From contig CADEGF010000033.1 in assembly GCA_902826815.1 (NCBI GenBank), positions 1 through 64,000 of the forward strand: 64,000 bases of DNA, written 5' to 3'. The notes beneath the pieces were generated by a model, which saw only the letters and a program-made list of their open reading frames with translations, was not told where the DNA came from and did not search any database. The stretch comes from an uncultured Mycobacteriaceae bacterium. GTDB lineage: Bacteria; Actinomycetota; Actinomycetes; Mycobacteriales; Mycobacteriaceae. Shown piece by piece: positions 1-64,000 of this stretch. How positions within the stretch are numbered: position 1 is the first letter of the stretch; every line of letters starts with the position of its first letter. The position numbers and the translations under genes were made by a program.

Positions 1-2
1 CG

Positions 3-1806
<1,804 letters not shown>

Positions 1807-1811
1807 CTTTT

Positions 1812-1841
1812 CCCCGCGTGGGCCCACACGAAGTAGGGGAC
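1812..1841. repeat. Intergenic repeat with GTGGGCCCAC core, copy 1
   Basis: A 30-bp stretch beginning CCCCGCGTGGGCCCACACG and ending AAGTAGGGGAC. A second copy, inverted and differing by one inserted base, lies at 18377-18407. The core GTGGGCCCAC is a perfect palindrome. It sits between the serB stop and the shared terminator. Its function is unknown to me. Confidence 0.75.
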
Positions 1842-1890
1842 AGACGCGAAAGCCCCCAAAATGCCAAGGAATAGGGGGTTTTCGTGTCTG
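1841..1890. terminator. Bidirectional terminator between serB and the MocR gene
   Basis: A 17-bp inverted repeat, CAGACGCGAAAGCCCCC at 1841-1857 against GGGGGTTTTCGTGTCTG at 1874-1890. Two positions are G-T wobbles in RNA and the loop is 16 nt. T-runs flank the G-C core in both directions, so it can end both convergent genes. The same arm sequence recurs in the terminator at 22755-22802. Confidence 0.8.
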
Positions 1891-1911
1891 CTCGCGAGGA
1901 AAGGTGGCCTC

Positions 1912-3354
1912 TCACACGACGATGGTGGTCGGCTCCGGTGCGGTGGAACCGGTGACGCTGTGCCATGCACGCGCCAGCAGTTCGATCGCCGCTGACAGTT
2001 CGTCCTCCGGTAGCGCATAGGGCACCCGCACAAAGCGTTCCAGTGTCCCGTCGACGCCGAATCGCGGTCCCGACGGCAGCTCGAGGCCCATCCGGGACGC
2101 GGCAGCCGACAGCGCCGTGCTCATCGGCGCGGGCAACCGCACCCACAACGACATGCCGCCGTGGCCGCCGCCGGGTTCCCAGTCGGGAAGGTGCCGGTCG
2201 AGCAGCTCAAGCAGGTATGTGCGCCGGGCCCGCAGAATGTCCCGCCGCTCGGGCAGGAGGACGTCGCGCTGCCCGAGAAGCCTTGCCGCGGCGAATTGTT
2301 CGAGAACAGGCGTGCCCATGTCGATCGACGGGCGCAGCGCCGCGATGGTGGCGATGGTGGCCCGCTCGGCGCGGATCCAGCCGATCCGCAAACCGCCCCA
2401 GAACGACTTCGACATCGAGCCGATCGTCAGCACAAGGTCGCGTCGCGTGGTCATCGACGCCGCCATCGGCTCGGGCACCTCGTCGTCCAGCCACATGTCG
2501 AGAATCGTCTCGTCGATCACGGTGCGGGTGCGCGTCTCGGCGATGATGGCCGCCAACCGCTTTCGGTCGTGCGCAGGCATCGTCAGCCCGGTGGGGTTCT
2601 GGTTGTCCGGGATCAGATAGGCCAGGCTCGGCGACAGTTGGTGCACCGCGGCCTGCAGCGCTTCGAGCTCCCAACCGTCGTCGGTCATCGCCACCGGAAC
2701 GGGACGTGCCCCCGCGGTGGTGATGGACGTCAACGCACCGTGGTACGTGGGCTGTTCGACGAGGACACGGTCACCGGGCTGCACATACGTCGTCAGGACA
2801 AGGTTGAAGGCGTGCAGGGCGCCTGTGGTCACCAGCACCTCGTCGCGCTCGGTGGGAAGCCCACGCTCGCAATATCTTTCGGCGATGGCATCCCGCAACA
2901 CGTCGACGCCGACCAGCTCGTGACCCACCTTGTGCAGATATGGCGTCACATCGTGGACCGCGTCGACGAACGCTTCGCTCACCGACGCCGCCGGGGCGGA
3001 CAACGCGGCGGCGGCGAGGCTCATCGACGGTGCGGTGGGCTCGTTGCGCGCGGCCGGTGTCACGGGTAGCGCCGTCGTGCTGCGTGCCCCGCGCCGGGCA
3101 TTGAGATAGCCGTCCTCGCCCAACTGGGCGTATGCGGCGGTCACCGTGGTACGGGACACCCGCAGCGCATCGGCCATCGCACGCTCGCTGGGCAGGCGCG
3201 CGCCGACGGGGATGCGGCCGTCCACGATCAGCAGCCGGATGGCATCGGATAGGCCGTGGTAGGCGGGGCCGCTGCGACTGGACGTCCGCCAGTTGCCAAG
3301 TTCGCGGGCCAGAAGGTCCACATCGAGCGCTCGTGCGTGCATTTCGATGGTCAT
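1912..3354 (-). CDS. MocR-family (GntR-aminotransferase) regulator, YczR type
   Basis: A PLP-binding transcription regulator that probably controls the neighbouring yczE. Residues about 25-95 form a GntR winged helix (GARLPSERAMADALRVSRTT). The rest is a class I aminotransferase fold with the PLP lysine motif SMSKSFWGGLRIGW and NQNPTG. The 480-residue length is usual for MocR proteins. The open frame continues upstream, but the ATG at 3354 places the start directly before the HTH and next to the operator-like repeats. It is divergent from the yczE operon, the genomic pairing known for the YczR subfamily. That YczR controls yczE here is inferred from this layout. It is absent from M. tuberculosis at this position, so it is an accessory insertion. 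Confidence 0.88.
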   Translation of the reverse strand: MTIEMHARALDVDLLARELGNWRTSSRSGPAYHGLSDAIRLLIVDGRIPVGARLPSERAMADALRVSRTTVTAAYAQLGEDGYLNARRGARSTTALPVTPAARNEPTAPSMSLAAAALSAPAASVSEAFVDAVHDVTPYLHKVGHELVGVDVLRDAIAERYCERGLPTERDEVLVTTGALHAFNLVLTTYVQPGDRVLVEQPTYHGALTSITTAGARPVPVAMTDDGWELEALQAAVHQLSPSLAYLIPDNQNPTGLTMPAHDRKRLAAIIAETRTRTVIDETILDMWLDDEVPEPMAASMTTRRDLVLTIGSMSKSFWGGLRIGWIRAERATIATIAALRPSIDMGTPVLEQFAAARLLGQRDVLLPERRDILRARRTYLLELLDRHLPDWEPGGGHGGMSLWVRLPAPMSTALSAAASRMGLELPSGPRFGVDGTLERFVRVPYALPEDELSAAIELLARAWHSVTGSTAPEPTTIVV

Positions 3355-3356
3355 TG

Positions 3357-3399
3357 CAAGCCAGTATGCGCTAACTGGATATGGAATAACAAGCCAGTA
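3357..3399. promoter_or_regulatory. Probable MocR operator: direct plus inverted repeats
   Basis: CAAGCCAGTA occurs at 3357-3366 and again at 3390-3399, 33 bp apart (three helical turns). An inverted half-site, ACTGG at 3374-3378, pairs with CCAGT at 3361-3365. MocR regulators commonly bind such mixed direct/inverted repeats. The site lies between the divergent starts at 3354 and 3417, and a CATTAT -10-like box follows at 3405-3410. Confidence 0.6.
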
Positions 3400-3416
3400 G
3401 CTCGCATTATTTGGGC

Positions 3417-3569
3417 ATGAGCACAAATTGGACGTCCAGAGTGGCCCGCACCTGGGACCGGTTCTTCCATCCGATCGAGCGCATACCCGCCGAGTTCCTC
3501 GACCGCGACGCCGAACGGATGCGCAACGAGCTCGAGCTGATCCGGATCCGCTTCCCCCACCATGCGTAG
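3417..3569 (+). CDS. Small hypothetical protein (50 aa) upstream of yczE
   Basis: A 50-codon ORF starting MSTNWTSRVARTWDRFFHPI and ending RIRFPHHA. I do not recognise a family. The centre, ERIPAEFLDRDAERMRNELE, is charged and predicted helical, with no membrane segment. Evidence that it is coding: it starts 6 nt after a CATTAT -10-like box, it fills the whole gap between the regulator's operator and yczE, and its stop overlaps the yczE start by 8 nt (ATGCGTAG), a translational-coupling arrangement. It would be co-transcribed with the transporter-like yczE. A function as a small partner of YczE is only an inference. Confidence 0.55.
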   Translation: MSTNWTSRVARTWDRFFHPIERIPAEFLDRDAERMRNELELIRIRFPHHA

Positions 3570-4242
3570 CGCGACCACCCGGGGCGGCGCGCTGCTGCTC
3601 GGGCTGATCGGCTACGGCTTCTCGATGGCGATGATGGTGCGCGCAGGCCTCGGGCTCGACCCGTGGGACGTGTTCCATCAGGGCCTGGCGTTTCGAACGC
3701 CGATGACCATCGGCATCGCGTCCGCCGTCGTCGGAGTGGCGGTGCTGCTGGCCTGGATCCCGCTGCGCAACCGTCCCGGCATCGGCACCATCGCCAACGT
3801 CATCGTCATCGCGGTGACGGTGGACGTGTCGCTCGCGCTACTGCCAACGCCTGCAGCACTTCCGGTGCGCATCGCGATGATGATCGGCGCTGTCGTGCTC
3901 AATGCGATGAGCACCGTCCTCTACATCGGCGCGGGCCTTGGCCCCGGGCCGCGCGACGGCCTGATGACCGGGCTGGTCGTCCGCACCGGGCTGTCGGTCC
4001 GGCTGGTCCGTACCTCGATCGAGGCCACGGTGTTGACCATCGGCTGGCTGCTTGGCGGAACCGTCGGTGTCGGCACCGTTCTGTATGCGTTGGGGATCGG
4101 TCCGCTCGTGCAGTTCATCGTCTCGATCACGCCGAAGAAAGTACTGGCTCGCAGCGGCTGGTCGTCGGTCGCCGATGCCAGCTTCACTACGATGAGCGAG
4201 TGCCCGACTCCGAAAGCGACAGCGTCGACCCAGACCTGCTGA
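3562..4242 (+). CDS. yczE: YczE/YitT-family membrane protein
   Basis: An integral membrane protein of 226 residues with about five or six hydrophobic helices (LLLGLIGYGFSMAMMVRAGL, TIGIASAVVGVAVLLAWIPL, IANVIVIAVTVDVSLALL, VRIAMMIGAVVLNAMSTVLY, and two more). The motif GLGLDPWDVFHQGL near residue 30 and the paired GAGLGPGPRDGLM near residue 130 are characteristic of YczE/YyaS proteins. The biochemical role of the family is not settled; some members have been linked to secretion or antibiotic production. The start overlaps the 50-aa ORF. Its 3' end overlaps the ABC gene by 43 nt, but that gene appears to have its own leaderless promoter. Confidence 0.85.
   Translation: MRSATTRGGALLLGLIGYGFSMAMMVRAGLGLDPWDVFHQGLAFRTPMTIGIASAVVGVAVLLAWIPLRNRPGIGTIANVIVIAVTVDVSLALLPTPAALPVRIAMMIGAVVLNAMSTVLYIGAGLGPGPRDGLMTGLVVRTGLSVRLVRTSIEATVLTIGWLLGGTVGVGTVLYALGIGPLVQFIVSITPKKVLARSGWSSVADASFTTMSECPTPKATASTQTC
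4188..4193 (+). promoter_or_regulatory. Leaderless -10 box (TACGAT) for the ABC ATPase gene
   Basis: TACGAT lies 6 nt before the GTG at 4200, the spacing of mycobacterial leaderless promoters. It fixes the start at 4200 rather than further upstream and lets the gene be transcribed independently of yczE. Confidence 0.5.
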
Positions 4243-5039
4243 TCGACTTCGCCAGGGTCACCCTCCGCCGCGGTGGCCAGGTTCTCGTCGGGCCGGTCAC
4301 CTGGTCGGTCGAGCTCGACGAACGCTGGGTGGTCATCGGACCCAACGGCGCGGGCAAGACGTCACTGCTGCGCATCGCCGCAGCCATGGAGCATCCGTCC
4401 TCTGGTACCGCCTTCGTGTTGGGCGAACGTCTCGGCCGCACCGACATGTCCGAGCTGCGCGCACGCGTCGGCCTGAGCAGCTCGGCGCTGTCGCAACGCG
4501 TCCCCGAGGGGGAAGTGGTACGCGACCTGGTGGTGTCTGCCGGATATGCGGTGCTTGGCCGGTGGCGGGAGCGCTACGAGGACGTCGACTACACCCAGGC
4601 CGTCGACATGCTGGAGAGTGTCGGCGCCGAACACCTCGCCGAGCGCACCTACGAGACGCTGTCTGAAGGCGAACGCAAGCGCGTACTGATCGCCCGCTCC
4701 CTGATGACCGACCCCGAGCTGCTGCTGCTCGACGAACCGGCGGCCGGACTCGACCTCGGCGGTCGCGAGGAACTGGTCGCCCGGCTGGCGGATCTGGCAG
4801 CCGATGCCGACGCACCGGCGATCGTGCTCGTCACCCACCATGTCGAGGAGATCCCGCAGGGCTTCAGCCACGCCCTGATCCTCTCCGAAGGCCACATCGT
4901 CGACGCAGGTTTGCTGACCGAAGTATTGACCGCGGAGAACCTGTCGAAGGCGTTCGGCCAATCCATTGCCCTCGACGTCATCGACGGCCGTTATTTCGCC
5001 AGGCGCACCAGGAGCCGGGCTGCCCACAGGAGGCGTTGA
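4200..5039 (+). CDS. ABC transporter ATP-binding protein (Rv3041c type)
   Basis: A stand-alone ATPase subunit of 279 residues. It has Walker A GPNGAGKTSLLR (about residue 40), signature LSEGERKRVLIARSL, Walker B LLLLDEPAAGLDLGG, and the H-loop VTHHVEEI. Molybdate/ModF-like ATPases share this architecture. No permease is adjacent, so the substrate is unknown. The frame stays open upstream inside yczE, but the GTG at 4200 follows a leaderless -10 box and gives the expected length. The Nudix gene starts at its stop codon and an enoyl-CoA hydratase gene follows: the conserved mycobacterial run Rv3041c-Rv3040c-Rv3039c. Confidence 0.9.
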   Translation: MPDSESDSVDPDLLIDFARVTLRRGGQVLVGPVTWSVELDERWVVIGPNGAGKTSLLRIAAAMEHPSSGTAFVLGERLGRTDMSELRARVGLSSSALSQRVPEGEVVRDLVVSAGYAVLGRWRERYEDVDYTQAVDMLESVGAEHLAERTYETLSEGERKRVLIARSLMTDPELLLLDEPAAGLDLGGREELVARLADLAADADAPAIVLVTHHVEEIPQGFSHALILSEGHIVDAGLLTEVLTAENLSKAFGQSIALDVIDGRYFARRTRSRAAHRRR

Positions 5040-5914
5040 TGGGGTCTTTTCCGGAGGGTTGGGCGCACGCCCGAAGGGCAGGGGAGAGCGAAGCGACTGG
5101 GGAATCGGTTTCAGACCCACTGGTCCCGCGGCCCGCCGCGACGGTGATGCTGATCCGGGACAAACGCCTGGCCCTCGCTCGGGAAATTGAAGTGTTCCTG
5201 ATGCGACGGCACCGGGGGATGGACTTCGTCGGGGGAGTGATGGTGTTTCCCGGCGGCGGAGTCGACGACCGCGACCGCAACGCCGACATCGCGTGGCACG
5301 GGCCCGACAAGAACTGGTGGGCCGACCGACTGGGAACCGACGCCGATCTCGCCGAGGCGCTTGTGTGCGCAGCCGCCAGGGAGACGTTCGAGGAGTGCGG
5401 CGTGCTCTTTGCAGGCGCGGCCGACGACCCGGACCTGCTGGTCGACGACGCGGCGAGCTATCGCGACTACCGTGCCGCGCTGGTCAGCAAGGAGCTGTCC
5501 TTCGCGGAGTTCCTGCACAAGGAGAAGCTGATGCTGCGCTCCGATCTGCTGCGACCGTGGGCGAACTGGGTGACGCCGAAAGAGGAGCGCACCCGCCGCT
5601 ACGACACCTACTTCTTCGTCGGTGCCTTGCCGCAGGGTCAGCGTGCCGACGGCGAGAACACCGAAGCCGACCAGGTTGCCTGGATCACGCCGGAAGCCGG
5701 CCTCGAGGACTTCGCGGCGCACCGCACCTTCCTGCTGCCGCCGACCTGGACTCAGCTCGACGCCCTGGCAGGCCACACCGTCGCCGAGATACTCGCCGTC
5801 GAACGCACGATCGTCCCCGTCTCGCCGAACATGAGCATGACCAACGGCAACCTGGAGTTCGAATTCTTCGACGGCGAGCGCTACAACCAAGCGCTCGGAG
5901 GACGCACCCCGTGA
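5039..5914 (+). CDS. Nudix-domain hydrolase (Rv3040c type)
   Basis: A protein of 291 residues with a Nudix fold. The motif REXXEEXG is seen as RETFEECG after the long helix [11 protein letters not shown], and the substrate loop is [10 protein letters not shown]. In this long subfamily (NUDT19/coenzyme A diphosphatase-like) the domain is split by an insertion of about 55 residues between FPGGG and the Nudix helix. A CoA or acyl-CoA pyrophosphatase role is plausible, especially beside an enoyl-CoA hydratase, but unproven. The ATG at 5039 is preceded by AGGAGG at 5028-5033 and overlaps the preceding stop (TTGATG), so translation is probably coupled. Confidence 0.85.
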
Positions 5915-6561
5915 GGGAATTCGTCAGCATTCACACCCTCGACGAGCACCCTGGCATCGCCACCGTGCTTCTGTCGAGGCCACCGACCAACGCGCTGACC
6001 CGGCAAATGTGTCGCGAGATCAGCGACGCCGCAGCCGAACTCGGTGTCCGCGACGATATCTCGGCGGTGATCCTGTTCGGCGGGCACGAGATCTTCTGCG
6101 CGGGCGATGACGTGACGGTGTTGCAGACCCTCACCGCGGATGAGGCCGCAGGTGCCGCCGCGGCGGGCCGGGACGCCTTCGACGCGCTCGGCGCGATTCG
6201 GCAGCCGACCGTCGCGGCGATCACCGGTTACGCGCTTGGCAGCGGGCTGACGCTGGCCCTTGCCGCGGACTGGCGGGTGGCCGGAGACAACATCAAGGTC
6301 GGCGCCACCGAAATCCTGTCGGGCTTTTCGCCCGGTGACACGGCCAGGTTGGCCCGCGCGATCGGGGAGAGCAAGGCCAAGGATCTGGTGTTCACCGGCC
6401 GGTTCGTCGACGCCAAGGAGGCGCTGGCCCTCGGCCTGATCGACGAGATGGTGGCGCCCGACGCGGTGTACGACTCGGCGATGGCCTGGGCCCAGCGCCT
6501 GGTGGAGCATCCGGCGCAGGTCCTGGCTGCCGCCAAAGCCTCATTTGGCGGCGGCCGTTAG
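5911..6561 (+). CDS. echA17: Enoyl-CoA hydratase/isomerase family protein, short C-terminus
   Basis: A crotonase-fold protein of 216 residues. The CoA oxyanion-hole segments are seen as [10 protein letters not shown] (about residue 62) and [19 protein letters not shown] (about residue 102). It would hydrate or isomerise 2-enoyl-CoA in fatty-acid oxidation. The order ABC-Nudix-crotonase-methyltransferase matches Rv3041c-Rv3038c, so it corresponds to EchA17. The M. tuberculosis protein as I remember it is about 254 aa. Here the sequence jumps from LAAAKASF straight to GGGR, so the C-terminal helices that pack on the trimer neighbour are missing. The GTG start overlaps the Nudix stop by 4 nt. 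Confidence 0.88.
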
Positions 6562-6571
6562 GCTGCCCTGC

Positions 6572-7537
6572 ATGAGTTTCGATCCATCGCCGAACCCGCA
6601 CGCCACCGAAGAGCAGGTGGAGGCGGCCCGCCACGACTCCAAGCTGGCCCAGGTGCTCTACCACGACTGGGAGGCCGAGAGCTACGACGAGAAGTGGTCG
6701 ATCTCGTACGACAAGCGCTGCATCGACTACGCGCGCGGCCGTTTCGACGCCATCGTTCCCGACGAAGAGCAGCGCAAGCTGCCCTATGAGAACGCCCTGG
6801 AATTGGGTTGCGGCAGCGGATTCTTCCTGCTCAACCTGATCCAGTCCGGCGTGGCCCGGCGTGGTTCGGTCACCGACCTGTCGCCGGGGATGGTCAAGGT
6901 GGCCACCCGCAACGGCCAGAATCTTGGCCTCGACGTCGACGGCCGGGTCGCCGACGCGGAAGGCATCCCGTACGACGACGACACCTTCGACCTGGTGGTC
7001 GGGCACGCCGTCCTGCATCACATCCCCGACGTCGAGCTCTCCCTGCGCGAGGTCGTCCGGGTGCTCAAGCCGGGTGGGCGATTCGTGTTCGCCGGTGAGC
7101 CGACCACTGTCGGCAACGGCTATGCGCGAACACTCGCCAACTTGACCTGGAACGTCACGATCCGTGCCATGAAGTTGCCGGGGCTCGGTAGCTGGCGGCG
7201 CCCACAGGCCGAACTCGACGAGAACTCGCGGGCCGCGGCACTGGAGTGGATCGTCGACCTGCACACCTTCGATCCGGCCAACCTGGAGAAGATGGCGACC
7301 AACGCCGGCGCCGTCGAGGTGAGCACCGAGACCGACGAGTTCACCGCCGCGATGCTGGGATGGCCGGTACGCACGTTCGAGTCGACGGTGCCACCAGGCA
7401 AGCTCGGCTGGGGCTGGGCCAAATTCGCGTTCGGCAGTTGGACGACGTTGTCGTGGGTGGACGAGAACGTCTGGCGCCATGTCGTACCCAAGGGCTGGTT
7501 CTACAACGTCATGCTGACCGGGGTTAAGCCGTCGTAG
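6572..7537 (+). CDS. Class I SAM-dependent methyltransferase (Rv3038c type)
   Basis: A soluble 321-residue protein with a Rossmann methyltransferase domain: motif I ALELGCGSGFFLLNL (about residue 75), motif II/post I VTDLSPGMVKVA, and motif III region DDTFDLVVGHAVLHHIPDVE followed by LKPGGRFVFAGEP. The substrate is unknown. The C-terminal 120 residues (LDENSRAAALEW to WRHVVPKGWFYNVML) are conserved in mycobacterial members and are probably substrate-specific. The ATG at 6572 lies 7 nt after TAGGCT at 6559-6564, which overlaps the preceding gene's stop, so this gene probably has a leaderless transcript. Confidence 0.88.
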   Translation: MSFDPSPNPHATEEQVEAARHDSKLAQVLYHDWEAESYDEKWSISYDKRCIDYARGRFDAIVPDEEQRKLPYENALELGCGSGFFLLNLIQSGVARRGSVTDLSPGMVKVATRNGQNLGLDVDGRVADAEGIPYDDDTFDLVVGHAVLHHIPDVELSLREVVRVLKPGGRFVFAGEPTTVGNGYARTLANLTWNVTIRAMKLPGLGSWRRPQAELDENSRAAALEWIVDLHTFDPANLEKMATNAGAVEVSTETDEFTAAMLGWPVRTFESTVPPGKLGWGWAKFAFGSWTTLSWVDENVWRHVVPKGWFYNVMLTGVKPS

Positions 7538-7686
7538 ATTTCGACCTCGGCGCGGTCGCCTACCTACGTAGCGAGGCCGGAGCGCAGGCGCTGCGCGATG
7601 TCGACGGCAACCCGCTGACCGACGCGACCCGTATCGCCGATATCGACTCGATACGAAGTCAATTCGGCGACCGTTCACCGCTTCTC

Positions 7687-8697
7687 GTGGAGACGGTGTT
7701 ACTGCGCAGAAGGGCGACAGCCAAATTCGATGACCCGTCGCACTGGTTGTTCACCGACGATGCGCTGCAGCAGGCGACGGCGCAACGGGTTGCCGAACAC
7801 CGGGCACGGCGGCTCGCGGGTGCCACCGTGCACGATGTCACCTGTTCGGTCGGCACAGAGCTTGCGGCACTGCGGAATTCGGCCCGCTACGTGGTGGGCA
7901 GCGACAAGGATCCGGTACGGCTTGCGATGGCCCGGCACAACGTCGGCGACGTGGCGCTGTGTCGCGCCGACGCTCTGCGGCCCGTCTCCCGCGACAGTGT
8001 CGTGCTCGCCGACCCGGCGCGCAGGGGTTCCGGGCGGCGACGGTTCGACCCGCTCGACTACGCCCCACCGCTGGACCGGCTGTTCGAGGTCTACGGTGGC
8101 CGAGATCTCGTCGTGAAGTGTGCGCCAGGAATCGATTTCGGCGAGCTCGAGCGGCTCGGCTTCGAAGGCGAGATCGAGGTCACGTCACTGCACGGCAGTG
8201 TCCGCGAGGCGTGCCTGTGGCCGGCAGCGCTCGCCGAGTCGGGTGTGCGACGGCGCGCCACCGTACTGGATGCTGCCGAGCAGATCACCGATGCCGAACC
8301 CGACGACTGCCAGGTGGCGCCTGCAGGCAGATGGATCGTCGACCCCGACGGTGCGGTGGTGCGTGCCGGACTGGTCCGGCACTACGCCGCCAGGCACGGG
8401 CTCTGGCAGCTCGATCCCGACATCGCCTACCTGTCCGGCGACCGGCTGCCCGACGGCGTGCGCGGTTTCGAGGTGCTCGAGGAGATCGGCTACAGCGAGA
8501 AGAGGTTGCGTCAGGTGCTCTCGGCACACGATGCGGGCGCCGTCGAGATCCTGGTGCGCGGCGTCGCCGTCGATCCGGACACGCTGCGCAAGCGGCTGAA
8601 GTTGCGTGGCTCACACCAGGTGTCGGTGGTGGTCACCCGAATCGGCCCCGGCGCGGCAAGCCGGGCGAGGGCATTCATCTGCCGACCCTCACGCTGA
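7687..8697 (+). CDS. THUMP-like SAM methyltransferase (Rv3037c type), start unclear
   Basis: A methyltransferase-like protein: motif I region VHDVTCSVGTELAALR, then VVGSDKDPVRLAMARHN, and a DPARRGSGRRRFDPLDY segment resembling the DPPR/DPAR active-site motif of RNA methyltransferases. The C-terminal 60 residues form a THUMP-like domain ending in a VVVTRIGPG strand. It probably acts on RNA, substrate unknown. The first canonical start is GTG 7687. However, the same frame is open back to 7528, and the upstream translation (VDFDLGAVAYLRSEAGAQAL) matches the expected N-terminus of the family and abuts the previous stop. The true start may therefore be non-canonical or mutated near 7531. Length 336 aa from 7687, about 50 longer if extended. 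Confidence 0.82.
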   Translation: METVLLRRRATAKFDDPSHWLFTDDALQQATAQRVAEHRARRLAGATVHDVTCSVGTELAALRNSARYVVGSDKDPVRLAMARHNVGDVALCRADALRPVSRDSVVLADPARRGSGRRRFDPLDYAPPLDRLFEVYGGRDLVVKCAPGIDFGELERLGFEGEIEVTSLHGSVREACLWPAALAESGVRRRATVLDAAEQITDAEPDDCQVAPAGRWIVDPDGAVVRAGLVRHYAARHGLWQLDPDIAYLSGDRLPDGVRGFEVLEEIGYSEKRLRQVLSAHDAGAVEILVRGVAVDPDTLRKRLKLRGSHQVSVVVTRIGPGAASRARAFICRPSR

Positions 8698-8773
8698 AAC
8701 CTGCTTTGCTGCCCGCCGTATATTGTGGCGTCTGGCGGCTACGGTGCCGCTCTGGCCCGAAGAGGATTCATCC

Positions 8774-9496
8774 ATGCGTCTGTCCACGTCGATTCTCGCT
8801 GCCACGGCGGCTGTGCTCGTCGGTTTCTCCACCGTCGCCGCGGTCCCGGCGTCGGCCGCACCGCCGAAGTGCTCCGACCTCAAGGGCGGCCTCGTCGGGC
8901 AGAACTGCGTGATCGAGGAAGCCGATACCGGCTACCACCTGAGCATCGCCTACCCGGCGAACTATCCGGACGTGCAGGCCGTCTTCGACTGGGTCAAGCA
9001 GACCCGCGACGGCTTCGTCAACGTCGCCAAGGGCCCCGACTCGCGCAGCACGCCCTACCAGCTGGAAGTCACCCCGACCGAGTACAACTCCGCGGTTCCG
9101 CCACGTGGCACGCAGTCGGTGGTCTTCAAGGTCTACCAGGACGTCGGCGGGACCAGGCCGCAGACCTACTACAAGGCGTTCAACTGGGACCAGACCCTTC
9201 GCTGGCCCATCGTGCTCGACACCGGTGGCCGTGAGAAGACGCAGCCGCTGTTCCAGCCAGGGGCCAACCCGTGGCCGATCATCTTCCCGCTGGTGGAGGC
9301 GGAGCTGGAGAAGCAGCTTGGCACCAAGCCCGCGATCTCACCCGCGGTCGGGCTGAACCCGGCGACCTACGAGAACTTCGCGATCCAGAACGACAACCTG
9401 GTCTTCTTCTTCGGGCAGGGTGCGATCCTGCCGGAGTCGGCGGGTGCGCTTGCGGTGTCGATCCCGCGCGGTCCTGTCGACCCGATGATCGCCTAG
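8774..9496 (+). CDS. Secreted RsiV/DUF3298-like protein (TB22.2 family)
   Basis: An exported protein of 240 residues with a classical signal peptide: MRLSTSILAATAAVLVGFST, cleavage probably after PASA. The mature part has YHLSIAYPANYPDVQAVFDW, a long central region, and PAISPAVGLNPATYENFAIQ followed by FFFGQGAILPESAGALAVSIP. This is the pattern of DUF3298/RsiV-like extracellular domains. M. tuberculosis TB22.2 (Rv3036c) is the positional counterpart and is described as a secreted protein with esterase-like activity. The stop codon overlaps the convergent beta-propeller gene by 4 nt. Start ATG 8774 is chosen because it begins the signal peptide. Confidence 0.88.
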   Translation: MRLSTSILAATAAVLVGFSTVAAVPASAAPPKCSDLKGGLVGQNCVIEEADTGYHLSIAYPANYPDVQAVFDWVKQTRDGFVNVAKGPDSRSTPYQLEVTPTEYNSAVPPRGTQSVVFKVYQDVGGTRPQTYYKAFNWDQTLRWPIVLDTGGREKTQPLFQPGANPWPIIFPLVEAELEKQLGTKPAISPAVGLNPATYENFAIQNDNLVFFFGQGAILPESAGALAVSIPRGPVDPMIA

Positions 9497-10782
9497 CTGC
9501 TAGGGGCGAACCCGTAGACCTGGCCGTCGCTGGTCGCGGCGACGACGCGGCCGTCGTGGGCGATCGACACCCCGACCGGGAACCCCGTCGCATCGGGTAG
9601 CGGATAGCTGTTCACCGTGTGGCCGTCGGCGGGGTCGAACACCAGCAGCGACTGGCCGTTCTCGCCGTCTTCGACCACCGTGTAGCCGACGTGTTCGCCC
9701 GCACGGCTGGATGTGGTCAACGGCGAGACGTCGTCGCGGGTCCAGATCACATCGGCGTGGTCACCGCGGTCCCTGATCGCGACCAGCCGGGTGTCGGGGC
9801 CGCCGCCTGCGATGATGTCGTCGTCCGGGGTCACCGACGGTGGGGTCTGCGACAGGAACTTCAGCGGCGTCGACCACTTGGACTTGCCGTTCTCCGTGTC
9901 GATGGCCCACAGCCTGTTGTCGCGGCCGCTGACGTAGATCGTCGATCCGTCCGCAGAGGCGACCGGGCTGGCGATCGTGCCTGCCTTGACCGCGTCGCTT
10001 GTCCACGCAGGAGACAGCATCGGATTGCGGTCGGGGTTGTACTTCAGGCCGACGAGCACCGACGCGGGGGCGCCGGGCTGCCACACCGGCACCACCACCA
10101 TGCCTGCCTTGGCGGCGAACGCGGGCGCGGCCGCGACGGGACAGCGGGGCCGTGCCGACGCGCAGTCGGTCAGCCCGCGCGCAGAGTCTGTCGGGTCAAT
10201 CCCTTCGACGAGATCCAGCGGGGAGCCGATGACGGTGCCCCGGTGGGCGTCGAACAGTAGAACCTGGCCGAGATGTGTCACGACGAGGAGGTGGCCCGGC
10301 GCCAGAATCCTTGCGGTGGTTGGCATGCCGATGACAGGTTGCCGCCACCGGATCCACTGCGTCGGCGGGAACGAGAGCATCGCACCGGGCTGGCCGATGT
10401 AGAGGTTGTCGAAGCCGTCCCACAGCGGGCTCGACGCACCGCCGCCCTGCCACAGCCGGGTGCACCAGCGCTGCCGTCCGTTGTTGTCGGATTCCCACAC
10501 CATCAGCGAGCAGCCGGCCTTGGTCTGCGCGTTGGCCGCAAGATAACGAGCCGATCCCAGGGCCACCGTGGCGCCGAGGCTGCCCTTGACCGAGCGGCTC
10601 CACTCCAGCTCGAGCGTGTCGGCTCCGGCCACATCGGTGTAGCTGCTGTTGGCGGCGTCGCCGTATTGGGCAGGCCAGCCGTCGGAGGCGTGCGCCTCGA
10701 CCCAGGAGTCGGTGTTACCGCAACCGGCAAGAGCAACCGTGATCAGCGCTGTTGACGCCAGCGCGGTGAGTCGCCGGAACAC
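9493..10782 (-). CDS. PQQ-type beta-propeller lipoprotein (Rv3035 type)
   Basis: A predicted lipoprotein of 429 residues: the signal sequence MFRRLTALASTALITVALAG runs into the lipobox LAGC at about residues 18-21. After it come repeated beta-propeller blades with WD/PQQ-like motifs (LYIGQPG, VLLFDAHRGTVIG, IYVSGRDNRLWAIDTENGKS, LLVFDPADGHTVN, GQVYGFAPSS). No catalytic residues identify an enzyme; it may be a cell-wall scaffold like BamB-type propellers. The open frame runs far upstream, but the GTG at 10782 begins the signal peptide and follows GGGAAAGGA. It is convergent with the TB22.2-like gene with overlapping stops, and divergent from the acyltransferase. Confidence 0.85.
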   Translation of the reverse strand: MFRRLTALASTALITVALAGCGNTDSWVEAHASDGWPAQYGDAANSSYTDVAGADTLELEWSRSVKGSLGATVALGSARYLAANAQTKAGCSLMVWESDNNGRQRWCTRLWQGGGASSPLWDGFDNLYIGQPGAMLSFPPTQWIRWRQPVIGMPTTARILAPGHLLVVTHLGQVLLFDAHRGTVIGSPLDLVEGIDPTDSARGLTDCASARPRCPVAAAPAFAAKAGMVVVPVWQPGAPASVLVGLKYNPDRNPMLSPAWTSDAVKAGTIASPVASADGSTIYVSGRDNRLWAIDTENGKSKWSTPLKFLSQTPPSVTPDDDIIAGGGPDTRLVAIRDRGDHADVIWTRDDVSPLTTSSRAGEHVGYTVVEDGENGQSLLVFDPADGHTVNSYPLPDATGFPVGVSIAHDGRVVAATSDGQVYGFAPSS

Positions 10783-10863
10783 TCGGTCCTTTCCCGTTCC
10801 TATTCGTAAGCCCACGTGAGGGTAACCGTTCGGGGCCCAAGCGCTCGCGTAGGCTTTCCGGCC

Positions 10864-11601
10864 ATGACGACGATGTGGGGTGCGCCGTTGCACAAGCGCT
10901 GGCGGGGGTCCCGGCTCCGCGACCCGCGACAGGCCAATTTCGTCACGGTGGCCTCCCTGAAATGGGTGATCAAGAACAAGGCCTACTCTCCGTGGTATCT
11001 GGTGCGGTACTGGCGGCTGCTGAAGTTCAAGCTGGCGAACCCGCACATCATCACAAGGGGCATGGTTTTCCTCGGTAAGGGCGTGGAGATCCAGGCCACC
11101 CCCGAGCTGTCGACGATGGAGATCGGTCGCTGGGTACACATCGGCGACAAGAACACGATCCGTTGCCACGAGGGTTCGCTTCGCTTCGGCGACAAGGTGG
11201 TGCTGGGCCGCGATAACGTCATCAACACCTACATCGACATCGAGCTCGGCGATTCGGTGCTGATGGCCGACTGGGTATACGTCTGCGACTTCGACCACCG
11301 GATGGACGACATCAACGTGCCGATCAAGGATCAGGGCATTCTCAAGGGCCCCGTCCGGATCGGACCCGACACCTGGATCGCGACCAAGGTCACCATCCTG
11401 CGCAACACCACCATCGGGCGGGGCTGCGTGCTCGGCTCGCACGCGGTGGTGAAGGGCGACATCCCGGACTTTTCGATCGCGGTCGGTGCGCCCGCCAAGA
11501 TCGTCAAGAACCGCAAACATGCCTGGGACACCTCGGCCGCCGAGCGCGCGAAGCTGGCAGCCGCGTTGGCCGATATCGAACGCAAGAAGGCCTCCCGCTA
11601 A
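10864..11601 (+). CDS. Hexapeptide-repeat (LbH) acyltransferase (Rv3034c type)
   Basis: A protein of 245 residues with a left-handed beta-helix built from hexapeptide repeats (IGRWVHIGDKNTIRCHEG, VVLGRDNVINTYIDIELGDS, GPVRIGPDTWIATKVTILRNTTIGRGCVLGSHAVV). The terminal motif AVGAPAKIVKNR is typical of maltose/galactoside-type O-acetyltransferases. It would transfer an acetyl or acyl group to a sugar hydroxyl. It lies near the methylglucose lipopolysaccharide (MGLP) cassette, and its M. tuberculosis counterpart Rv3034c has been connected to MGLP acylation. That assignment is from memory and context. ATG 10864 follows TAGGCT at 10850-10855 by 8 nt, which suggests a leaderless start. Confidence 0.88.
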   Translation: MTTMWGAPLHKRWRGSRLRDPRQANFVTVASLKWVIKNKAYSPWYLVRYWRLLKFKLANPHIITRGMVFLGKGVEIQATPELSTMEIGRWVHIGDKNTIRCHEGSLRFGDKVVLGRDNVINTYIDIELGDSVLMADWVYVCDFDHRMDDINVPIKDQGILKGPVRIGPDTWIATKVTILRNTTIGRGCVLGSHAVVKGDIPDFSIAVGAPAKIVKNRKHAWDTSAAERAKLAAALADIERKKASR

Positions 11602-11720
11602 CGTCTCGGGCCCTTCCCGGGTGCCCTCGCACCGCGAGCGTGCGTGTCTGACCATCGCCACGCCGCAAATGGGTGTGCAAAAGCGGTCGCTCGCGCCGTC
11701 ATGCGCGCGACGATATTGAT

Positions 11721-14700
11721 GTGAGCGACAGCTGTGCGGCCTGCGGTACCAAGCTGCGCGCGAATGCGCGGTTCTGCGACTCGTGTGGTTCGCCCGTTGC
11801 TGCGCCCAATGGGTCCGCGGAGTTCAAGCAAGTCACCGTGCTCTTCGCCGACGTCGTCCGTTCGATGGACATCGCAGCTGCCGTGGGTCCAGAGCGGTTG
11901 CGTGAAATCATGGCCGAGCTGTTCGACCGTTCGTCGGCGGTGGTCCGGAGGTACTGCGGAACAGTCGACAAGTTCACCGGCGACGGGATCATGGCGGTTT
12001 TCGGCGCCCCGATGACTCTGGAGGATCACGCGATTCGCGCGTGCATTGCCGCGTTGGAGATTCAGAACCAGACAGCAGATCTCGCGACCGACGTACTGGA
12101 CCGTGACGGCATCGAGTTGCAATTGCGTGTCGGGCTGAACTCAGGACAGGTCATCGCCGGCGAGATCGGTTCTCGCGAGCCCGGTTACACGGCCGTCGGT
12201 GAGCAGGTCGGGATGGCCCAACGAATGGAATCGCTGGCGACGCCCGGCGGGGTCATGCTCAGCGAATCGACCGCCCGACTGGTAGAGGACGCCGCGCTGC
12301 TTGGCGAGAACGAAACGCATCCGATCAAGGGCGCACGCACTCAGGTTCGAGTGAGACAGTTGCTGGCCATCGACGAACACCACCGGCGACATCGCAGCGA
12401 GTCGACATTGGTGGGGCGCGGCCGCGAATTGAACTTTCTCAGCGCGCTTCTGGAGGATGCCGTCGCGGGCGTCGGTTGCGTCGTCAACATCGTCGGACCT
12501 CCCGGGATCGGTAAGAGCCGGTTGGCGCGTGAGGTAGCCGCGCTCGCCGCGGCTAGCGGAATAGCTGTTGTCTCCGCGCACTGCGAATCGCATACGAGCG
12601 ACGTTCCGTTCGGCGTGCTCGCGCGACTCTTTCGCGCGAGCATGGGGATCGACGATCTCGACGACGCAGCAGCGCGAATTCAGGTTCGTGCCCGGTTTGG
12701 CGACGCCGATGACGGTGACCTTCCGCTGCTCGAGGATCTGCTGGGGATCGCCGACGCAGAGCGTCCAGTTTCCGATGTCTCGGCCGATGCACGAAGGCGG
12801 CGGCTTGCAGCACTGATCAATGCGGCGGCACTCGCCCAGAGCGAGCCCGCGGTCTATGTGGTCGAAGATGTGCACTGGATCGATGAGACCAGCGAATCGA
12901 TGCTGGCACAGATGATTTCGGTGATCCCGCAGACCCACACGCTTGTGCTCATCACATCTCGTCCTGAGTATCAGGGAACACTGAGTCGGATATCCGGCGC
13001 CCAAACGATCGGCCTGCGACCACTCACCGCGGAGCAGGGTTCCTCGCTAGCTGCGGAGCTACTTGGTACCGACCCGTCGCTGCCGGAATTGTCCGCCCAG
13101 GTTTCGGCACGGGCTGCGGGTAACCCATTCTTCGCCGAGGAGATGGTGCGAGACTTGGCGGAACGGGGAGTGCTCGAAGGGGCGCCCGGAGCTTATGTAC
13201 TGCAGGGTGATGCGGATGGTGTCGACGTGCCCGCGACACTGCAGGCAACCATCGGCGCCCGCATCGACCGACTGACCGCCGCAGCCAAGCGCACGCTCAG
13301 TGCCGCAGCCGTGATCGGGTCGCGGTTCGACGCGGTGCTCTTGGCGGACGTAGTGGAAACCGTAGAGGTCGCGCCGCTTATCGCGGCGGAACTCGTCGAC
13401 CAGGTGAAGTTCGGGCGGGGCGAGGAGTATGCGTTTCGCCATCCGCTGATTCGCGCGGTCGCGTACGAAACGCAGCTCAAGTCGGACCGCGCAGAACTGC
13501 ATCGACGATTGGCCGCCGCGATCGAGAGTCATGACCCGGCAGCGGCCGACGAGAATGCGGCGCTTATCGCCGAGCACTTCGAGGTGGCTGGCGACCGACA
13601 CTCGGCCTTCAGCTGGCATCTGCGCGCCGGAACCTGGCTGGCCAATCGCGATTTCGCGGCAGCACGCAGCAGCTGGCGGCGTGCACAGCGGATCGCCGAT
13701 GCGCTGCCGGACGATGATCCGAACCGAGAATCGATGCGCATCGCACCGCGCGCATTGCTGTGCGGAACGGCGCACCGGTTAGGCAGGGGAACGGAGACCG
13801 GATACCAAGAGTTGCGTGAACTGTGCATGGCTTCGGGTGACCTGCGGTCGCTGGCGATCGGTTTGAACGGCCATCTCACGGTGGCACTCTTCGAGGCAAG
13901 AAGGCGGGACGCATCCCGCCTTGCAGACGAACTGGTCACCCTGCTCGAATCGATCGATGACCCCGCGTTGACGACTGCACTGTCCCTGTCGGCGTCGACG
14001 GTCAAGATCGAGACGCGCGAGATGGACGAGGTTCTCCGGTTGACGGAGCGGATAATCAACTTGGCAGATGAAAGGTCAAGCAAAAACACGCTTTTTGTGG
14101 AATCTCCGGTGGCTCTGGCGTATGCGTTGCGTGGCGGAGCGAGAGTTTGCCATGGTATCGACGGCTGGCGAGGGGACTTTCGCCAAGCCGCAGCCATCGC
14201 GCAGAACCACAACCCGCTCACCCGACAAGCGGTGACTTTCTACACATACGTTTTCGGACTTCCATTCGGGGTTTTGCTTGCCGATGACACGGCTCTGCGG
14301 GAGACCGAGGAAACGGTCGCGATGGCCGAACACGCCGCTGATAACGCCACGCTGTTCCTCGCGCGCCTGGCGCGGGGGGTCGCACTCGTCCACCACGGCG
14401 GCCCGGAAGGTGCAGTCGGTCTGGACATGATCGTGTCGACGCGCGAGACAGAGAGGTTTTCGGGATTCTCGGCCTTGACGAGTCCGATCGCCGACGTCCA
14501 TATCGCGAAAGAGAAAATGCGGGTGGGCGATTGCGACGGTGCTGTCGAAGCAGGACGGACAGCGGTTGAGGGCTTGCATGAATGGGGCGAGTCGATCTGG
14601 TGCGCACTAGCCACGACGGCCTTCGTCGAAGCGCTGATGCAGCGCAACCACGATGGAGATCTTGACGCCGCAGAGGCGTTGATAGGCCGATTGGCGACAG

Positions 14701-14876
14701 TGCCCACGCAACCCGGCTTTGTTCTGCACGACATCACGCTGCTGCGGCTGCGCACGTTGATGGCGCGATCCCGGGGCGATGAAGACGGATACCGAGAACT
14801 TCGTGACCGGTACCGCACACAGGCACAATCGCTCGGATTCGACGGCCATATCGCCTGGTCTCAGGCGATGCCCTGA
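11721..14876 (+). CDS. Zinc-ribbon / class III cyclase / AAA-ATPase regulator, cyclase site degenerate
   Basis: A large cytosolic signalling protein of 1051 residues. Residues 1-30 are a CxxC-x11-CxxC zinc ribbon (CAACGTKLRANARFCDSCG). Next comes a class III nucleotide cyclase domain: metal-site LFADVVRSMD and DKFTGDG. Then an AAA/NACHT-like ATPase with Walker A GPPGIGKSRLA and Walker B-like YVVEDVHWIDE, followed by a long helical TPR-like tail to the C-terminus. There is no LuxR HTH. In the cyclase segment GYTAVGEQVGMAQRMES the usual transition-state Asn (NxxxR in active enzymes) is Gly, although the Arg remains, so activity is doubtful. GTG 11721 starts just before the zinc ribbon; GTG 11673 is an alternative 16 codons upstream. 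It is an insertion relative to M. tuberculosis between the Rv3034c and Rv3032 counterparts. Confidence 0.85.
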   Translation: MSDSCAACGTKLRANARFCDSCGSPVAAPNGSAEFKQVTVLFADVVRSMDIAAAVGPERLREIMAELFDRSSAVVRRYCGTVDKFTGDGIMAVFGAPMTLEDHAIRACIAALEIQNQTADLATDVLDRDGIELQLRVGLNSGQVIAGEIGSREPGYTAVGEQVGMAQRMESLATPGGVMLSESTARLVEDAALLGENETHPIKGARTQVRVRQLLAIDEHHRRHRSESTLVGRGRELNFLSALLEDAVAGVGCVVNIVGPPGIGKSRLAREVAALAAASGIAVVSAHCESHTSDVPFGVLARLFRASMGIDDLDDAAARIQVRARFGDADDGDLPLLEDLLGIADAERPVSDVSADARRRRLAALINAAALAQSEPAVYVVEDVHWIDETSESMLAQMISVIPQTHTLVLITSRPEYQGTLSRISGAQTIGLRPLTAEQGSSLAAELLGTDPSLPELSAQVSARAAGNPFFAEEMVRDLAERGVLEGAPGAYVLQGDADGVDVPATLQATIGARIDRLTAAAKRTLSAAAVIGSRFDAVLLADVVETVEVAPLIAAELVDQVKFGRGEEYAFRHPLIRAVAYETQLKSDRAELHRRLAAAIESHDPAAADENAALIAEHFEVAGDRHSAFSWHLRAGTWLANRDFAAARSSWRRAQRIADALPDDDPNRESMRIAPRALLCGTAHRLGRGTETGYQELRELCMASGDLRSLAIGLNGHLTVALFEARRRDASRLADELVTLLESIDDPALTTALSLSASTVKIETREMDEVLRLTERIINLADERSSKNTLFVESPVALAYALRGGARVCHGIDGWRGDFRQAAAIAQNHNPLTRQAVTFYTYVFGLPFGVLLADDTALRETEETVAMAEHAADNATLFLARLARGVALVHHGGPEGAVGLDMIVSTRETERFSGFSALTSPIADVHIAKEKMRVGDCDGAVEAGRTAVEGLHEWGESIWCALATTAFVEALMQRNHDGDLDAAEALIGRLATVPTQPGFVLHDITLLRLRTLMARSRGDEDGYRELRDRYRTQAQSLGFDGHIAWSQAMP

Positions 14877-14886
14877 GCGGGGTCGG

Positions 14887-15648
14887 TCAGTGCCAGTCGA
14901 TGCCGAACGTGTCGGCCAGCGCGCTCTTGCCTCGGGCGGTGACCGTCACCGCGCGGCCGCGCGGCACGCGCTTGACCCAACCGGCAGACAGCGTGCGGTC
15001 GAGCACGGCCCGGCCCAACGCTCCAGACAGGTGGTGGCGCTGCTCGGTCCAGTCGACGCAGTAGCGCACCAGCGGCCTCTTGCCCGTTGGCAATTCAACA
15101 CCGATGCCGTCGAGGAAGTCCCGACCGCCATCGGTCAGCTCGTACTGGACGTCGTGGCCCGCGCTGCTCAGCGCGTCATGGTTATCGCGGCGCGGATCGT
15201 AGCGCCCGTCGCCGCCGACGAGCACCTGACGGTCCAGCAGACAGCCCATGATCTGTACTCCCAGACAACCCGCAAGGTGGTCGTAACACGTACGCGCGGA
15301 GCGCAACCGGGCGGCGCGCGTGCCTTCGCGCAGCGACCGGACCGGATGCGGAGGCGCAAGCCGGACCAGATGTTCGAGCAGTTCGCCGACCTCGGGACCG
15401 GCAAGTCGGTAGTAACGATGCCTACCGTGCGTCTCCACCGACAGCAGGCCGGCTTCGGTCAGCTTGCCGAGATGACTGCTTGCCGTGGACCGGCTGACGC
15501 CCGCTTCGTCGGCGAGCACACTCGCAGGCAGCGCGCGGCCGTCGTCGAGGGCGAGCAGCACCTTGCACCGCGCCTGATCGGCGAGCAGTGAGGCCACTGC
15601 GGCGATGTCGGCGTCGCCGCGTGTCGGCAGTTCGGCGACCTCATACAT
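14887..15648 (-). CDS. ArsR-family transcriptional regulator
   Basis: A protein of 253 residues. The N-terminal winged HTH (residues about 14-80: IAAVASLLADQARCKVLLAL, then LADEAGVSRSTASSHLGKL and GRHRYYRLAG) is ArsR-type. No metal-binding ELxCVC motif is seen, so it is not a standard arsenic or cadmium sensor. The C-terminal 150 residues contain CYDHLAGCLGV and a second helical domain, as in the subfamily often placed beside exporters. Its ATG overlaps the end of the MFS gene by 8 nt, so the two form an operon. It probably represses the transporter promoter, where a 16-bp palindrome lies. Confidence 0.9.
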   Translation of the reverse strand: MYEVAELPTRGDADIAAVASLLADQARCKVLLALDDGRALPASVLADEAGVSRSTASSHLGKLTEAGLLSVETHGRHRYYRLAGPEVGELLEHLVRLAPPHPVRSLREGTRAARLRSARTCYDHLAGCLGVQIMGCLLDRQVLVGGDGRYDPRRDNHDALSSAGHDVQYELTDGGRDFLDGIGVELPTGKRPLVRYCVDWTEQRHHLSGALGRAVLDRTLSAGWVKRVPRGRAVTVTARGKSALADTFGIDWH

Positions 15649-17014
15649 GGCAGACCTCCTTCGTCGTCGACGCGCTTTTCTCGTCGCGCGCCCATCTCAG
15701 TGCCACCACGGCGCCCACCAGCTGGACGGCACCACCCACCACCATCGCAAGCTGCGCGCCGACGGCTGCCATGGCACTACCCAACACCGCCACACCGACA
15801 GTGATACCCGTCAGCCGGGCCAGGTTCACCACGCCGGAGGCCAACCCGGCGCGCTGCAGCGGAACGGCGGCCATCGCCAGCCCCACCGCCGGGCCCGTGT
15901 TCAGCGCAAGGCCCGCACCCGCGAGGACGAACGACATTTCCAGCAGCCACAGCTCTGCGTGTGGCCCCACGCCGGCGTACAGGAACAGGCCCGCGGCCAT
16001 CAGGATGAGGCCTGCCGTCATCGGCGGCCGTGGACCGATCCGGTGGGCCAGCGCCGTGACACACGGTATGAGCACCAGATACGTCAGCGGCATCGGAATG
16101 AACCAGACCGCGGTCACCAATGCGCTCGCACCCCGTTGCTGTTGAAACACAAAGCTGTTCACCAACAACAGCCCGTAGATGCCGAAAGTCATCGCGAACG
16201 TCGCGACGAGCGCGGCGCTCAGCGGGCGGCTGCGGAACAGATCGAGCGGCAGCATCGGTCGCGAGGCGCGATGCTGTGAGACCAGGAACGCCGCGATGGC
16301 TGCGACGGCGACCAGGGTCAACGCCGCCACCCGCATCGGAGAGGCGGAGCGTCCTTCGACGAGCACCACCGTCAACGCGGCAAGACCGATGACCGCCAGT
16401 GTCTGACCTCGCAGGTCGATGTGGGCGGCATCGTCATCCCGGGATTCTGGCAGGTAACGGATGGTCATCAGCAGCGACAGCAGTGCAAGGGGAATGTTGA
16501 GCCAGAAGATGAAGCGCCATCCGACCGTATCGGTGAGCACCCCGCCAAGAATCGGCCCGATCGCGGTGCTCATCGCCGCTGCCATCGCCCACGCGGCGGT
16601 GGTCCGCCCACGCTGGATCGGATCGGGGAACGCCGCCGCCGCGATGGCCAGGCCCTGCGGCAGCATCAATGCGGCGCCGACACCCTGCAGTCCACGCGCC
16701 GCCAGCAGTACAGGAAGCGACGGGGCAACCGCGCACGCCAGCGACGCGGCGAGGAACACCACCAGCCCGGCGCGCAGCACCCGTCTCCTGCCGAACCGGT
16801 CGCCGAGTGTGCCGGACGTCAGCAGCAGGGCCGCGAACGCGATGTTGTAGGCGTCGATCGCCCACTGCGCGCCCGCGATGCCGCCGCCGAGGTCGTTGCG
16901 CACGGCGGGCAGCGCGAGGTTGATCGCATTGGCGTCGATGAGGCCGACGAAAAGTCCCAGGTAGGCCGCGACCAGGGTGAGGGCCGTGTCGAGGGAGAAC
17001 CTTCTGGTGTCCAT
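15641..17014 (-). CDS. MFS multidrug efflux transporter, DHA2 (EmrB/QacA) type
   Basis: An inner-membrane drug:proton antiporter of 457 residues with about 13-14 hydrophobic segments. It has MFS motif A GTLGDRFGRRRVLRAG after TM2, the motif C-like AAAMSTAIGPILGGVLTD in TM5, and the N-terminal DHA2 hallmark VGLIDANAINLALPAV. It would export lipophilic or cationic toxic compounds; the exact substrate cannot be read. The ATG at 17014 lies 6 nt downstream of TAGCGT at 17021-17026 (minus strand), a leaderless promoter with a palindrome just upstream. It is followed by the overlapping ArsR gene and forms an insertion beside the MGLP cassette. Confidence 0.92.
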   Translation of the reverse strand: MDTRRFSLDTALTLVAAYLGLFVGLIDANAINLALPAVRNDLGGGIAGAQWAIDAYNIAFAALLLTSGTLGDRFGRRRVLRAGLVVFLAASLACAVAPSLPVLLAARGLQGVGAALMLPQGLAIAAAAFPDPIQRGRTTAAWAMAAAMSTAIGPILGGVLTDTVGWRFIFWLNIPLALLSLLMTIRYLPESRDDDAAHIDLRGQTLAVIGLAALTVVLVEGRSASPMRVAALTLVAVAAIAAFLVSQHRASRPMLPLDLFRSRPLSAALVATFAMTFGIYGLLLVNSFVFQQQRGASALVTAVWFIPMPLTYLVLIPCVTALAHRIGPRPPMTAGLILMAAGLFLYAGVGPHAELWLLEMSFVLAGAGLALNTGPAVGLAMAAVPLQRAGLASGVVNLARLTGITVGVAVLGSAMAAVGAQLAMVVGGAVQLVGAVVALRWARDEKSASTTKEVCHV

Positions 17015-17020
17015 ACCCGC

Positions 17021-17054
17021 ACGCTAGATGCGGAACGATTCGATGCCGATCGAA
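17021..17054 (-). promoter_or_regulatory. MFS-arsR promoter: -10 box and 16-bp palindrome
   Basis: On the minus strand, TAGCGT (17021-17026) stands 6 nt before the MFS ATG. The perfect inverted repeat TTCGATGCCGATCGAA covers 17039-17054, about where a -35 region would be. It is a likely operator of the ArsR protein encoded in the same operon. It fits entirely in the 43-bp gap after the glycosyltransferase stop. Confidence 0.55.
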
Positions 17055-17057
17055 CCG

Positions 17058-18305
17058 TCAGCGGTCGGGCAATGCGTGTTCGACGATCATCCGGCGCGGA
17101 TGCGGTTGACGTACCCCGCGTTTGGCGGCGAGGTAGACCTGAGCGGTTTCGCTTGCCACGGTGTCCCAGTCGAAGTCCGACGTCAATCGTTCCCGGGCAG
17201 CGGTCGCCCACCGTTGCGCCGCCTGCGGATCGTCGAGCACCACACGTACCGCGGCGGCAAGGGCAGCGATATCGCGCGGCGGGAAGGAGATTCCGGTCTG
17301 GCCATCGATCACCGCTTCGCCGAGACCGCCCACATTGGAGGTGACAAGCGGTGTGCCCGTCGCCGCCGCTTCCAGTGCCACGATGCCGAACGGTTCGTAG
17401 TGGCTTGGCAGCACCGCCGCGTCGGCGGCGTGCAGCAATTGCACGAGTCCCTCGTGATCAACGCGGCCGACGAACGTTACGGCCTTGAGCACCTTGTGCT
17501 TTCGTGCCTGCTCGACGAGCCACTCGTATTGGGTGCCGTCGCCTGCGATGGTCAGGGTCGTACCGGGATGGGTGCGTCTGATGCGCGGTAGCGCGGCGAT
17601 CGCGTCGTGAATGCCCTTCTCGTACTCGAGCCGACCGAGATAGAGCAACTGCGCGGGTCCGTTTCGGGGTGTTCGCCGCGCGAACGGCCACAGACCCGCG
17701 TCGATTCCATTGCGGATGACCCGGATCTCGGACAGGCCGGGGCCGAAGAGTTCGGTGATCTCGTCGCTCATCGACCTCGAACACGTGATGAGCGAATCGG
17801 ATTCGCGCACCAGCCACGACTCCACGGCGTGCACCTGCCGACTGATGCGGCCAGACACCCAGCCCGAGTGCCGACCCGCCTCGGTAGCGTGAATGGTGGA
17901 AACCAGTGGCACGTCGAAGAAATCGGCAAGGGCAACAGCGGGGTGGGCGACCAGCCAGTCGTGTGCGTGCACCACGTCGGGGCGCCACGGCTTGGGTCGC
18001 CTGCCCGCCGACTTGATGGCCAGCCCGGCCCGCGTCATCGAGTGGCCCATCGCCAGCGTCCAGGCCATCATGTCGGACCCGAAATCGAACTCGTGCGGGT
18101 CGTGCGCGGCGGCGACGACCCGGACACCTTCGCTGACCTCGTCGGTCGAGGGGTGGGTGCTCGGGTCGGTGTTCGACGGGCGGCGGCTGAGCACGACGAT
18201 CTCGTGTCCGGCTTCGGCCAACGCGGTCGCAAGTTGGTAAACGTGCCGCCCGAGTCCGCCGATGACCACCGGCGGGTACTCCCACGACACCATCAGGATC
18301 TTCAC
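17058..18305 (-). CDS. GT4 alpha-1,4-glucosyltransferase of MGLP/glycogen synthesis (Rv3032 type)
   Basis: A retaining GT-B glycosyltransferase of 415 residues. The N-terminal domain opens with ILMVSWEYPPVVIGGLGRHV, where KxGG-type donor binding is replaced by VIGGLG. The C-terminal domain carries LLYLGRLEYEKGIHDAIAAL and the nucleotide-sugar motif SHYEPFGIVALEAAATGTPL. Rv3032 elongates the alpha-1,4-glucan backbone of methylglucose lipopolysaccharide and contributes to glycogen. GTG 18305 matches the family start (short residue before KILMVSWEYPP); ATG 18329 is an alternative 8 codons upstream. It is third in the minus-strand series methyltransferase-GH57-GT4, separated from the GH57 gene by a 112-bp gap holding repeat copy 2. 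Confidence 0.92.
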   Translation of the reverse strand: MKILMVSWEYPPVVIGGLGRHVYQLATALAEAGHEIVVLSRRPSNTDPSTHPSTDEVSEGVRVVAAAHDPHEFDFGSDMMAWTLAMGHSMTRAGLAIKSAGRRPKPWRPDVVHAHDWLVAHPAVALADFFDVPLVSTIHATEAGRHSGWVSGRISRQVHAVESWLVRESDSLITCSRSMSDEITELFGPGLSEIRVIRNGIDAGLWPFARRTPRNGPAQLLYLGRLEYEKGIHDAIAALPRIRRTHPGTTLTIAGDGTQYEWLVEQARKHKVLKAVTFVGRVDHEGLVQLLHAADAAVLPSHYEPFGIVALEAAATGTPLVTSNVGGLGEAVIDGQTGISFPPRDIAALAAAVRVVLDDPQAAQRWATAARERLTSDFDWDTVASETAQVYLAAKRGVRQPHPRRMIVEHALPDR

Positions 18306-18376
18306 CGGTCGCTCGCTCTCCGCGAGCATGCGCAGACTGCCACTGATTTGCGGCGTGTCGGCGCACAGACACGCAC

Positions 18377-18407
18377 GTCCCCTACTTGCGTGTGGGCCCA
18401 CGCGGGG
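18377..18407. repeat. Intergenic repeat with GTGGGCCCAC core, copy 2 (inverted)
   Basis: The reverse complement of these 31 bases matches 1812-1841 apart from one extra base (ACACGCAAG versus ACACGAAG). It lies in the short gap between the GH57 and GT4 genes. Adjacent bases on the minus strand read GTGCGTGTCTG; GTGCGTGTCTG also occurs at 11640-11650 after the acyltransferase gene. Confidence 0.75.
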
Positions 18408-18417
18408 CAAGTCGAAG

Positions 18418-19947
18418 TCATGCGCGCGGGAGCCTTCGTGCGTCGAGCGCGCCGAACAGTCCGTCCGCGCGGTTCCAACCCGCAGCCAACCGTTCAGCCT
18501 GCTCGCGCCGTCCCGTCGCGAGCGCTCCCGCGATCTCCCGGGTGGCGTGCGCGTGCAGGTGTGCGCGGTAGCGGGCGTAGTCGGCAGCGGAGTCCTTGCT
18601 GACCATGAACGGCCAGTCGCTGGACACCGTCAGCAGCGTCTCACGCAGGATCTGATCGGCGACCATGTCGCGTGCGACAGGAGCGCCGACCGACGCGTTC
18701 TGCTCGAACGCCTTGTCCACGGTGCTCAGCGCGGTGTCGACGACTTCGGTGTTCAGCTGAACCAGATCGGCGACCTTCTCGCCCGACCAGACCGACCAGT
18801 CCTTCCCGGAACCCCAAGAGCTGGGCGGCAATTCGACCGCCGCACCGGTGAATCCGTCGGCAACCGCGTCGGACAGCGTGCCGACGCGGATGCCCGCAGC
18901 GGGCAGTTCCCGCAGAACACGCTCCAGCCACAGCGGCCCCTCGTACCACCAGTGCCCGAAGAGTTCGGTGTCGAACGCGGCGATCACATGCGCGGGCCGA
19001 CCGATCCGCTCGCTCTCGGTGACGAGGCGTCGCCGCACCACGTCGACGAAATCGGCGACGTGTCCGTCGACGGCCCGGTCGGCGCGTTCGGGGTCATAGG
19101 GCGCCTTGGCATCAGAGGGAACGTTGCGACCGGTCACGCGGGCCGGCTTGAGGCCGGTGATGTGGTCGTAGGTGTGGAAGTCGCGATAGGCCGCATGGCC
19201 CGGATAACCGGACTTCGGCGACCACACCCGATAGCTGACCGCAAGATCGCGACCGAACGCGACGACATCGGTATCGCCGACCGGTCGTCCCAACGCGGTG
19301 TCTCCGTGCAGCGACGGACCGTCGACCATGAAATGCCCGACACCGGCTGCGGCGTAATCGAATTCCATGCCAGGCGCGTACGCGCACTCCGGCGCCCAGA
19401 TGCCTTTCGGTGTGTGCGCCAGCCGTTGGTGTGCGTCGGCGAGGCCTTCGCGCAGCGCGAACTCGCGCAGTCGCGTGTTCAGCAGAGGCTGGAACGGATG
19501 CGACAGCGGTCCGCCGAGCAACTCGATGGTGGTTCCGTCGATCAACTCGCGCAGCAGGGGGCTGGCGCCGTGCCGCCACAGCGTGGTGAACTCGTCGAGC
19601 TCACGATCGGCTTCGGCGACCTCGCGAATGCCGAACTCCCGCAATGGTTCCGGCAGGGTGGTGGCCTCCTTGGCGCGCAGCCGCCAGTTGGCCAGCCAGT
19701 GATGCATACCCGTCAGCGAATACGGGTCGTCGAGTTGCGCGGTGACCACGGGAGTCATCCCGAGCGTGAGTAAGTGGCCGCGGTCCTCGTCGGCCAGCTT
19801 GCGCAGCACCCGCATCAACGGCAGGTAGGCCGCCGACCACGACTGATAGAGCCATTCCTCGCCGACCGGCCAGCGACCGTGATGGGCCAGCCACGGCAGA
19901 TGGGTGTGCAGGACCAGGGTGAATAGCCCCGGTACCGGCTCACTCAT
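18418..19947 (-). CDS. GH57 glycoside hydrolase / branching enzyme of MGLP (Rv3031 type)
   Basis: A glycoside hydrolase family 57 protein of 509 residues that branches or trims alpha-1,4-glucans; in mycobacteria it belongs to the MGLP pathway. The start motif LVLHTHLPWLAHHGRWPVGE contains the family's HxHxP signature. The nucleophile glutamate is in GIWAPECAYAPG (about residue 190) and the acid/base aspartate in AAFDTELFGHWWYEG (about residue 350). The helical C-terminal domain, including WSVWSGEK and SSDWPFMVSKDSAADY, is as in branching-enzyme members. Its ATG overlaps the upstream methyltransferase stop by 4 nt (19944-19947), so they are co-translated. Confidence 0.93.
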   Translation of the reverse strand: MSEPVPGLFTLVLHTHLPWLAHHGRWPVGEEWLYQSWSAAYLPLMRVLRKLADEDRGHLLTLGMTPVVTAQLDDPYSLTGMHHWLANWRLRAKEATTLPEPLREFGIREVAEADRELDEFTTLWRHGASPLLRELIDGTTIELLGGPLSHPFQPLLNTRLREFALREGLADAHQRLAHTPKGIWAPECAYAPGMEFDYAAAGVGHFMVDGPSLHGDTALGRPVGDTDVVAFGRDLAVSYRVWSPKSGYPGHAAYRDFHTYDHITGLKPARVTGRNVPSDAKAPYDPERADRAVDGHVADFVDVVRRRLVTESERIGRPAHVIAAFDTELFGHWWYEGPLWLERVLRELPAAGIRVGTLSDAVADGFTGAAVELPPSSWGSGKDWSVWSGEKVADLVQLNTEVVDTALSTVDKAFEQNASVGAPVARDMVADQILRETLLTVSSDWPFMVSKDSAADYARYRAHLHAHATREIAGALATGRREQAERLAAGWNRADGLFGALDARRLPRA

Positions 19948-20729
19948 GGCCGCACCGCGATGGCGACGAGATCGAGGCTGTCATCGATATCGCGGTCGTC
20001 CGCGTCGGTCAGGTCGAAATCGTCTGCGGTGACCGAGGCGACGTCGGCCAGCAGGTCGTCGGGCCATGGCGCGTCGGCGAGCGCGCGGGCGACCTGTGCC
20101 TCGATGATCGAGCCGCCGTGCCTGTCGTCCAGCTCGGCCAGGCCGCGGCCGTGGAAGACACCGTGGATGGCTTCGAGAGTGAAGCCTGCGGTCTCCAGCA
20201 GCTCGGTCAGTTCGCCGGCGTTCAGCTCGCGGGTGTGGAACGGGTTGATCGGGGTGTCGCGGCCGGGGGAGAAGGTCACCCGGTTGGGCGTCGACATCAG
20301 CAGAACGCCTGATGGCCGCAGTACCCGCAGGCATTCGGCCACGAACTGTGGCTGATCCCACAAATGCTCGATCACTTGGAAGTTCACCACTACATCGACC
20401 GAGCCGTCGGCCAGCGGAAGCTCAGCCAGATTGCCGTGGCGCATGTCCACCCGCGGATAGCGGGCACGCACATGGGCCACGGTGGCCTCGTCGTAATCCA
20501 ACCCGATCACCTTGCGCGCGACGTCGGCGATGAGGTCGGCGCCGTAGCCCTCGCCACAGCCGGCCTCCAGCACGTCGCGACCGGTGCAGCGGTCGCGTAA
20601 TCGCTGGTAGACCACCTCGTGGCGGCGGAACCAGTAGTTTTCCTCGGCCAACCCGGGAATCGTGCGTTCTCCGGTCAGCGGCAGGGCACCCTCGGGCCCG
20701 GCCGGACCGTCGGTAACAAATGAGCTCAT
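19944..20729 (-). CDS. SAM-dependent methyltransferase of the MGLP cassette (Rv3030 type)
   Basis: A class I methyltransferase of 261 residues: motif I VLEAGCGEGYGADLIA, motif II-like VIGLDYDEATVAHVRARY, VDVVVNFQVIEHLWDQPQFV, and LRPSGVLLMSTPN. It precedes the GH57 and GT4 genes in an operon, so a role in methylating the sugars of methylglucose lipopolysaccharide is inferred from this conserved grouping. The start ATG 20729 is preceded by TAGCCT on the minus strand at 20740-20745, 10 nt away, so the leader is very short. It is divergent from etfB across a 220-bp control region. Confidence 0.9.
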   Translation of the reverse strand: MSSFVTDGPAGPEGALPLTGERTIPGLAEENYWFRRHEVVYQRLRDRCTGRDVLEAGCGEGYGADLIADVARKVIGLDYDEATVAHVRARYPRVDMRHGNLAELPLADGSVDVVVNFQVIEHLWDQPQFVAECLRVLRPSGVLLMSTPNRVTFSPGRDTPINPFHTRELNAGELTELLETAGFTLEAIHGVFHGRGLAELDDRHGGSIIEAQVARALADAPWPDDLLADVASVTADDFDLTDADDRDIDDSLDLVAIAVRP

Positions 20730-20949
20730 CGCAAAAGGCAGGCTAACCCAGGAGGGGGGTCGGTGGCCGCTTCGCGAGCGGTTGGGCCGATCTCCAGCGA
20801 CTCAGGGGAAGTCGGAGAACAAACTTCGACCAGCTATGGTGTTCGTGCGAACCACCTTAAGTTACCGACGAGTAACATGGTGGCGGATGCTTTGACCGTG
20901 GTAGTGGGGACCGACCGCCGGTCTCCTTCGAGGAGGACGAACCAGACTC
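20730..20949. promoter_or_regulatory. Divergent control region (MGLP operon / etfBA) with GTTAC palindrome
   Basis: The 220-bp gap holds, on the minus strand, the -10 box of the methyltransferase (20740-20745). At 20861-20876 lies a perfect inverted repeat, GTTAC-N6-GTAAC, of the kind bound by TetR-type regulators. A purine-rich ribosome site (GAGGAGGA, about 20930-20937) lies before the etfB ATG. No small ORF with convincing features is seen. Confidence 0.5.
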
Positions 20950-21741
20950 ATGACGAACATCGTGGTCCTGATCAAGCAGGTCCCTGACACGTGGTCGGAG
21001 CGCAAGCTGTCCGACGGCGACTTCACCCTTGACCGCGAGGCCGCCGACGCCGTGCTCGACGAGATCAACGAGCGCGCCGTCGAAGAGGCGTTGCTGATCA
21101 AGGAGAAGGAAGGCGGCGAGTCGACCGTGACGGTGCTGACCGCCGGTCCCGAGCGCGCCACCGAGGCGATCCGCAAAGCCCTGTCGATGGGCGCCGACAA
21201 GGCCGTCCATGTGCTCGACGACGGCCTGCACGGCTCCGACATGGTCCAGACCGGATGGACGCTGGCGCGCGCACTCGGCACCGTCGAGGGCACCGAGCTG
21301 GTCATCGCGGGCAACGAGGCCACCGACGGTGTCGGTGGGGCCGTACCCGCCATCATCGCCGAATACCTCGGCCTGCCCCAGCTGACGCACCTGCGCAAGG
21401 TGACCGTCGAGGGCGGCAAGGTGACCGGCGAGCGCGAGACTGACGACGGCGTGTTCACCGTCGAGGCTCCGCTGCCCGCCGTGGTGAGCGTCACCGAGAA
21501 GATCAACGAGCCCCGCTTCCCGTCCTTCAAGGGCATCATGGCCGCCAAGAAGAAGGAAGTGACCACGCTGACGCTGGCCGAGATCGGCGTCGAGGGGGAC
21601 GAGGTCGGCGTGGCCAACGCCGGTACCAAGGTGACCTCGTCGACCCCGAAGCCGCCGAAGACGGCAGGCGAGAAGGTCACCGACGAGGGCGACGGCGGCA
21701 CGAAGGTCGCCGAGTACCTGGTGGCTCAAAAAATAATCTAA
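20950..21741 (+). CDS. etfB: Electron transfer flavoprotein beta subunit
   Basis: The beta subunit of ETF, which passes electrons from acyl-CoA dehydrogenases to the membrane quinone pool. The 263 residues begin MTNIVVLIKQVPDTWSERKL, the usual ETF-beta opening. The AMP-binding region VLTAGPERATEAIRKALSMGADKAVHVLDD and ETF-beta signature-like VTVEGGKVTGERETDDGVFT are present, with KKKEVTTLTL near the C-terminus. ATG 20950 follows a GAGGAGGA site. etfA follows after 47 nt. In mycobacteria this pair is often named fixA-fixB. Confidence 0.96.
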   Translation: MTNIVVLIKQVPDTWSERKLSDGDFTLDREAADAVLDEINERAVEEALLIKEKEGGESTVTVLTAGPERATEAIRKALSMGADKAVHVLDDGLHGSDMVQTGWTLARALGTVEGTELVIAGNEATDGVGGAVPAIIAEYLGLPQLTHLRKVTVEGGKVTGERETDDGVFTVEAPLPAVVSVTEKINEPRFPSFKGIMAAKKKEVTTLTLAEIGVEGDEVGVANAGTKVTSSTPKPPKTAGEKVTDEGDGGTKVAEYLVAQKII

Positions 21742-21788
21742 GCAGACCATTACGCCCACCCTCAAAGACTCCCGAAAGATAAGAACTC

Positions 21789-22745
21789 ATGGCTGAAGTA
21801 CTCGTGCTCGTGGAGCACGCCGATGGTGCCCCGAAGAAGGTCACCGCTGAACTGATCACCGCCGCCCGCGCGCTGGGCGAGCCCTCGGCCGTCGTCGTCG
21901 GCAAGCCCGGCTTGTCCGGCGGCCTCACCGACAGCCTGAAGGCCGCCGGTGCCACCAAGATCTACGTCGCAGAGTCCGACGACGCGGACACCTATCTGAT
22001 CACTCCGTTCGTCGACGTGCTGGCATCGCTGGTGGAATCCGCTACGCCCGCCGGTGTGGTGCTCGCCGCCTCGGCGGACGGCAAGGAGATCGCGGGCCGG
22101 CTGGCGGCGCGCATCGGTTCGGGTGTGCTGACCGACGTCGTCGAGGTCAAGGACGGCGGTAAGGCCGTTCACTCCATCTTCGGTGGCGCTTACACGGTCG
22201 ACGCCGAGGCCACCGGCGAGGTTCCGGTCATCACCGTGCGTCCCGGTGCGGTCGAGGCCGAGGCCGCCGACGGCGCAGGTGAGGTCGTCACGGTCGAGGT
22301 GCCCGCACAGGCCGAGAACGCAACCAAGATCATCAAGCGCGAGCCTGCGGTGGCAGGCGATCGCCCCGAGCTCACCGAGGCCACGGTTGTGGTCTCCGGC
22401 GGCCGCGGCGTCGGAAGCGCCGAGAACTTCAACGTGGTCGAGGAATTGGCCGACTCGCTGGGTGCCGCCGTCGGTGCGTCGCGCGCGGCCGTCGACTCCG
22501 GCTACTACCCGGGCCAGTTCCAGGTGGGCCAGACCGGTAAGACCGTGTCACCGCAGTTGTACATCGCCCTCGGCATCTCCGGCGCCATCCAGCACCGCGC
22601 CGGTATGCAGACGTCCAAGACGATCATCGCGGTCAACAAGGACGAGGAAGCGCCGATCTTCGAGATCGCCGACCTCGGCATCGTCGGTGACCTGTTCAAG
22701 GTCGCTCCGCAGCTGACCGAGGCCGTCAAGGCCCGCAAGGGTTAA
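21789..22745 (+). CDS. etfA: Electron transfer flavoprotein alpha subunit
   Basis: The alpha subunit of ETF (318 residues), partner of the preceding gene, carrying the FAD. The C-terminal FAD domain shows [20 protein letters not shown], then [46 protein letters not shown] in successive segments and the ending [21 protein letters not shown], all ETF-alpha hallmarks. The N-terminal domain opens [17 protein letters not shown]. It is the last gene of the unit, and its stop is followed within 10 nt by a perfect 17-bp terminator stem. Confidence 0.96.
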
Positions 22746-22754
22746 TCCGCGAAC

Positions 22755-22802
22755 AGACGCAAAAACCCCCGGCGCCCCGGCGTGTCGGGGGTTTTTGCGT
22801 CT
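22755..22802. terminator. Strong bidirectional terminator after etfA
   Basis: A perfect 17-bp stem, AGACGCAAAAACCCCCG at 22755-22771 and its exact complement at 22786-22802, with a 14-nt loop. The 5-T run inside the right arm follows a 6-G block. The arms match the family of the terminator at 1841-1890. It insulates etfBA from the catabolic island that follows. Confidence 0.9.
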
Positions 22803-22810
22803 TCTCGCCA

Positions 22811-22873
22811 GCGACAAATGGTCACCTGGCGCGCGGCGGCGCGTCCGCGCTGACTTGTCGCCCGACGTAGGGT
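22811..22873 (+). promoter_or_regulatory. Promoter region of the FGGY kinase gene
   Basis: TAGGGT at 22868-22873 lies 6 nt before the GTG start at 22880, a leaderless arrangement. A 7-bp inverted repeat, GCGACAA (22811-22817) and TTGTCGC (22855-22861), encloses a GC-rich segment and could be an operator or a structured element. Confidence 0.4.
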
Positions 22874-22879
22874 AGCGGC

Positions 22880-24361
22880 GTGGACGTGCTGCTCGGCATC
22901 GATATCGGCACCGGAAGTACCAAAGGCGTGCTGGTCGATACCTCGGGCAACGTCCTGGCGACGGAGACGATTGCGCACGCCATGGACCTGCCTCGGCCCG
23001 GGTGGGCGGAGATGGATGCCGAAGCGACGTGGTGGGTAGAGATCTGCGCCATCGCAACGAAGCTGACGGCGCAGATCCCCGCGGGGGCGGCCCTCGCGGC
23101 GGCTTGCGTCAGCGGTGTCGGCCCGTGCCTGGTCTTGTGTGACGAGGCACTGCGCCCGGTGCGCCCTGCCATCCTGTACGGCGTCGACACCAGGGCGACT
23201 GCCGAAATCGATTCGCTGACTGCCGAGTTCGGTGCCGACGCGATCCTGGAGAAGGCAGGCACGGCACTCTCAAGTCAGGCGGTAGGACCGAAACTGGAGT
23301 GGGTTCGCCGCCACGAGCCCGAGGTTTTCGAGAAGGCAACCCGCTGGTATGGGTCGAACGCCTACATCTCAGCCAAACTCACCGGCGAGTACGTGATGGA
23401 TCATCACACCGCCAGTCAATGCGATCCGCTCTACGCCACCCGCGATTTCGGGTGGAACACCGAATGGGCGCAACGCATCTGCGGCCATCTGCCGCTGCCG
23501 AGGTTGGTGTGGCCCGCCGACGTGGTCGGCACGGTGCACGCCGACGCGGCCGCCGCCACCGGCATACCGGCGGGAACCCCGGTCGCAGCGGGGACGGTCG
23601 ATGCGTACGCTGAGGCGTTTTCGGTCGGCGTTCGTCGTCCCGGCGACCAGATGCTGATGTACGGGTCGACGATGTTCCTCGTGCAGATCATCGACGGCTA
23701 CTACAGCGACCCGGTCTTCTGGACCACCGCGGGTGTCGAGCGCGACACGTTGGCCCTCGCCGCGGGCACGTCGACTGCGGGAAGCATGATCGGGTGGCTG
23801 CAGTCCGTCACCGGGGGTGCGGATTTCAACACGCTGATGGCCGAGGCGGAGGCCGTTCCGCCGGGCAGCGAAGGGCTGCTGGCGTTACCTTATCTCGCCG
23901 GTGAGCGCACGCCGGTGTTCGACCCGCAGGCCCGCGGGGTCTTCGCCGGGCTGACGCTGCGCCACGGCCGTGGACATCTGTTCCGGGCCGCCTACGAGGG
24001 AATAGCATTCGGGATCCGCGAGATCCTCGAACGTTTCGACGACGCACACGCCGGGCGGCGCACAGTGGCGGTGGGCGGCGGGTTGCGCAGCCCGGTATGG
24101 GCGCAGGCCGTCAGCGATGTCACCGGACGCATCCAAGAGGTACCCGAGCAGGCAATCGGCGCCAGTTACGGAGATGCTCTGCTCGCCGCGATCGGTGCCG
24201 GCTTGGTGCCCCCCGAGACCGACTGGGCCAAGATATCCCGCGAGATCACGCCTGACGCAAACCAGCGCCACCTATACGACGACCTGTACTCGACGTGGCG
24301 ACAGCTGTATCCCAATACCCGTGATCTCATGCACCGATTGGCCGATCAACCCATCGTGTAG
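22880..24361 (+). CDS. FGGY-family carbohydrate kinase (xylulokinase-like)
   Basis: A sugar kinase of 493 residues with the actin-like FGGY fold. Visible motifs: GIDIGTGSTKGVLVDTSGN at the N-terminus, YGVDTRATAE (substrate loop, about residue 95), GTVDAYAEAFSVG with the catalytic Asp (about residue 240), LPYLAGERTPVFDPQARG, and ATP-site AVGGGLRSPVWAQ (about residue 395). It phosphorylates a ketose or polyol; similarity is to xylulose/ribulose kinases but the substrate cannot be read. It is convergent with, and overlaps by 16 nt, the SDR gene of the tetritol island, so it has its own promoter. It may phosphorylate a ketose made by a dehydrogenase of the island. Start GTG 22880 is supported by the leaderless -10 box. 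Confidence 0.88.
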   Translation: MDVLLGIDIGTGSTKGVLVDTSGNVLATETIAHAMDLPRPGWAEMDAEATWWVEICAIATKLTAQIPAGAALAAACVSGVGPCLVLCDEALRPVRPAILYGVDTRATAEIDSLTAEFGADAILEKAGTALSSQAVGPKLEWVRRHEPEVFEKATRWYGSNAYISAKLTGEYVMDHHTASQCDPLYATRDFGWNTEWAQRICGHLPLPRLVWPADVVGTVHADAAAATGIPAGTPVAAGTVDAYAEAFSVGVRRPGDQMLMYGSTMFLVQIIDGYYSDPVFWTTAGVERDTLALAAGTSTAGSMIGWLQSVTGGADFNTLMAEAEAVPPGSEGLLALPYLAGERTPVFDPQARGVFAGLTLRHGRGHLFRAAYEGIAFGIREILERFDDAHAGRRTVAVGGGLRSPVWAQAVSDVTGRIQEVPEQAIGASYGDALLAAIGAGLVPPETDWAKISREITPDANQRHLYDDLYSTWRQLYPNTRDLMHRLADQPIV

Positions 24362-25107
24362 CCACCGTCGACCGGAACGTCGACGCCGGAAATCATACTG
24401 GCCGCGTCGGAGGCCAGCCACAGCACAGTGTCGGATACTTCCCGTGGTATCGCGAAGCGGCCCAACGGAATACGTGCGAGCATCGGGGCGGCTTTCACCT
24501 CTTCGCCCCATACCCGTTGACCCATTTCGGTGAGGACCACCGTGGGACACACCGAGTTGGCCCTGATGCCGTGTGCGCCAAGCTCTCGAGCCAGCACCTT
24601 GGTTGCCATCACCAGGCCGGCCTTGGACGCGCAGTACGCGTAGTGGTCGGGCAGCGGCGCCAGAGCCGCGGCCGACGCGACGGTGATGATCGAACCGCCG
24701 GTGCCCTGCTCGACCATCGACTTGCCCACCGCTGCCGCCAATAGCGCGGGGGCTCGCAGGTTGACCGCAATGGTGGCGTCGAACAGATCGGGATCGGTGT
24801 CGACGGCCGGTGCAGGGTGCGAGATCCCCGCGTTGTTGACAAGGACGTCGAGGCCACCGAAGGCTTCGACCGCAGCGCCGGCCAGCTGGTCAGGCCCGTC
24901 GGGGTGGGCGAGATCGATCGCTATGGTCTGGACTTTCACGCTGAAGTCGCCGGTGAGTGAACTGCGCACGGCAGCCAAGTCCGATTCATCTCGCCCGCTG
25001 AGAACCAGGGTTGCGCCCGCGGCTGCAAAGGTCCTCGCGATGTCGGCACCGATTCCCTTGGTGGCGCCCGTTATCAGCGCTCGTTTGCCATCGAGGACGG
25101 CCGCCAT
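24346..25107 (-). CDS. dthD: SDR polyol dehydrogenase, probable D-threitol dehydrogenase
   Basis: A short-chain dehydrogenase of 253 residues: cofactor loop ITGATKGIGADIA (about residue 13), NNAG (LVNNAGISHP), catalytic Ser in TVASAAALAPLP, YAYCASK with Tyr/Lys, and the family ending MISGVDVPVDGGYTMG. It lies one base downstream of the SorC regulator on the same strand, hence co-transcribed. In M. smegmatis the equivalent locus has an SDR shown to oxidise D-threitol to D-erythrulose (DthD). Assignment here rests on the same gene neighbourhood and is therefore probable, not proven. The frame extends upstream into the regulator gene, but ATG 25107 is the natural start. Confidence 0.8.
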   Translation of the reverse strand: MAAVLDGKRALITGATKGIGADIARTFAAAGATLVLSGRDESDLAAVRSSLTGDFSVKVQTIAIDLAHPDGPDQLAGAAVEAFGGLDVLVNNAGISHPAPAVDTDPDLFDATIAVNLRAPALLAAAVGKSMVEQGTGGSIITVASAAALAPLPDHYAYCASKAGLVMATKVLARELGAHGIRANSVCPTVVLTEMGQRVWGEEVKAAPMLARIPLGRFAIPREVSDTVLWLASDAASMISGVDVPVDGGYTMG

Positions 25108-25108
25108 G

Positions 25109-26137
25109 TCAGGACGCAGCCTCGGTGAGGGATGGGCTGGCCAGGATGTCGGCCGCGGTCGGCGAATCGGTGACGAGACGGTTGAAATAGCCGCCACGTG
25201 TGGCTGCGATGATCGACTCCACTTTTTCCTTGCCGACGGCGACCCCGATGGTTACCGGAATGTGCCGCAGCGCTTCGAGTTCCACCGCGATCAACCGTTC
25301 ACCACCTTCGAAGGTGACCGGGTCGCCGCCGCGGTCGAAGAACCGTGAGCAGACGTCGCCGACCGCGGTTCGCAGCGACGACGACGCGGTCGGCACGAAC
25401 CCTGGGATGTCAGAACGGATCAGCGGTGGCGCGCCTACCCCCATCAGCGCACAGCGCGCCTGCGGCCACAGGTCGAGCACGCGCTGGATGCTGGGGTCGT
25501 TGAGCAGCGAACGGTACAGCTCGGGTCCGGGCAACGCAGGAGCGAAGAGGTAATTTGCCCTGCCCCCAACACGATTGGCGACCAACCGGGTGATCTCGTT
25601 GGTCTGATACCAGTCCTCGGCCTGATCGTTGCCGCCGACCGTCGGGGCGATGACGACACCTGGCAGCGGAGTCAGGTCGTGCTGGGCGACCTCGTAGACG
25701 GTGCGACCCGACGACACCAGAAGCACGTCGCCGGGCAGCAACCCGGCTTCGCTGAGCGCACGACCCACGGCGGGAGCCAGCGGTCCGCCCATCACATCGA
25801 CCGTCGAGCGGCCCGGCCCCGGCGTGGGAAGGGGAGGCGCGAGGTAGACATTCTCCAGGTTCAACGCCCTGGCCAGCTGATCGGCGAGATCGCCCGGGCG
25901 TGCCTCGGCCGGAGGAACCACCTCGATCCGAACGATGCCCTGCCGTTTGGCCTCCGCGAGGAGCCGGCTGACGGTTGCCCGGCTGGTCCCCAGCTGCGCG
26001 GCCACCTCGGCCTGGGTGGCGTCGTCCTCGTAGTACAGCCGTGCCGCCGTGTAGAGCTGCGAGGCAGGAAAATGGCTGCCTTCCAGTTCAACGGCAGTGC
26101 TGTCGGCGGTTTGCTCAGCCGGAGCCGATCGAGGCAT
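25109..26137 (-). CDS. SorC/DeoR-type sugar-binding transcriptional regulator
   Basis: A regulator of 342 residues. The N-terminal HTH is at about residues 25-65 (LYTAARLYYEDDATQAEVAAQLGTSRATVSRLL, written in pieces YYEDDATQAEVAAQLG and TSRATVSRLLAEAKRQG). The rest is the SorC phosphosugar-binding domain (VSSGRTVYEVAQ, VIAPTVGGNDQ, PQARCALMGVGAPP, GVAVGKEKVESI). It probably senses a tetrose phosphate or ketose of this pathway and controls the divergent transporter operon. ATG 26137 is chosen; an ATG at 26161 would add 8 residues but would overlap the first operator copy. It is co-transcribed with the SDR gene. Confidence 0.88.
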   Translation of the reverse strand: MPRSAPAEQTADSTAVELEGSHFPASQLYTAARLYYEDDATQAEVAAQLGTSRATVSRLLAEAKRQGIVRIEVVPPAEARPGDLADQLARALNLENVYLAPPLPTPGPGRSTVDVMGGPLAPAVGRALSEAGLLPGDVLLVSSGRTVYEVAQHDLTPLPGVVIAPTVGGNDQAEDWYQTNEITRLVANRVGGRANYLFAPALPGPELYRSLLNDPSIQRVLDLWPQARCALMGVGAPPLIRSDIPGFVPTASSSLRTAVGDVCSRFFDRGGDPVTFEGGERLIAVELEALRHIPVTIGVAVGKEKVESIIAATRGGYFNRLVTDSPTAADILASPSLTEAAS

Positions 26138-26154
26138 GACGTCGAGTATCGCAC

Positions 26155-26197
26155 TGAACATCCGTTCTGTGAAGATTTTTGCTGAACATTCGTTCTG
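26155..26197. promoter_or_regulatory. Tandem operator of the tetritol island
   Basis: TGAACATCCGTTCTG at 26155-26169 and TGAACATTCGTTCTG at 26183-26197 are 15-bp direct repeats differing at one base, 28 bp apart. Each contains the palindrome GAAC-N4-GTTC. They stand between the divergent SorC regulator and the dehydrogenase-transporter operon, as expected for the regulator's binding sites. Confidence 0.7.
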
Positions 26198-26221
26198 GAC
26201 AAATGTGCAGCGACTCGATAC

Positions 26222-26237
26222 TGTGACCACAGCCACA
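26222..26237 (+). promoter_or_regulatory. Possible CRP (cAMP receptor protein) site
   Basis: TGTGACCACAGCCACA fits the CRP consensus TGTGA-N6-TCACA with one mismatch (CCACA). It lies 16 nt before the ATG at 26254 and next to a -10-like TACTGT at 26218-26223. Catabolite control of a sugar-alcohol operon is plausible. The position so close to the start would suggest repression or autoregulation rather than classical activation. Confidence 0.35.
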
Positions 26238-26253
26238 GTCGAAGGAGCTTCAG

Positions 26254-27342
26254 ATGACCGACCAGATCCCCGAGAAGATGCAGGCCGTGGTCTGTCACGG
26301 GCCCGAGGATTACCGCCTCGAGGAGGTGGCCGTACCCGTGCGCAAACCGGGCGAGGCATTGATCAGGGTCGAAGCCGTCGGCATCTGTGCCAGCGACCTG
26401 AAGTGCTACCACGGGGCGGCGAAGTTCTGGGGCGACGAGAGCCGGCCCGCGTGGGCGGAGACGATGGTGATCCCTGGCCACGAATTCGCCGGGCGCGTCG
26501 TCGAGCTCGATGACGAGGCCGCATCCCGGTGGGGTATCGCCGTCGGTGACAGGGTGGTGTCCGAGCAGATCGTGCCGTGCTGGGAGTGCCGCTTCTGCAA
26601 ACGCGGGCAGTACCACATGTGCCAGCCGCATGACCTCTACGGTTTCAAGCGGCGCACGCCAGGCGGCATGGCCAGCTACATGACCTATCCAACCGAAGCT
26701 CTGGTGCACAAAGTCTCCGCCGACATCCCGCCGGCGCACGCCGCGTTCGCGGAGCCGCTGTCCTGCTCGTTGCACGCCGTCGAGCGGGCGATGATCACGT
26801 TCGAGGACACGGTGGTGGTGGCCGGTTGCGGTCCGATCGGACTCGGCATGATCGCGGGCGCACGGGCCAAAAGCCCAATGCACGTGGTGGCACTCGACAT
26901 GGCCCCCGAGAAATTGGAACTGGCCAAGGGTTGCGGCGCGGACATCGCGATCAACATCGCCGAACAGGACGCCGTGGCGATCATCAAGGACTTGACCGCC
27001 GGCTACGGTGCGGACGTCTACCTGGAAGGTACTGGCCACCCGTCGGCGGTTCCACAGGGCCTCAACGCATTACGCAAGCTCGGCCGCTATGTCGAGTACG
27101 GCGTCTTCGGCAGTGACGTCTCGGTCGACTGGAGCATCATCAGTGACGACAAGGAACTCGATGTCCTCGGCGCCCATCTGGGCCCGTACTGCTGGCCCGC
27201 GGCCATCAAGATGATCGAGTCCGGCGTGCTGCCGATGGACAAGATCTGTACCCACCAGCTTCCGCTCACCGAATTCCAGCAGGGCCTCGATCTGGTGGCC
27301 AGCGGCAAGGAATCGGTCAAGGTCTCGCTGATCCCGGCGTGA
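26254..27342 (+). CDS. eltD: Zinc-dependent polyol dehydrogenase, probable erythritol/L-threitol dehydrogenase
   Basis: A medium-chain alcohol dehydrogenase of 362 residues. The catalytic-zinc residues are in GICASDLKCYHG (Cys near residue 47) and IPGHEFAGRVVE (His-Glu). The structural zinc site is PCWECRFCKRGQYHMC (four Cys near residues 108-122). The NAD-binding Rossmann motif is VVVAGCGPIGLGMIAG (about residue 192). In M. smegmatis the corresponding gene EltD oxidises erythritol and L-threitol to L-erythrulose. The same neighbourhood supports that role here, though substrate cannot be proven from sequence. It is first in a plus-strand operon of eight genes; the RBS is GAAGGAG before ATG 26254. 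Confidence 0.82.
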   Translation: MTDQIPEKMQAVVCHGPEDYRLEEVAVPVRKPGEALIRVEAVGICASDLKCYHGAAKFWGDESRPAWAETMVIPGHEFAGRVVELDDEAASRWGIAVGDRVVSEQIVPCWECRFCKRGQYHMCQPHDLYGFKRRTPGGMASYMTYPTEALVHKVSADIPPAHAAFAEPLSCSLHAVERAMITFEDTVVVAGCGPIGLGMIAGARAKSPMHVVALDMAPEKLELAKGCGADIAINIAEQDAVAIIKDLTAGYGADVYLEGTGHPSAVPQGLNALRKLGRYVEYGVFGSDVSVDWSIISDDKELDVLGAHLGPYCWPAAIKMIESGVLPMDKICTHQLPLTEFQQGLDLVASGKESVKVSLIPA

Positions 27343-27367
27343 CCCCCGACACGAAGGGCATCAGCAG

Positions 27368-28789
27368 ATGAGTCGACACTTCTCCGGACCGCAGATGTCA
27401 CGGCGAAACATGCTGGCGGCGTTGGGCCTTGCCGGTGCAGCCGCGGCGAGCGCACCGATCCTGAGCTCCTGCGGCGTCGGCGGGAAAGCCAGTCTGCCCA
27501 ACGGTGCCGACGCCGTCACCGGCGGATTCGACTGGAAAAAGGCGTCGGGGTCGACGATCAACATCCTGCAGACCCCGCACCCGTACCAGCTGTCGTATCA
27601 GCCGCTGCTCAAGGAGTTCACCGAGCTCACGGGCATTACGGTCAACGTCGATCTGGTTCCGGAGGCTGACTACTTCACCAAGCTCAACACCGAGTTGGCC
27701 GGCGGATCGGGCAAGCACGACGCCTTCATGCTCGGCGCCTACTTCATCTGGCAGTACGGCCCGCCTGGCTGGATCGAGAACCTCGACCCATGGCTCAAGA
27801 ACAGCGCTGCGACCAACGCCGACTACGACTTCGACGACATCTTCGACGGCCTACGTACCTCCACGCGTTGGGATTTCACCCTCGGCAACCCACTGGGCAC
27901 CGGCGGTCAGTGGGCGATCCCATGGGGTTTCGAGAACAACGTGGTGGCCTACAACAAGAGGATCTTCGACGAGAAGGGCATCACCAAGCTGCCCGACAAA
28001 CTCGACGACTTCATCCAGCTGGCCGTGGACCTGACCGATCGTTCGCAGAACCGGTATGGCATCTCGACCCGCGGATCCAAATCGTGGGCCACCATTCACC
28101 CCGGGTTCATGACGCAGTACACCCGTGAGGGAGCTGTGGATTACAAGTTCAACGGATCCGATCTGATCGCCGAGATGGACAGCGACAAGGCGATCGCGTT
28201 CACCGAGAAGTGGATCGAGATGCAACACAAGGCGGGCCCGACGTCGTGGACCACCTACGACTATCCCAACGCCACAGGCGATCTCGGAGACGGCAAGGCG
28301 ATGATGGTGTATGACGCCGACAGCGCCACCTACCCGAAGAACAAGCCCGGCGCCAGCAAGGAAGCCGGCAACCTCGCCTGGTACCCGGGGCCCGCTGGAC
28401 CGGACGGCAACTACAAGACCAACCTGTGGACATGGAGCTGGGCGATGAGCGCCAACTCGCGCAACAAGCTCCCCGCATGGCTGTTCATCCAATGGGCCAC
28501 CGGCAAGGAGTCGATGAACAAGGCCGTCCAGGGTGGCACCTACGCCGACCCGGTGCGGAAGTCGGTGTTCGACACCACCTTCAAGAAGGTCGCTGCCGAT
28601 CAGTTCGGCTACCTGGAGACGTTCGAGACCGTCATCGGTCAGTCGAAGATTCAGTTCACACCGCAGAAGAAGTTCTTCGACACCACGCAGAACTGGGCCG
28701 TCGCCCTGCAGGACATCTACGGCGGAGACGACGCCGCCTCGCGCCTGCGCAGTCTCGCGAAAACCAACACCTCCAAGGTCAACCTGTAG
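27368..28789 (+). CDS. ABC sugar-alcohol importer, solute-binding lipoprotein
   Basis: An extracellular solute-binding protein (family 1, MalE-like) of 473 residues. The N-terminus carries a twin-arginine-like stretch (MSRRNMLAALGLAGAAAASA) followed by a lipobox LSSCG at about residues 33-37, so it is probably exported folded and lipid-anchored. The mature part shows INILQTPHPYQLSYQPLLKE, NVDLVPEADYFTKLNTELAGG and IPWGFENNVVAYNKRIFDEKG, typical of carbohydrate-binding proteins. It delivers substrate to the two permeases encoded next. The preceding dehydrogenase and the tetritol-type neighbourhood make threitol/erythritol or related polyols the likely ligands. Confidence 0.88.
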   Translation: MSRHFSGPQMSRRNMLAALGLAGAAAASAPILSSCGVGGKASLPNGADAVTGGFDWKKASGSTINILQTPHPYQLSYQPLLKEFTELTGITVNVDLVPEADYFTKLNTELAGGSGKHDAFMLGAYFIWQYGPPGWIENLDPWLKNSAATNADYDFDDIFDGLRTSTRWDFTLGNPLGTGGQWAIPWGFENNVVAYNKRIFDEKGITKLPDKLDDFIQLAVDLTDRSQNRYGISTRGSKSWATIHPGFMTQYTREGAVDYKFNGSDLIAEMDSDKAIAFTEKWIEMQHKAGPTSWTTYDYPNATGDLGDGKAMMVYDADSATYPKNKPGASKEAGNLAWYPGPAGPDGNYKTNLWTWSWAMSANSRNKLPAWLFIQWATGKESMNKAVQGGTYADPVRKSVFDTTFKKVAADQFGYLETFETVIGQSKIQFTPQKKFFDTTQNWAVALQDIYGGDDAASRLRSLAKTNTSKVNL

Positions 28790-28803
28790 GAGCTCTGGCA
28801 CAC

Positions 28804-29760
28804 ATGACGACTCAGACCGATAAGGCGACGGCGACCGCTTCGGACCAGCAGCCGAAAGCGCCCCGCCGCACGCTGCCCGAGGTGCCGAGCTGGCGGCGCA
28901 AGCTGCGGCCCTATCTACTGTCCATCCCCGCGCTGGTGATCGTGATCGGGATTCTGTACCCGTTCTTCGTGGGCGCGTACTACGCGTTCCTCAACTACGC
29001 GGCGGTGAACCCGGACCCGCACTTCGTGTGGTTCGAGAACTTCAAGTCCGTCCTCGGTGACCAGGTCTTCTGGCAGAGCGTCAAGGTCACCGCCCTCTTT
29101 GCGGTGTTGGCGACTGCGGTGGAGACAGCCCTCGGCGTCGGGCTGGCGCTGCTACTGAACAGATCGTCCATCGTCGGCAAGATCTTCGAGAAGGTCCTGA
29201 TCCTTCCCCTGATGATCGCGCCGGTGATCGCGGGCGTGATCTGGAAGCTGATGTTCAACCCGCAATTCGGGATCCTCAATCACGTGCTGGGACTGGGCAA
29301 CACCTTCGACTGGCTGTCCAGCAGTCACGCGTTGTTCTCAGTGATCCTGGTCGACATCTGGATTTTCACGCCGTTCGTCGCGATCCTGGTGCTGGCAGGC
29401 ATGCGCTCGCTGCCGAGGGAGCCTTTCGAGGCTTCCGAGGTCGACGGTGCGAGCTGGTTCTACATGTTCCGCAAGCTGATGCTGCCGATGCTCTGGCCCT
29501 ACATCCTGGTGGCGGTCATTTTCCGGTTCATGGACAACCTCAAGGTCTTCGACCACATCTACGTCCTGACCGCCGGTGGTCCCGGCGTGGCCACCAGGAC
29601 GCTGCAGATCGGCGCCTTCGAGGACTCGATCATCAACCTGGACTACTCACGGGGCAGCACCTACATGCTGCTGCTCTGGATCATCGTGTTCATCACCGCG
29701 CGCTACCTGGTGAGCGTGCTCGGCAAGGCGCAGCGTCGTGCTGCCGGAGCGGAGTCATAG
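28804..29760 (+). CDS. ABC sugar importer permease (MalF-like)
   Basis: A membrane permease of 318 residues with six transmembrane helices (first PYLLSIPALVIVIGILYPFF) and the EAA loop for ATPase contact seen as EASEVDGASWFYMFRKLMLP (about residue 220). The N-terminal 35 residues are hydrophilic and cytosolic. It forms the translocation pore with the next permease and works with the binding protein before it. ATG 28804 is chosen because the longer open frame runs over the binding-protein gene and gives no sensible protein. The spacing to both neighbours is under 20 nt. Confidence 0.9.
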   Translation: MTTQTDKATATASDQQPKAPRRTLPEVPSWRRKLRPYLLSIPALVIVIGILYPFFVGAYYAFLNYAAVNPDPHFVWFENFKSVLGDQVFWQSVKVTALFAVLATAVETALGVGLALLLNRSSIVGKIFEKVLILPLMIAPVIAGVIWKLMFNPQFGILNHVLGLGNTFDWLSSSHALFSVILVDIWIFTPFVAILVLAGMRSLPREPFEASEVDGASWFYMFRKLMLPMLWPYILVAVIFRFMDNLKVFDHIYVLTAGGPGVATRTLQIGAFEDSIINLDYSRGSTYMLLLWIIVFITARYLVSVLGKAQRRAAGAES

Positions 29761-29763
29761 GTC

Positions 29764-30645
29764 ATGGCATTCACATTGCGCAGAAGCGAGCTTCTACCGG
29801 GACAGCGAAGGCTGGGCATCGGGCCACTGGCCGCAGACATCGGACTGATCGGCTGGTTCATCTTCTCCCTGTTCCCGATCGTGTGGATGGTGATCCTGGC
29901 GCTCAAGAACGCCGAGGAGCAGACAACCACCTACTTCCAATTCAGTCCGACATGGTCGAACTTCGCGACCGTGGTGTCCGATAAGGGCACTCAGATGACG
30001 AGCGTCGACTTCAAGACCTCTCTGCTGACGAGCCTGATCAATTGCGGCGGCGCGGTGATCGTCTCGCTGCTGATCGGCATCCCCGCCGCCTACGCAGCCG
30101 GCCGCTGGAAGTACAAGGGCAGCAACGATCTGATGTTCCAGATGCTGTCGTTCCGATTCGCGCCCGAGTTGATGGTGATCGTGCCGCTGTTCGTGATTTA
30201 CAACCAGATCGGGCTCTTCGACACCAAGGTCGGGATGATCTGGGTGCTCCAACTGGTCACCATGCCGCTGGTGGTCTGGATCCTGCGCTCGTACTTCGAG
30301 GACCTACCTGAAGATCTGGAGCAGGCCGCGCTACTCGACGGCTACACCCGCAGAAAGGCTTTCGTGATGGTGGCGCTGCCCATCGTGCGTCCCGGTATCG
30401 CGGCAGCGGCGCTGCTGGCCTTCATCTTCGCCTGGAACAACTACGTGTTCCCCCTGATTCTGGCCGACAGCAATGCGGGCACGGTCACCGTCGCAATCAC
30501 CAAGTTCCTCGGCGGTGGCGGCCAGGCGTACTACAACCTGACCGCCGCAGCGGCGATCATAGCTGCCCTGCCACCACTGATACTGGCGCTGACCATTCAG
30601 CGGTATCTGGTCCGGGGTCTTTCCTTTGGGGCGGTGAAAGCCTGA
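29764..30645 (+). CDS. ABC sugar importer permease (MalG-like)
   Basis: A second pore subunit of 293 residues with six predicted membrane segments (IGPLAADIGLIGWFIFSLFP; CGGAVIVSLLIGIPAAYAAG; FAPELMVIVPLFVIYNQIGL and others) and the EAA loop DLEQAALLDGYTRRKAFVMV, followed by LPIVRPGIAAAALLAFIFAWN, typical of MalG-type subunits. It pairs with the preceding permease. The stop overlaps the ATPase start by one base (TGATG), indicating tight translational coupling. Confidence 0.9.
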   Translation: MAFTLRRSELLPGQRRLGIGPLAADIGLIGWFIFSLFPIVWMVILALKNAEEQTTTYFQFSPTWSNFATVVSDKGTQMTSVDFKTSLLTSLINCGGAVIVSLLIGIPAAYAAGRWKYKGSNDLMFQMLSFRFAPELMVIVPLFVIYNQIGLFDTKVGMIWVLQLVTMPLVVWILRSYFEDLPEDLEQAALLDGYTRRKAFVMVALPIVRPGIAAAALLAFIFAWNNYVFPLILADSNAGTVTVAITKFLGGGGQAYYNLTAAAAIIAALPPLILALTIQRYLVRGLSFGAVKA

Positions 30646-31763
30646 TGGCGACAGTATCCCTTGCCAACTTGCGCAAGACATTCGGTAAGACGGTCGCGGT
30701 CGACGACCTGTCGGTCGACATCGCCGATGGCGAGTTCTTCGTCATCCTCGGCCCCAGCGGCGCAGGCAAGACGACGACCCTGAAGTCGGTTGCCGGCCTG
30801 GTGGACATCGACGGGGGAGCGGTGCACATCGGTGGTGTCGACATGACCCTCGTCGAGCCGTATCACCGCAACGTGGCGATGGCGTTCGAGAGTTACGCGC
30901 TGTACCCACAGAAGACCGTCAGCGAGAACCTGGCCTCGCCGCTGAAGTCGGGGAGGACCGGCAAGTACTCAGAGGCGCAGCGTGCCGAGCGCATCGACCA
31001 GGTCACCACCACACTCGGAATCAATCACTTGCTCAAGCGTTTTCCGCGTGAGCTGTCCAACGGGCAGCGGCAGCGGGTAGCGCTGGGCAGGGTCTTGGTG
31101 CGACCCGCCGACATCTATCTGCTCGACGAACCGCTAAGCCACCTCGACGCCAAGCTGCGCGCCGCGATGCGCGCCGAGCTGAAACAGCTCAGCGCAATGT
31201 CGAGCACGACCACCATCTACGTCACGCACGACTACCAGGAGGCGTTGGCACTCGGCGATCGAATCGCGGTGCTCAGGCACGGCCAGCTCGTTCAGATCGG
31301 CACGCCGAACGACATCTGGCGACGCCCAGCCGACACGTTCGTCGCCCGTTCCCTGGGACAACCCGAGATCAATATCCTCGACGGCGTGGTCGACGACGGC
31401 CGTATTCGCCTCGGAGACGGGTCGCTGGACGTACCCATTCCCGCTGGCACCCCGTGCGATACCGGCGACCGTGTGCGAGTTGGCCTGCGGCCCTGCGATA
31501 TTCACGTAGGGACCGGCGCTGGCTCGGCTCAGATGTCCGGCGCCGTGATGCTCGCGGAGCGGCTCGGGCGCAACGTCGAGCTGACCGTGAAGGCCGGCGG
31601 CGAGCAGGTGATCGTGCTCGCGTCGGGCCGTGAAGGCGTCGGCGAAGGCGCCGATGTCACCCTCAGCATCGCCGATTCCGACGTGCATGTCTTCGCCGCA
31701 GGTGACGGCGACACCGAGCGGCTTGGCGATCCGTCCGATTCGACTCTGGAGGCTGCACGGTGA
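30645..31763 (+). CDS. ABC sugar importer ATPase 1 (MalK/UgpC-like)
   Basis: An ATPase of 372 residues of the CUT1 MalK type. Walker A GPSGAGKTTTLKSVAG, signature LSNGQRQRVALGRVLV, Walker B DIYLLDEPLSHLDAKLRAAM, H-loop YVTHDYQEALALGD. The Q-loop is unusual: the normal FQ is replaced by AFESYALYPQKTV, so the Gln is Glu. The C-terminal TOBE/regulatory domain runs from about residue 240. It powers import with the second ATPase of the operon, so the transporter probably has a heterodimeric ATPase pair. Confidence 0.9.
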   Translation: MATVSLANLRKTFGKTVAVDDLSVDIADGEFFVILGPSGAGKTTTLKSVAGLVDIDGGAVHIGGVDMTLVEPYHRNVAMAFESYALYPQKTVSENLASPLKSGRTGKYSEAQRAERIDQVTTTLGINHLLKRFPRELSNGQRQRVALGRVLVRPADIYLLDEPLSHLDAKLRAAMRAELKQLSAMSSTTTIYVTHDYQEALALGDRIAVLRHGQLVQIGTPNDIWRRPADTFVARSLGQPEINILDGVVDDGRIRLGDGSLDVPIPAGTPCDTGDRVRVGLRPCDIHVGTGAGSAQMSGAVMLAERLGRNVELTVKAGGEQVIVLASGREGVGEGADVTLSIADSDVHVFAAGDGDTERLGDPSDSTLEAAR

Positions 31764-32890
31764 CCACGACAACGGAAGCTCCCCGCTCGGCAACCGCCAC
31801 TGCGCAGAGCCTGACGCTGACCGACCTGGTGAAGACCTACGCGTCGAGCGGTCGTGAGAAGGTGACGGCGGTCAAAGGGATCGACCTCGCCATCGAACCG
31901 GGTGAGTTGGTCGCGCTGCTCGGCCCGTCCGGCTGCGGCAAGACCACCACACTGCGGATGATCGCCGGACTCGAAACGGTGACAGGCGGTTCGATCAAGA
32001 TCGGCGACCGCGAGGTTTCGCAGCTTCCCGCGTCCAAGCGCGGAATCGGGGTCGGGTTCGAGAGCTATGCGCTGTACCCGCCGATGTCGGTGCGCGACAA
32101 TCTGCTCTACGGCCTGAAAGCCCGCAAGGTCAAGGGTGCCGAGCAGATGGTGGCCTCGATCTGCGACCGCCTCGAGATGAATGACATGCTCGAGCTTCGG
32201 CCCGCTGGCCTCTCCAGCGGACAGAAGCAACGAGTGGCGTTGGCGCGTGCTCTGGTTCGCAATCCACCGGTGCTCCTTCTGGACGAACCGCTGAGTCACC
32301 TCGACGCCTCGGCCCGGCAGCGGGTACGGCGCGAATTGAAGGTCCTGCAACGCGAATTCGGTTACACCACCATCGTCGTCACCCACGACCAGGTTGAGGC
32401 GCTTTCGTTGGCCGACCGTCTCGCCGTGATGGATGCCGGTATCGTGCAGCAGTTCGGCACGCCCGACGAGGTGTTCGACGACCCGGCCAACCTGTTCGTC
32501 GCAGAGTTCGTCGGCGAACCCCAGATCAACACCATTCGCGGCACCGCAAAGGTGTCCGACGGCAAGACCCGCGTCGAAATCGGTTCAGGAGCTGGGCATC
32601 TGGAGACGACGGCCACCTCGGTGGCCGACGGCACCCGCGTCGTCGTCGGCATCCGGCCGCAGGACTGCGCGCTGCGGACCAGCGGCGAGGGAATCACGAC
32701 GACCGTCGCGTACTTCGAACACCTGCTTGAGTTCGGTCTCGCGACAAGCACCGTTGCGGGCATGGAAGAGGGAATCGTCGTCCAGACACCGGCGCAGGAG
32801 AGCTACGAACCCGAACAGAAGGTCGTCGTCACGGCTCCCGCAGAGCGGGTCTACCTCTTCGACGCCGACACGGGGGAGAGGCTGCGATGA
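31760..32890 (+). CDS. ABC sugar importer ATPase 2 (MalK/UgpC-like)
   Basis: A second CUT1 ATPase (376 residues): Walker A GPSGCGKTTTLRMIAG, Q-loop region FESYALYPPMSVRDN (again Glu in place of Gln, FES), signature LSSGQKQRVALARALV, Walker B VLLLDEPLSHLDASARQ, H-loop VVTHDQVEALSLADR, and a TOBE domain at the C-terminus. The two ATPases are diverged paralogues, so an A-B heterodimer is likely. The GTG start overlaps the previous stop by 4 nt (GTGA), and the kinase gene overlaps its end in the same way. Confidence 0.9.
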   Translation: MTTTTEAPRSATATAQSLTLTDLVKTYASSGREKVTAVKGIDLAIEPGELVALLGPSGCGKTTTLRMIAGLETVTGGSIKIGDREVSQLPASKRGIGVGFESYALYPPMSVRDNLLYGLKARKVKGAEQMVASICDRLEMNDMLELRPAGLSSGQKQRVALARALVRNPPVLLLDEPLSHLDASARQRVRRELKVLQREFGYTTIVVTHDQVEALSLADRLAVMDAGIVQQFGTPDEVFDDPANLFVAEFVGEPQINTIRGTAKVSDGKTRVEIGSGAGHLETTATSVADGTRVVVGIRPQDCALRTSGEGITTTVAYFEHLLEFGLATSTVAGMEEGIVVQTPAQESYEPEQKVVVTAPAERVYLFDADTGERLR

Positions 32891-34626
32891 CACGGCTGTT
32901 CAACGATCCGGCCCGATTCACCGAGGACATGCTCGTCGGCTTTCTCGACGCCAACGCCGACTACGTCGTCGGCGTGCCCGGTGGGGTGGTTCGCGCGAAC
33001 AAGACACTCCCTGGGAAGGTCGCCGTGGTCATCGGAGGAGGGTCAGGACACTATCCCGCCTTCTGCGGAACGGTCGGAGCCGGCTTCGCCGACGGGGCTG
33101 TCGTCGGCAATATCTTCACCTCGCCGTCGGCGGAGGAGGCCGCATCGGTGGCGCGTGCCGCCCACGGTGATGCGGGCGTACTGCTGACCACCGGCAACTA
33201 CGCGGGCGACGTGATGAACTTCGGCCTTGCCGTGACACAACTTCGCAGCGAAGGCATCGAAGCCCACTACTTCGCCGTCACCGATGACATCGCCAGTGCG
33301 CCGAAGGGCGAGGAAGCCAAACGCCGCGGTATTGCAGGCGATTTCACCGTATTCAAATGCGCCAGTGCCGCTGCGGAAGAGGGCCTCGACTTGTCGGGCG
33401 TCGTCCGAGTCGCCGAGGCGGCCAATGCAGCCACCCGCACCCTTGGTGTCGCGTTCGACGGATGCACGCTGCCAGGTGCGGACGAGCCGTTGTTCACCGT
33501 GCCGGACGGCAAGATGGGCCTGGGCCTTGGCATTCATGGCGAGCCCGGCGTCTCCGACGAGGAGATGCCTTCGGCCGACGAGCTGGCGACTGCACTGGTC
33601 GACGGCGTCCTCGGTGACAAGCCCCAGACCGCGGGCACCCGGATTGCCGTGATCCTCAACGGGCTTGGCCGCACCAAGTACGAGGAGCTCTTCGTGGTCT
33701 GGGGTGTCGCCGCGAAGCTCATCCGGGAGCGCGGGTACGAGATCGTCGAACCCGAAGTGGGTGAACTCGTGACGAGTCTGGATATGTCGGGGTGCTCGCT
33801 GACGGTGATGTGGCTCGATGAGGAGCTCGAAAGATATTGGCGGGCACCGGCGGACACCCCCGCTTACCGCAAGGGCGTCACTAGCGGCGCCGCGGCCGGA
33901 GACCGCCGAACCGATGCGGCGGCGGAGGCCGCCGCCCCGAAACCTGATGTGGCCGAACTTGCCGACGAGGAAGGCCGCCGCGGTGGACAGCTGGTTGCCC
34001 GGGCACTCGAGGCCATGGCCGCGATGCTCGCCGACGTCGAAGACGAGCTGGGCCGGATCGACGCCGTCGCAGGCGATGGAGACCACGGCCGCGGCATGGT
34101 CAAGGGCTCCGCGGCGGCACGCGATGCGGCCGCCGGCGCCGTCGACCAGGGTGCGGGACAAGGGTCGGTGCTGACCGCCGCGGGTAAGGAATGGGCGGCC
34201 AAGGCGGGCGGCACATCCGGTGTGCTGTGGGGAGCGATGCTCTCGGCGCTCGGCGCCAGACTGGGTGACACCGGAAGGCCCGATTCGGTCACCGTCGCGG
34301 CGGCTATGCGCGACGGCTATGGCGCCCTGATCACGCTTGGCGGGGCATCGCCCGGCGATAAGACGATGCTCGACGCGCTGTTGCCGTTCGTCGAGGAGCT
34401 GACGACGCGCACCAACGACGGCGAGCCGTGGCAGCACGCCTGGCGGGCTGCCGCCGACGTCGCCACCGATGCCGCCCGTGCGACAGCCGATATGCGGCCC
34501 AAGGTCGGCCGCGCACGACCACTTGCCGAGCGCAGTGTCGGCACACCCGATGCGGGCGCCACCTCGTTGGCGATGTGCGCGCACACCGTGGCCGACTGCT
34601 TCACGTTGACGGCGAAAGGAGACTGA
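32887..34626 (+). CDS. Dihydroxyacetone-kinase family protein (DhaK-DhaL fusion), probable erythrulose kinase
   Basis: A single-chain ketose kinase of 579 residues. The N-terminal DhaK domain has GGGSGHYPAFCG and the covalent-substrate His in LGLGIHGEPGV (about residue 215). An Ala-rich linker follows at about residues 330-360 (GAAAGDRRTDAAAEAAA). The C-terminal ATP-binding DhaL domain contains the metal motif AVAGDGDHGRGMVKG. ATP-dependent DAK-type kinases phosphorylate dihydroxyacetone. In the M. smegmatis tetritol locus a DAK homologue (DerK) phosphorylates D-erythrulose, which fits this operon: dehydrogenase, transporter, kinase, isomerase. Symbol left blank since the substrate is inferred. 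ATGA overlap with the ATPase gene. Confidence 0.85.
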   Translation: MTRLFNDPARFTEDMLVGFLDANADYVVGVPGGVVRANKTLPGKVAVVIGGGSGHYPAFCGTVGAGFADGAVVGNIFTSPSAEEAASVARAAHGDAGVLLTTGNYAGDVMNFGLAVTQLRSEGIEAHYFAVTDDIASAPKGEEAKRRGIAGDFTVFKCASAAAEEGLDLSGVVRVAEAANAATRTLGVAFDGCTLPGADEPLFTVPDGKMGLGLGIHGEPGVSDEEMPSADELATALVDGVLGDKPQTAGTRIAVILNGLGRTKYEELFVVWGVAAKLIRERGYEIVEPEVGELVTSLDMSGCSLTVMWLDEELERYWRAPADTPAYRKGVTSGAAAGDRRTDAAAEAAAPKPDVAELADEEGRRGGQLVARALEAMAAMLADVEDELGRIDAVAGDGDHGRGMVKGSAAARDAAAGAVDQGAGQGSVLTAAGKEWAAKAGGTSGVLWGAMLSALGARLGDTGRPDSVTVAAAMRDGYGALITLGGASPGDKTMLDALLPFVEELTTRTNDGEPWQHAWRAAADVATDAARATADMRPKVGRARPLAERSVGTPDAGATSLAMCAHTVADCFTLTAKGD

Positions 34627-34629
34627 GCC

Positions 34630-35106
34630 ATGGCTCGCCCAGAGAACGGGTTGCGAATCGTCGTCGGGTCCGACGACGCCGGCTACGAGTACAAAGAAGC
34701 GCTGAAGGGCGACCTGCACGGTGATTCCCGGGTGGCCGAGGTCACCGACGTCGGTGTCGGCGCCGACGAGGACACCGCGTACCCGCACGTCGCCGTCGCG
34801 GCGGCGAGGATGGTCGCCGAAGGCAAGGCGGACCGCGCGCTGCTGGTCTGCGGCACCGGGCTCGGTGTGGCGATCAGCGCGAACAAGGTTCCTGGTATCC
34901 GCGCCGTGACCGCCCACGACAGCTTCTCTGTCGAACGGTCTGTGCTGTCCAACGACGCCCAAGTGCTCTGCCTCGGGCAACGAGTGATTGGGCTTGAGCT
35001 GGCCCGACGGCTTGCACGCGAGTGGTTGGGCTACGAATTCGACCCGGCAGGCAAGTCCGCCGACAATGTCGAGGCCATCCGCGGATACGACCCGGTCGCC
35101 CCGTAA
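34630..35106 (+). CDS. RpiB/LacAB-family sugar-phosphate isomerase, probable tetrulose-4-phosphate isomerase
   Basis: A protein of 158 residues of the ribose-5-phosphate isomerase B family: [17 protein letters not shown] near the N-terminus, [21 protein letters not shown] in the centre with the catalytic Cys (about residue 73), and [18 protein letters not shown]. The family's usual SDHAG is SDDAG here, so the first catalytic His region differs from housekeeping RpiB. In the M. smegmatis pathway an RpiB homologue (DerI) converts D-erythrulose 4-phosphate to D-erythrose 4-phosphate, which enters central metabolism. The position directly after the kinase supports this role. It is the last gene of the operon and lies 3 nt from the kinase gene. 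Confidence 0.82.
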
Positions 35107-35187
35107 CGCACAATTCGTCACCTAGCGTGCACGGACACGTCACCATCGCGATGCCGTTTCGAGAGGCGGGCACGCGACCGTGCTGTC

Positions 35188-36030
35188 GTGAGCACCGCTT
35201 CAGTTCTGATAGCCGCTGACCAACCGAGCGGTCCGACCACCTATTCGTCGGCGCCGCGTTACACCCTGCTGCTGTCCACCGACCCCACCCTCATCGAGGC
35301 CGCGCAGCGACTTCGACACGACGTGTTCACCTCCGAGCCGGGCTTCACGCTCGGCGGGGCAACCGATGGCCGCGACGCCGACCGTTTCGACGAGTTCTGT
35401 GACCACCTTCTGGTCCGTGAGGAGAACACCGGCGAGCTCGTCGGCTGCTACCGGATGCTTCCTCCGCCGGGTGCCATCGCCGCCGGAGGCCTCTACACCG
35501 CAACCGAATTCGACGTCACCGGCCTTGATCTGCTGCGGCCGTCGCTGGTGGAGATGGGCCGCGCGGTGGTGCGCGACGACCACCGCAACGGCGGCGTGGT
35601 GCTGCTCATGTGGGCAGGCATCCTGGCCTACCTCGACCGGTGCGGCTACGACTACGTCGCGGGCTGCGTCTCGGTGCCCGTTGACGATTCGGATGCGGCA
35701 CCTGGCAGCCAGATCCGCGGCGTCAGGGACTTCGTGCTGCGCAGGCACGCCGCCCCGGACGAGTACACCGTGTACCCGCACCGGCCCGTGACCGTCGACG
35801 GCAGGGGACTCGACGCCATCGATCCGCCCGCGCGGGTCTCCGTTCCGCCGCTGATGCGCGGATACCTGCGCCTCGGCGCCGAGGTGTGCGGAGAACCCGC
35901 CCACGACCAGGACTTCGGCGTCGGCGACTTTCCGGCACTGCTCGACAAACGCAAGGCCGACACCAGATATCTGAAACGGCTGAGGTCGGTCACGGCGGCG
36001 AGTGAGATGGCCGACGGGATGGCGTCGTGA
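35188..36030 (+). CDS. GNAT-family acyltransferase, OlsB-like (Rv3027c type)
   Basis: A GNAT-fold acyltransferase of 280 residues: YTLLLSTDPTLIEAAQRLRHDVFTSEPGF, split as RLRHDVFTSE, LVGCYRMLPPPGAIAAGG, LVEMGRAVVRDDHRNGGVV and GYDYVAGCVSVPVDDSD. These segments characterise the OlsB (ornithine N-acyltransferase)/hemolysin-like GNAT family. The next gene is a PlsC-type acyltransferase, the OlsA counterpart, with a GTGA overlap. Together they resemble the two-step ornithine-lipid pathway (N-acylation, then O-acylation). That is an inference; M. tuberculosis has the same pair (Rv3027c-Rv3026c). GTG 35188 is the only suitable start. Confidence 0.82.
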   Translation: MSTASVLIAADQPSGPTTYSSAPRYTLLLSTDPTLIEAAQRLRHDVFTSEPGFTLGGATDGRDADRFDEFCDHLLVREENTGELVGCYRMLPPPGAIAAGGLYTATEFDVTGLDLLRPSLVEMGRAVVRDDHRNGGVVLLMWAGILAYLDRCGYDYVAGCVSVPVDDSDAAPGSQIRGVRDFVLRRHAAPDEYTVYPHRPVTVDGRGLDAIDPPARVSVPPLMRGYLRLGAEVCGEPAHDQDFGVGDFPALLDKRKADTRYLKRLRSVTAASEMADGMAS

Positions 36031-36857
36031 GCACCGACAGCCCCTGGGTTCCGCGCGCCACGTGCGACGCGACCTGTGTGGCCGCGGGCAGCGCACCCAG
36101 CGGCAAGCCGGTCGTGGTCGCGGTACGGGTCGCGGTCCGGGTGACACTCGCGGTGGTAATGCTGTCCGCGGTTCCGCTGCTGGCGATCCCGCTGCCCGGC
36201 CGCTCGCACGTCCAACGCGGTTACTGCCGGCTGATGCTGCGCGCCCTCGGAATGCGAATCACGGTGTCGGGCGGGCCGATCCGCAACATTCGCGGGGTTC
36301 TGGTCGTCAGCGGCCACGTGTCATGGGTCGACATCTTCTCGATAGGCGCAGTGATGCCGGGGTCGTTCGTCGCCAAGGCCGAGATGATCAGCTGGCCCGG
36401 TCTCGGTATCGCCGCCCGCCTGATGAAAGTCATCCCGATCGAGCGGGCGAGCCTGCGTCGGCTGCCCGACGTCGTCGGGATGGTCGCCGCGCGGCTGCGC
36501 GCGGGCCAGACCGTGGTCGCGTTCCCCGAAGGCACCACGTGGTGCGGCCTGGCATACGGCGAGTTCCGGCCCGCGATGTTCCAGGCAGCCGTCGATGCGA
36601 GCAGGCCGGTGCAGCCGCTGCGGCTTCGGTACCACCACCGTGACGGCACACCGTCGACCGTGGCGGCCTATGTCGGCGACGACACCCTCATCGCGTCGAT
36701 CCGCCGCCTGGTCACGGCCCGCCGCACGATCGTGGGTGTCCAGGTCGAGTCGCTGCAGCTGCCGGGAACCGACCGGCGCGACCTGGCCTCACGCTGCGAG
36801 GCGGCGGTCCGCGGGGACCAGGAACGACGAGCACACGGGCCCGCGCTGGTCGCCTGA
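36027..36857 (+). CDS. 1-acylglycerol-3-phosphate acyltransferase family protein (PlsC/OlsA-like, Rv3026c type)
   Basis: A membrane-associated acyltransferase of 276 residues with a hydrophobic segment at about residues 35-60 (VRVTLAVVMLSAVPLLAIPL). The catalytic HX4D motif is seen as VSGHVSWVDIFS (about residue 97), block II as GSFVAKAEMISWPGLG, block III as VVAFPEGTTWCGL and block IV as RPVQPLRLRY. It would acylate a lyso-lipid, either lysophosphatidate or an N-acyl amino acid. Translation is coupled to the OlsB-like gene (GTGA overlap at 36027-36030). Confidence 0.85.
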   Translation: MSTDSPWVPRATCDATCVAAGSAPSGKPVVVAVRVAVRVTLAVVMLSAVPLLAIPLPGRSHVQRGYCRLMLRALGMRITVSGGPIRNIRGVLVVSGHVSWVDIFSIGAVMPGSFVAKAEMISWPGLGIAARLMKVIPIERASLRRLPDVVGMVAARLRAGQTVVAFPEGTTWCGLAYGEFRPAMFQAAVDASRPVQPLRLRYHHRDGTPSTVAAYVGDDTLIASIRRLVTARRTIVGVQVESLQLPGTDRRDLASRCEAAVRGDQERRAHGPALVA

Positions 36858-36904
36858 CCGGGGATTCAGGGCGGCCGCGCGCCGGCGGCTAAGATTGAAC
36901 GGTT

Positions 36905-38140
36905 ATGACGACTGACGCTCGGTCCGATGCTCTTCGCGCAAGCGACTCATCGCCGGTCTACCTGGATCACGCCGCCACCACCCCGATGCATCCCGCTGCC
37001 ATCGAGGCGATGACGACTGTGCTGGCCACGGTCGGTAACGCGTCGTCGCTTCACGGCACCGGACGCGTGGCGCGTCGCCGCATGGAGGAGGCGCGGGAGA
37101 CGCTGGCCAAGCTGCTCGGCGCGCGTCCGTCCGAGGTGGTCTTCACGGCGGGCGGCACCGAGAGCGACAACCTTGCCGTCAAAGGCATCTACTGGGCACG
37201 CCGAGACGCCGAACCTCGACGGCGGCGCATCATCACCACAGCCGTCGAGCATCATGCTGTGCTCGACTCCGTCGAGTGGCTCGCCGAACACGAAGGCGCC
37301 GAGGTGAGCTGGCTGCCGACCGCATCGAACGGGTCGGTCTCGCCCGCCGCGCTGCGCGATGCTCTTCAGGAGCACGACGACGTCGCGCTTGTGTCGGTGA
37401 TGTGGGCCAACAACGAAGTCGGCACGATCATGCCGCTGGCCGAACTGGCCGCGGTGGCAGCCGAATTCGACGTACCGATGCACAGCGACGCTGTACAGGC
37501 GGCCGGGCAGATACCCGTCGACTTCGCCGCGAGCGGGCTGTCGGCGATGAGCATCGCGGCGCACAAATTCGGCGGCCCCACCGGCGCAGGCGCATTGCTG
37601 TTGCGCCGAGACACCGCGTGCGTACCGCTGCTGCACGGCGGTGGACAGGAACGTGACGTCCGTTCGGGCACACCGGATGTCGCAGGCGCAGTGGCGATGG
37701 CCACCGCCGCGGAAGTGGCGATCGAGGGCATGGAGACCACCGGTGCGCGGGTGGCTGGGCTGCGTGACCGCCTGGTCGACGGTGTGCTGTCGAGCATCGA
37801 TGACGTCGTGCTCAACGGTGCGACGGGCGCACACCGTCTTCCCGGTAACGCACACTTCACCTTCCGCGGTTGCGAGGGTGACTCGCTGCTGATGCTGCTG
37901 GATGCCAGGGGAATCGAGTGCTCGACGGGCTCGGCGTGCACGGCCGGCGTCGCGCAACCCTCGCATGTGCTGATGGCGATGGGCGCCGATCCGGCCAGCG
38001 CCCGCGGATCGCTGCGGCTGTCCCTCGGCCACACCAGCGTCGAGGCCGACGTCGACGCAGCCCTCGAGGTGCTGCCCGCCGCGGTGGAACGGGCGCGCCA
38101 GGCGGCACTGGCAAGCTCAGGGGCGGTTGAGTCGCGATGA
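36905..38140 (+). CDS. iscS: Cysteine desulfurase (NifS/IscS family)
   Basis: A PLP enzyme of 411 residues that takes sulfur from cysteine for iron-sulfur clusters and tRNA thiolation. Motifs: [44 protein letters not shown] (PLP-stacking His), the Schiff-base lysine in [14 protein letters not shown] (about residue 220), and the catalytic cysteine in [17 protein letters not shown] (about residue 340). mnmA, which needs persulfide sulfur, follows 25 nt later, an arrangement conserved in mycobacteria (Rv3025c-Rv3024c). ATG 36905 follows TAAGAT at 36890-36895 by 9 nt, so this is probably a near-leaderless start. Confidence 0.95.
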
Positions 38141-38165
38141 GCGCTTGCGCGAAGAGCAGATAGAT

Positions 38166-39239
38166 ATGCGGGTTCTGGTCGCGATGAGCGGGGGCGTCGA
38201 CTCGTCGGTCGCCGCCGCGCGGATGGTCGACGAAGGACACGACGTCGTCGGCGTGCATCTGGCGCTCTCGGCCGCGCCGGGAACATTGCGCACCGGATCG
38301 CGGGGATGCTGCTCGAAGGAGGACGCTGGCGACGCGCGCCGGGTCGCCGATATCCTCGACATCCCGTTCTATGTCTGGGATTTCGCCGACAGATTCGCCG
38401 AAGACGTCATCGACGACTTCGTGTCGGCGTATGCCAGGGGTGAAACCCCGAACCCCTGCGTGCGGTGCAACGAGCGGATCAAGTTCTCGGCGCTGTCGGC
38501 CCGTGCGCTCGCGCTCGGCTTCGACGCCGTCGCCACCGGCCACTATGCGCGGCTGTCGGACGGTCGGCTGCGACGCGCCGTCGACAGCGACAAGGACCAG
38601 TCCTACGTGCTCGGTGTGCTGACCGCAGAGCAACTGAGGCATGCGCTGTTCCCGATCGGCGACACTCCCAAGCCGCAGATCCGCGAGGAGGCGGCCCGCC
38701 GCGGCCTGGCTGTCGCCGAGAAACCGGACAGCCATGACATCTGCTTCATCCCGTCCGGTGATACAAGGGCGTTCCTCGGCAGCCGCATCGGTGTACGCCG
38801 CGGCACCGTCGTCGATGCGGGCGGGACGGTGCTCGCCGAACACGACGGCGTGCACGGCTTCACCATCGGCCAGCGCAAAGGGCTCGGCATCGCGGGGCCG
38901 GGCGCCGACGGCCAGCCGCGCTATGTGACCTCCATCGACGCCGAAACCGCGACCGTGCACGTCGGCTCCGTCGCAGACCTCGAGGTATGGACATTGATCG
39001 GCGAAAAGCCCGTGTTCACCTCCGGTGCCGCGCTGCGGGGTCCGGTGGAGTGTGCCGTGCAGGTGCGGGCGCACGGTGGCATCGCCGACGCGGTGGCCGA
39101 GGTACGCGACGGATACCTGGTCGCCGATCTGCGGGCGCCGCTGCAGGGTGTCGCTTCGGGCCAGACGATGGTGCTCTACCGTCCCGACGCCGACGGTGAC
39201 GAAGTCATCGCGAGCGCCACGATCGCACGCAGAACTTAG
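38166..39239 (+). CDS. mnmA: tRNA 2-thiouridylase MnmA, 3' end rebuilt
   Basis: It makes 2-thiouridine at U34 of tRNA Lys, Glu and Gln. 357 residues with the PP-loop [15 protein letters not shown] at the N-terminus. Active-site cysteines are in [12 protein letters not shown] (about residue 97, CxxC) and [13 protein letters not shown] (about residue 195). The substrate region [10 protein letters not shown] and the C-terminal beta-barrel ([14 protein letters not shown]) are as usual. The start ATG 38166 begins at the PP-loop strand. The last 18 codons lie in a 56-bp segment that is duplicated at 40102-40157 beyond the toxin-antitoxin genes, and the final residues here read ARRT whereas the downstream copy would read ARSS. 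Confidence 0.95.
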
Positions 39240-39240
39240 T
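39185..39240 (+). repeat. 56-bp direct repeat, left copy (end of mnmA)
   Basis: Identical to 40102-40157 at 52 of 56 positions, including an uninterrupted run of 36 bases. Differences are at 39221, 39227 and 39233-39234. It covers the mnmA stop codon and forms the left boundary of the toxin-antitoxin islet. Confidence 0.9.
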
Positions 39241-39268
39241 GACGACCTAGATCGAGCCAAGGGCAAGG

Positions 39269-39312
39269 TTGACAATGGTTGACCTGTACGCCTATCAGGC
39301 ACACAATGGTTG
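39269..39312 (+). promoter_or_regulatory. Promoter/operator of the DUF1778-GNAT module
   Basis: TTGACA at 39269-39274 is followed after 18 bp by TATCAG at 39293-39298. The 10-bp direct repeat ACAATGGTTG occurs at 39272-39281 and 39303-39312, and probably forms the binding sites for the RHH antitoxin in an autoregulatory loop. Confidence 0.6.
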
Positions 39313-39313
39313 C

Positions 39314-39589
39314 ATGGCTACGAAATCGGAGCGCTTCGCGGTGCGCCTGACTCCCGAGCAGGACGCACTGATTCGTCATGCCGCCGCGGTGGAAGGGACC
39401 GACCTCACCACCTTCACCGTGAGCGCCACCGTCGCGCATGCACGGGACGTACTCGCCGACCGCAGGCACTTCCTACTCGATGACGCTGCGTGGACCGAGT
39501 TCAACGCCATTCTCGACCGACCTGTCCAGGACAGGCCCGCCTTGGCCAAGCTCTTCGACAAGCCATCGCTGTTCGATCCGGACGAGTGA
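39314..39589 (+). CDS. DUF1778 antitoxin (TacA family)
   Basis: An antitoxin of 91 residues. The N-terminal ribbon-helix-helix (ATKSERFAVRLTPEQDALIR, then AAAVEGTDLTTFTVSATVAHA) binds DNA. The C-terminal tail (DDAAWTEFNAILDRPVQDRP to LFDPDE) is the toxin-wrapping region of TacA/DUF1778 proteins. The stop overlaps the toxin GTG by 4 nt (GTGA), the normal layout of type II systems. The track of open frame extends upstream, but ATG 39314 begins exactly at the RHH strand and follows the second direct repeat. It is flanked by the mnmA-end duplication, so the module is a recent insertion. Confidence 0.88.
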   Translation: MATKSERFAVRLTPEQDALIRHAAAVEGTDLTTFTVSATVAHARDVLADRRHFLLDDAAWTEFNAILDRPVQDRPALAKLFDKPSLFDPDE

Positions 39590-40116
39590 GCGGTTACAGC
39601 GTCCCGCGACCGATCAGCGAGACAGACGACGCGGCCACGTTCGACAGTGGCGAACCGACGCTCGACGAGTACCTCCGCACGCGCGCGCTGGCCAATCACG
39701 TCGGTGGTGCATCCCGCTGCTTCGTCACCTGCCGGGACGGCCACATTGCCGGCTACTACGCCCTCGCATCCGGGGCCGTGTCGCAGTCCAACTCGACCGG
39801 CAAGTTTCGTCGCAACATGCCCGACCCGATTCCAGTGGTTTTGTTATCCCGACTTGCCGTCGACCGCAAACACCAAGGTTGCGGCCTCGGAGAGAACCTC
39901 CTTCGCGACGCCATCGCCAGGGCCGTGCAAGTCGCCGAGCAGATCGGCGTCCGCGCCATCCTCGTGCATGCACTCCACGACCATGCGCGCAGCTTCTACG
40001 CCCGATACGACTTCGAACCTTCCCCCACCGACCCACTCCATCTGATGCTGCTGATCAAAGACGCGAAGGCGAGCGTTCCGGGCCAGCGAGACGGGGACCA
40101 TCGACGCCGACGGTGA
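39586..40116 (+). CDS. GNAT toxin (TacT family)
   Basis: A GNAT acetyltransferase toxin of 176 residues; family members acetylate charged tRNAs and stop translation. Seen: FDSGEPTLDEYLRTRALANHVGGAS at the N-terminus (in two parts), AGYYALASGAVS, the acetyl-CoA loop LAVDRKHQGCGLGENLL (about residue 93), and the active-site tyrosine region SFYARYDFEPSPTDPLHLML (about residue 140). The last residues, DGDHRRRR, come from reading into the right-hand copy of the mnmA-derived repeat, so the toxin tail was fixed by the insertion event. It is co-translated with the antitoxin. Confidence 0.88.
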   Translation: MSGYSVPRPISETDDAATFDSGEPTLDEYLRTRALANHVGGASRCFVTCRDGHIAGYYALASGAVSQSNSTGKFRRNMPDPIPVVLLSRLAVDRKHQGCGLGENLLRDAIARAVQVAEQIGVRAILVHALHDHARSFYARYDFEPSPTDPLHLMLLIKDAKASVPGQRDGDHRRRR

Positions 40117-40157
40117 CGAAGTCATCGCGAGCGCCACCATCGCGCGCAGTTCTTAGT
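40102..40157 (+). repeat. 56-bp direct repeat, right copy (ancestral mnmA end)
   Basis: A duplicate of the last codons of mnmA including a stop (TAG at 40154-40156). The mnmA-frame stop overlaps the convergent lipoprotein stop (TAA on the minus strand, 40153-40155), the compact arrangement expected of the original gene end. This copy is therefore probably ancestral and the left copy probably came with the islet. Confidence 0.85.
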
Positions 40158-40797
40158 TGGGCACCTTGTTCATGATGTTCGTCATGACGATTCCCGGCAC
40201 CGACTCGGGGAACGAACAGAACGACACCTCGGCGAGCACGACGTTCTTGATCCGGTAGTCGCGGCCGCAGCTACCCGGCGACCGCATCGTCAGCGTGTCG
40301 GCGTCGGCGGTCCACTCGCCGATGAATGTCGACCCGAGTTCTGTTGACCCGCAGTCGTATACCTGGCCGACGAGGTCGGCGAACGCATGCCGGGCGGTCT
40401 CCTGGTCACGGTATGCCGCGGCGCCTTCGGAGATCATGCCGGCGTCGGGCGGGTTCTGGAACGTCGTTTTGTGGAACTCCTCGACGTCGGGGCCGAACGT
40501 CTGCGTCTCGGCGAAGTACCACTGGCACTCCTGCGGCGTCCCGGTCATCAGGTCGCTGACGTCGACGGGGATCTTGCCGTCCATGCTCGGCACGATCGTC
40601 AGGTTTTCGCCCGCACCGGTGATCGCCCGCATCTGGGCCTGGTCGAGGATCACCGATTCGACATCCACCGGCGACTGCGATTCCTCGTCGATTCCGGGTG
40701 CGGTCCGCGTCGCCGTGCCCTCGATGGTCTGCGCGCAGCCCGCGACCAGCAGCGCGACGGCGCACAACACCGCCAGCCGGCCAGCCGCTGAGGACAT
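40153..40797 (-). CDS. lpqA: LpqA-like sensor-domain lipoprotein
   Basis: A cell-envelope lipoprotein of 214 residues. The signal peptide LAVLCAVALLVAGC ends at a lipobox (VAGC, Cys about residue 21). The mature domain (VESVILDQAQMRAITGAGENL, DLMTGTPQECQWYFAETQTF, GSCGRDYRIKNVVLAEVSFC) matches the PknH C-terminal-like sensor domain with paired cysteines that form disulfides. The ligand is unknown. It is convergent with mnmA and corresponds by position to Rv3016 (lpqA). The gene symbol is by that synteny. Confidence 0.85.
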   Translation of the reverse strand: MSSAAGRLAVLCAVALLVAGCAQTIEGTATRTAPGIDEESQSPVDVESVILDQAQMRAITGAGENLTIVPSMDGKIPVDVSDLMTGTPQECQWYFAETQTFGPDVEEFHKTTFQNPPDAGMISEGAAAYRDQETARHAFADLVGQVYDCGSTELGSTFIGEWTADADTLTMRSPGSCGRDYRIKNVVLAEVSFCSFPESVPGIVMTNIMNKVPN

Positions 40798-40832
40798 GGT
40801 CGCAGACTAACGCGTGTGGCACGTGTGGCGAA

Positions 40833-40838
40833 TAGTGT
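40833..40838 (+). promoter_or_regulatory. Leaderless -10 box (TAGTGT) of the MetE-like gene
   Basis: TAGTGT lies 7 nt before the GTG at 40846. It argues for that start over the earlier in-frame GTG at 40816, which would lie upstream of the promoter. Confidence 0.5.
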
Positions 40839-40845
40839 TGGTGAA

Positions 40846-41862
40846 GTGAATGACTTCGCCACGGGTACCGGAATCGGGTCCTGGCCGGGGACATCGGCGC
40901 GCGAGGCCGCCGAAATCGTCGTCGGTGAACTGCATCGACTACCGCATCTGGCTGAGCTGCCCGCCCGCGGCGTCGGCGCCGACCTCATCGGCCGAGCCGC
41001 TGCCTTGCTGGTCGACATCACCTTCGACACCGTGCCTCGCGGGTACCGGATCGCCGCAGGGCGCAGTTCGGTCACCCGTCGCGCGGTGAGCCTGCTCGCC
41101 GAGGACGTCGACGCGATCGAGGAGGCGTGGGAGAAGGCGGGCCTGCGCGGGGCGGAGCGGACCGTCAAGGTGCAGGCGCCCGGCCCGATCACGCTCGCGG
41201 CGCATGTGGAGCTGTCCAACGGGCATCGGGCGATCACCGATGCCGGCGCCGTGCGCGACCTGGCACGTTCGCTGGCCGAGGGCGTTGCGGCCCATCGCGC
41301 CGAGGTTGCTCGAAGGCTGGACTGCCCGGTCGTGGTGCAGTTCGACGAGCCGTCGCTACCCGCCGCGCTGGCGGGGCGGCTGACCGGGGTGAGCAGTCTG
41401 TCGCCGGTGCACCCGGTCGACGAGGCGGTGGCTGCGGCTCTGCTCGACGAGTGCGTCGACGTGGTCGGCGGGGCAGTGGCGCTGCACAGCTGCGCGGGTG
41501 AACTGCCGTGGCCTCTGCTGCAGCGCAGCAGCCTCAGCGCCGTGTCGTTCGACCTGTCGGCGCTGACGGCGGACTCGCTTGACGGTGTCGGCGAATTCGT
41601 AGAATCGGGCCGCACGGTTCTGCTTGGTGTGGTGCCCGTCGCCGCGCCGGAGCGCCGCCTGTCCGCCGAGGAGGTGGCTCGGTCGGTCGTCGACCTGACC
41701 GATCGTCTCGGCTTCCCCCGCGGCGTGCTGCCCGAGCGGGTCGGCGTCACTCCGTCCTGCGGTTTGGCGGCCGCGACAACGCAGTGGGCCCGCATCGCGC
41801 TCGAACTCGTCCAGAAAGCGGCTGACGCCATCGCCGACGACCCGGCGGCGATCTTGAAATAG
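40846..41862 (+). CDS. Vitamin B12-independent methionine synthase-like protein (Rv3015c type)
   Basis: A TIM-barrel protein of 338 residues related to the C-terminal catalytic half of MetE: GIGSWPGTSAREAAEIV at the start, KVQAPGPITLAAHVELSNGH, VVQFDEPSLPAALAGRL, GAVALHSCAGELPWPLL (zinc His/Cys) and VGVTPSCGLAAATTQWA (second zinc Cys). These zinc ligands are those used to activate a thiol in methionine synthases. As it lacks the folate-binding N-terminal half, it may transfer methyl groups from or to another thiol; the real substrate is unknown. Start GTG 40846 is chosen by the leaderless -10 box and by the family start. Confidence 0.88.
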   Translation: MNDFATGTGIGSWPGTSAREAAEIVVGELHRLPHLAELPARGVGADLIGRAAALLVDITFDTVPRGYRIAAGRSSVTRRAVSLLAEDVDAIEEAWEKAGLRGAERTVKVQAPGPITLAAHVELSNGHRAITDAGAVRDLARSLAEGVAAHRAEVARRLDCPVVVQFDEPSLPAALAGRLTGVSSLSPVHPVDEAVAAALLDECVDVVGGAVALHSCAGELPWPLLQRSSLSAVSFDLSALTADSLDGVGEFVESGRTVLLGVVPVAAPERRLSAEEVARSVVDLTDRLGFPRGVLPERVGVTPSCGLAAATTQWARIALELVQKAADAIADDPAAILK

Positions 41863-41943
41863 TGTTTGCCGGGCAAAGGTTTGTGTAACAATGCATGGGC
41901 GGGATCATGGGCTGGCACGCCCGGTTGGTCAGGGAAAGGGATC

Positions 41944-42729
41944 GTGGCGCATTCAACAGTTCGCATCGCGGCAGGAGCGGGCGTTGTCGCGGCATCTCTG
42001 TTGATCGTCGGACCGAACCCGGCTGACGCGGCCGCCGACAGGCACGGTTCGGGACATTCCAACAACGACAACCGGAAGCACGGCTCCGGCGCGCAGGGCG
42101 GCTATGCGAAACGCGCCGCGTCGAACTTCGTGAGTGACGTCGTCAACGGCATCAGCAGCATCGCGGGCATCGACAAGAACTCGAAGCCGAATCTGGAACC
42201 GCCCAAGATGGACCTCGGAACCAGTAGCAGCGACACCGAGGATCTCTTCGTCGTGCAGAGCTTGGCTCCGGAAGGCCAAATGGCGATGCGGTCGGCGGCG
42301 ATACCCGAGGCGCCGGTCGGCGACAACGTGTCGGTCGCGGCCGCACCTGGGGGCGGATCTGGCTACTCGGGTCAGCCCACTGCGGCGTTTCGCGCGCCCA
42401 ATGTGACCTTCGGCAACGGCCGCACACCTGGCGCGAACGTTGGCCGTTCCGGGCGAGAAGCGGTGCTCACGCAGGACGCACTGGCGGCGCCCGCGGTGCC
42501 CGCAGCGATCGAGATCAACATCCCGCCCCTTCCGCCGCCGCTACCGCCGGTCGAGCGGATCCGGTCCGCCGACCTGTTGGTGGGTGAGTACGGCACCGGC
42601 ACGACAGTCACGGTCACCGACCCGCTGGCCGGCGTGGCCGGGTTGATCCTGATACCCGCGATCGGTGCGGTTCTCGGCTACCGGCAGGCGCGTACGGCAC
42701 AGTCGCTGCGGAATTCACTCCGCACCTGA
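41944..42729 (+). CDS. Exported, C-terminally membrane-anchored hypothetical protein
   Basis: I do not recognise a family. The 261 residues begin with a signal peptide (AHSTVRIAAGAGVVAASLLI, cleavage probably after ADAA). A Gly/Ser/Asn/His-rich stretch follows (RHGSGHSNNDNRKHGSGAQG), then a helical NFVSDVVNGISSIAG, low-complexity Gly/Ala regions, a proline run (PPLPPPLPPVER), and finally a hydrophobic helix LAGVAGLILIPAIGAVLGYR with a basic tail. That is a surface protein anchored at its C-terminus. GTG 41944 follows AGGGAAAGG. The upstream gap has a palindrome TTTGCC-G-GGCAAA (41865-41877). The 3' end overlaps the convergent acyl-CoA synthetase by 15 nt. It is not at this place in M. tuberculosis. 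Confidence 0.7.
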   Translation: MAHSTVRIAAGAGVVAASLLIVGPNPADAAADRHGSGHSNNDNRKHGSGAQGGYAKRAASNFVSDVVNGISSIAGIDKNSKPNLEPPKMDLGTSSSDTEDLFVVQSLAPEGQMAMRSAAIPEAPVGDNVSVAAAPGGGSGYSGQPTAAFRAPNVTFGNGRTPGANVGRSGREAVLTQDALAAPAVPAAIEINIPPLPPPLPPVERIRSADLLVGEYGTGTTVTVTDPLAGVAGLILIPAIGAVLGYRQARTAQSLRNSLRT

Positions 42730-44325
42730 GCCCTGTCGCAAGTCCTTGCGCAGGATCTTGCCGGCACTCGACTTCGGGATCGCGTCGATGAAGGCCACCT
42801 GACGCACCTTCTTGTACGGCGCGACCTCACCGGCGACGAATTCCATCACGTCATCCTCGGTCAGCTCGGCACCGGATTGCTTGACCACGAACGCTTTCGG
42901 CACCTCTTCACCCGATTCGGTGTCGCGCACGCCGATCACCGCGGCGTCGGCGATCGCGGGATGGGTGAGCAGCACCGCTTCCAGTTCGGCGGGCGGCACC
43001 TGGTAGCCCTTGTACTTGATGAGTTCCTTGAGCCGGTCGACGATGTAGACGCAGCCCGACGAATCGACTCTGGCCAGGTCCCCGGTGCGTAACCAGCCGT
43101 CGTCGTCGATGGTCTCCTTGGTGGCCGCCTCGTTGCCGAGGTAACCGGCCATCACGTTCGGGCCCTTGAACCACAACTCGCCGGTCTCGCTGAGACCCTT
43201 TGCGGGAATGCCGATTTCGTCGCCGGTCTCAGGGTCGATCAGTCTTGAGGCCGAGTTGGCCGCCGTCCAGCCCGCGGCGCCGATGGGAGCGACCGACCCG
43301 ACCAGGTGCTTGCCGCCGTCCAACGGCGTGCAATGGCTGACTGGGCTGAGCTCGGTCATACCGTATCCCTGGACGACGCTACATCCGATCCGGTCGGCGA
43401 CTGCGTGGCCGAGATCTTCGTCCAGCGGTGCCGCGCCCGACAGCACGGCCCGAAGCGTCGACATGTCGTAGGCGTCGACCAGGGGGTGCTTGGCCAACGC
43501 CACCGCGACGGGCGGCGCAATGTAGGCCACCGTCACTTTGTGGTTCGCGATGTTGGCGAGGAACTCCTCGAGATCGAAGCTTCCCATCATCACCAGCCGC
43601 GCCCGCGCATGCAGAACGGCGTTGAGTAACACGGTCATTCCGTAGATGTGGAAGAACGGCATGATCGCGATGACGACGTCGTCGGGTTGCACATTTTGGA
43701 TCGGACGGGTCTGCGCGACGTTGGCGACCAGGTTGCGATGGGTCAGCATCACGCCTTTGGGGTTGCCGGTCGTACCCGAGCTGTAGGGCAGCACAGCCAG
43801 GTGGGTAGCGGGGTCGAAACTGACGTCAGGGGCTGCGGCCCCTGCACCGAGCAGATCGGCGGCGCTGGGGTGGCCGTCCGCGCCGTCGAGCACCACCAAC
43901 TGGTCGTCGGGTATGCCTACCGCCTCAGCGGCCTCCTTGGCCTGGGGCAGTAGCGCGCCGACGGTGATGAGCATCTTGGCCTTCGCGTCCGTCAGCTGCT
44001 TGACGATGTCCTTGGCGGTGAACAAGACGTTGATGGTGGTGGCCGTCGCCCCTGCGCGCAGAATCCCGTGGAAGGCGATCGCGAACGCGGTGCTGTTGGG
44101 CGCCAGCAGGCCGACCACGTCGCCGACGCCGATGCCGCGGTCGGCCAGCGCTCCGGCGAATGAATCGATTTTGCCGACGGTCTCGCGATAGCTGGTTTCA
44201 CCACCCTGCTTCGCATCTACCAGTGCGATGCGGTCGCCGTCGGCATCGTCGAGGTTGCCGAACAGATAGTCGTAGACGCTGGTGTCAGGAATGTCGACGT
44301 CTGGGAATGGGCTGTTGAAGCTCAT
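42715..44325 (-). CDS. Acyl-CoA synthetase, 4-coumarate-CoA ligase-like
   Basis: An ANL-superfamily adenylating enzyme of 536 residues. P-loop YSSGTTGNPKGVMLTHRN (about residue 175), VQGYGMTELSPVSH, DDDGWLRTGDLARVDSSG, hinge VDRLKELIKYKGYQVPPAELE, and the catalytic lysine in KSSAGKILRKDL near the C-terminus. It activates a carboxylic acid as acyl-AMP and then acyl-CoA. The substrate pocket cannot be read, though similarity is greatest to 4-coumarate/medium-chain ligases. It stands alone on the minus strand, followed by no pathway partner, so its role is open. ATG 44325 is a clear start. Confidence 0.9.
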   Translation of the reverse strand: MSFNSPFPDVDIPDTSVYDYLFGNLDDADGDRIALVDAKQGGETSYRETVGKIDSFAGALADRGIGVGDVVGLLAPNSTAFAIAFHGILRAGATATTINVLFTAKDIVKQLTDAKAKMLITVGALLPQAKEAAEAVGIPDDQLVVLDGADGHPSAADLLGAGAAAPDVSFDPATHLAVLPYSSGTTGNPKGVMLTHRNLVANVAQTRPIQNVQPDDVVIAIMPFFHIYGMTVLLNAVLHARARLVMMGSFDLEEFLANIANHKVTVAYIAPPVAVALAKHPLVDAYDMSTLRAVLSGAAPLDEDLGHAVADRIGCSVVQGYGMTELSPVSHCTPLDGGKHLVGSVAPIGAAGWTAANSASRLIDPETGDEIGIPAKGLSETGELWFKGPNVMAGYLGNEAATKETIDDDGWLRTGDLARVDSSGCVYIVDRLKELIKYKGYQVPPAELEAVLLTHPAIADAAVIGVRDTESGEEVPKAFVVKQSGAELTEDDVMEFVAGEVAPYKKVRQVAFIDAIPKSSAGKILRKDLRQGSGAE

Positions 44326-44359
44326 GACGTCGATAGAACCACGTCGGCCTCGGCAGGGT

Positions 44360-44764
44360 TCAGGCTTCGTCGAGCTGCTCGATCAGCTTCTTCGGCGCGA
44401 CCAACCGGTACGACGCGTCGACGAGTTCGCCGACCTCGCCCCAGTCGACCTTGCGCTTGGCGGCGAGATCCAGCCCGAGCCAGCCCGACGGGCCCATATA
44501 GGCGGGGTAGAAGAAGCGAGTGTCCTGCTCGAGCGCCCTGCGGTCGCTTTCGTCGACCTTGACGAGGATCGAATGCGAGTACTGGATGTAGTCGCCCTTG
44601 CCCTCGGGTTTCACACTGCCGCCGTACATCACGAAGATCTTCGGCGCGCAGAACACCGGTCTGCCCCACGACACCTTCTCGAACGCCTCTGGAAAGCCGA
44701 GAGCGATCGTGCGCATCTTCGCGAGCACGGGGTCGTCGTCGCGGAACATGATCGGGTGCGGCAT
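44360..44764 (-). CDS. MmcQ/YjbR-family protein
   Basis: A small cytosolic protein of 134 residues: IALGFPEAFEKVSWGRPVFCAPKIF, in parts, then a KVDESDRRALEQ segment and YMGPSGWLGLDL, as in the MmcQ/YjbR (CyaY-like fold) family, whose members are sometimes annotated DNA-binding. No enzyme activity is known. It lies 9 nt downstream of the ArsR-SRPBCC gene on the same strand, so they form an operon. Confidence 0.85.
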   Translation of the reverse strand: MPHPIMFRDDDPVLAKMRTIALGFPEAFEKVSWGRPVFCAPKIFVMYGGSVKPEGKGDYIQYSHSILVKVDESDRRALEQDTRFFYPAYMGPSGWLGLDLAAKRKVDWGEVGELVDASYRLVAPKKLIEQLDEA

Positions 44765-44773
44765 GTCGCCAAG

Positions 44774-45589
44774 CTACCCGTTTCGCGACATCTGCTGTGC
44801 GCGTAGTTCGGCGTGCATCTCCCATGGCGCCTGCGGCAACACGTGCCCGGTTTCCAACAGCGACTTCAGATTCGACATGACTGCCGCCCACCCCGCGGCC
44901 GCCGCCTGGTAATCCGATGCATCGCGGATGTCGGTGTGCGTCACCGTCAGTCGGACGATGTCGTGGTGCGGTTCGATGTCGAAGCGCACCACGGATGGCA
45001 GGCCCGCCTCGTTGGCGCCGCCGAACGTGATGACAAGCCGACGCGGCAGCACTGCCTCGATCACCTCGCCCTCGACATCGGCGATCCCCGACCCGTCTGT
45101 CCGCAGGTGCTGCCAGCGTGAGCCCGGTTGCCAGTCAGACACATTGCTGTGGCCCCAGTACTCGGCGGTGAGGTTGGCGTCGGTGAGCGCCTTCCATACC
45201 TTCTCCGGCGTGCTGTGGATGTAGGTCACGTACACAAACGATGGTTTACCGTCCGTCGCGGTCATGTCCGCCTTCTCTGCCTCTTGCTTCAGCGCGTGCA
45301 GCGCGTGAAGACGCGAATATTCGAACTCCTGAATCCAGCGATGCACAATCTCGTGCAGCGGAACGGGATTCAGGTAATGCAGCTTGAGCCGCCCATGTCG
45401 CACGGTGCTGATGAGATTGGCCGCCTCGAGCATCGACAGGTGCTGGCTGACCGACTGCCGCGCCATCTCGAGGTACTCGCACAACTGGCCAAGGGTCTGG
45501 CCGTTGTCCTGTCGCAGCCGATCCAGCAGCAGTCGACGGCCGGGGTCGGCCAGTGCCTTGAACACCATGTCCATCGGGTCGTCCGCCAC
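44774..45589 (-). CDS. ArsR-type HTH fused to SRPBCC (AHSA1) domain
   Basis: A one-component regulator of 271 residues. Residues about 8-85 form an ArsR winged helix (FKALADPGRRLLLDRLRQDN, ARQSVSQHLSMLEAANLI). From about 115 on is an SRPBCC/AHSA1 ligand-binding fold (YVTYIHSTPEKVWKALTDANLTAEYWGHSNVSDWQPGSRW, in parts). The fusion suggests that a small hydrophobic ligand controls DNA binding. It starts at GTG 45589, divergent from ligA. A perfect 8-bp inverted repeat lies 9 nt upstream of its start, probably the autoregulatory operator. Confidence 0.88.
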   Translation of the reverse strand: MADDPMDMVFKALADPGRRLLLDRLRQDNGQTLGQLCEYLEMARQSVSQHLSMLEAANLISTVRHGRLKLHYLNPVPLHEIVHRWIQEFEYSRLHALHALKQEAEKADMTATDGKPSFVYVTYIHSTPEKVWKALTDANLTAEYWGHSNVSDWQPGSRWQHLRTDGSGIADVEGEVIEAVLPRRLVITFGGANEAGLPSVVRFDIEPHHDIVRLTVTHTDIRDASDYQAAAAGWAAVMSNLKSLLETGHVLPQAPWEMHAELRAQQMSRNG

Positions 45590-45597
45590 CCGACCAT

Positions 45598-45648
45598 TAT
45601 GCAGGCATCTACCTGCATATCGTCAAACGTGCATGTCTTTGCATGTCA
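45598..45648. promoter_or_regulatory. Operator between arsR-SRPBCC and ligA
   Basis: TATGCAGG at 45598-45605 and CCTGCATA at 45612-45619 form a perfect inverted repeat with a 6-bp spacer. TGCATGTC occurs twice further on (45630-45637 and 45641-45648). The first element probably binds the adjacent ArsR protein. Confidence 0.6.
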
Positions 45649-45662
45649 TGGTCCTCGGATAG

Positions 45663-47777
<2,115 letters not shown>

Positions 47778-47781
47778 CAAG

Positions 47782-48441
47782 TCAGCGCAGGATCGTCGCC
47801 ACGATTCCGGCGAGGTAGCCAAGCCGCGCCACTTCCGACGGCCGGAACTCCGGGCCGCCGGGACGGCCCAGCACCACCGCCGTGTTTGGACCGCCCAACG
47901 GGGCGGCAGCCAGCGCGGTGTCCATGTCCTGCCACACCTGAGGCACCCAGTCCGCCTTGCCGTCAAGGGCTTTCGCCGAATCGATCGGCAGCCAGGGCAG
48001 CTCGTTCATATGTGTTTCGGGGGCGCCATGGCTGCCGACGATGCGGGTGATGCCGGACTCGGTGAGACGCGTGACGGTGCACCAGCCGACGCGCAGCACG
48101 CGCGGCGCTTCGTCGGCGAGCACCTGAAGCTTCGCCGGTTTGTCCGGTGCGGCGGCGATGTGGTCGACCAACTCCAGTTCTCGATGCGCCTCGAGCAGCC
48201 CGGTGTGCGGTCGGATGCTGTCCACCCAGACGCCCTTGAGGTTCTCCGCCGCGGTGATCAACAGGTCGGGCATCGCGCCGGGCGGCAGCTCGACGATCAG
48301 GTCGTCGATCGCGTAGCCCGTCCCGCGCTCAACGACGTCGAGGGACAGAATGTCGGCACCCACCGAGCCGAGCGCCACGGCCAATGAGCCGAGGCTGCCT
48401 GGCCTGTCTTCCAGCTGGACCCGCAGCATGTACGAAGGCAC
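47782..48441 (-). CDS. ACT-domain protein (Rv3013 type)
   Basis: A protein of 219 residues with an N-terminal ACT domain (VQLEDRPGSLGSLAVALGSV, then ADILSLDVVERG) followed by about 130 residues conserved in mycobacteria (VLRVGWCTVTRL, LPWLPIDSAKALDGKADWVPQ in parts, NTAVVLGRPGGPEFRPSEVAR). The ACT domain suggests amino-acid-responsive regulation, but no enzyme domain is attached. The open frame runs far upstream antisense to gatA, but GTG 48441 gives the length and N-terminus of the family. It is convergent with ligA (4 nt gap) and divergent from gatC, as in M. tuberculosis. Confidence 0.87.
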   Translation of the reverse strand: MPSYMLRVQLEDRPGSLGSLAVALGSVGADILSLDVVERGTGYAIDDLIVELPPGAMPDLLITAAENLKGVWVDSIRPHTGLLEAHRELELVDHIAAAPDKPAKLQVLADEAPRVLRVGWCTVTRLTESGITRIVGSHGAPETHMNELPWLPIDSAKALDGKADWVPQVWQDMDTALAAAPLGGPNTAVVLGRPGGPEFRPSEVARLGYLAGIVATILR

Positions 48442-48511
48442 GCGCAACACCTTTGCACAAGGCCACGGGGTCGGCATGCCAGGCTCAATCGCATGACTAG
48501 GCTTTGATGTC

Positions 48512-48811
48512 GTGTCGCAGATCTCCCGAGATGAGGTAGCCCATCTCGCCCGCCTGGCTCGACTCGCGCTGAGCGACGACGAGCTGGACGGCTTCGCAGG
48601 CCAGCTCGGAGCCATCATCGAGCACGTCAGCCAGATCCAGGCCGTCGACGTGACCGATGTCGAGGCCACGGACAACCCGTTGACGTCGGTCAACGTCACC
48701 CGGCCGGACGTCGTCGAACCCGGGTTGACCCAGGAGCAGGCGCTCGCGCAGGCGCCGAAATCGGCCGACGGCCGGTTCGCGGTGCCGCGGATCCTTGGGG
48801 AGCCGGAATGA
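48512..48811 (+). CDS. gatC: Asp-tRNA(Asn)/Glu-tRNA(Gln) amidotransferase subunit C
   Basis: A 99-residue subunit of GatCAB, which amidates mischarged Glu-tRNA(Gln) and Asp-tRNA(Asn). It begins with [20 protein letters not shown], the GatC helix, and ends [14 protein letters not shown]. It wraps around GatA and stabilises the complex. The GTG at 48512 is 8 nt after TAGGCT (48498-48503), another near-leaderless start. Its stop overlaps the gatA ATG by 4 nt. Confidence 0.96.
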
Positions 48812-50292
48812 GCGCCGATCTGACCAGGCTGGACGGCGCGACGCTCGGCGCCAGGATCGCGGCCAAGGAGGTGTCGTCGACCGAGGTCACCCGCGCCTGC
48901 CTTGACCGGATCGCCGAAACCGACGGCGAGTACAAGGCGTTCCTGCACGTCGCGGAGGAGCAGGCGCTTGCGGCCGCCGCGCGCGTGGATGCCGCCGTCG
49001 AAGCAGGCGAGACGCTGCCGTCGCCGCTCGCCGGTGTCCCGTTGGCGCTCAAGGACGTGTTCACCACCACGGACATGCCGACCACCTGCGGCTCGAAGAT
49101 CCTCGAGGGTTGGACATCGCCCTACGACTCGACGGTCGTGGGGCGGCTGCGCGCCGCGGGAATCCCGATCCTCGGCAAGACGAATATGGATGAGTTCGCG
49201 ATGGGTTCCTCCACCGAGAACTCGGCGTTCGGCCCGACGCGCAACCCGTGGGATGTCGAGCGGGTACCGGGCGGATCCGGCGGCGGAAGTGCGGCCGCAC
49301 TGGCCGCGTTCCAGGCACCGCTGGCCATTGGATCGGATACCGGCGGGTCGATCCGGCAGCCCGCCGCGCTCACGGCCACCGTCGGCGTCAAACCCACCTA
49401 CGGCACCGTGTCCCGTTACGGCCTCATCGCCTGCGCGTCGTCGCTGGATCAGGGCGGGCCATGCGCCCGCACCGTGCTCGATACCGCGCTGCTGCACCGG
49501 GTGATCGCGGGCCACGACCCGAAGGATTCGACGTCGATCGATGCCGACGTGCCCGACATCGTCGCCGCGGCGAAGGCAGGCGCCGACGGCGATCTGCGCG
49601 GCATCAAGGTCGGTGTGGTCCGCCAGCTGCGCGGTGACGGCTACCAGGAGGGCGTGCTGTCCTCGTTCAACGCGGCGGTGGAGAAGCTGACCGAGCTCGG
49701 TGCGGAGGTGTCGGAAGTCGACTGCCCGCACTTCGACTACTCATTGCCCGCGTACTACCTGATCCTGCCGTCGGAGGTGTCGTCGAACCTCGCCCGCTTC
49801 GACGGGATGCGGTACGGGCTTCGCGTCGGCGACGACGGGACCCACAGCGCAGAAGAGGTCATGGCGATGACACGCGCCGCCGGATTCGGCCCGGAAGTTA
49901 AGCGCCGCATCATGATTGGTACATACGCGCTGTCGGCGGGCTATTACGACGCGTACTACAACCAGGCGCAGAAGGTACGCACGCTGATCGCTCGCGACCT
50001 CGACGAGGCGTACCAGAAGGTGGACGTGCTGGTGTCGCCTGCGACGCCGACCACCGCGTTCCCGCTGGGCGAGAAAGTCGACGATCCGCTGGCGATGTAC
50101 CTGTTCGACCTGTGCACGCTGCCGCTGAACCTGGCCGGACACTGCGGCATGTCGGTGCCGTCGGGGCTTTCTCCCGACGACAACCTGCCGGTCGGACTGC
50201 AGATCATGGCTCCCGCACTGGCCGATGACCGGCTCTACCGGGTCGGGGCGGCCTACGAGGCGGCCCGAGGGGCACTGCCGACGGCGGTCTAG
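48808..50292 (+). CDS. gatA: Asp-tRNA(Asn)/Glu-tRNA(Gln) amidotransferase subunit A
   Basis: The amidase subunit (494 residues) that frees ammonia from glutamine. The Ser-cisSer-Lys triad is seen in [14 protein letters not shown] (Lys, about residue 80), [13 protein letters not shown] (Ser) and [20 protein letters not shown] (about residue 175, nucleophile Ser). [20 protein letters not shown] follows. It is encoded with gatC and pfkA on one unit; gatB is further downstream, as in M. tuberculosis. Confidence 0.97.
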
Positions 50293-50338
50293 CCCGACAA
50301 GCCTGCCCGCGAGGGCGACACAGGGGAGGATAGGACGC

Positions 50339-51370
50339 ATGCGCATTGGAACCCTGACCGGTGGCGGCGACTGTCCCGGGCTGAACGCGGTGATCCGGGC
50401 GATCGTTCGCACCTGTGACGTGCGATACGGCTCGTCGGTCGTCGGATTTCTGGATGGCTGGCGCGGTCTGCTCGAGGACCGTCGTATCCAGCTGCGCAAC
50501 GACGACCGCAACGATCGCCTGCTCGCCAAGGGCGGCACCATGCTCGGCACCGCGCGCGTGCATCCGGACAAGCTGAAGGCCGGCCTCGACCAGATCAAGC
50601 AGACGCTGGACGACAACGGCATCGACGTGCTCATCCCGATCGGCGGCGAAGGCACCCTGACCGCGGCGCACTGGCTGTCTGAGGAGAACGTTCCCGTCGT
50701 TGGGGTGCCCAAGACCATCGACAACGACATCGACTGCACCGACGTCACGTTCGGCCACGACACCGCACTTGGCGTCGCGAGCGAAGCCATCGATCGACTG
50801 CACAGCACGGCCGAGTCGCATCAGCGCGTGATGCTCGTCGAGGTGATGGGACGGCACGCAGGCTGGATCGCGCTGAACGCCGGCCTGGCGTCGGGCGCGC
50901 ATATGACGCTGATCCCTGAGCAGCCGTTCGACGTCGAAGAGGTGTGTCGGCTCATCAAGCAGCGCTTCGTGCGCGGCGATGCGCACTTCATCTGCGTGGT
51001 TGCCGAGGGCGCCAAACCTGCCGAGGGTTCGATGCAGTTGCGCGAAGGCGGGATCGACGAGTTCGGGCACGAGAAGTTCACCGGCGTCGCCCAGCAGCTG
51101 GCCAGCGAGGTCGAGAAGCGGATCAACAAGGAGGTGCGGGTGACCGTCCTCGGCCACGTGCAGCGCGGCGGTACGCCGACCCCCTATGACCGCGTGCTCG
51201 CGACCCGGTTCGGCGTGAACGCCGCCGACGCCGCCCACGCAGGCGAATACGGGACGATGGTTTCACTGCGAGGGCAGGACATCGGCCGCGTGCCGCTGGC
51301 CGACGCCGTGCGCCAGCTGAAGCTGGTACCGCAGAGCCGATACGACGACGCCGCCGAATTCTTCGGCTGA
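50339..51370 (+). CDS. pfkA: 6-phosphofructokinase (group III, ATP type)
   Basis: A glycolytic enzyme (343 residues) that phosphorylates fructose 6-phosphate. [20 protein letters not shown] binds the phosphates. The diagnostic motif reads GGEGTLTAA, with Gly (not Asp) after GE, which goes with ATP rather than pyrophosphate use. [20 protein letters not shown] carries the catalytic Asp residues, and [20 protein letters not shown] and [19 protein letters not shown] complete the site. The open frame extends upstream over the gatA end, but ATG 50339 has a GGGGAGGA ribosome site and the family start. Confidence 0.96.
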
Positions 51371-51393
51371 GTTTCCTGCGGTCAGATCGGTCG

Positions 51394-52089
51394 TCACGAG
51401 GCGCTGAAGGCTTCGCGACGGACCATCTGCCACATCGTCGGGGTGTCTTTCGTGGTGGAGACGACGACGGTCTTGCCTGCGGTGGAGTTGTCTCCCGCGA
51501 GCGCGACGAGGTAGTCCGCCAGGTCGATCCGCGCGGTGTAGCCGCCAACCGGATCAACCTCCCCGGCAACGTAATTCGTTGGCTGCGGCAGGTCGAACAG
51601 TCCGGACGGCCGGACGATCGTCGCGTCCAGGCCGCTATCGCGGACGATGTCTTCCATCCGGCGCTGGTCGTCGTAGGTGCTCTTGCCGATCGTGCGGGTG
51701 ATGACGGGTTCGACGAACCGCAGCGCGGCAGGCGGATCGATGCGGTTCGGATACGGATAGGCGCCGGTGGAACTCACGACCGCCAGGCGTCGCACTCCTG
51801 CGTCGCGCATCGCCTCGATGATGTTGGCCACCCCCACCGAGTAGGTGTCGATGCGGCGAAGGCTGAACGGCACGCCGAGGCTGGACAGCACCGCATCCGC
51901 GCCGCGCACGACATCGATCAGAGACGAGGGGTCGCGCACGTCGGCGCCCGCCACCGTCAGTCGACGATCGGTGAACGGGAACTCGGGCGGCCGCCGTGTC
52001 ACGACGACAGCGTGGTGTCCACGTTCCAGGGCCAGCCGCGTCATCAGTCGACCGGTGCGCCCGTTGGCGCCGAAGATCACGATTTGCAT
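51394..52089 (-). CDS. NAD(P)-binding (NmrA-like) oxidoreductase
   Basis: A 231-residue extended-SDR protein: GANGRTGRLMTRLALERGH gives the dinucleotide-binding loop (GxxGxxG as GANGRTG), then VRGADAVLSSLGVPFSLRRI, VRRLAVVSSTGAYPYPN, and RIDLADYLVAL. No YxxxK pair in the classical position is seen, so it may be a redox sensor or an atypical reductase. It is divergent from a MarR regulator across a 75-bp gap with palindromes, which suggests that the MarR protein controls it. Confidence 0.85.
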   Translation of the reverse strand: MQIVIFGANGRTGRLMTRLALERGHHAVVVTRRPPEFPFTDRRLTVAGADVRDPSSLIDVVRGADAVLSSLGVPFSLRRIDTYSVGVANIIEAMRDAGVRRLAVVSSTGAYPYPNRIDPPAALRFVEPVITRTIGKSTYDDQRRMEDIVRDSGLDATIVRPSGLFDLPQPTNYVAGEVDPVGGYTARIDLADYLVALAGDNSTAGKTVVVSTTKDTPTMWQMVRREAFSAS

Positions 52090-52116
52090 GAGATGCCCTC
52101 AATTCGTCACTTGATG

Positions 52117-52143
52117 GTGATTATCACTCTAGATGACTATCAC
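52117..52143. promoter_or_regulatory. MarR-type operator
   Basis: GTGATTATCAC at 52117-52127 is a perfect palindrome around a central T, and a degenerate second copy, ATGACTATCAC, follows at 52133-52143. TAGTGT at 52153-52158 lies 6 nt before the marR ATG, so the sites would overlap the promoter. Confidence 0.55.
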
Positions 52144-52164
52144 TGGCGGTGCTAGTGTCTGCGG

Positions 52165-52638
52165 ATGGCCGAAGGTTCGACCGGCATCGCCGAGCTGCAT
52201 CAGCGGATCCCGTTTCTGCTGTCCCAACTGGGTGTCTATCTCGCGGAGGATTTCGTGCACCGGTTGGCGCCATTCGGCGTCGAACCCCGCACGTACGCGG
52301 TGCTGAAGGCGCTGGTCGAGGACGACGGTCAATCGCAGCGGCAGCTGTCGACCCAGCTCGGCATCCATCGCAATGTGATGGTCGCGGTCATCGACAAGCT
52401 GGAGAGCCAAGGACTGGTCAAGCGGATGCCGCACCCGGACGACCGGCGCGCATTCGCGGTCACCCTGACCGACAAGGCCCGCAAGTTGTTGCCAGATCTC
52501 GATGCGCAGGGGCGCGCGCAGGAGGACGCGATCACCGCATCGCTCACCGCCGCCGAGCGCAAGACCGTGCTGCGCGACCTGCAGCGGATGTCCGCGGCCG
52601 CGGGGCTGATCCCGGGTGTGCACCCCAAGCTGGCCTAG
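52165..52638 (+). CDS. MarR-family transcriptional regulator
   Basis: A 157-residue winged-helix regulator: [20 protein letters not shown] (dimer helix), [20 protein letters not shown] (recognition helix, about residues 62-81), and the wing [20 protein letters not shown], which has the family's DxRxxxxxLT motif. No redox cysteine is present, so it should sense a small phenolic or other ligand. ATG 52165 follows TAGTGT by 6 nt. The likely target is the divergent NAD(P)-binding protein gene. Confidence 0.9.
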
Positions 52639-52661
52639 GTCGTCCCACTAAACTCGCCACC

Positions 52662-54167
52662 ATGACCGCTGCATCCACGGCCGACCTGGTCGACTACGAC
52701 GACGTCGTCGCCCGTTACGACCCGGTCCTCGGACTCGAGGTGCACGTCGAGCTGTCGACGGCTACCAAGATGTTCTGCGGCTGCGCCAATCGCTTCGGCG
52801 CCGAACCCAATACGCAGGTGTGCCCGGTGTGCCTCGGCCTACCAGGCTCTCTGCCGGTGCTCAACCAGGTCGCCGTCGAGTCGGCGATGCGGATCGGGCT
52901 GGCGCTGAACTGCGAGATCGTGCCATGGTGCCGGTTCGCCAGGAAGAACTACTTCTATCCGGACATGCCGAAGAACTATCAGATCTCGCAATACGACGAG
53001 CCGATCGCGATCAACGGCTACCTCGACGTTCCGCTCGACGACGGCACCACGTGGCGGGTGGAGATCGAGCGCGCACACATGGAGGAAGACACTGGCAAGC
53101 TCACCCACCTGGGCAACGAAAGCGGCCGGATCGCGGGCGCAACCACCTCGCTGATCGACTACAACCGCGCCGGGGTACCGCTCATCGAGATCGTCACCCG
53201 GCCGGTCGAGGGCACCGGTGAACGCGCACCCGAGATCGCCCGCGCCTATGTGACGGCGCTTCGGGATATGTTGCGGGCCCTCGGCGTTTCCGACGTGCGG
53301 ATGGATCAGGGCTCGATGCGGTGCGATTCGAACGTCTCCCTCAAACCGACGGGCGCGACCGAATTCGGCACCCGCACCGAAACCAAGAACGTGAACTCTC
53401 TGAAGAGCGTCGAGGTCGCCGTTCGCTACGAGATGCGCAGGCAAGCAGCGGTTCTGGACTCCGGCGAACGCGTCCACCAGGAGACCAGGCACTTCCACGA
53501 GGACGGCTACACCTCGCCGGGCCGAAGCAAGGAAACCGCGCAGGACTACCGCTATTTCCCCGAACCCGACCTCGAGCCGATCGCACCCGACGCGGAGTTC
53601 GTGGAGAAACTGCGGGAGAGCATTCCCGAGTACCCGTGGTTGGCGCGCAAGCGCATACAGCAGGACTGGGGTATCTCCGACGAGGTGATGCGTGACCTCG
53701 TCAACATCGGAGCGCTCGACTTGATCGCCGCCACCGTCGCGCAGGGGGCGTCCAGCGAGGGCGCTCGGGCGTGGTGGGGGAGCTTCCTGGTGCAGAAGGC
53801 CAACGAGGCCGGCGTCGACCTCGACGCGCTGAACATCACGCCCGCACAGGTTGCCGCCGTCGTCGCCCTTGTCGACGAGGGCAAGCTGTCCAACAAGCTG
53901 GCCCGTGGGGTGGTCGAGGGCGTGCTGGCCGGTGAAGGCGAGCCCGCAGACGTGATGAAGGCCCGTGGCCTCGAACTGGTCCGCGACGATTCGCTCATCC
54001 AGGCGGCGGTGGACGAAGCACTTGCCGCCAATCCCGATGTGGCAGAGAAGATTCGCGGCGGCAAGATACAGGCCGCCGGTGCCATCGTCGGTGCGGTGAT
54101 GAAGGCGACGAAGGGTCAGGCCGACGCTGCGCGGGTGCGCGAGTTGGTGCTGGCGGCCTGCACCTAG
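52662..54167 (+). CDS. gatB: Asp-tRNA(Asn)/Glu-tRNA(Gln) amidotransferase subunit B
   Basis: The tRNA-binding kinase subunit of GatCAB (501 residues). [20 protein letters not shown] and the zinc cysteines (CGC ... [15 protein letters not shown]) begin the cradle domain. [34 protein letters not shown] and [16 protein letters not shown] are the phosphorylation-site segments, and the YqeY-like tail ends [24 protein letters not shown] 52662 follows TAAACT (52649-52654) by 7 nt. It is separated from gatCA by pfkA and a MarR pair but kept on the same strand. Confidence 0.97.
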
Positions 54168-54962
54168 ATGGCGGCGTTGGACGCCGAACTCCTGGCGGTG
54201 GTGGAACGCTCACCTGTGGCAACGGCTTCGCACGATAGGGCTGGTTGGGTCGAATTGTTCGCGCTCGACGCATGCGTCGAGGATCCGTACGGCTCCCAGC
54301 CGCACGTGGGATACGACGAGATCGGCCGGTTCTACGACACCTTCATCGCACCGCGACAGATCATCTTCCATCGCGACGTCGATGTCTCGGTCGACTCAGC
54401 GGTGGTCCGCGACCTGATGCTCGAAATCGTGATGGCGCCAGGCGTGACATTGGATGTTCCCATGCATCTTCGGTATGTCCTTCGAGACTCCGACGGGGAC
54501 TGGGAGATTGAGCGTCTGCGCGCGCACTGGGAGCTGCCGGCGATGATGGTCCCGATGCTGCGCCACGGCGTGAAGTCGCTGCCGCCGTCTCTGCGGCTGG
54601 TCCGTGAACTGGTCGGCAACCAGGGGATCGGTGGCAGCGTGGGGTATCTGAAAGCCTTCAGGCGGCCGGGCAGGCGTGCGAAGCGCAGCGTCGCGACGTT
54701 TCTCGACGCGGCCGTCGCCGGCGACCAGATGACCGCACGGCGGGCGTTGGGCGACAGCGCGATCACGTACGGCGAGCAGACCCCGATCTCGTTGGGAGAG
54801 TGCGTCGATCGACTGCGCGGTGGCCGATGGACGAAGATGATCGCCACCGGCGACACCGTCAGCGCCTCGGTGCACACACCCGCGGGTCGTGGTGTCGTGT
54901 TCTGCGAAATACCCAGCGCGACAAACGCAACCGTTGGCATTCGCTACTTCGGCCCGGCGTAG
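54168..54962 (+). CDS. NTF2-like (SnoaL-type) protein, possibly two modules
   Basis: A 264-residue protein starting at the base after the gatB stop. The N-terminal half is an NTF2/SnoaL fold: SHDRAGWVELFALDACVEDPYGSQPHVGYDEIGRFYDTFI in pieces, then VPMHLRYVLRDSDGDWEIERLRAHWEL, like ketosteroid-isomerase relatives. After a basic linker (RRPGRRAKR) a second short NTF2-like segment (ATFLDAAVAGDQMTARRALG to VGIRYFGPA) seems to follow. Catalytic residues and substrate cannot be given. The 3' end overlaps the convergent TetR gene by 19 nt. Confidence 0.75.
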   Translation: MAALDAELLAVVERSPVATASHDRAGWVELFALDACVEDPYGSQPHVGYDEIGRFYDTFIAPRQIIFHRDVDVSVDSAVVRDLMLEIVMAPGVTLDVPMHLRYVLRDSDGDWEIERLRAHWELPAMMVPMLRHGVKSLPPSLRLVRELVGNQGIGGSVGYLKAFRRPGRRAKRSVATFLDAAVAGDQMTARRALGDSAITYGEQTPISLGECVDRLRGGRWTKMIATGDTVSASVHTPAGRGVVFCEIPSATNATVGIRYFGPA

Positions 54963-55567
54963 CTCCCGCCAAGCGACATCGCGGAGCGGGCGAACTCCTC
55001 CAGGCGTTCCCGCGGATACGTCTCAGGGTCGGTGATCGCCAACCGGCCCAGCATCTCGGCGAACGACAACATGGTGTGGCCAAGCAGCACGGGGTCAAGC
55101 GACGTGAGAGCCGGCGTCAGCGCGATGCCCGCCTTCGCCAGTTCCTCGGCCTGCGCCAGGATCGACGACCTGGCCGTTCGCAGCGCATCGCGATATTCGC
55201 GCGGGGCGCTCTCTGGCATGGTCAGAATCAGCCGCCAGCGGGTCGGGTTCTCGAGCACCACCTGCAGAAACGCCGATACGGTCGCCGTGTACGCGCTCGC
55301 GGGCCCGTGCACCGTCAGGTCGTCGGGCATCGCGGCGCGCACCTGGTCGATCCCGCGCCGATGCTCGCGTCGCAGCAGAGCCGCGACAAGTTCGCCTCGC
55401 GTGCGAAACACGGTGTACAGCACCGGCTTTCCCACGCCCGCCGCCTCGGCGACGGCCTCCATGCTCAGCTCGTGCAACTGGCACCCGCCCAGCACGGTCA
55501 TCGCCGCGTCGAGAAGCTGTTCGCGGCGCTGCTCGCGCGGCAGCCGCGGGGCGTACTTACGGGCCAT
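54944..55567 (-). CDS. TetR-family transcriptional regulator
   Basis: A repressor of 207 residues with an N-terminal HTH: REQLLDAAMTVLGGCQLHEL, then SMEAVAEAAGVGKPVLYTVF (recognition helix, about residues 35-55). The C-terminal domain (RWRLILTMPESAPREYRDAL) binds an unknown ligand. It is divergent from the MpaB-type gene, with a pair of 17-bp direct repeats in the gap, so it most likely controls that gene and itself. Confidence 0.9.
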   Translation of the reverse strand: MARKYAPRLPREQRREQLLDAAMTVLGGCQLHELSMEAVAEAAGVGKPVLYTVFRTRGELVAALLRREHRRGIDQVRAAMPDDLTVHGPASAYTATVSAFLQVVLENPTRWRLILTMPESAPREYRDALRTARSSILAQAEELAKAGIALTPALTSLDPVLLGHTMLSFAEMLGRLAITDPETYPRERLEEFARSAMSLGGSYAGPK

Positions 55568-55579
55568 GTGATCAATATT

Positions 55580-55629
55580 ACGGCACCGTTGTATTCCTGT
55601 CCTGCAATTGCTACGGTGGCGTTGTATTC
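55580..55629. promoter_or_regulatory. TetR/MpaB control region with 17-bp direct repeats
   Basis: ACGGCACCGTTGTATTC at 55580-55596 and ACGGTGGCGTTGTATTC at 55613-55629 agree at 14 of 17 bases and lie 33 bp apart, three helical turns. They fill the gap between the divergent starts and are probable regulator-binding sites. Confidence 0.55.
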
Positions 55630-55649
55630 ACGCGGAAGCGGAGGTAGAC

Positions 55650-56552
55650 ATGTCTATTCGGCGCGATGACTACGGGTTTTTTGGACCCGGTTCCCCGAGC
55701 TGGAAAGTGTGGGCCGCACCTACGGCGCTGATCGGGTTCCAGCGGGCGGTCGTGCTCGAGCACTTCGACCCGTATCTGGCCGCGGCGGTCGCCGACAGCG
55801 CGGGCATCTATACCGACCCCTCCGGGAGGCTGGACCGCACTCTGGCCTACTTCCTGACCGTCGCGGTCGCCGACGGGCGCACCGCGATCGAGGTGTCGGA
55901 TGCCTTGATGCGCGTGCACGCCAAGGCCACGGGCATCGAACCGATCACCGGAACTCGCTACAGCGCCAACAATCCCGACGCCCAGCTCTGGATCCACGTC
56001 ACCGGATGGCATTCGGTGCTCAAGTGCTACGAGCGATACGGTCCTGGCCCGCTGTCGAAATCCGAGGAGGCCCGGTTCTGGGCTGAATCGCGGATCGCGG
56101 CAGAGCTGCAGACCTGCAAACCATCCGAGGTGCCCGTGTCACGCGACGAGGTGCGCCAGTACTTCGCCGACGTCCGCGGCAAGCTGTGCACCTCCGAACA
56201 CGCCGACCGCGCCATGCGCTATCTGCTCTGGACCCCGCGCGATCGCGGCGTGCGCTTGTGGGCGGGCAGTCGGGTGATGGCGCCCGCGGCCATCGCCACC
56301 CTGCCGAAATGGATGAGGCGGATGGGCAACTTCGATCAGCCCGCCGCGGTGGACGCCGCCGTGACGCCCGCAGCCAGGGCGTTCGTGCGGGCTCTTGCCG
56401 CCGCCGACCATCGCCCGATGCTGGCGCTGGCGCGACGGATCGCCCCGCACACCGCCGAGATCCTGGCCCAGCACCTGGCGGCGGGACCGCCGGCGTCGCC
56501 GACGACGATCACCCCGGCGCAGGCGCGAGAACGGCTGGCTGTGCAGGTCTAG
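55650..56552 (+). CDS. MpaB/DUF2236-family oxygenase
   Basis: A 300-residue protein of the MpaB/latex-clearing-protein-related family (DUF2236), thought to be haem oxygenases. Seen: RRDDYGFFGPGSPSWKVWAAPTALIGFQRAVVLEHFDP in parts, RVHAKATGIEP and DAQLWIHVTGWHSVLKCYERYG, which carry the conserved His residues expected to bind haem, and HADRAMRYLLWTPRDRGVRL. No signal peptide. The substrate is unknown. ATG 55650 follows GCGGAGGTAG. Its 3' end overlaps lppZ (convergent) by 4 nt. It is controlled in all likelihood by the divergent TetR protein. Confidence 0.82.
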   Translation: MSIRRDDYGFFGPGSPSWKVWAAPTALIGFQRAVVLEHFDPYLAAAVADSAGIYTDPSGRLDRTLAYFLTVAVADGRTAIEVSDALMRVHAKATGIEPITGTRYSANNPDAQLWIHVTGWHSVLKCYERYGPGPLSKSEEARFWAESRIAAELQTCKPSEVPVSRDEVRQYFADVRGKLCTSEHADRAMRYLLWTPRDRGVRLWAGSRVMAPAAIATLPKWMRRMGNFDQPAAVDAAVTPAARAFVRALAAADHRPMLALARRIAPHTAEILAQHLAAGPPASPTTITPAQARERLAVQV

Positions 56553-57670
56553 GTGTTATCGGCGTTGCTGCGCGGGAAGCCGCCGCCCGACGGGAAGACC
56601 GGGAAAACGACGTCGTCGAGCTTCTCTGGGTCACCCGCGGTCTTGTTCACCGTCGCACCCCAGACGTTCCCGTCCGGCGAGGTCTGCAGAGCCCACGCGT
56701 GGCCGTGCACGTCCTGACGGACCACTTCGGGTTCGCCGGTGACCGAGCCGGTGTCGGGAGCCAGCCGCACGGCCACTGTCTGTTTGGGGTTGATCAGGTT
56801 GACAAGCACCGTGCCGTCGAGCGCGGCGCACCCGGCCGCGCCGGGCTTATCGGGCCAGGTCCAGACGGTCGAGGTCTTCGAGTCTTTGGTGATGCGCTGC
56901 AACCGGTCAGCCGTCGGGGTGCGGTCGACGACGTAGAGCGAGCCGTCCGAGGGATCCATGCACAGGCCGCCGCCCGACCCCAATCCGCTCATCGCGGTGG
57001 TCTGGGGGGCCTGGTTGACGGTGGTCGGCTGCTCGATGCGCAGCAACTTGCCCGCGGACGAAGCCGGGTCGGCCGCGAGCGCCGGGTCGCCTGCGTCGCC
57101 GGTCATCACCATCAGCGTGGTCTCGCTGGTGAACTGAAGGGCGCCCATGTTGCCGGTCGCACCCTTGGGGATGCCGGTGAGGATCGGCTTCGGGATGTCG
57201 CCGTCGGCGATGCGGACGACCCGGTTGTCTTCTGGCGTGCTGATGTAGGCGTACATCAACCGGTCCTGGCCGTACGTCGGCGACAAGACGATGTCCATCA
57301 GGCCGCCGTCACCGCTTCCGTCGACCGGAATGACGGTCTTGACCTTAGGTTCTGCCCGAACGGAGACCTCTTTGACGGCGCCGGTCACGCGTTCTGCGAC
57401 CAACGCGGACTGGCTGTCGGGCAGCATGATCAGCCCGCTCGTGCTCTCCAGGCAGCCCTGCATGACACCCGGTGCCGGGCACTCCTTGGGAAACGGCTTG
57501 GCAGGCAGCGGAGGCGGCGGCGGGGGAGACGAACTCGGACCCGGCCGCAACTCGGGTTCTTCGGTGAAAGGCTGCGATTGGGCGCTGTCGAACCGCGCAC
57601 AGCCGGACAGCGCGAGCAACACGGCGCAGGACAATGCGACGACGCCCCGCAAAGGCCCACGCACACTCAT
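56549..57670 (-). CDS. lppZ: Lipoprotein LppZ, glucose/sorbosone dehydrogenase-like propeller
   Basis: A 373-residue lipoprotein. Signal sequence GVVALSCAVLLALSGC with lipobox LSGC (Cys about 24), then a proline-rich stretch (PGPSSSPPPPPPLPAKPFPK) that probably spans the cell wall. The rest is a PQQ-sugar-dehydrogenase-like beta-propeller (GLMDIVLSPTYGQDRLMYAY, NMGALQFTSETTLMVMTGD, GLCMDPSDGSLYVVDR, HGHAWALQTSPDGNVWG). The catalytic His of true glucose dehydrogenases is not obvious, so enzyme activity is uncertain. Length and neighbours match Rv3006. It faces doxX, from which it diverges. Confidence 0.9.
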   Translation of the reverse strand: MSVRGPLRGVVALSCAVLLALSGCARFDSAQSQPFTEEPELRPGPSSSPPPPPPLPAKPFPKECPAPGVMQGCLESTSGLIMLPDSQSALVAERVTGAVKEVSVRAEPKVKTVIPVDGSGDGGLMDIVLSPTYGQDRLMYAYISTPEDNRVVRIADGDIPKPILTGIPKGATGNMGALQFTSETTLMVMTGDAGDPALAADPASSAGKLLRIEQPTTVNQAPQTTAMSGLGSGGGLCMDPSDGSLYVVDRTPTADRLQRITKDSKTSTVWTWPDKPGAAGCAALDGTVLVNLINPKQTVAVRLAPDTGSVTGEPEVVRQDVHGHAWALQTSPDGNVWGATVNKTAGDPEKLDDVVFPVFPSGGGFPRSNADNT

Positions 57671-57795
57671 GCCCGCCAGGTTACGGATTGTTCCGCGGTG
57701 CGCGCCACGCCGGTGCTCCCGCGCGCCTGCTTCTCACCCGCGAATACGAGGCGAAAAGCGCCGCGCCAATCCTCGATTCACCGATAGTGAGCACT

Positions 57796-57801
57796 TACCC
57801 T
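57796..57801 (+). promoter_or_regulatory. Leaderless -10 box (TACCCT) of the doxX gene
   Basis: TACCCT stands 6 nt before GTG 57808. This makes 57808 the better start than the upstream GTG at 57787. Confidence 0.45.
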
Positions 57802-57807
57802 GAGCAG

Positions 57808-58611
57808 GTGAGCAGTAATCCCCAGTGGCAGCGGCCCGACGATATGGGCCGACAGACGTCGGCAAGCCTGGTCGACCCAGAAGACGACCTGCCCTCGTCG
57901 AATTACGCGGGCGATTTCGAAACCACCGCCATCCCGAACTACAAGACCGATTCCCAGCCCGGATACGGGCTGATCAGCGACCCCGAGCCGCTGCCGTATT
58001 CACAACCGGGCGATAGCCAGCCGATGGCGTCCTACATTCAGCCCGCCGATATCGGGCACGGTTACGACGATCGGCGGACAGACGACCGGCGCGGCACCCA
58101 GGACTTCGGCCTGATGCTCCTGCGCTGGGCCGTCGGCGCCCTGTTGATCACCCACGGCCTGCAGAAGGCGTTCGGCTGGTTCGGCGGGCCGGGGCTGAAC
58201 GGCTTCGAGGACCGGCTGACCGAGGTCGGCTACCAGCACGCCGACATGCTGACCTATATCGGCACCGGAGCCCAGATTCTTGCCGGCCTGTTGCTGATCC
58301 TGGGCTTGTTCACCCCGCTGGCCGCCGCAGGCGCACTGGCGTACCTGGTCAACGGCCTACTGGTGGAGGCGATGGCCGCCCACAATGAGGCCAGGCTGCG
58401 GGACTTCCTCACCGACGGGCACGAATACAAGGTCATCCTGATCGTCGCGGTCGTCGCGATCATCCTCGCAGGCCCTGGGCGCTACGGATTGGATGCAGGC
58501 CGCGGGTGGGCCCGTCGGCCGTTCGTCGGCTCCTTCGCGGCGCTGCTCATCGGTATCGGCGGCGGAATCGCGCTGTGGGTGTTCCTCAACGGCGGCAACC
58601 CGCTGTCGTAG
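57808..58611 (+). CDS. DoxX-family membrane protein (Rv3005c type)
   Basis: A membrane protein of 267 residues. The first 105 are hydrophilic and rich in Pro, Gln, Asp and Tyr (PEPLPYSQPGDSQPMASY). Then four or five helices follow: LMLLRWAVGALLITHGLQKA, LTYIGTGAQILAGLLLILGL, AAAGALAYLVNGLLVEAMAA, YKVILIVAVVAIILAGPGRY and FVGSFAALLIGIGGGIALWV. This is the DoxX fold. In M. tuberculosis DoxX (Rv3005c) joins SodA and SseA in a membrane-associated oxidoreductase complex against oxidative stress. The start is chosen by the -10 box; GTG 57787 would add 7 residues. Confidence 0.88.
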   Translation: MSSNPQWQRPDDMGRQTSASLVDPEDDLPSSNYAGDFETTAIPNYKTDSQPGYGLISDPEPLPYSQPGDSQPMASYIQPADIGHGYDDRRTDDRRGTQDFGLMLLRWAVGALLITHGLQKAFGWFGGPGLNGFEDRLTEVGYQHADMLTYIGTGAQILAGLLLILGLFTPLAAAGALAYLVNGLLVEAMAAHNEARLRDFLTDGHEYKVILIVAVVAIILAGPGRYGLDAGRGWARRPFVGSFAALLIGIGGGIALWVFLNGGNPLS

Positions 58612-58615
58612 CGGC

Positions 58616-59020
58616 TCAGCCGTAGGGGTTGGGCACTCGACCGGCGCTGGCCTCCGTCAGGCGCGGCAGCGTGGAGAACGTGACGGCGGGAAGTGTCAGC
58701 TCGCGGCCGTCCTTTAGTTGGGCCCGCGCCCAGGAGCCCTTGTTGAAGGCGAGGCCGTCGATGTCCCCCCAGCTCACTGTCTCGCTGTGGGCAAGGCTGC
58801 GCGCGGTGACGGTGTCGCGGCCCGCGACGGTGCGCAGCCGGGCGATGTAGGTGGACAGCACCGCCGGAATGATCAGCAGCGGCGCAAACCACGGTGATGC
58901 CATCACCAGCGACAGGATGCCCAGCACCAGGAAGCCGACGGCGAAGTGCGCCATCGGCGAGATCCTGATGACGACCGGTTCAGCAGGGCCCGGCTGCGGT
59001 TGCGAAGTCACGCCTGCCAT
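58616..59020 (-). CDS. cfp6: Cfp6-like PH-domain protein
   Basis: A 134-residue protein with two hydrophobic segments (MAHFAVGFLVLGILSLVMAS and PWFAPLLIIPAVLSTYIARL) followed by a bacterial PH-like domain (TVTARSLAHSETVSWGDIDGL, AFNKGSWARAQLKDGRELTL). The M. tuberculosis counterpart is the culture-filtrate antigen Cfp6 (Rv3004); its function is unknown. ATG 59020 is chosen; longer open frames upstream run into the ilv leader. Convergent with doxX, divergent from ilvB. Confidence 0.85.
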   Translation of the reverse strand: MAGVTSQPQPGPAEPVVIRISPMAHFAVGFLVLGILSLVMASPWFAPLLIIPAVLSTYIARLRTVAGRDTVTARSLAHSETVSWGDIDGLAFNKGSWARAQLKDGRELTLPAVTFSTLPRLTEASAGRVPNPYG

Positions 59021-59049
59021 CGTCCCATTGCGTCGCGCCGGTAAGGAAT

Positions 59050-59079
59050 TTGACGGTTGACCAGTGCGGAGACTACGGT
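59050..59079 (+). promoter_or_regulatory. ilv operon promoter
   Basis: TTGACG at 59050-59055 and TACGGT at 59074-59079 are 18 bp apart. Transcription would then begin at about 59086-59088, on or near the GTG of the leader peptide, so that peptide is probably translated from a leaderless RNA. Confidence 0.6.
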
Positions 59080-59087
59080 CATTTGTT

Positions 59088-59159
59088 GTGTCGAACCTTG
59101 GCTTGCTCGTAGTAATTGGGTTGCGCGTTGATACCGCGCTAGCCCCGACTCGGGCATAG
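59088..59159 (+). CDS. ilvBNC leader peptide (23 aa)
   Basis: A 24-codon ORF from GTG 59088 to TAG 59157-59159. Nine of its 23 residues are branched-chain, with the run Leu-Gly-Leu-Leu-Val-Val-Ile-Gly-Leu-Arg-Val at residues 4-14. That is the mark of an attenuation leader whose translation speed senses leucine, valine and isoleucine. The control run (59097-59117) ends exactly where the antiterminator arm begins. It was too short to be found by a simple ORF list. It precedes ilvB by 110 nt. Confidence 0.85.
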   Translation: MSNLGLLVVIGLRVDTALAPTRA

Positions 59160-59214
59160 TCACAAGTATCAACGCGCAACCCTCGTACAGCGGCCTCGCT
59201 GACGGGGGTTTTTT
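59118..59214 (+). promoter_or_regulatory. Transcription attenuator of ilvBNC
   Basis: Two exclusive structures are visible. Antiterminator: GGGTTGCGCGTTGATAC (59118-59134) pairs perfectly over 17 bp with 59166-59182. Terminator: 59178-59192 pairs with 59197-59210 (core CAGCG/CGCTG, CGT/ACG, then CCC/GGG) and ends in six T at 59209-59214. The two share 59178-59182. A ribosome stalled on the early Leu/Val/Ile codons leaves the first arm free for the antiterminator. A ribosome at the stop (59157-59159) covers the second arm and lets the terminator form. Confidence 0.8.
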
Positions 59215-59269
59215 GTTGCCCCAGCAGTGATTTGAGAGTCCACAACAATTCCAGACAAATGAGGACATC

Positions 59270-61155
59270 GTGAGCGCACCAACCACACGACCCCCGGATC
59301 GGTCGGCGAACCCGCCGTACGGGGATTTGGCCGAGGCCAACGCTGCGCAATCCGCGGCGAAGGCGAGCGGTCAAGGCCAGTCAAGCCAGCCCAAGAAGGT
59401 TGCCCCGCAACAACTCACCGGAGCCCAATCGGTCATCCGGTCGTTGGAGGAGCTCGACGTCGAGGTCATCTTCGGCATTCCCGGCGGAGCCGTGTTGCCG
59501 GTCTATGACCCGCTCTTCGACTCGCAGAAGCTCCGTCACGTCCTCGTCCGCCACGAGCAGGGCGCCGGACATGCGGCAAGTGGATACGCTCACGCGACCG
59601 GCAAGGTCGGTGTGTGCATGGCGACGTCGGGCCCCGGCGCCACCAACCTGGTGACGCCGCTGGCCGACGCGCACATGGACTCGATCCCGGTGGTCGCCGT
59701 GACCGGTCAGGTCGGACGCGCCCTGATCGGTACCGACGCCTTCCAGGAAGCCGACATTTCGGGCATCACGATGCCCATCACCAAGCACAACTTCCTGGTG
59801 CGCAACGGCGACGACATTCCGCGGGTGATGGCCGAGGCGTTCCACATCGCGAGGTCGGGCAGGCCCGGTCCGGTGCTGGTCGATATTCCCAAGGACGTGC
59901 TGCAGGGGCAGTGCACGTTCAGCTGGCCGCCGAAATTCGAGCTGCCTGGGTACAGGCCGAACACCAAGCCGCACAGCCGCCAGATCCGGGAAGCCGCCAA
60001 ACTGATCGCGGTGGCGCGCAAACCGGTGCTCTATGTCGGCGGCGGCGTCATCCGCGGCGAAGCGACCGAAGAACTGCGCGATCTCGCCGAGATGACCGGC
60101 ATCCCGGTGGTGACCACCCTGATGGCGCGCGGCGCCTTCCCGGACAGCCATCCGCAGAACATGGGTATGCCGGGTATGCACGGCACGGTGGCCGCGGTGG
60201 CCGCGCTGCAGCGCAGCGATCTGCTGATTGCGCTCGGCACGCGGTTCGATGACCGGGTGACGGGCAAGCTGGACTCGTTCGCGCCCGAGGCCAAGGTCAT
60301 TCACGCCGACATCGACCCGGCCGAGATCGGCAAGAACCGCAACGCCGACGTGCCGATCGTCGGCGACGTAAAGGCCGTCATCGCGGAACTGATCGAGGCG
60401 CTGCGCCGCGACGGCACCTCCGCGATCCAGATGGACAAGTGGTGGGAGTACCTGCGCGGGGTGAAGGCGACATACCCGCTCAGCTATGGACCGCAGAGCG
60501 ACGGAAGTCTGTCTCCCGAGTACGTGATCGAACAGCTCGGCAAGATTGCGGGCCCCGACGCCGTTTACGTCGCAGGCGTTGGGCAGCACCAGATGTGGGC
60601 CGCGCAGTTCATCTCGTATGAGCACCCGAAGACGTGGCTCAACTCCGGCGGACTCGGCACGATGGGCTACGCCGTTCCCGCCGCGATGGGCGCGAAGTTC
60701 GCCCGCCCCGACGCCGAGGTTTGGGCCATCGACGGCGACGGCTGCTTCCAGATGACCAACCAGGAGTTGGCCACCTGCGCGGTCGAGGGCGCCCCGATCA
60801 AGGTCGCGGTCATCAACAACGGCAACTTGGGCATGGTGCGGCAGTGGCAGACACTGTTCTACGGAGAGCGGTACAGCCAGACGGACCTGTCCACGCACAG
60901 CCACCGCATCCCCGACTTCGTCAAGCTCGCAGAGGCGCTCGGCTGCGTCGGACTGCGTTGTGAGCGGGCCGAAGACGTCGTCGACGTGATCAACCAGGCG
61001 CGCGCCATCAACGACCGGCCCGTGGTGATCGACTTCGTCGTCGGCGCCGACGCGCAGGTGTGGCCGATGGTGGCCGCAGGCACGAGCAACGACGAGATTC
61101 AGGCCGCGCGCGGAATCCGTCCGCTGTTCGACGATCCCGAAGAAGGCCACGCCTG

Positions 61156-61156
<1 letters not shown>
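59270..61156 (+). CDS. ilvB: Acetolactate synthase large subunit
   Basis: The ThDP- and FAD-dependent first enzyme of valine/leucine/isoleucine synthesis; 628 residues. A 45-residue polar N-terminal extension precedes [20 protein letters not shown], then [16 protein letters not shown], the ThDP activator Glu in [20 protein letters not shown], the FAD region [20 protein letters not shown], and the ThDP-Mg motif [20 protein letters not shown] to [15 protein letters not shown] 59270 has GAGGA at 59261-59265. Its expression is governed by the leader and attenuator. ilvN overlaps its stop by one base. Confidence 0.97.
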
Positions 61157-62722
<1,566 letters not shown>

Positions 62723-62729
62723 CAGTTCA

Positions 62730-62782
62730 GCGATTTCGGCGCGCTGGCATGCGCACAACGTCGATGAGCGCGCCGAAATCGC
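62730..62782. terminator. Terminator between ilvC and the FAD oxidoreductase
   Basis: GCGATTTCGGCGCGCT (62730-62745) pairs perfectly over 16 bp with 62767-62782, loop 21 nt. A short T-run (ATTTTA) follows on the plus strand at 62783-62788. It lies between convergent genes and could act in both directions. Confidence 0.75.
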
Positions 62783-62802
62783 ATTTTAGGACGTCGGCGG
62801 CG

Positions 62803-64000
62803 TCATGGCGACAGCCTGGGCAGCGCCTTGATGCCGAACTCCTTGCGCAGCACGGTGCGCGCGGCGTAGTAGCCCGCCATCCCGTGCACACCGGTGCCCG
62901 GTGGCGTCGCCGACGAGCACAGGTACGCCTTCGGAATGGGTGTCGTCCACGGGTTGAGCCGAAGCGTCGGGCCGACCATCGCGGCGAACAAGGTGGCTCC
63001 ACCGACGATGATGTCGCCGCCGACGTAATTCGCGTTGTGGTCCGACATTTGGGCTGCGGGCACGCAATGCGATGACAGCACCAAATCGCGGAAGCCGGGC
63101 GCGGCGTCCTCGAACATCCCTGTGATCGTCTCGGTCAGGTCGGCCGCGGAGCCCGCCGGGACGTGCGCATAGGTCCACAACGGTCTGCGGCCCTGCTCGT
63201 CGATGCGCGACGGGTCGGCGAGGTGCGGCAGCGCCACCAGCGTCATCGGCCATTCGGCGTGCCGCCCCGCCGCGATCTCGCGCTCGGCAAGGGCCATCTG
63301 CGCCCTCGTCCCGCCCAGGTGCACAGTCGGCGCCTGGCCGACCCGCGCGTCACGCCATCCAATCTCGCCCGATAGCACGAAGTCGACCTTGCACACGCCG
63401 GGCCCGAATCGGTAGCGGCGCAACGCCTTCGCGTACCGCGACGGAACAGCGTCACCGTAGATGTCGAGAAGGGCCGTCGGTGCGGTGTCGTAGATCGTGA
63501 CACCGTCGGGCGGGGCGGTGACGCGTTCACCCAGCACCAGTTCGCCGCCGTGAGCTCGCAGATCGGCGATCAACGCGTCGGGGATCATCTGGGTCCCTCC
63601 GACCGGCACCGGCCAGCCCACCGCGTGCGCCAACGTCCCGAGCATGACCCCGGCGCCGCTGTTCACCGGTGACGGAATCGTCATGATGGCATGTGCGCCA
63701 ACGCCGGTGAACAATGCGCGGGCATCCTCGCCGCGCAACAGCCCCCATGCATGGCTGCCCTGGGTCAGCACGCGAAGGCCGGCCCGCACAGTCGTCGGCA
63801 GGTCCGCAGGCAGCGACCGCTTGTCGCCCAGGAAGAATCCGAGCACACCGTCGACGTGGTCAGCCAAGGGTCCGAAGAGCCGTCGCCATGACGCGCCGTC
63901 GGTGAGCTCCTCACAGGTGCGATCCAGCGAGCGATACGCGACTGCGGCGCGCCTGCCTGGCAGGGGATTGGCGTAGGACACGTCGGGCGCGACGAGCTGC
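62803..64000 (-). CDS. CrtI/amine-oxidase-like FAD oxidoreductase (Rv2997 type), partial
   Basis: The C-terminal 399 residues of a flavoprotein. The start lies beyond the window end, so the FAD-binding N-terminus is missing and the frame runs open to base 64000 (QLVAPDVSYANPLPGRRAAV). The visible part has the phytoene-desaturase-like layout: GVGAHAIMTIPSPVNSGAGV, WPVPVGGTQMIPDALIADLR, a central substrate domain, and the C-terminal FAD motif GVHGMAGYYAARTVLRKEFG. Substrate unknown; desaturation of a polyprenoid or oxidation of a related lipid is possible. By synteny it matches Rv2997. Confidence 0.85.
   Translation of the reverse strand, partial: QLVAPDVSYANPLPGRRAAVAYRSLDRTCEELTDGASWRRLFGPLADHVDGVLGFFLGDKRSLPADLPTTVRAGLRVLTQGSHAWGLLRGEDARALFTGVGAHAIMTIPSPVNSGAGVMLGTLAHAVGWPVPVGGTQMIPDALIADLRAHGGELVLGERVTAPPDGVTIYDTAPTALLDIYGDAVPSRYAKALRRYRFGPGVCKVDFVLSGEIGWRDARVGQAPTVHLGGTRAQMALAEREIAAGRHAEWPMTLVALPHLADPSRIDEQGRRPLWTYAHVPAGSAADLTETITGMFEDAAPGFRDLVLSSHCVPAAQMSDHNANYVGGDIIVGGATLFAAMVGPTLRLNPWTTPIPKAYLCSSATPPGTGVHGMAGYYAARTVLRKEFGIKALPRLSP

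Follow-up and report, generated by a model that had tools for sequence, protein, structure and literature searches.

Ribosome stalling on control codons decides termination in the four-arm attenuators of the Escherichia coli trp and ilv operons. Regarding ilvB in actinobacteria, the leader of Mycobacterium tuberculosis yields an abundant terminated transcript of about 120 nt, whose U-tract ends at +126 and whose uORF is translated. Inhibition of IlvB1 induces the operon, replacement of Leu-Val-Val-Ile (LVVI) by AAAA abolishes this induction, and a two-state terminator/antiterminator model steered by LVVI stalling has been proposed (Eckartt 2026, PMC13236596). In Corynebacterium glutamicum, the ilvBNC attenuator encodes the leader peptide MTIIRLVVVTARRLP, whose start codon lies 1 nt from +1 and whose loss cuts expression by 80%; the antiterminator begins shortly after the control codons, and the attenuator is described as "fast", with a 3-nt overlap between antiterminator and terminator and an explicit anti-antiterminator (Ryabchenko 2025, PMC11857589). 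An ilvB leader peptide with a terminator had been predicted in Mycobacterium, Corynebacterium and Streptomyces, next to mycobacterial cys leaders without a conserved terminator hairpin (Seliverstov 2005, PMC1262725); unlike the present analysis, the available portion of that paper describes neither an ilvB antiterminator nor a leaderless start. As far as these sources go, the attenuator is thus already known, its prediction for Mycobacterium dating from 2005 and its genetic demonstration in M. tuberculosis from 2026, and a leaderless leader peptide is already known for C. glutamicum. A first, sequence-only reading of the locus studied here had set it apart from the four-arm trp/ilv model; given the two-state LVVI-stalling model published for M. 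tuberculosis and the arrangement of the C. glutamicum leader, this is no new departure.

Here, we analysed a 64,000-nucleotide stretch of DNA (hereafter the window) from an uncultured Mycobacteriaceae bacterium, in which the following features surround the ilvB leader.

59050..59055, forward strand: -35-like hexamer TTGACG; ATTTGAC is invariant or nearly so in 82 aligned leaders
59074..59079, forward strand: -10 box TACGGT (TANNNT); TA is invariant in 82 aligned leaders
59088..59159, forward strand: leader peptide ORF of 23 codons, VSNLGLLVVIGLRVDTALAPTRA followed by a stop codon, with its GTG start at the predicted transcript 5' end
59106..59117, forward strand: control codons CTC GTA GTA ATT (Leu-Val-Val-Ile); the doubled Val codon is GTAGTA or GTAGTG in 89 of 89 genus leaders
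59118..59122, forward strand: lineage-specific outer extension GGGTT, pairing with 59178-59182
59123..59134, forward strand: 5' arm of the core (antiterminator) helix, conserved
59166..59177, forward strand: 3' arm of the core helix
59178..59214, forward strand: intrinsic terminator (hairpin 59178-59210, T59209-59214), without spacer to the 12-bp core helix
59270..61156, forward strand: ilvB, acetolactate synthase large subunit, the regulated gene (NF005860, 1165.7 bits)
61060..61665, forward strand: ORF that contains ilvN (acetolactate synthase small subunit), its NCBIfam match beginning at residue 39
61709..62722, forward strand: ilvC, ketol-acid reductoisomerase

As in the E. coli four-arm type, stalling on control codons would decide termination at this locus. 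Unlike that type, the window has no strong separate 1:2 hairpin, its antiterminator arm lies in the coding sequence, and the antiterminator overlaps the terminator by 0-5 nt instead of taking most of the terminator 5' arm. Mycobacteria also have leaderless polycysteine uORFs, a subject on which Canestrari et al. reportedly published in 2020; like the predicted leaderless uORF of the window, these are short and reportedly sense an amino acid, but they differ in that they are said to act by translation attenuation, and on cysteine genes. The likeness is to the M. tuberculosis ilvB1NC attenuator, with an LVVI uORF and a terminator ahead of the same gene and a similar transcript length, the window's terminator ending 127 nt from the GTG; the uORF stop is UGA in M. 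tuberculosis (in the available text of PMC13236596) and UAG in the window, where it stands 22 nt past the 17-bp helix arm. With C. glutamicum, the locus shares a start codon next to the (here predicted) transcript start and a short antiterminator-terminator overlap, but the C. glutamicum overlap spans 3 nt and comes with an explicit anti-antiterminator in the available description (PMC11857589), whereas the window's 17-bp helix extends 5 bp into its terminator.

The promoter, the GTG at 59088, the ORF, the helix and the terminator named by the sequence-only reading are all present where it had placed them, and its view of the element as a branched-chain amino-acid attenuator holds, with a Leu/Val/Ile codon run and a terminator ahead of ilvB and with ilvN and ilvC behind. 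Indeed, the locus has what characterizes an actinobacterial ilvB attenuator: a short ORF with Leu/Val/Ile codons lies upstream of ilvB, an intrinsic terminator separates the leader peptide from ilvB, and an antiterminator helix with compensatory changes in its 12-bp core stands right after the control codons. The element is therefore very probably an ilvBNC leader-peptide transcription attenuator of the kind shared by mycobacteria and related families of the order, in which stalling on Leu-Val-Val-Ile would lead to read-through into ilvB, an identity supported by the conservation described below and by the published work on M. tuberculosis and C. glutamicum; the same two lines of evidence back the location of the antiterminator arm within the leader coding sequence, also proposed from sequence. 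Codon changes in the ilvB leader of Streptomyces coelicolor that had no effect, cited in the available part of PMC1262725, count against the attenuator reading. That the structure arose by chance, or is an intergenic palindrome without regulation, is contradicted by conservation, covariation and codon evidence and is so improbable that we set it aside.

In the window, the -35 and -10 elements are 18 nt apart and GTG 59088 lies 8 nt downstream of the TACGGT box; a generic sigma-70 scan missed this promoter, and Rfam gave no match in the window at the gathering threshold, neither of which affects the identification. The region 59088-59214 (127 nt) is structured well beyond shuffled sequence: its folding energy is -59.3 kcal/mol, whereas shuffled versions average -41.2 (z -4.8, with none of 200 shuffles as low). 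Every pair of the 17-bp helix (59118-59134 with 59166-59182) is Watson-Crick, and the minimum-energy fold contains the 12-bp core together with the whole terminator, plus a weak early hairpin (59094-59098 with 59118-59122). The stretch 59118-59182 is almost a palindrome, with 81% identity between it and its own reverse complement. The genome carries one full-length copy of the leader, its sole other match (E 0.05) being the same site on the opposite strand. A divergent ORF on the reverse strand upstream of the ilvB promoter (58616-59374) encodes a bacterial PH domain (bPH_6); judged by eye, an ATG at 59020 may be its true start.

The expectation that the leader would be conserved in related genomes was borne out: at the DNA level it is matched in 116 of the 118 genomes sampled from the genus. 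These 116 genomes supplied 89 leaders that are followed by ilvB, counting that of the window; L002, a reverse-strand duplicate of the window, and L056, whose contig lacks ilvB, were excluded. The 85 distinct rows minus L037, L042 and L075 gave an 82-row alignment, from which a covariance model was built with zero spacer between helix and terminator. This model matches 268 of 301 genomes of the family (29 of 31 genera) and 50 of 121 genomes of the order (22 of 49 genera), L282 having been dropped from the order set because its stretch holds no ilvB. In genus g3, with small genomes of 2-3 Mb and presumably Corynebacterium, none of the 17 listed genomes matches at E 0.01 and a further search gave one poor hit (E 0.75), although an ilvBNC attenuator is published for Corynebacterium. 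A pattern scan of relatives, for which 80 of at least 116 stretches were read, placed leaders of Mycolicibacter, Mycobacteroides and Gordonia among the matches listed; among these, the peptides most like the window's belong to L115 (Mycobacterium sp. 1274761.0) and L123 (Mycobacteriaceae bacterium 1482268.1), both with a GTG start and VQNLGLLVVIGLRVDTALA. Other leaders depart from this pattern. In L037 and L042, about 30 nt inserted between the start codon and LVVI give a longer peptide. In L053, L055, L098 and L112, the peptide reads MDNGMLVVA(H/P)(C/R)ALVVA, so that the Ile codon is gone and the antiterminator arm encodes a second Leu-Val-Val; an assignment of these leaders as Mycobacterium abscessus-like was rejected, the named relatives with such peptides (L098 and L112) being Mycolicibacter.

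The genus leaders start with ATG in 86 cases and GTG in 3, and the distance from the TANNNT box to the start codon is 8 nt in 85 of the 89, with two leaders each at 7 nt and at 6 nt, counts that lean upward since, among several in-frame starts, the script favoured one with a TANNNT box. In the 82-leader alignment, the TA of the -10 box and the TG of the start codon are invariant or nearly so, and a start codon 6-8 nt after TANNNT is also found in 28 of 30 leaders from other genera and 15 of 19 from other families. This spacing supports a leaderless start, and the leader peptide probably begins at the transcript 5' end in the window's species, as the sequence-only reading had proposed. Regarding codon choice, GTA is rare in the window, accounting for 41 of 948 Val codons (4.3%) across 26 long ORFs selected for high third-position G+C from 38 non-overlapping ones, yet it occurs in the doubled Val codon of all 89 genus leaders.

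The 17-bp helix is made of two parts that differ in conservation. Within the 12-bp core (59123-59134 with 59166-59177), each position pairs in 64 to 82 of the 82 rows, with changes on both sides; the pair 59131-59169, for instance, occurs as G-C in 46 rows and as A-U in 28. The covariation score of the 17-bp helix is 0.119, against 0.082 (sd 0.004) for shuffled alignments, none of 500 reaching it, and at most 0.055 for a slid helix. The outer five pairs, the only ones common to helix and terminator, form in 59, 75, 17, 31 and 18 of the 82 rows; the two structures overlap by 4-5 nt in 11 of 89 genus leaders and by 0 or 1 nt in 77. These outer pairs are lineage-specific, belonging to the window's lineage and not to the leader in general. 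Covariation in relatives, which the sequence-only reading had proposed as a check, is thus seen in the conserved core. By itself, the terminator displays little covariation beyond invariant pairs, and upstream hairpins vary among species in the 11 leaders folded. The anatomy of the element, its conservation, its covariation and its codon choice are thereby established by the present analysis.

Several readings were compared of how the helix would prevent termination. In the account first given for this locus, formation of the 17-bp helix is controlled by the ribosome and deprives the terminator of AACCC (59178-59182). The mutual exclusivity that this implies is also the published M. tuberculosis model (available text of PMC13236596), rapid switching with a 3-nt overlap is published for C. 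glutamicum (PMC11857589), and in the window the 5-bp overlap is perfect. The two proposed structures are exclusive for 5 of the 17 bp, whereas the 12-bp core and the whole terminator form together, and the two window folds are isoenergetic: -41.2 kcal/mol for the 17-bp helix with a residual upper terminator and -41.1 for the 12-bp core with the complete terminator. Since core and full terminator can coexist, plain thermodynamic exclusion does not explain the switch. As a general rule, exclusion between the 17-bp helix and the terminator fails, given the few genus leaders with a 4-5 nt overlap and the equal energies of the window's folds; strict mutual exclusivity of both folds was likewise ruled out as a rule by the alignment, the overlap counts and the folding energies.

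The position of the ribosome weighs on both sides. When the footprint extends 13 nt beyond the first Val codon, all 11 leaders folded contain both the core helix and the terminator, and a stall at Val1 or Val2 with this footprint leaves the CCC of the terminator pre-paired (P>0.5) in 0 of 88 leaders, L034 being left out of the ribosome-folding, energy and codon-distance analyses. With the leading edge at +8, CCC pre-pairs in 11 of 11 window-lineage leaders for a stall at Val1 or at Leu, and in 56 (Val1) and 52 (Leu) of the 77 other genus leaders, the 17-bp helix of the window forming with P=1.00 in both stalls; at +10, a Val1 stall leaves CCC pre-paired in 0 of 11 window-lineage and 8 of 77 other leaders. 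Because the outcome varies with the assumed leading edge, the 0/88 result at Val1 is not decisive against strand competition. In none of the 11 window-lineage leaders does CCC pair (P<=0.5 throughout) during a stall at Val2, at any edge from +8 to +13, or at Ile, from +8 to +12, which speaks against strand competition. The sequence-only reading had noted that the control codons end where the antiterminator arm begins; the coordinates are right, but this adjacency is an obstacle to strand competition at Val2 and Ile, not a support for it, and at Leu and Val1 its effect depends on the footprint. With a 26-nt footprint, a ribosome on the first Val codon of the window masks exactly the 5-nt overlap, and one on the stop codon leaves the overlap free and 12 of 17 bp unmasked, so that the replete state provides no clean off-switch for the helix in the window's lineage. 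Competition between the strands is accordingly a reading that we hold as possible, short of even confidence.

A geometric regularity suggests another reading. The distance between the end of the core helix and the terminator is -2 to +1 nt in 124 of 138 leaders overall, namely 77 of 89 in the genus, 28 of 30 in other genera and 19 of 19 in other families, while the loop inside it varies from 15 to 57 nt (119 leaders of the genus and other genera). Of the 30 leaders from other genera, 22 have a spacing of 0, 4 of -1, 2 of +1 and one of -3, the script having assigned L245 another helix; L034 was likewise given another helix, and both are counted as exceptions. As the covariance model had been built with zero spacer, 19 genomes without a model match at E 0.01 were checked separately, ilvB being located by protein and the junctions scored by script. 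Of 13 such genomes from other families, 9 have a distance of -1 to +1 nt; the distance is 4 nt in L298 and 7 nt in L294, for which the script may have picked a different helix, and no terminator-like tract is present in the other 2. L289 (genome G139), of genus g23 in the window's family, has control codons CTC-GTG-ATC and a strong 16-bp helix 5 nt from its terminator; among 5 genomes of g3, 4 lack a terminator-like tract and the helix of L305 is spurious. Abutment is thus the common arrangement and not a universal one. We found no description of this abutment across families, nor of the lineage-specific overlap, in the literature searched.

Along the RNA, the first Val codon lies 52-82 nt from the terminator base, and with the core helix formed this distance shrinks to 5-15 nt (n=88), whereas the stop codon always stays at least 18 nt away (n=89; 19 nt in the window). 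The core helix would then loop out some 55 nt and dock the stalled ribosome 5-15 nt from the terminator base, and the ribosome itself, not mainly strand competition, would block completion of the hairpin in RNA polymerase. The fixed junction despite a variable loop, in the genus as in other genera and families, fits such docking, as do the 9 of 13 genomes missed by the model. Without a ribosome, pre-pairing of CCC occurs in all 11 window-lineage leaders, in 42 of the 77 others of the genus, in 14 of 30 from other genera and in 2 of 19 from other families; that it is not pre-paired (P<=0.5) in 17 of 19 other-family leaders even then is also in favour. Moreover, the E. coli terminator tR2 is repressed when a stop codon is close and regains full efficiency beyond about 27-30 nt (PMC4824070), and the effect of start codon loss in C. 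glutamicum (PMC11857589) fits a need for the ribosome. On the other side, docking is deduced from geometry, and E. coli distances may not transfer: in the available data of PMC4824070, two constructs spaced at 18 and 17 nt gave very different values (0.8 versus 0.12), and by this yardstick the window stop codon at 19 nt is borderline. The gaps of 4, 5 and 7 nt scored by script in L298, L289 and L294 also count against docking and led us to lower its probability slightly; and the +8 edge, which lets CCC pre-pair at Leu and Val1 stalls, makes strand competition possible there. We thus put docking forward as a suggestion that is rather unlikely to hold, and are equally doubtful about the broader proposal that abutment is how the ilvB antiterminator acts across mycobacteria and several related families, to which the window's lineage adds a 5-bp strand exchange.

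Families f2, f3, f4, f12 and f16 account for 11 of the leaders from other families. In 9 of these (L276, L278-L281, L283, L284, L286 and L287) the stop codon stands -2 to +1 nt from the core 5' arm and so lies at the base of the arm; L285 and L288 differ. Few codons therefore separate the stall from the stop in these nine.

An organization with three hairpins that is off by default, as in C. glutamicum, has also to be considered: in the untranslated leader, pairing of 59094-59098 with 59118-59122 would hide GGGTT and leave the core helix and the terminator to form. The weak early hairpin of the window's naked minimum-energy fold agrees with this, but the naked fold of L003 lacks it and the 11 leaders folded do not share their upstream hairpins between species, which makes this organization improbable.

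The following course of events explains these data best. Transcription would start at or beside GTG 59088 and a ribosome would load on the 5'-terminal start codon. With Leu-, Val- and Ile-tRNA plentiful, it would reach the stop codon and hinder the core helix, and the terminator at 59178-59214 would end transcription; with charged tRNA short, it would stall on CTC-GTA-GTA-ATT, its leading edge then lying close to the core-helix base, the helix (59123-59134 with 59166-59177) would form and RNA polymerase would read into ilvB. By analogy with the studied species, we infer that stalling on Leu-Val-Val-Ile leads to read-through in the window's species as well, and the 5-bp strand exchange can contribute in its lineage, as the 3-nt overlap may do in C. 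glutamicum.

Finally, the step that opens branched-chain amino-acid synthesis is under the control of the ilvB leader, in an order to which major pathogens as well as amino-acid producers belong; those who studied the leader in M. tuberculosis consider its molecular details still underexplored (PMC13236596). A start codon close to the promoter, a rare Val codon, a core helix and a near-zero spacer to the terminator are the recurrent parts of the element, and the 17-bp overlap is the lineage-specific one. This division makes it possible to test whether strand competition is needed or whether a stalled ribosome docked by the helix silences the terminator. If docking is true, an amino-acid-starved ribosome loaded on a leaderless transcript, rather than a competing RNA strand, would be what blocks termination.
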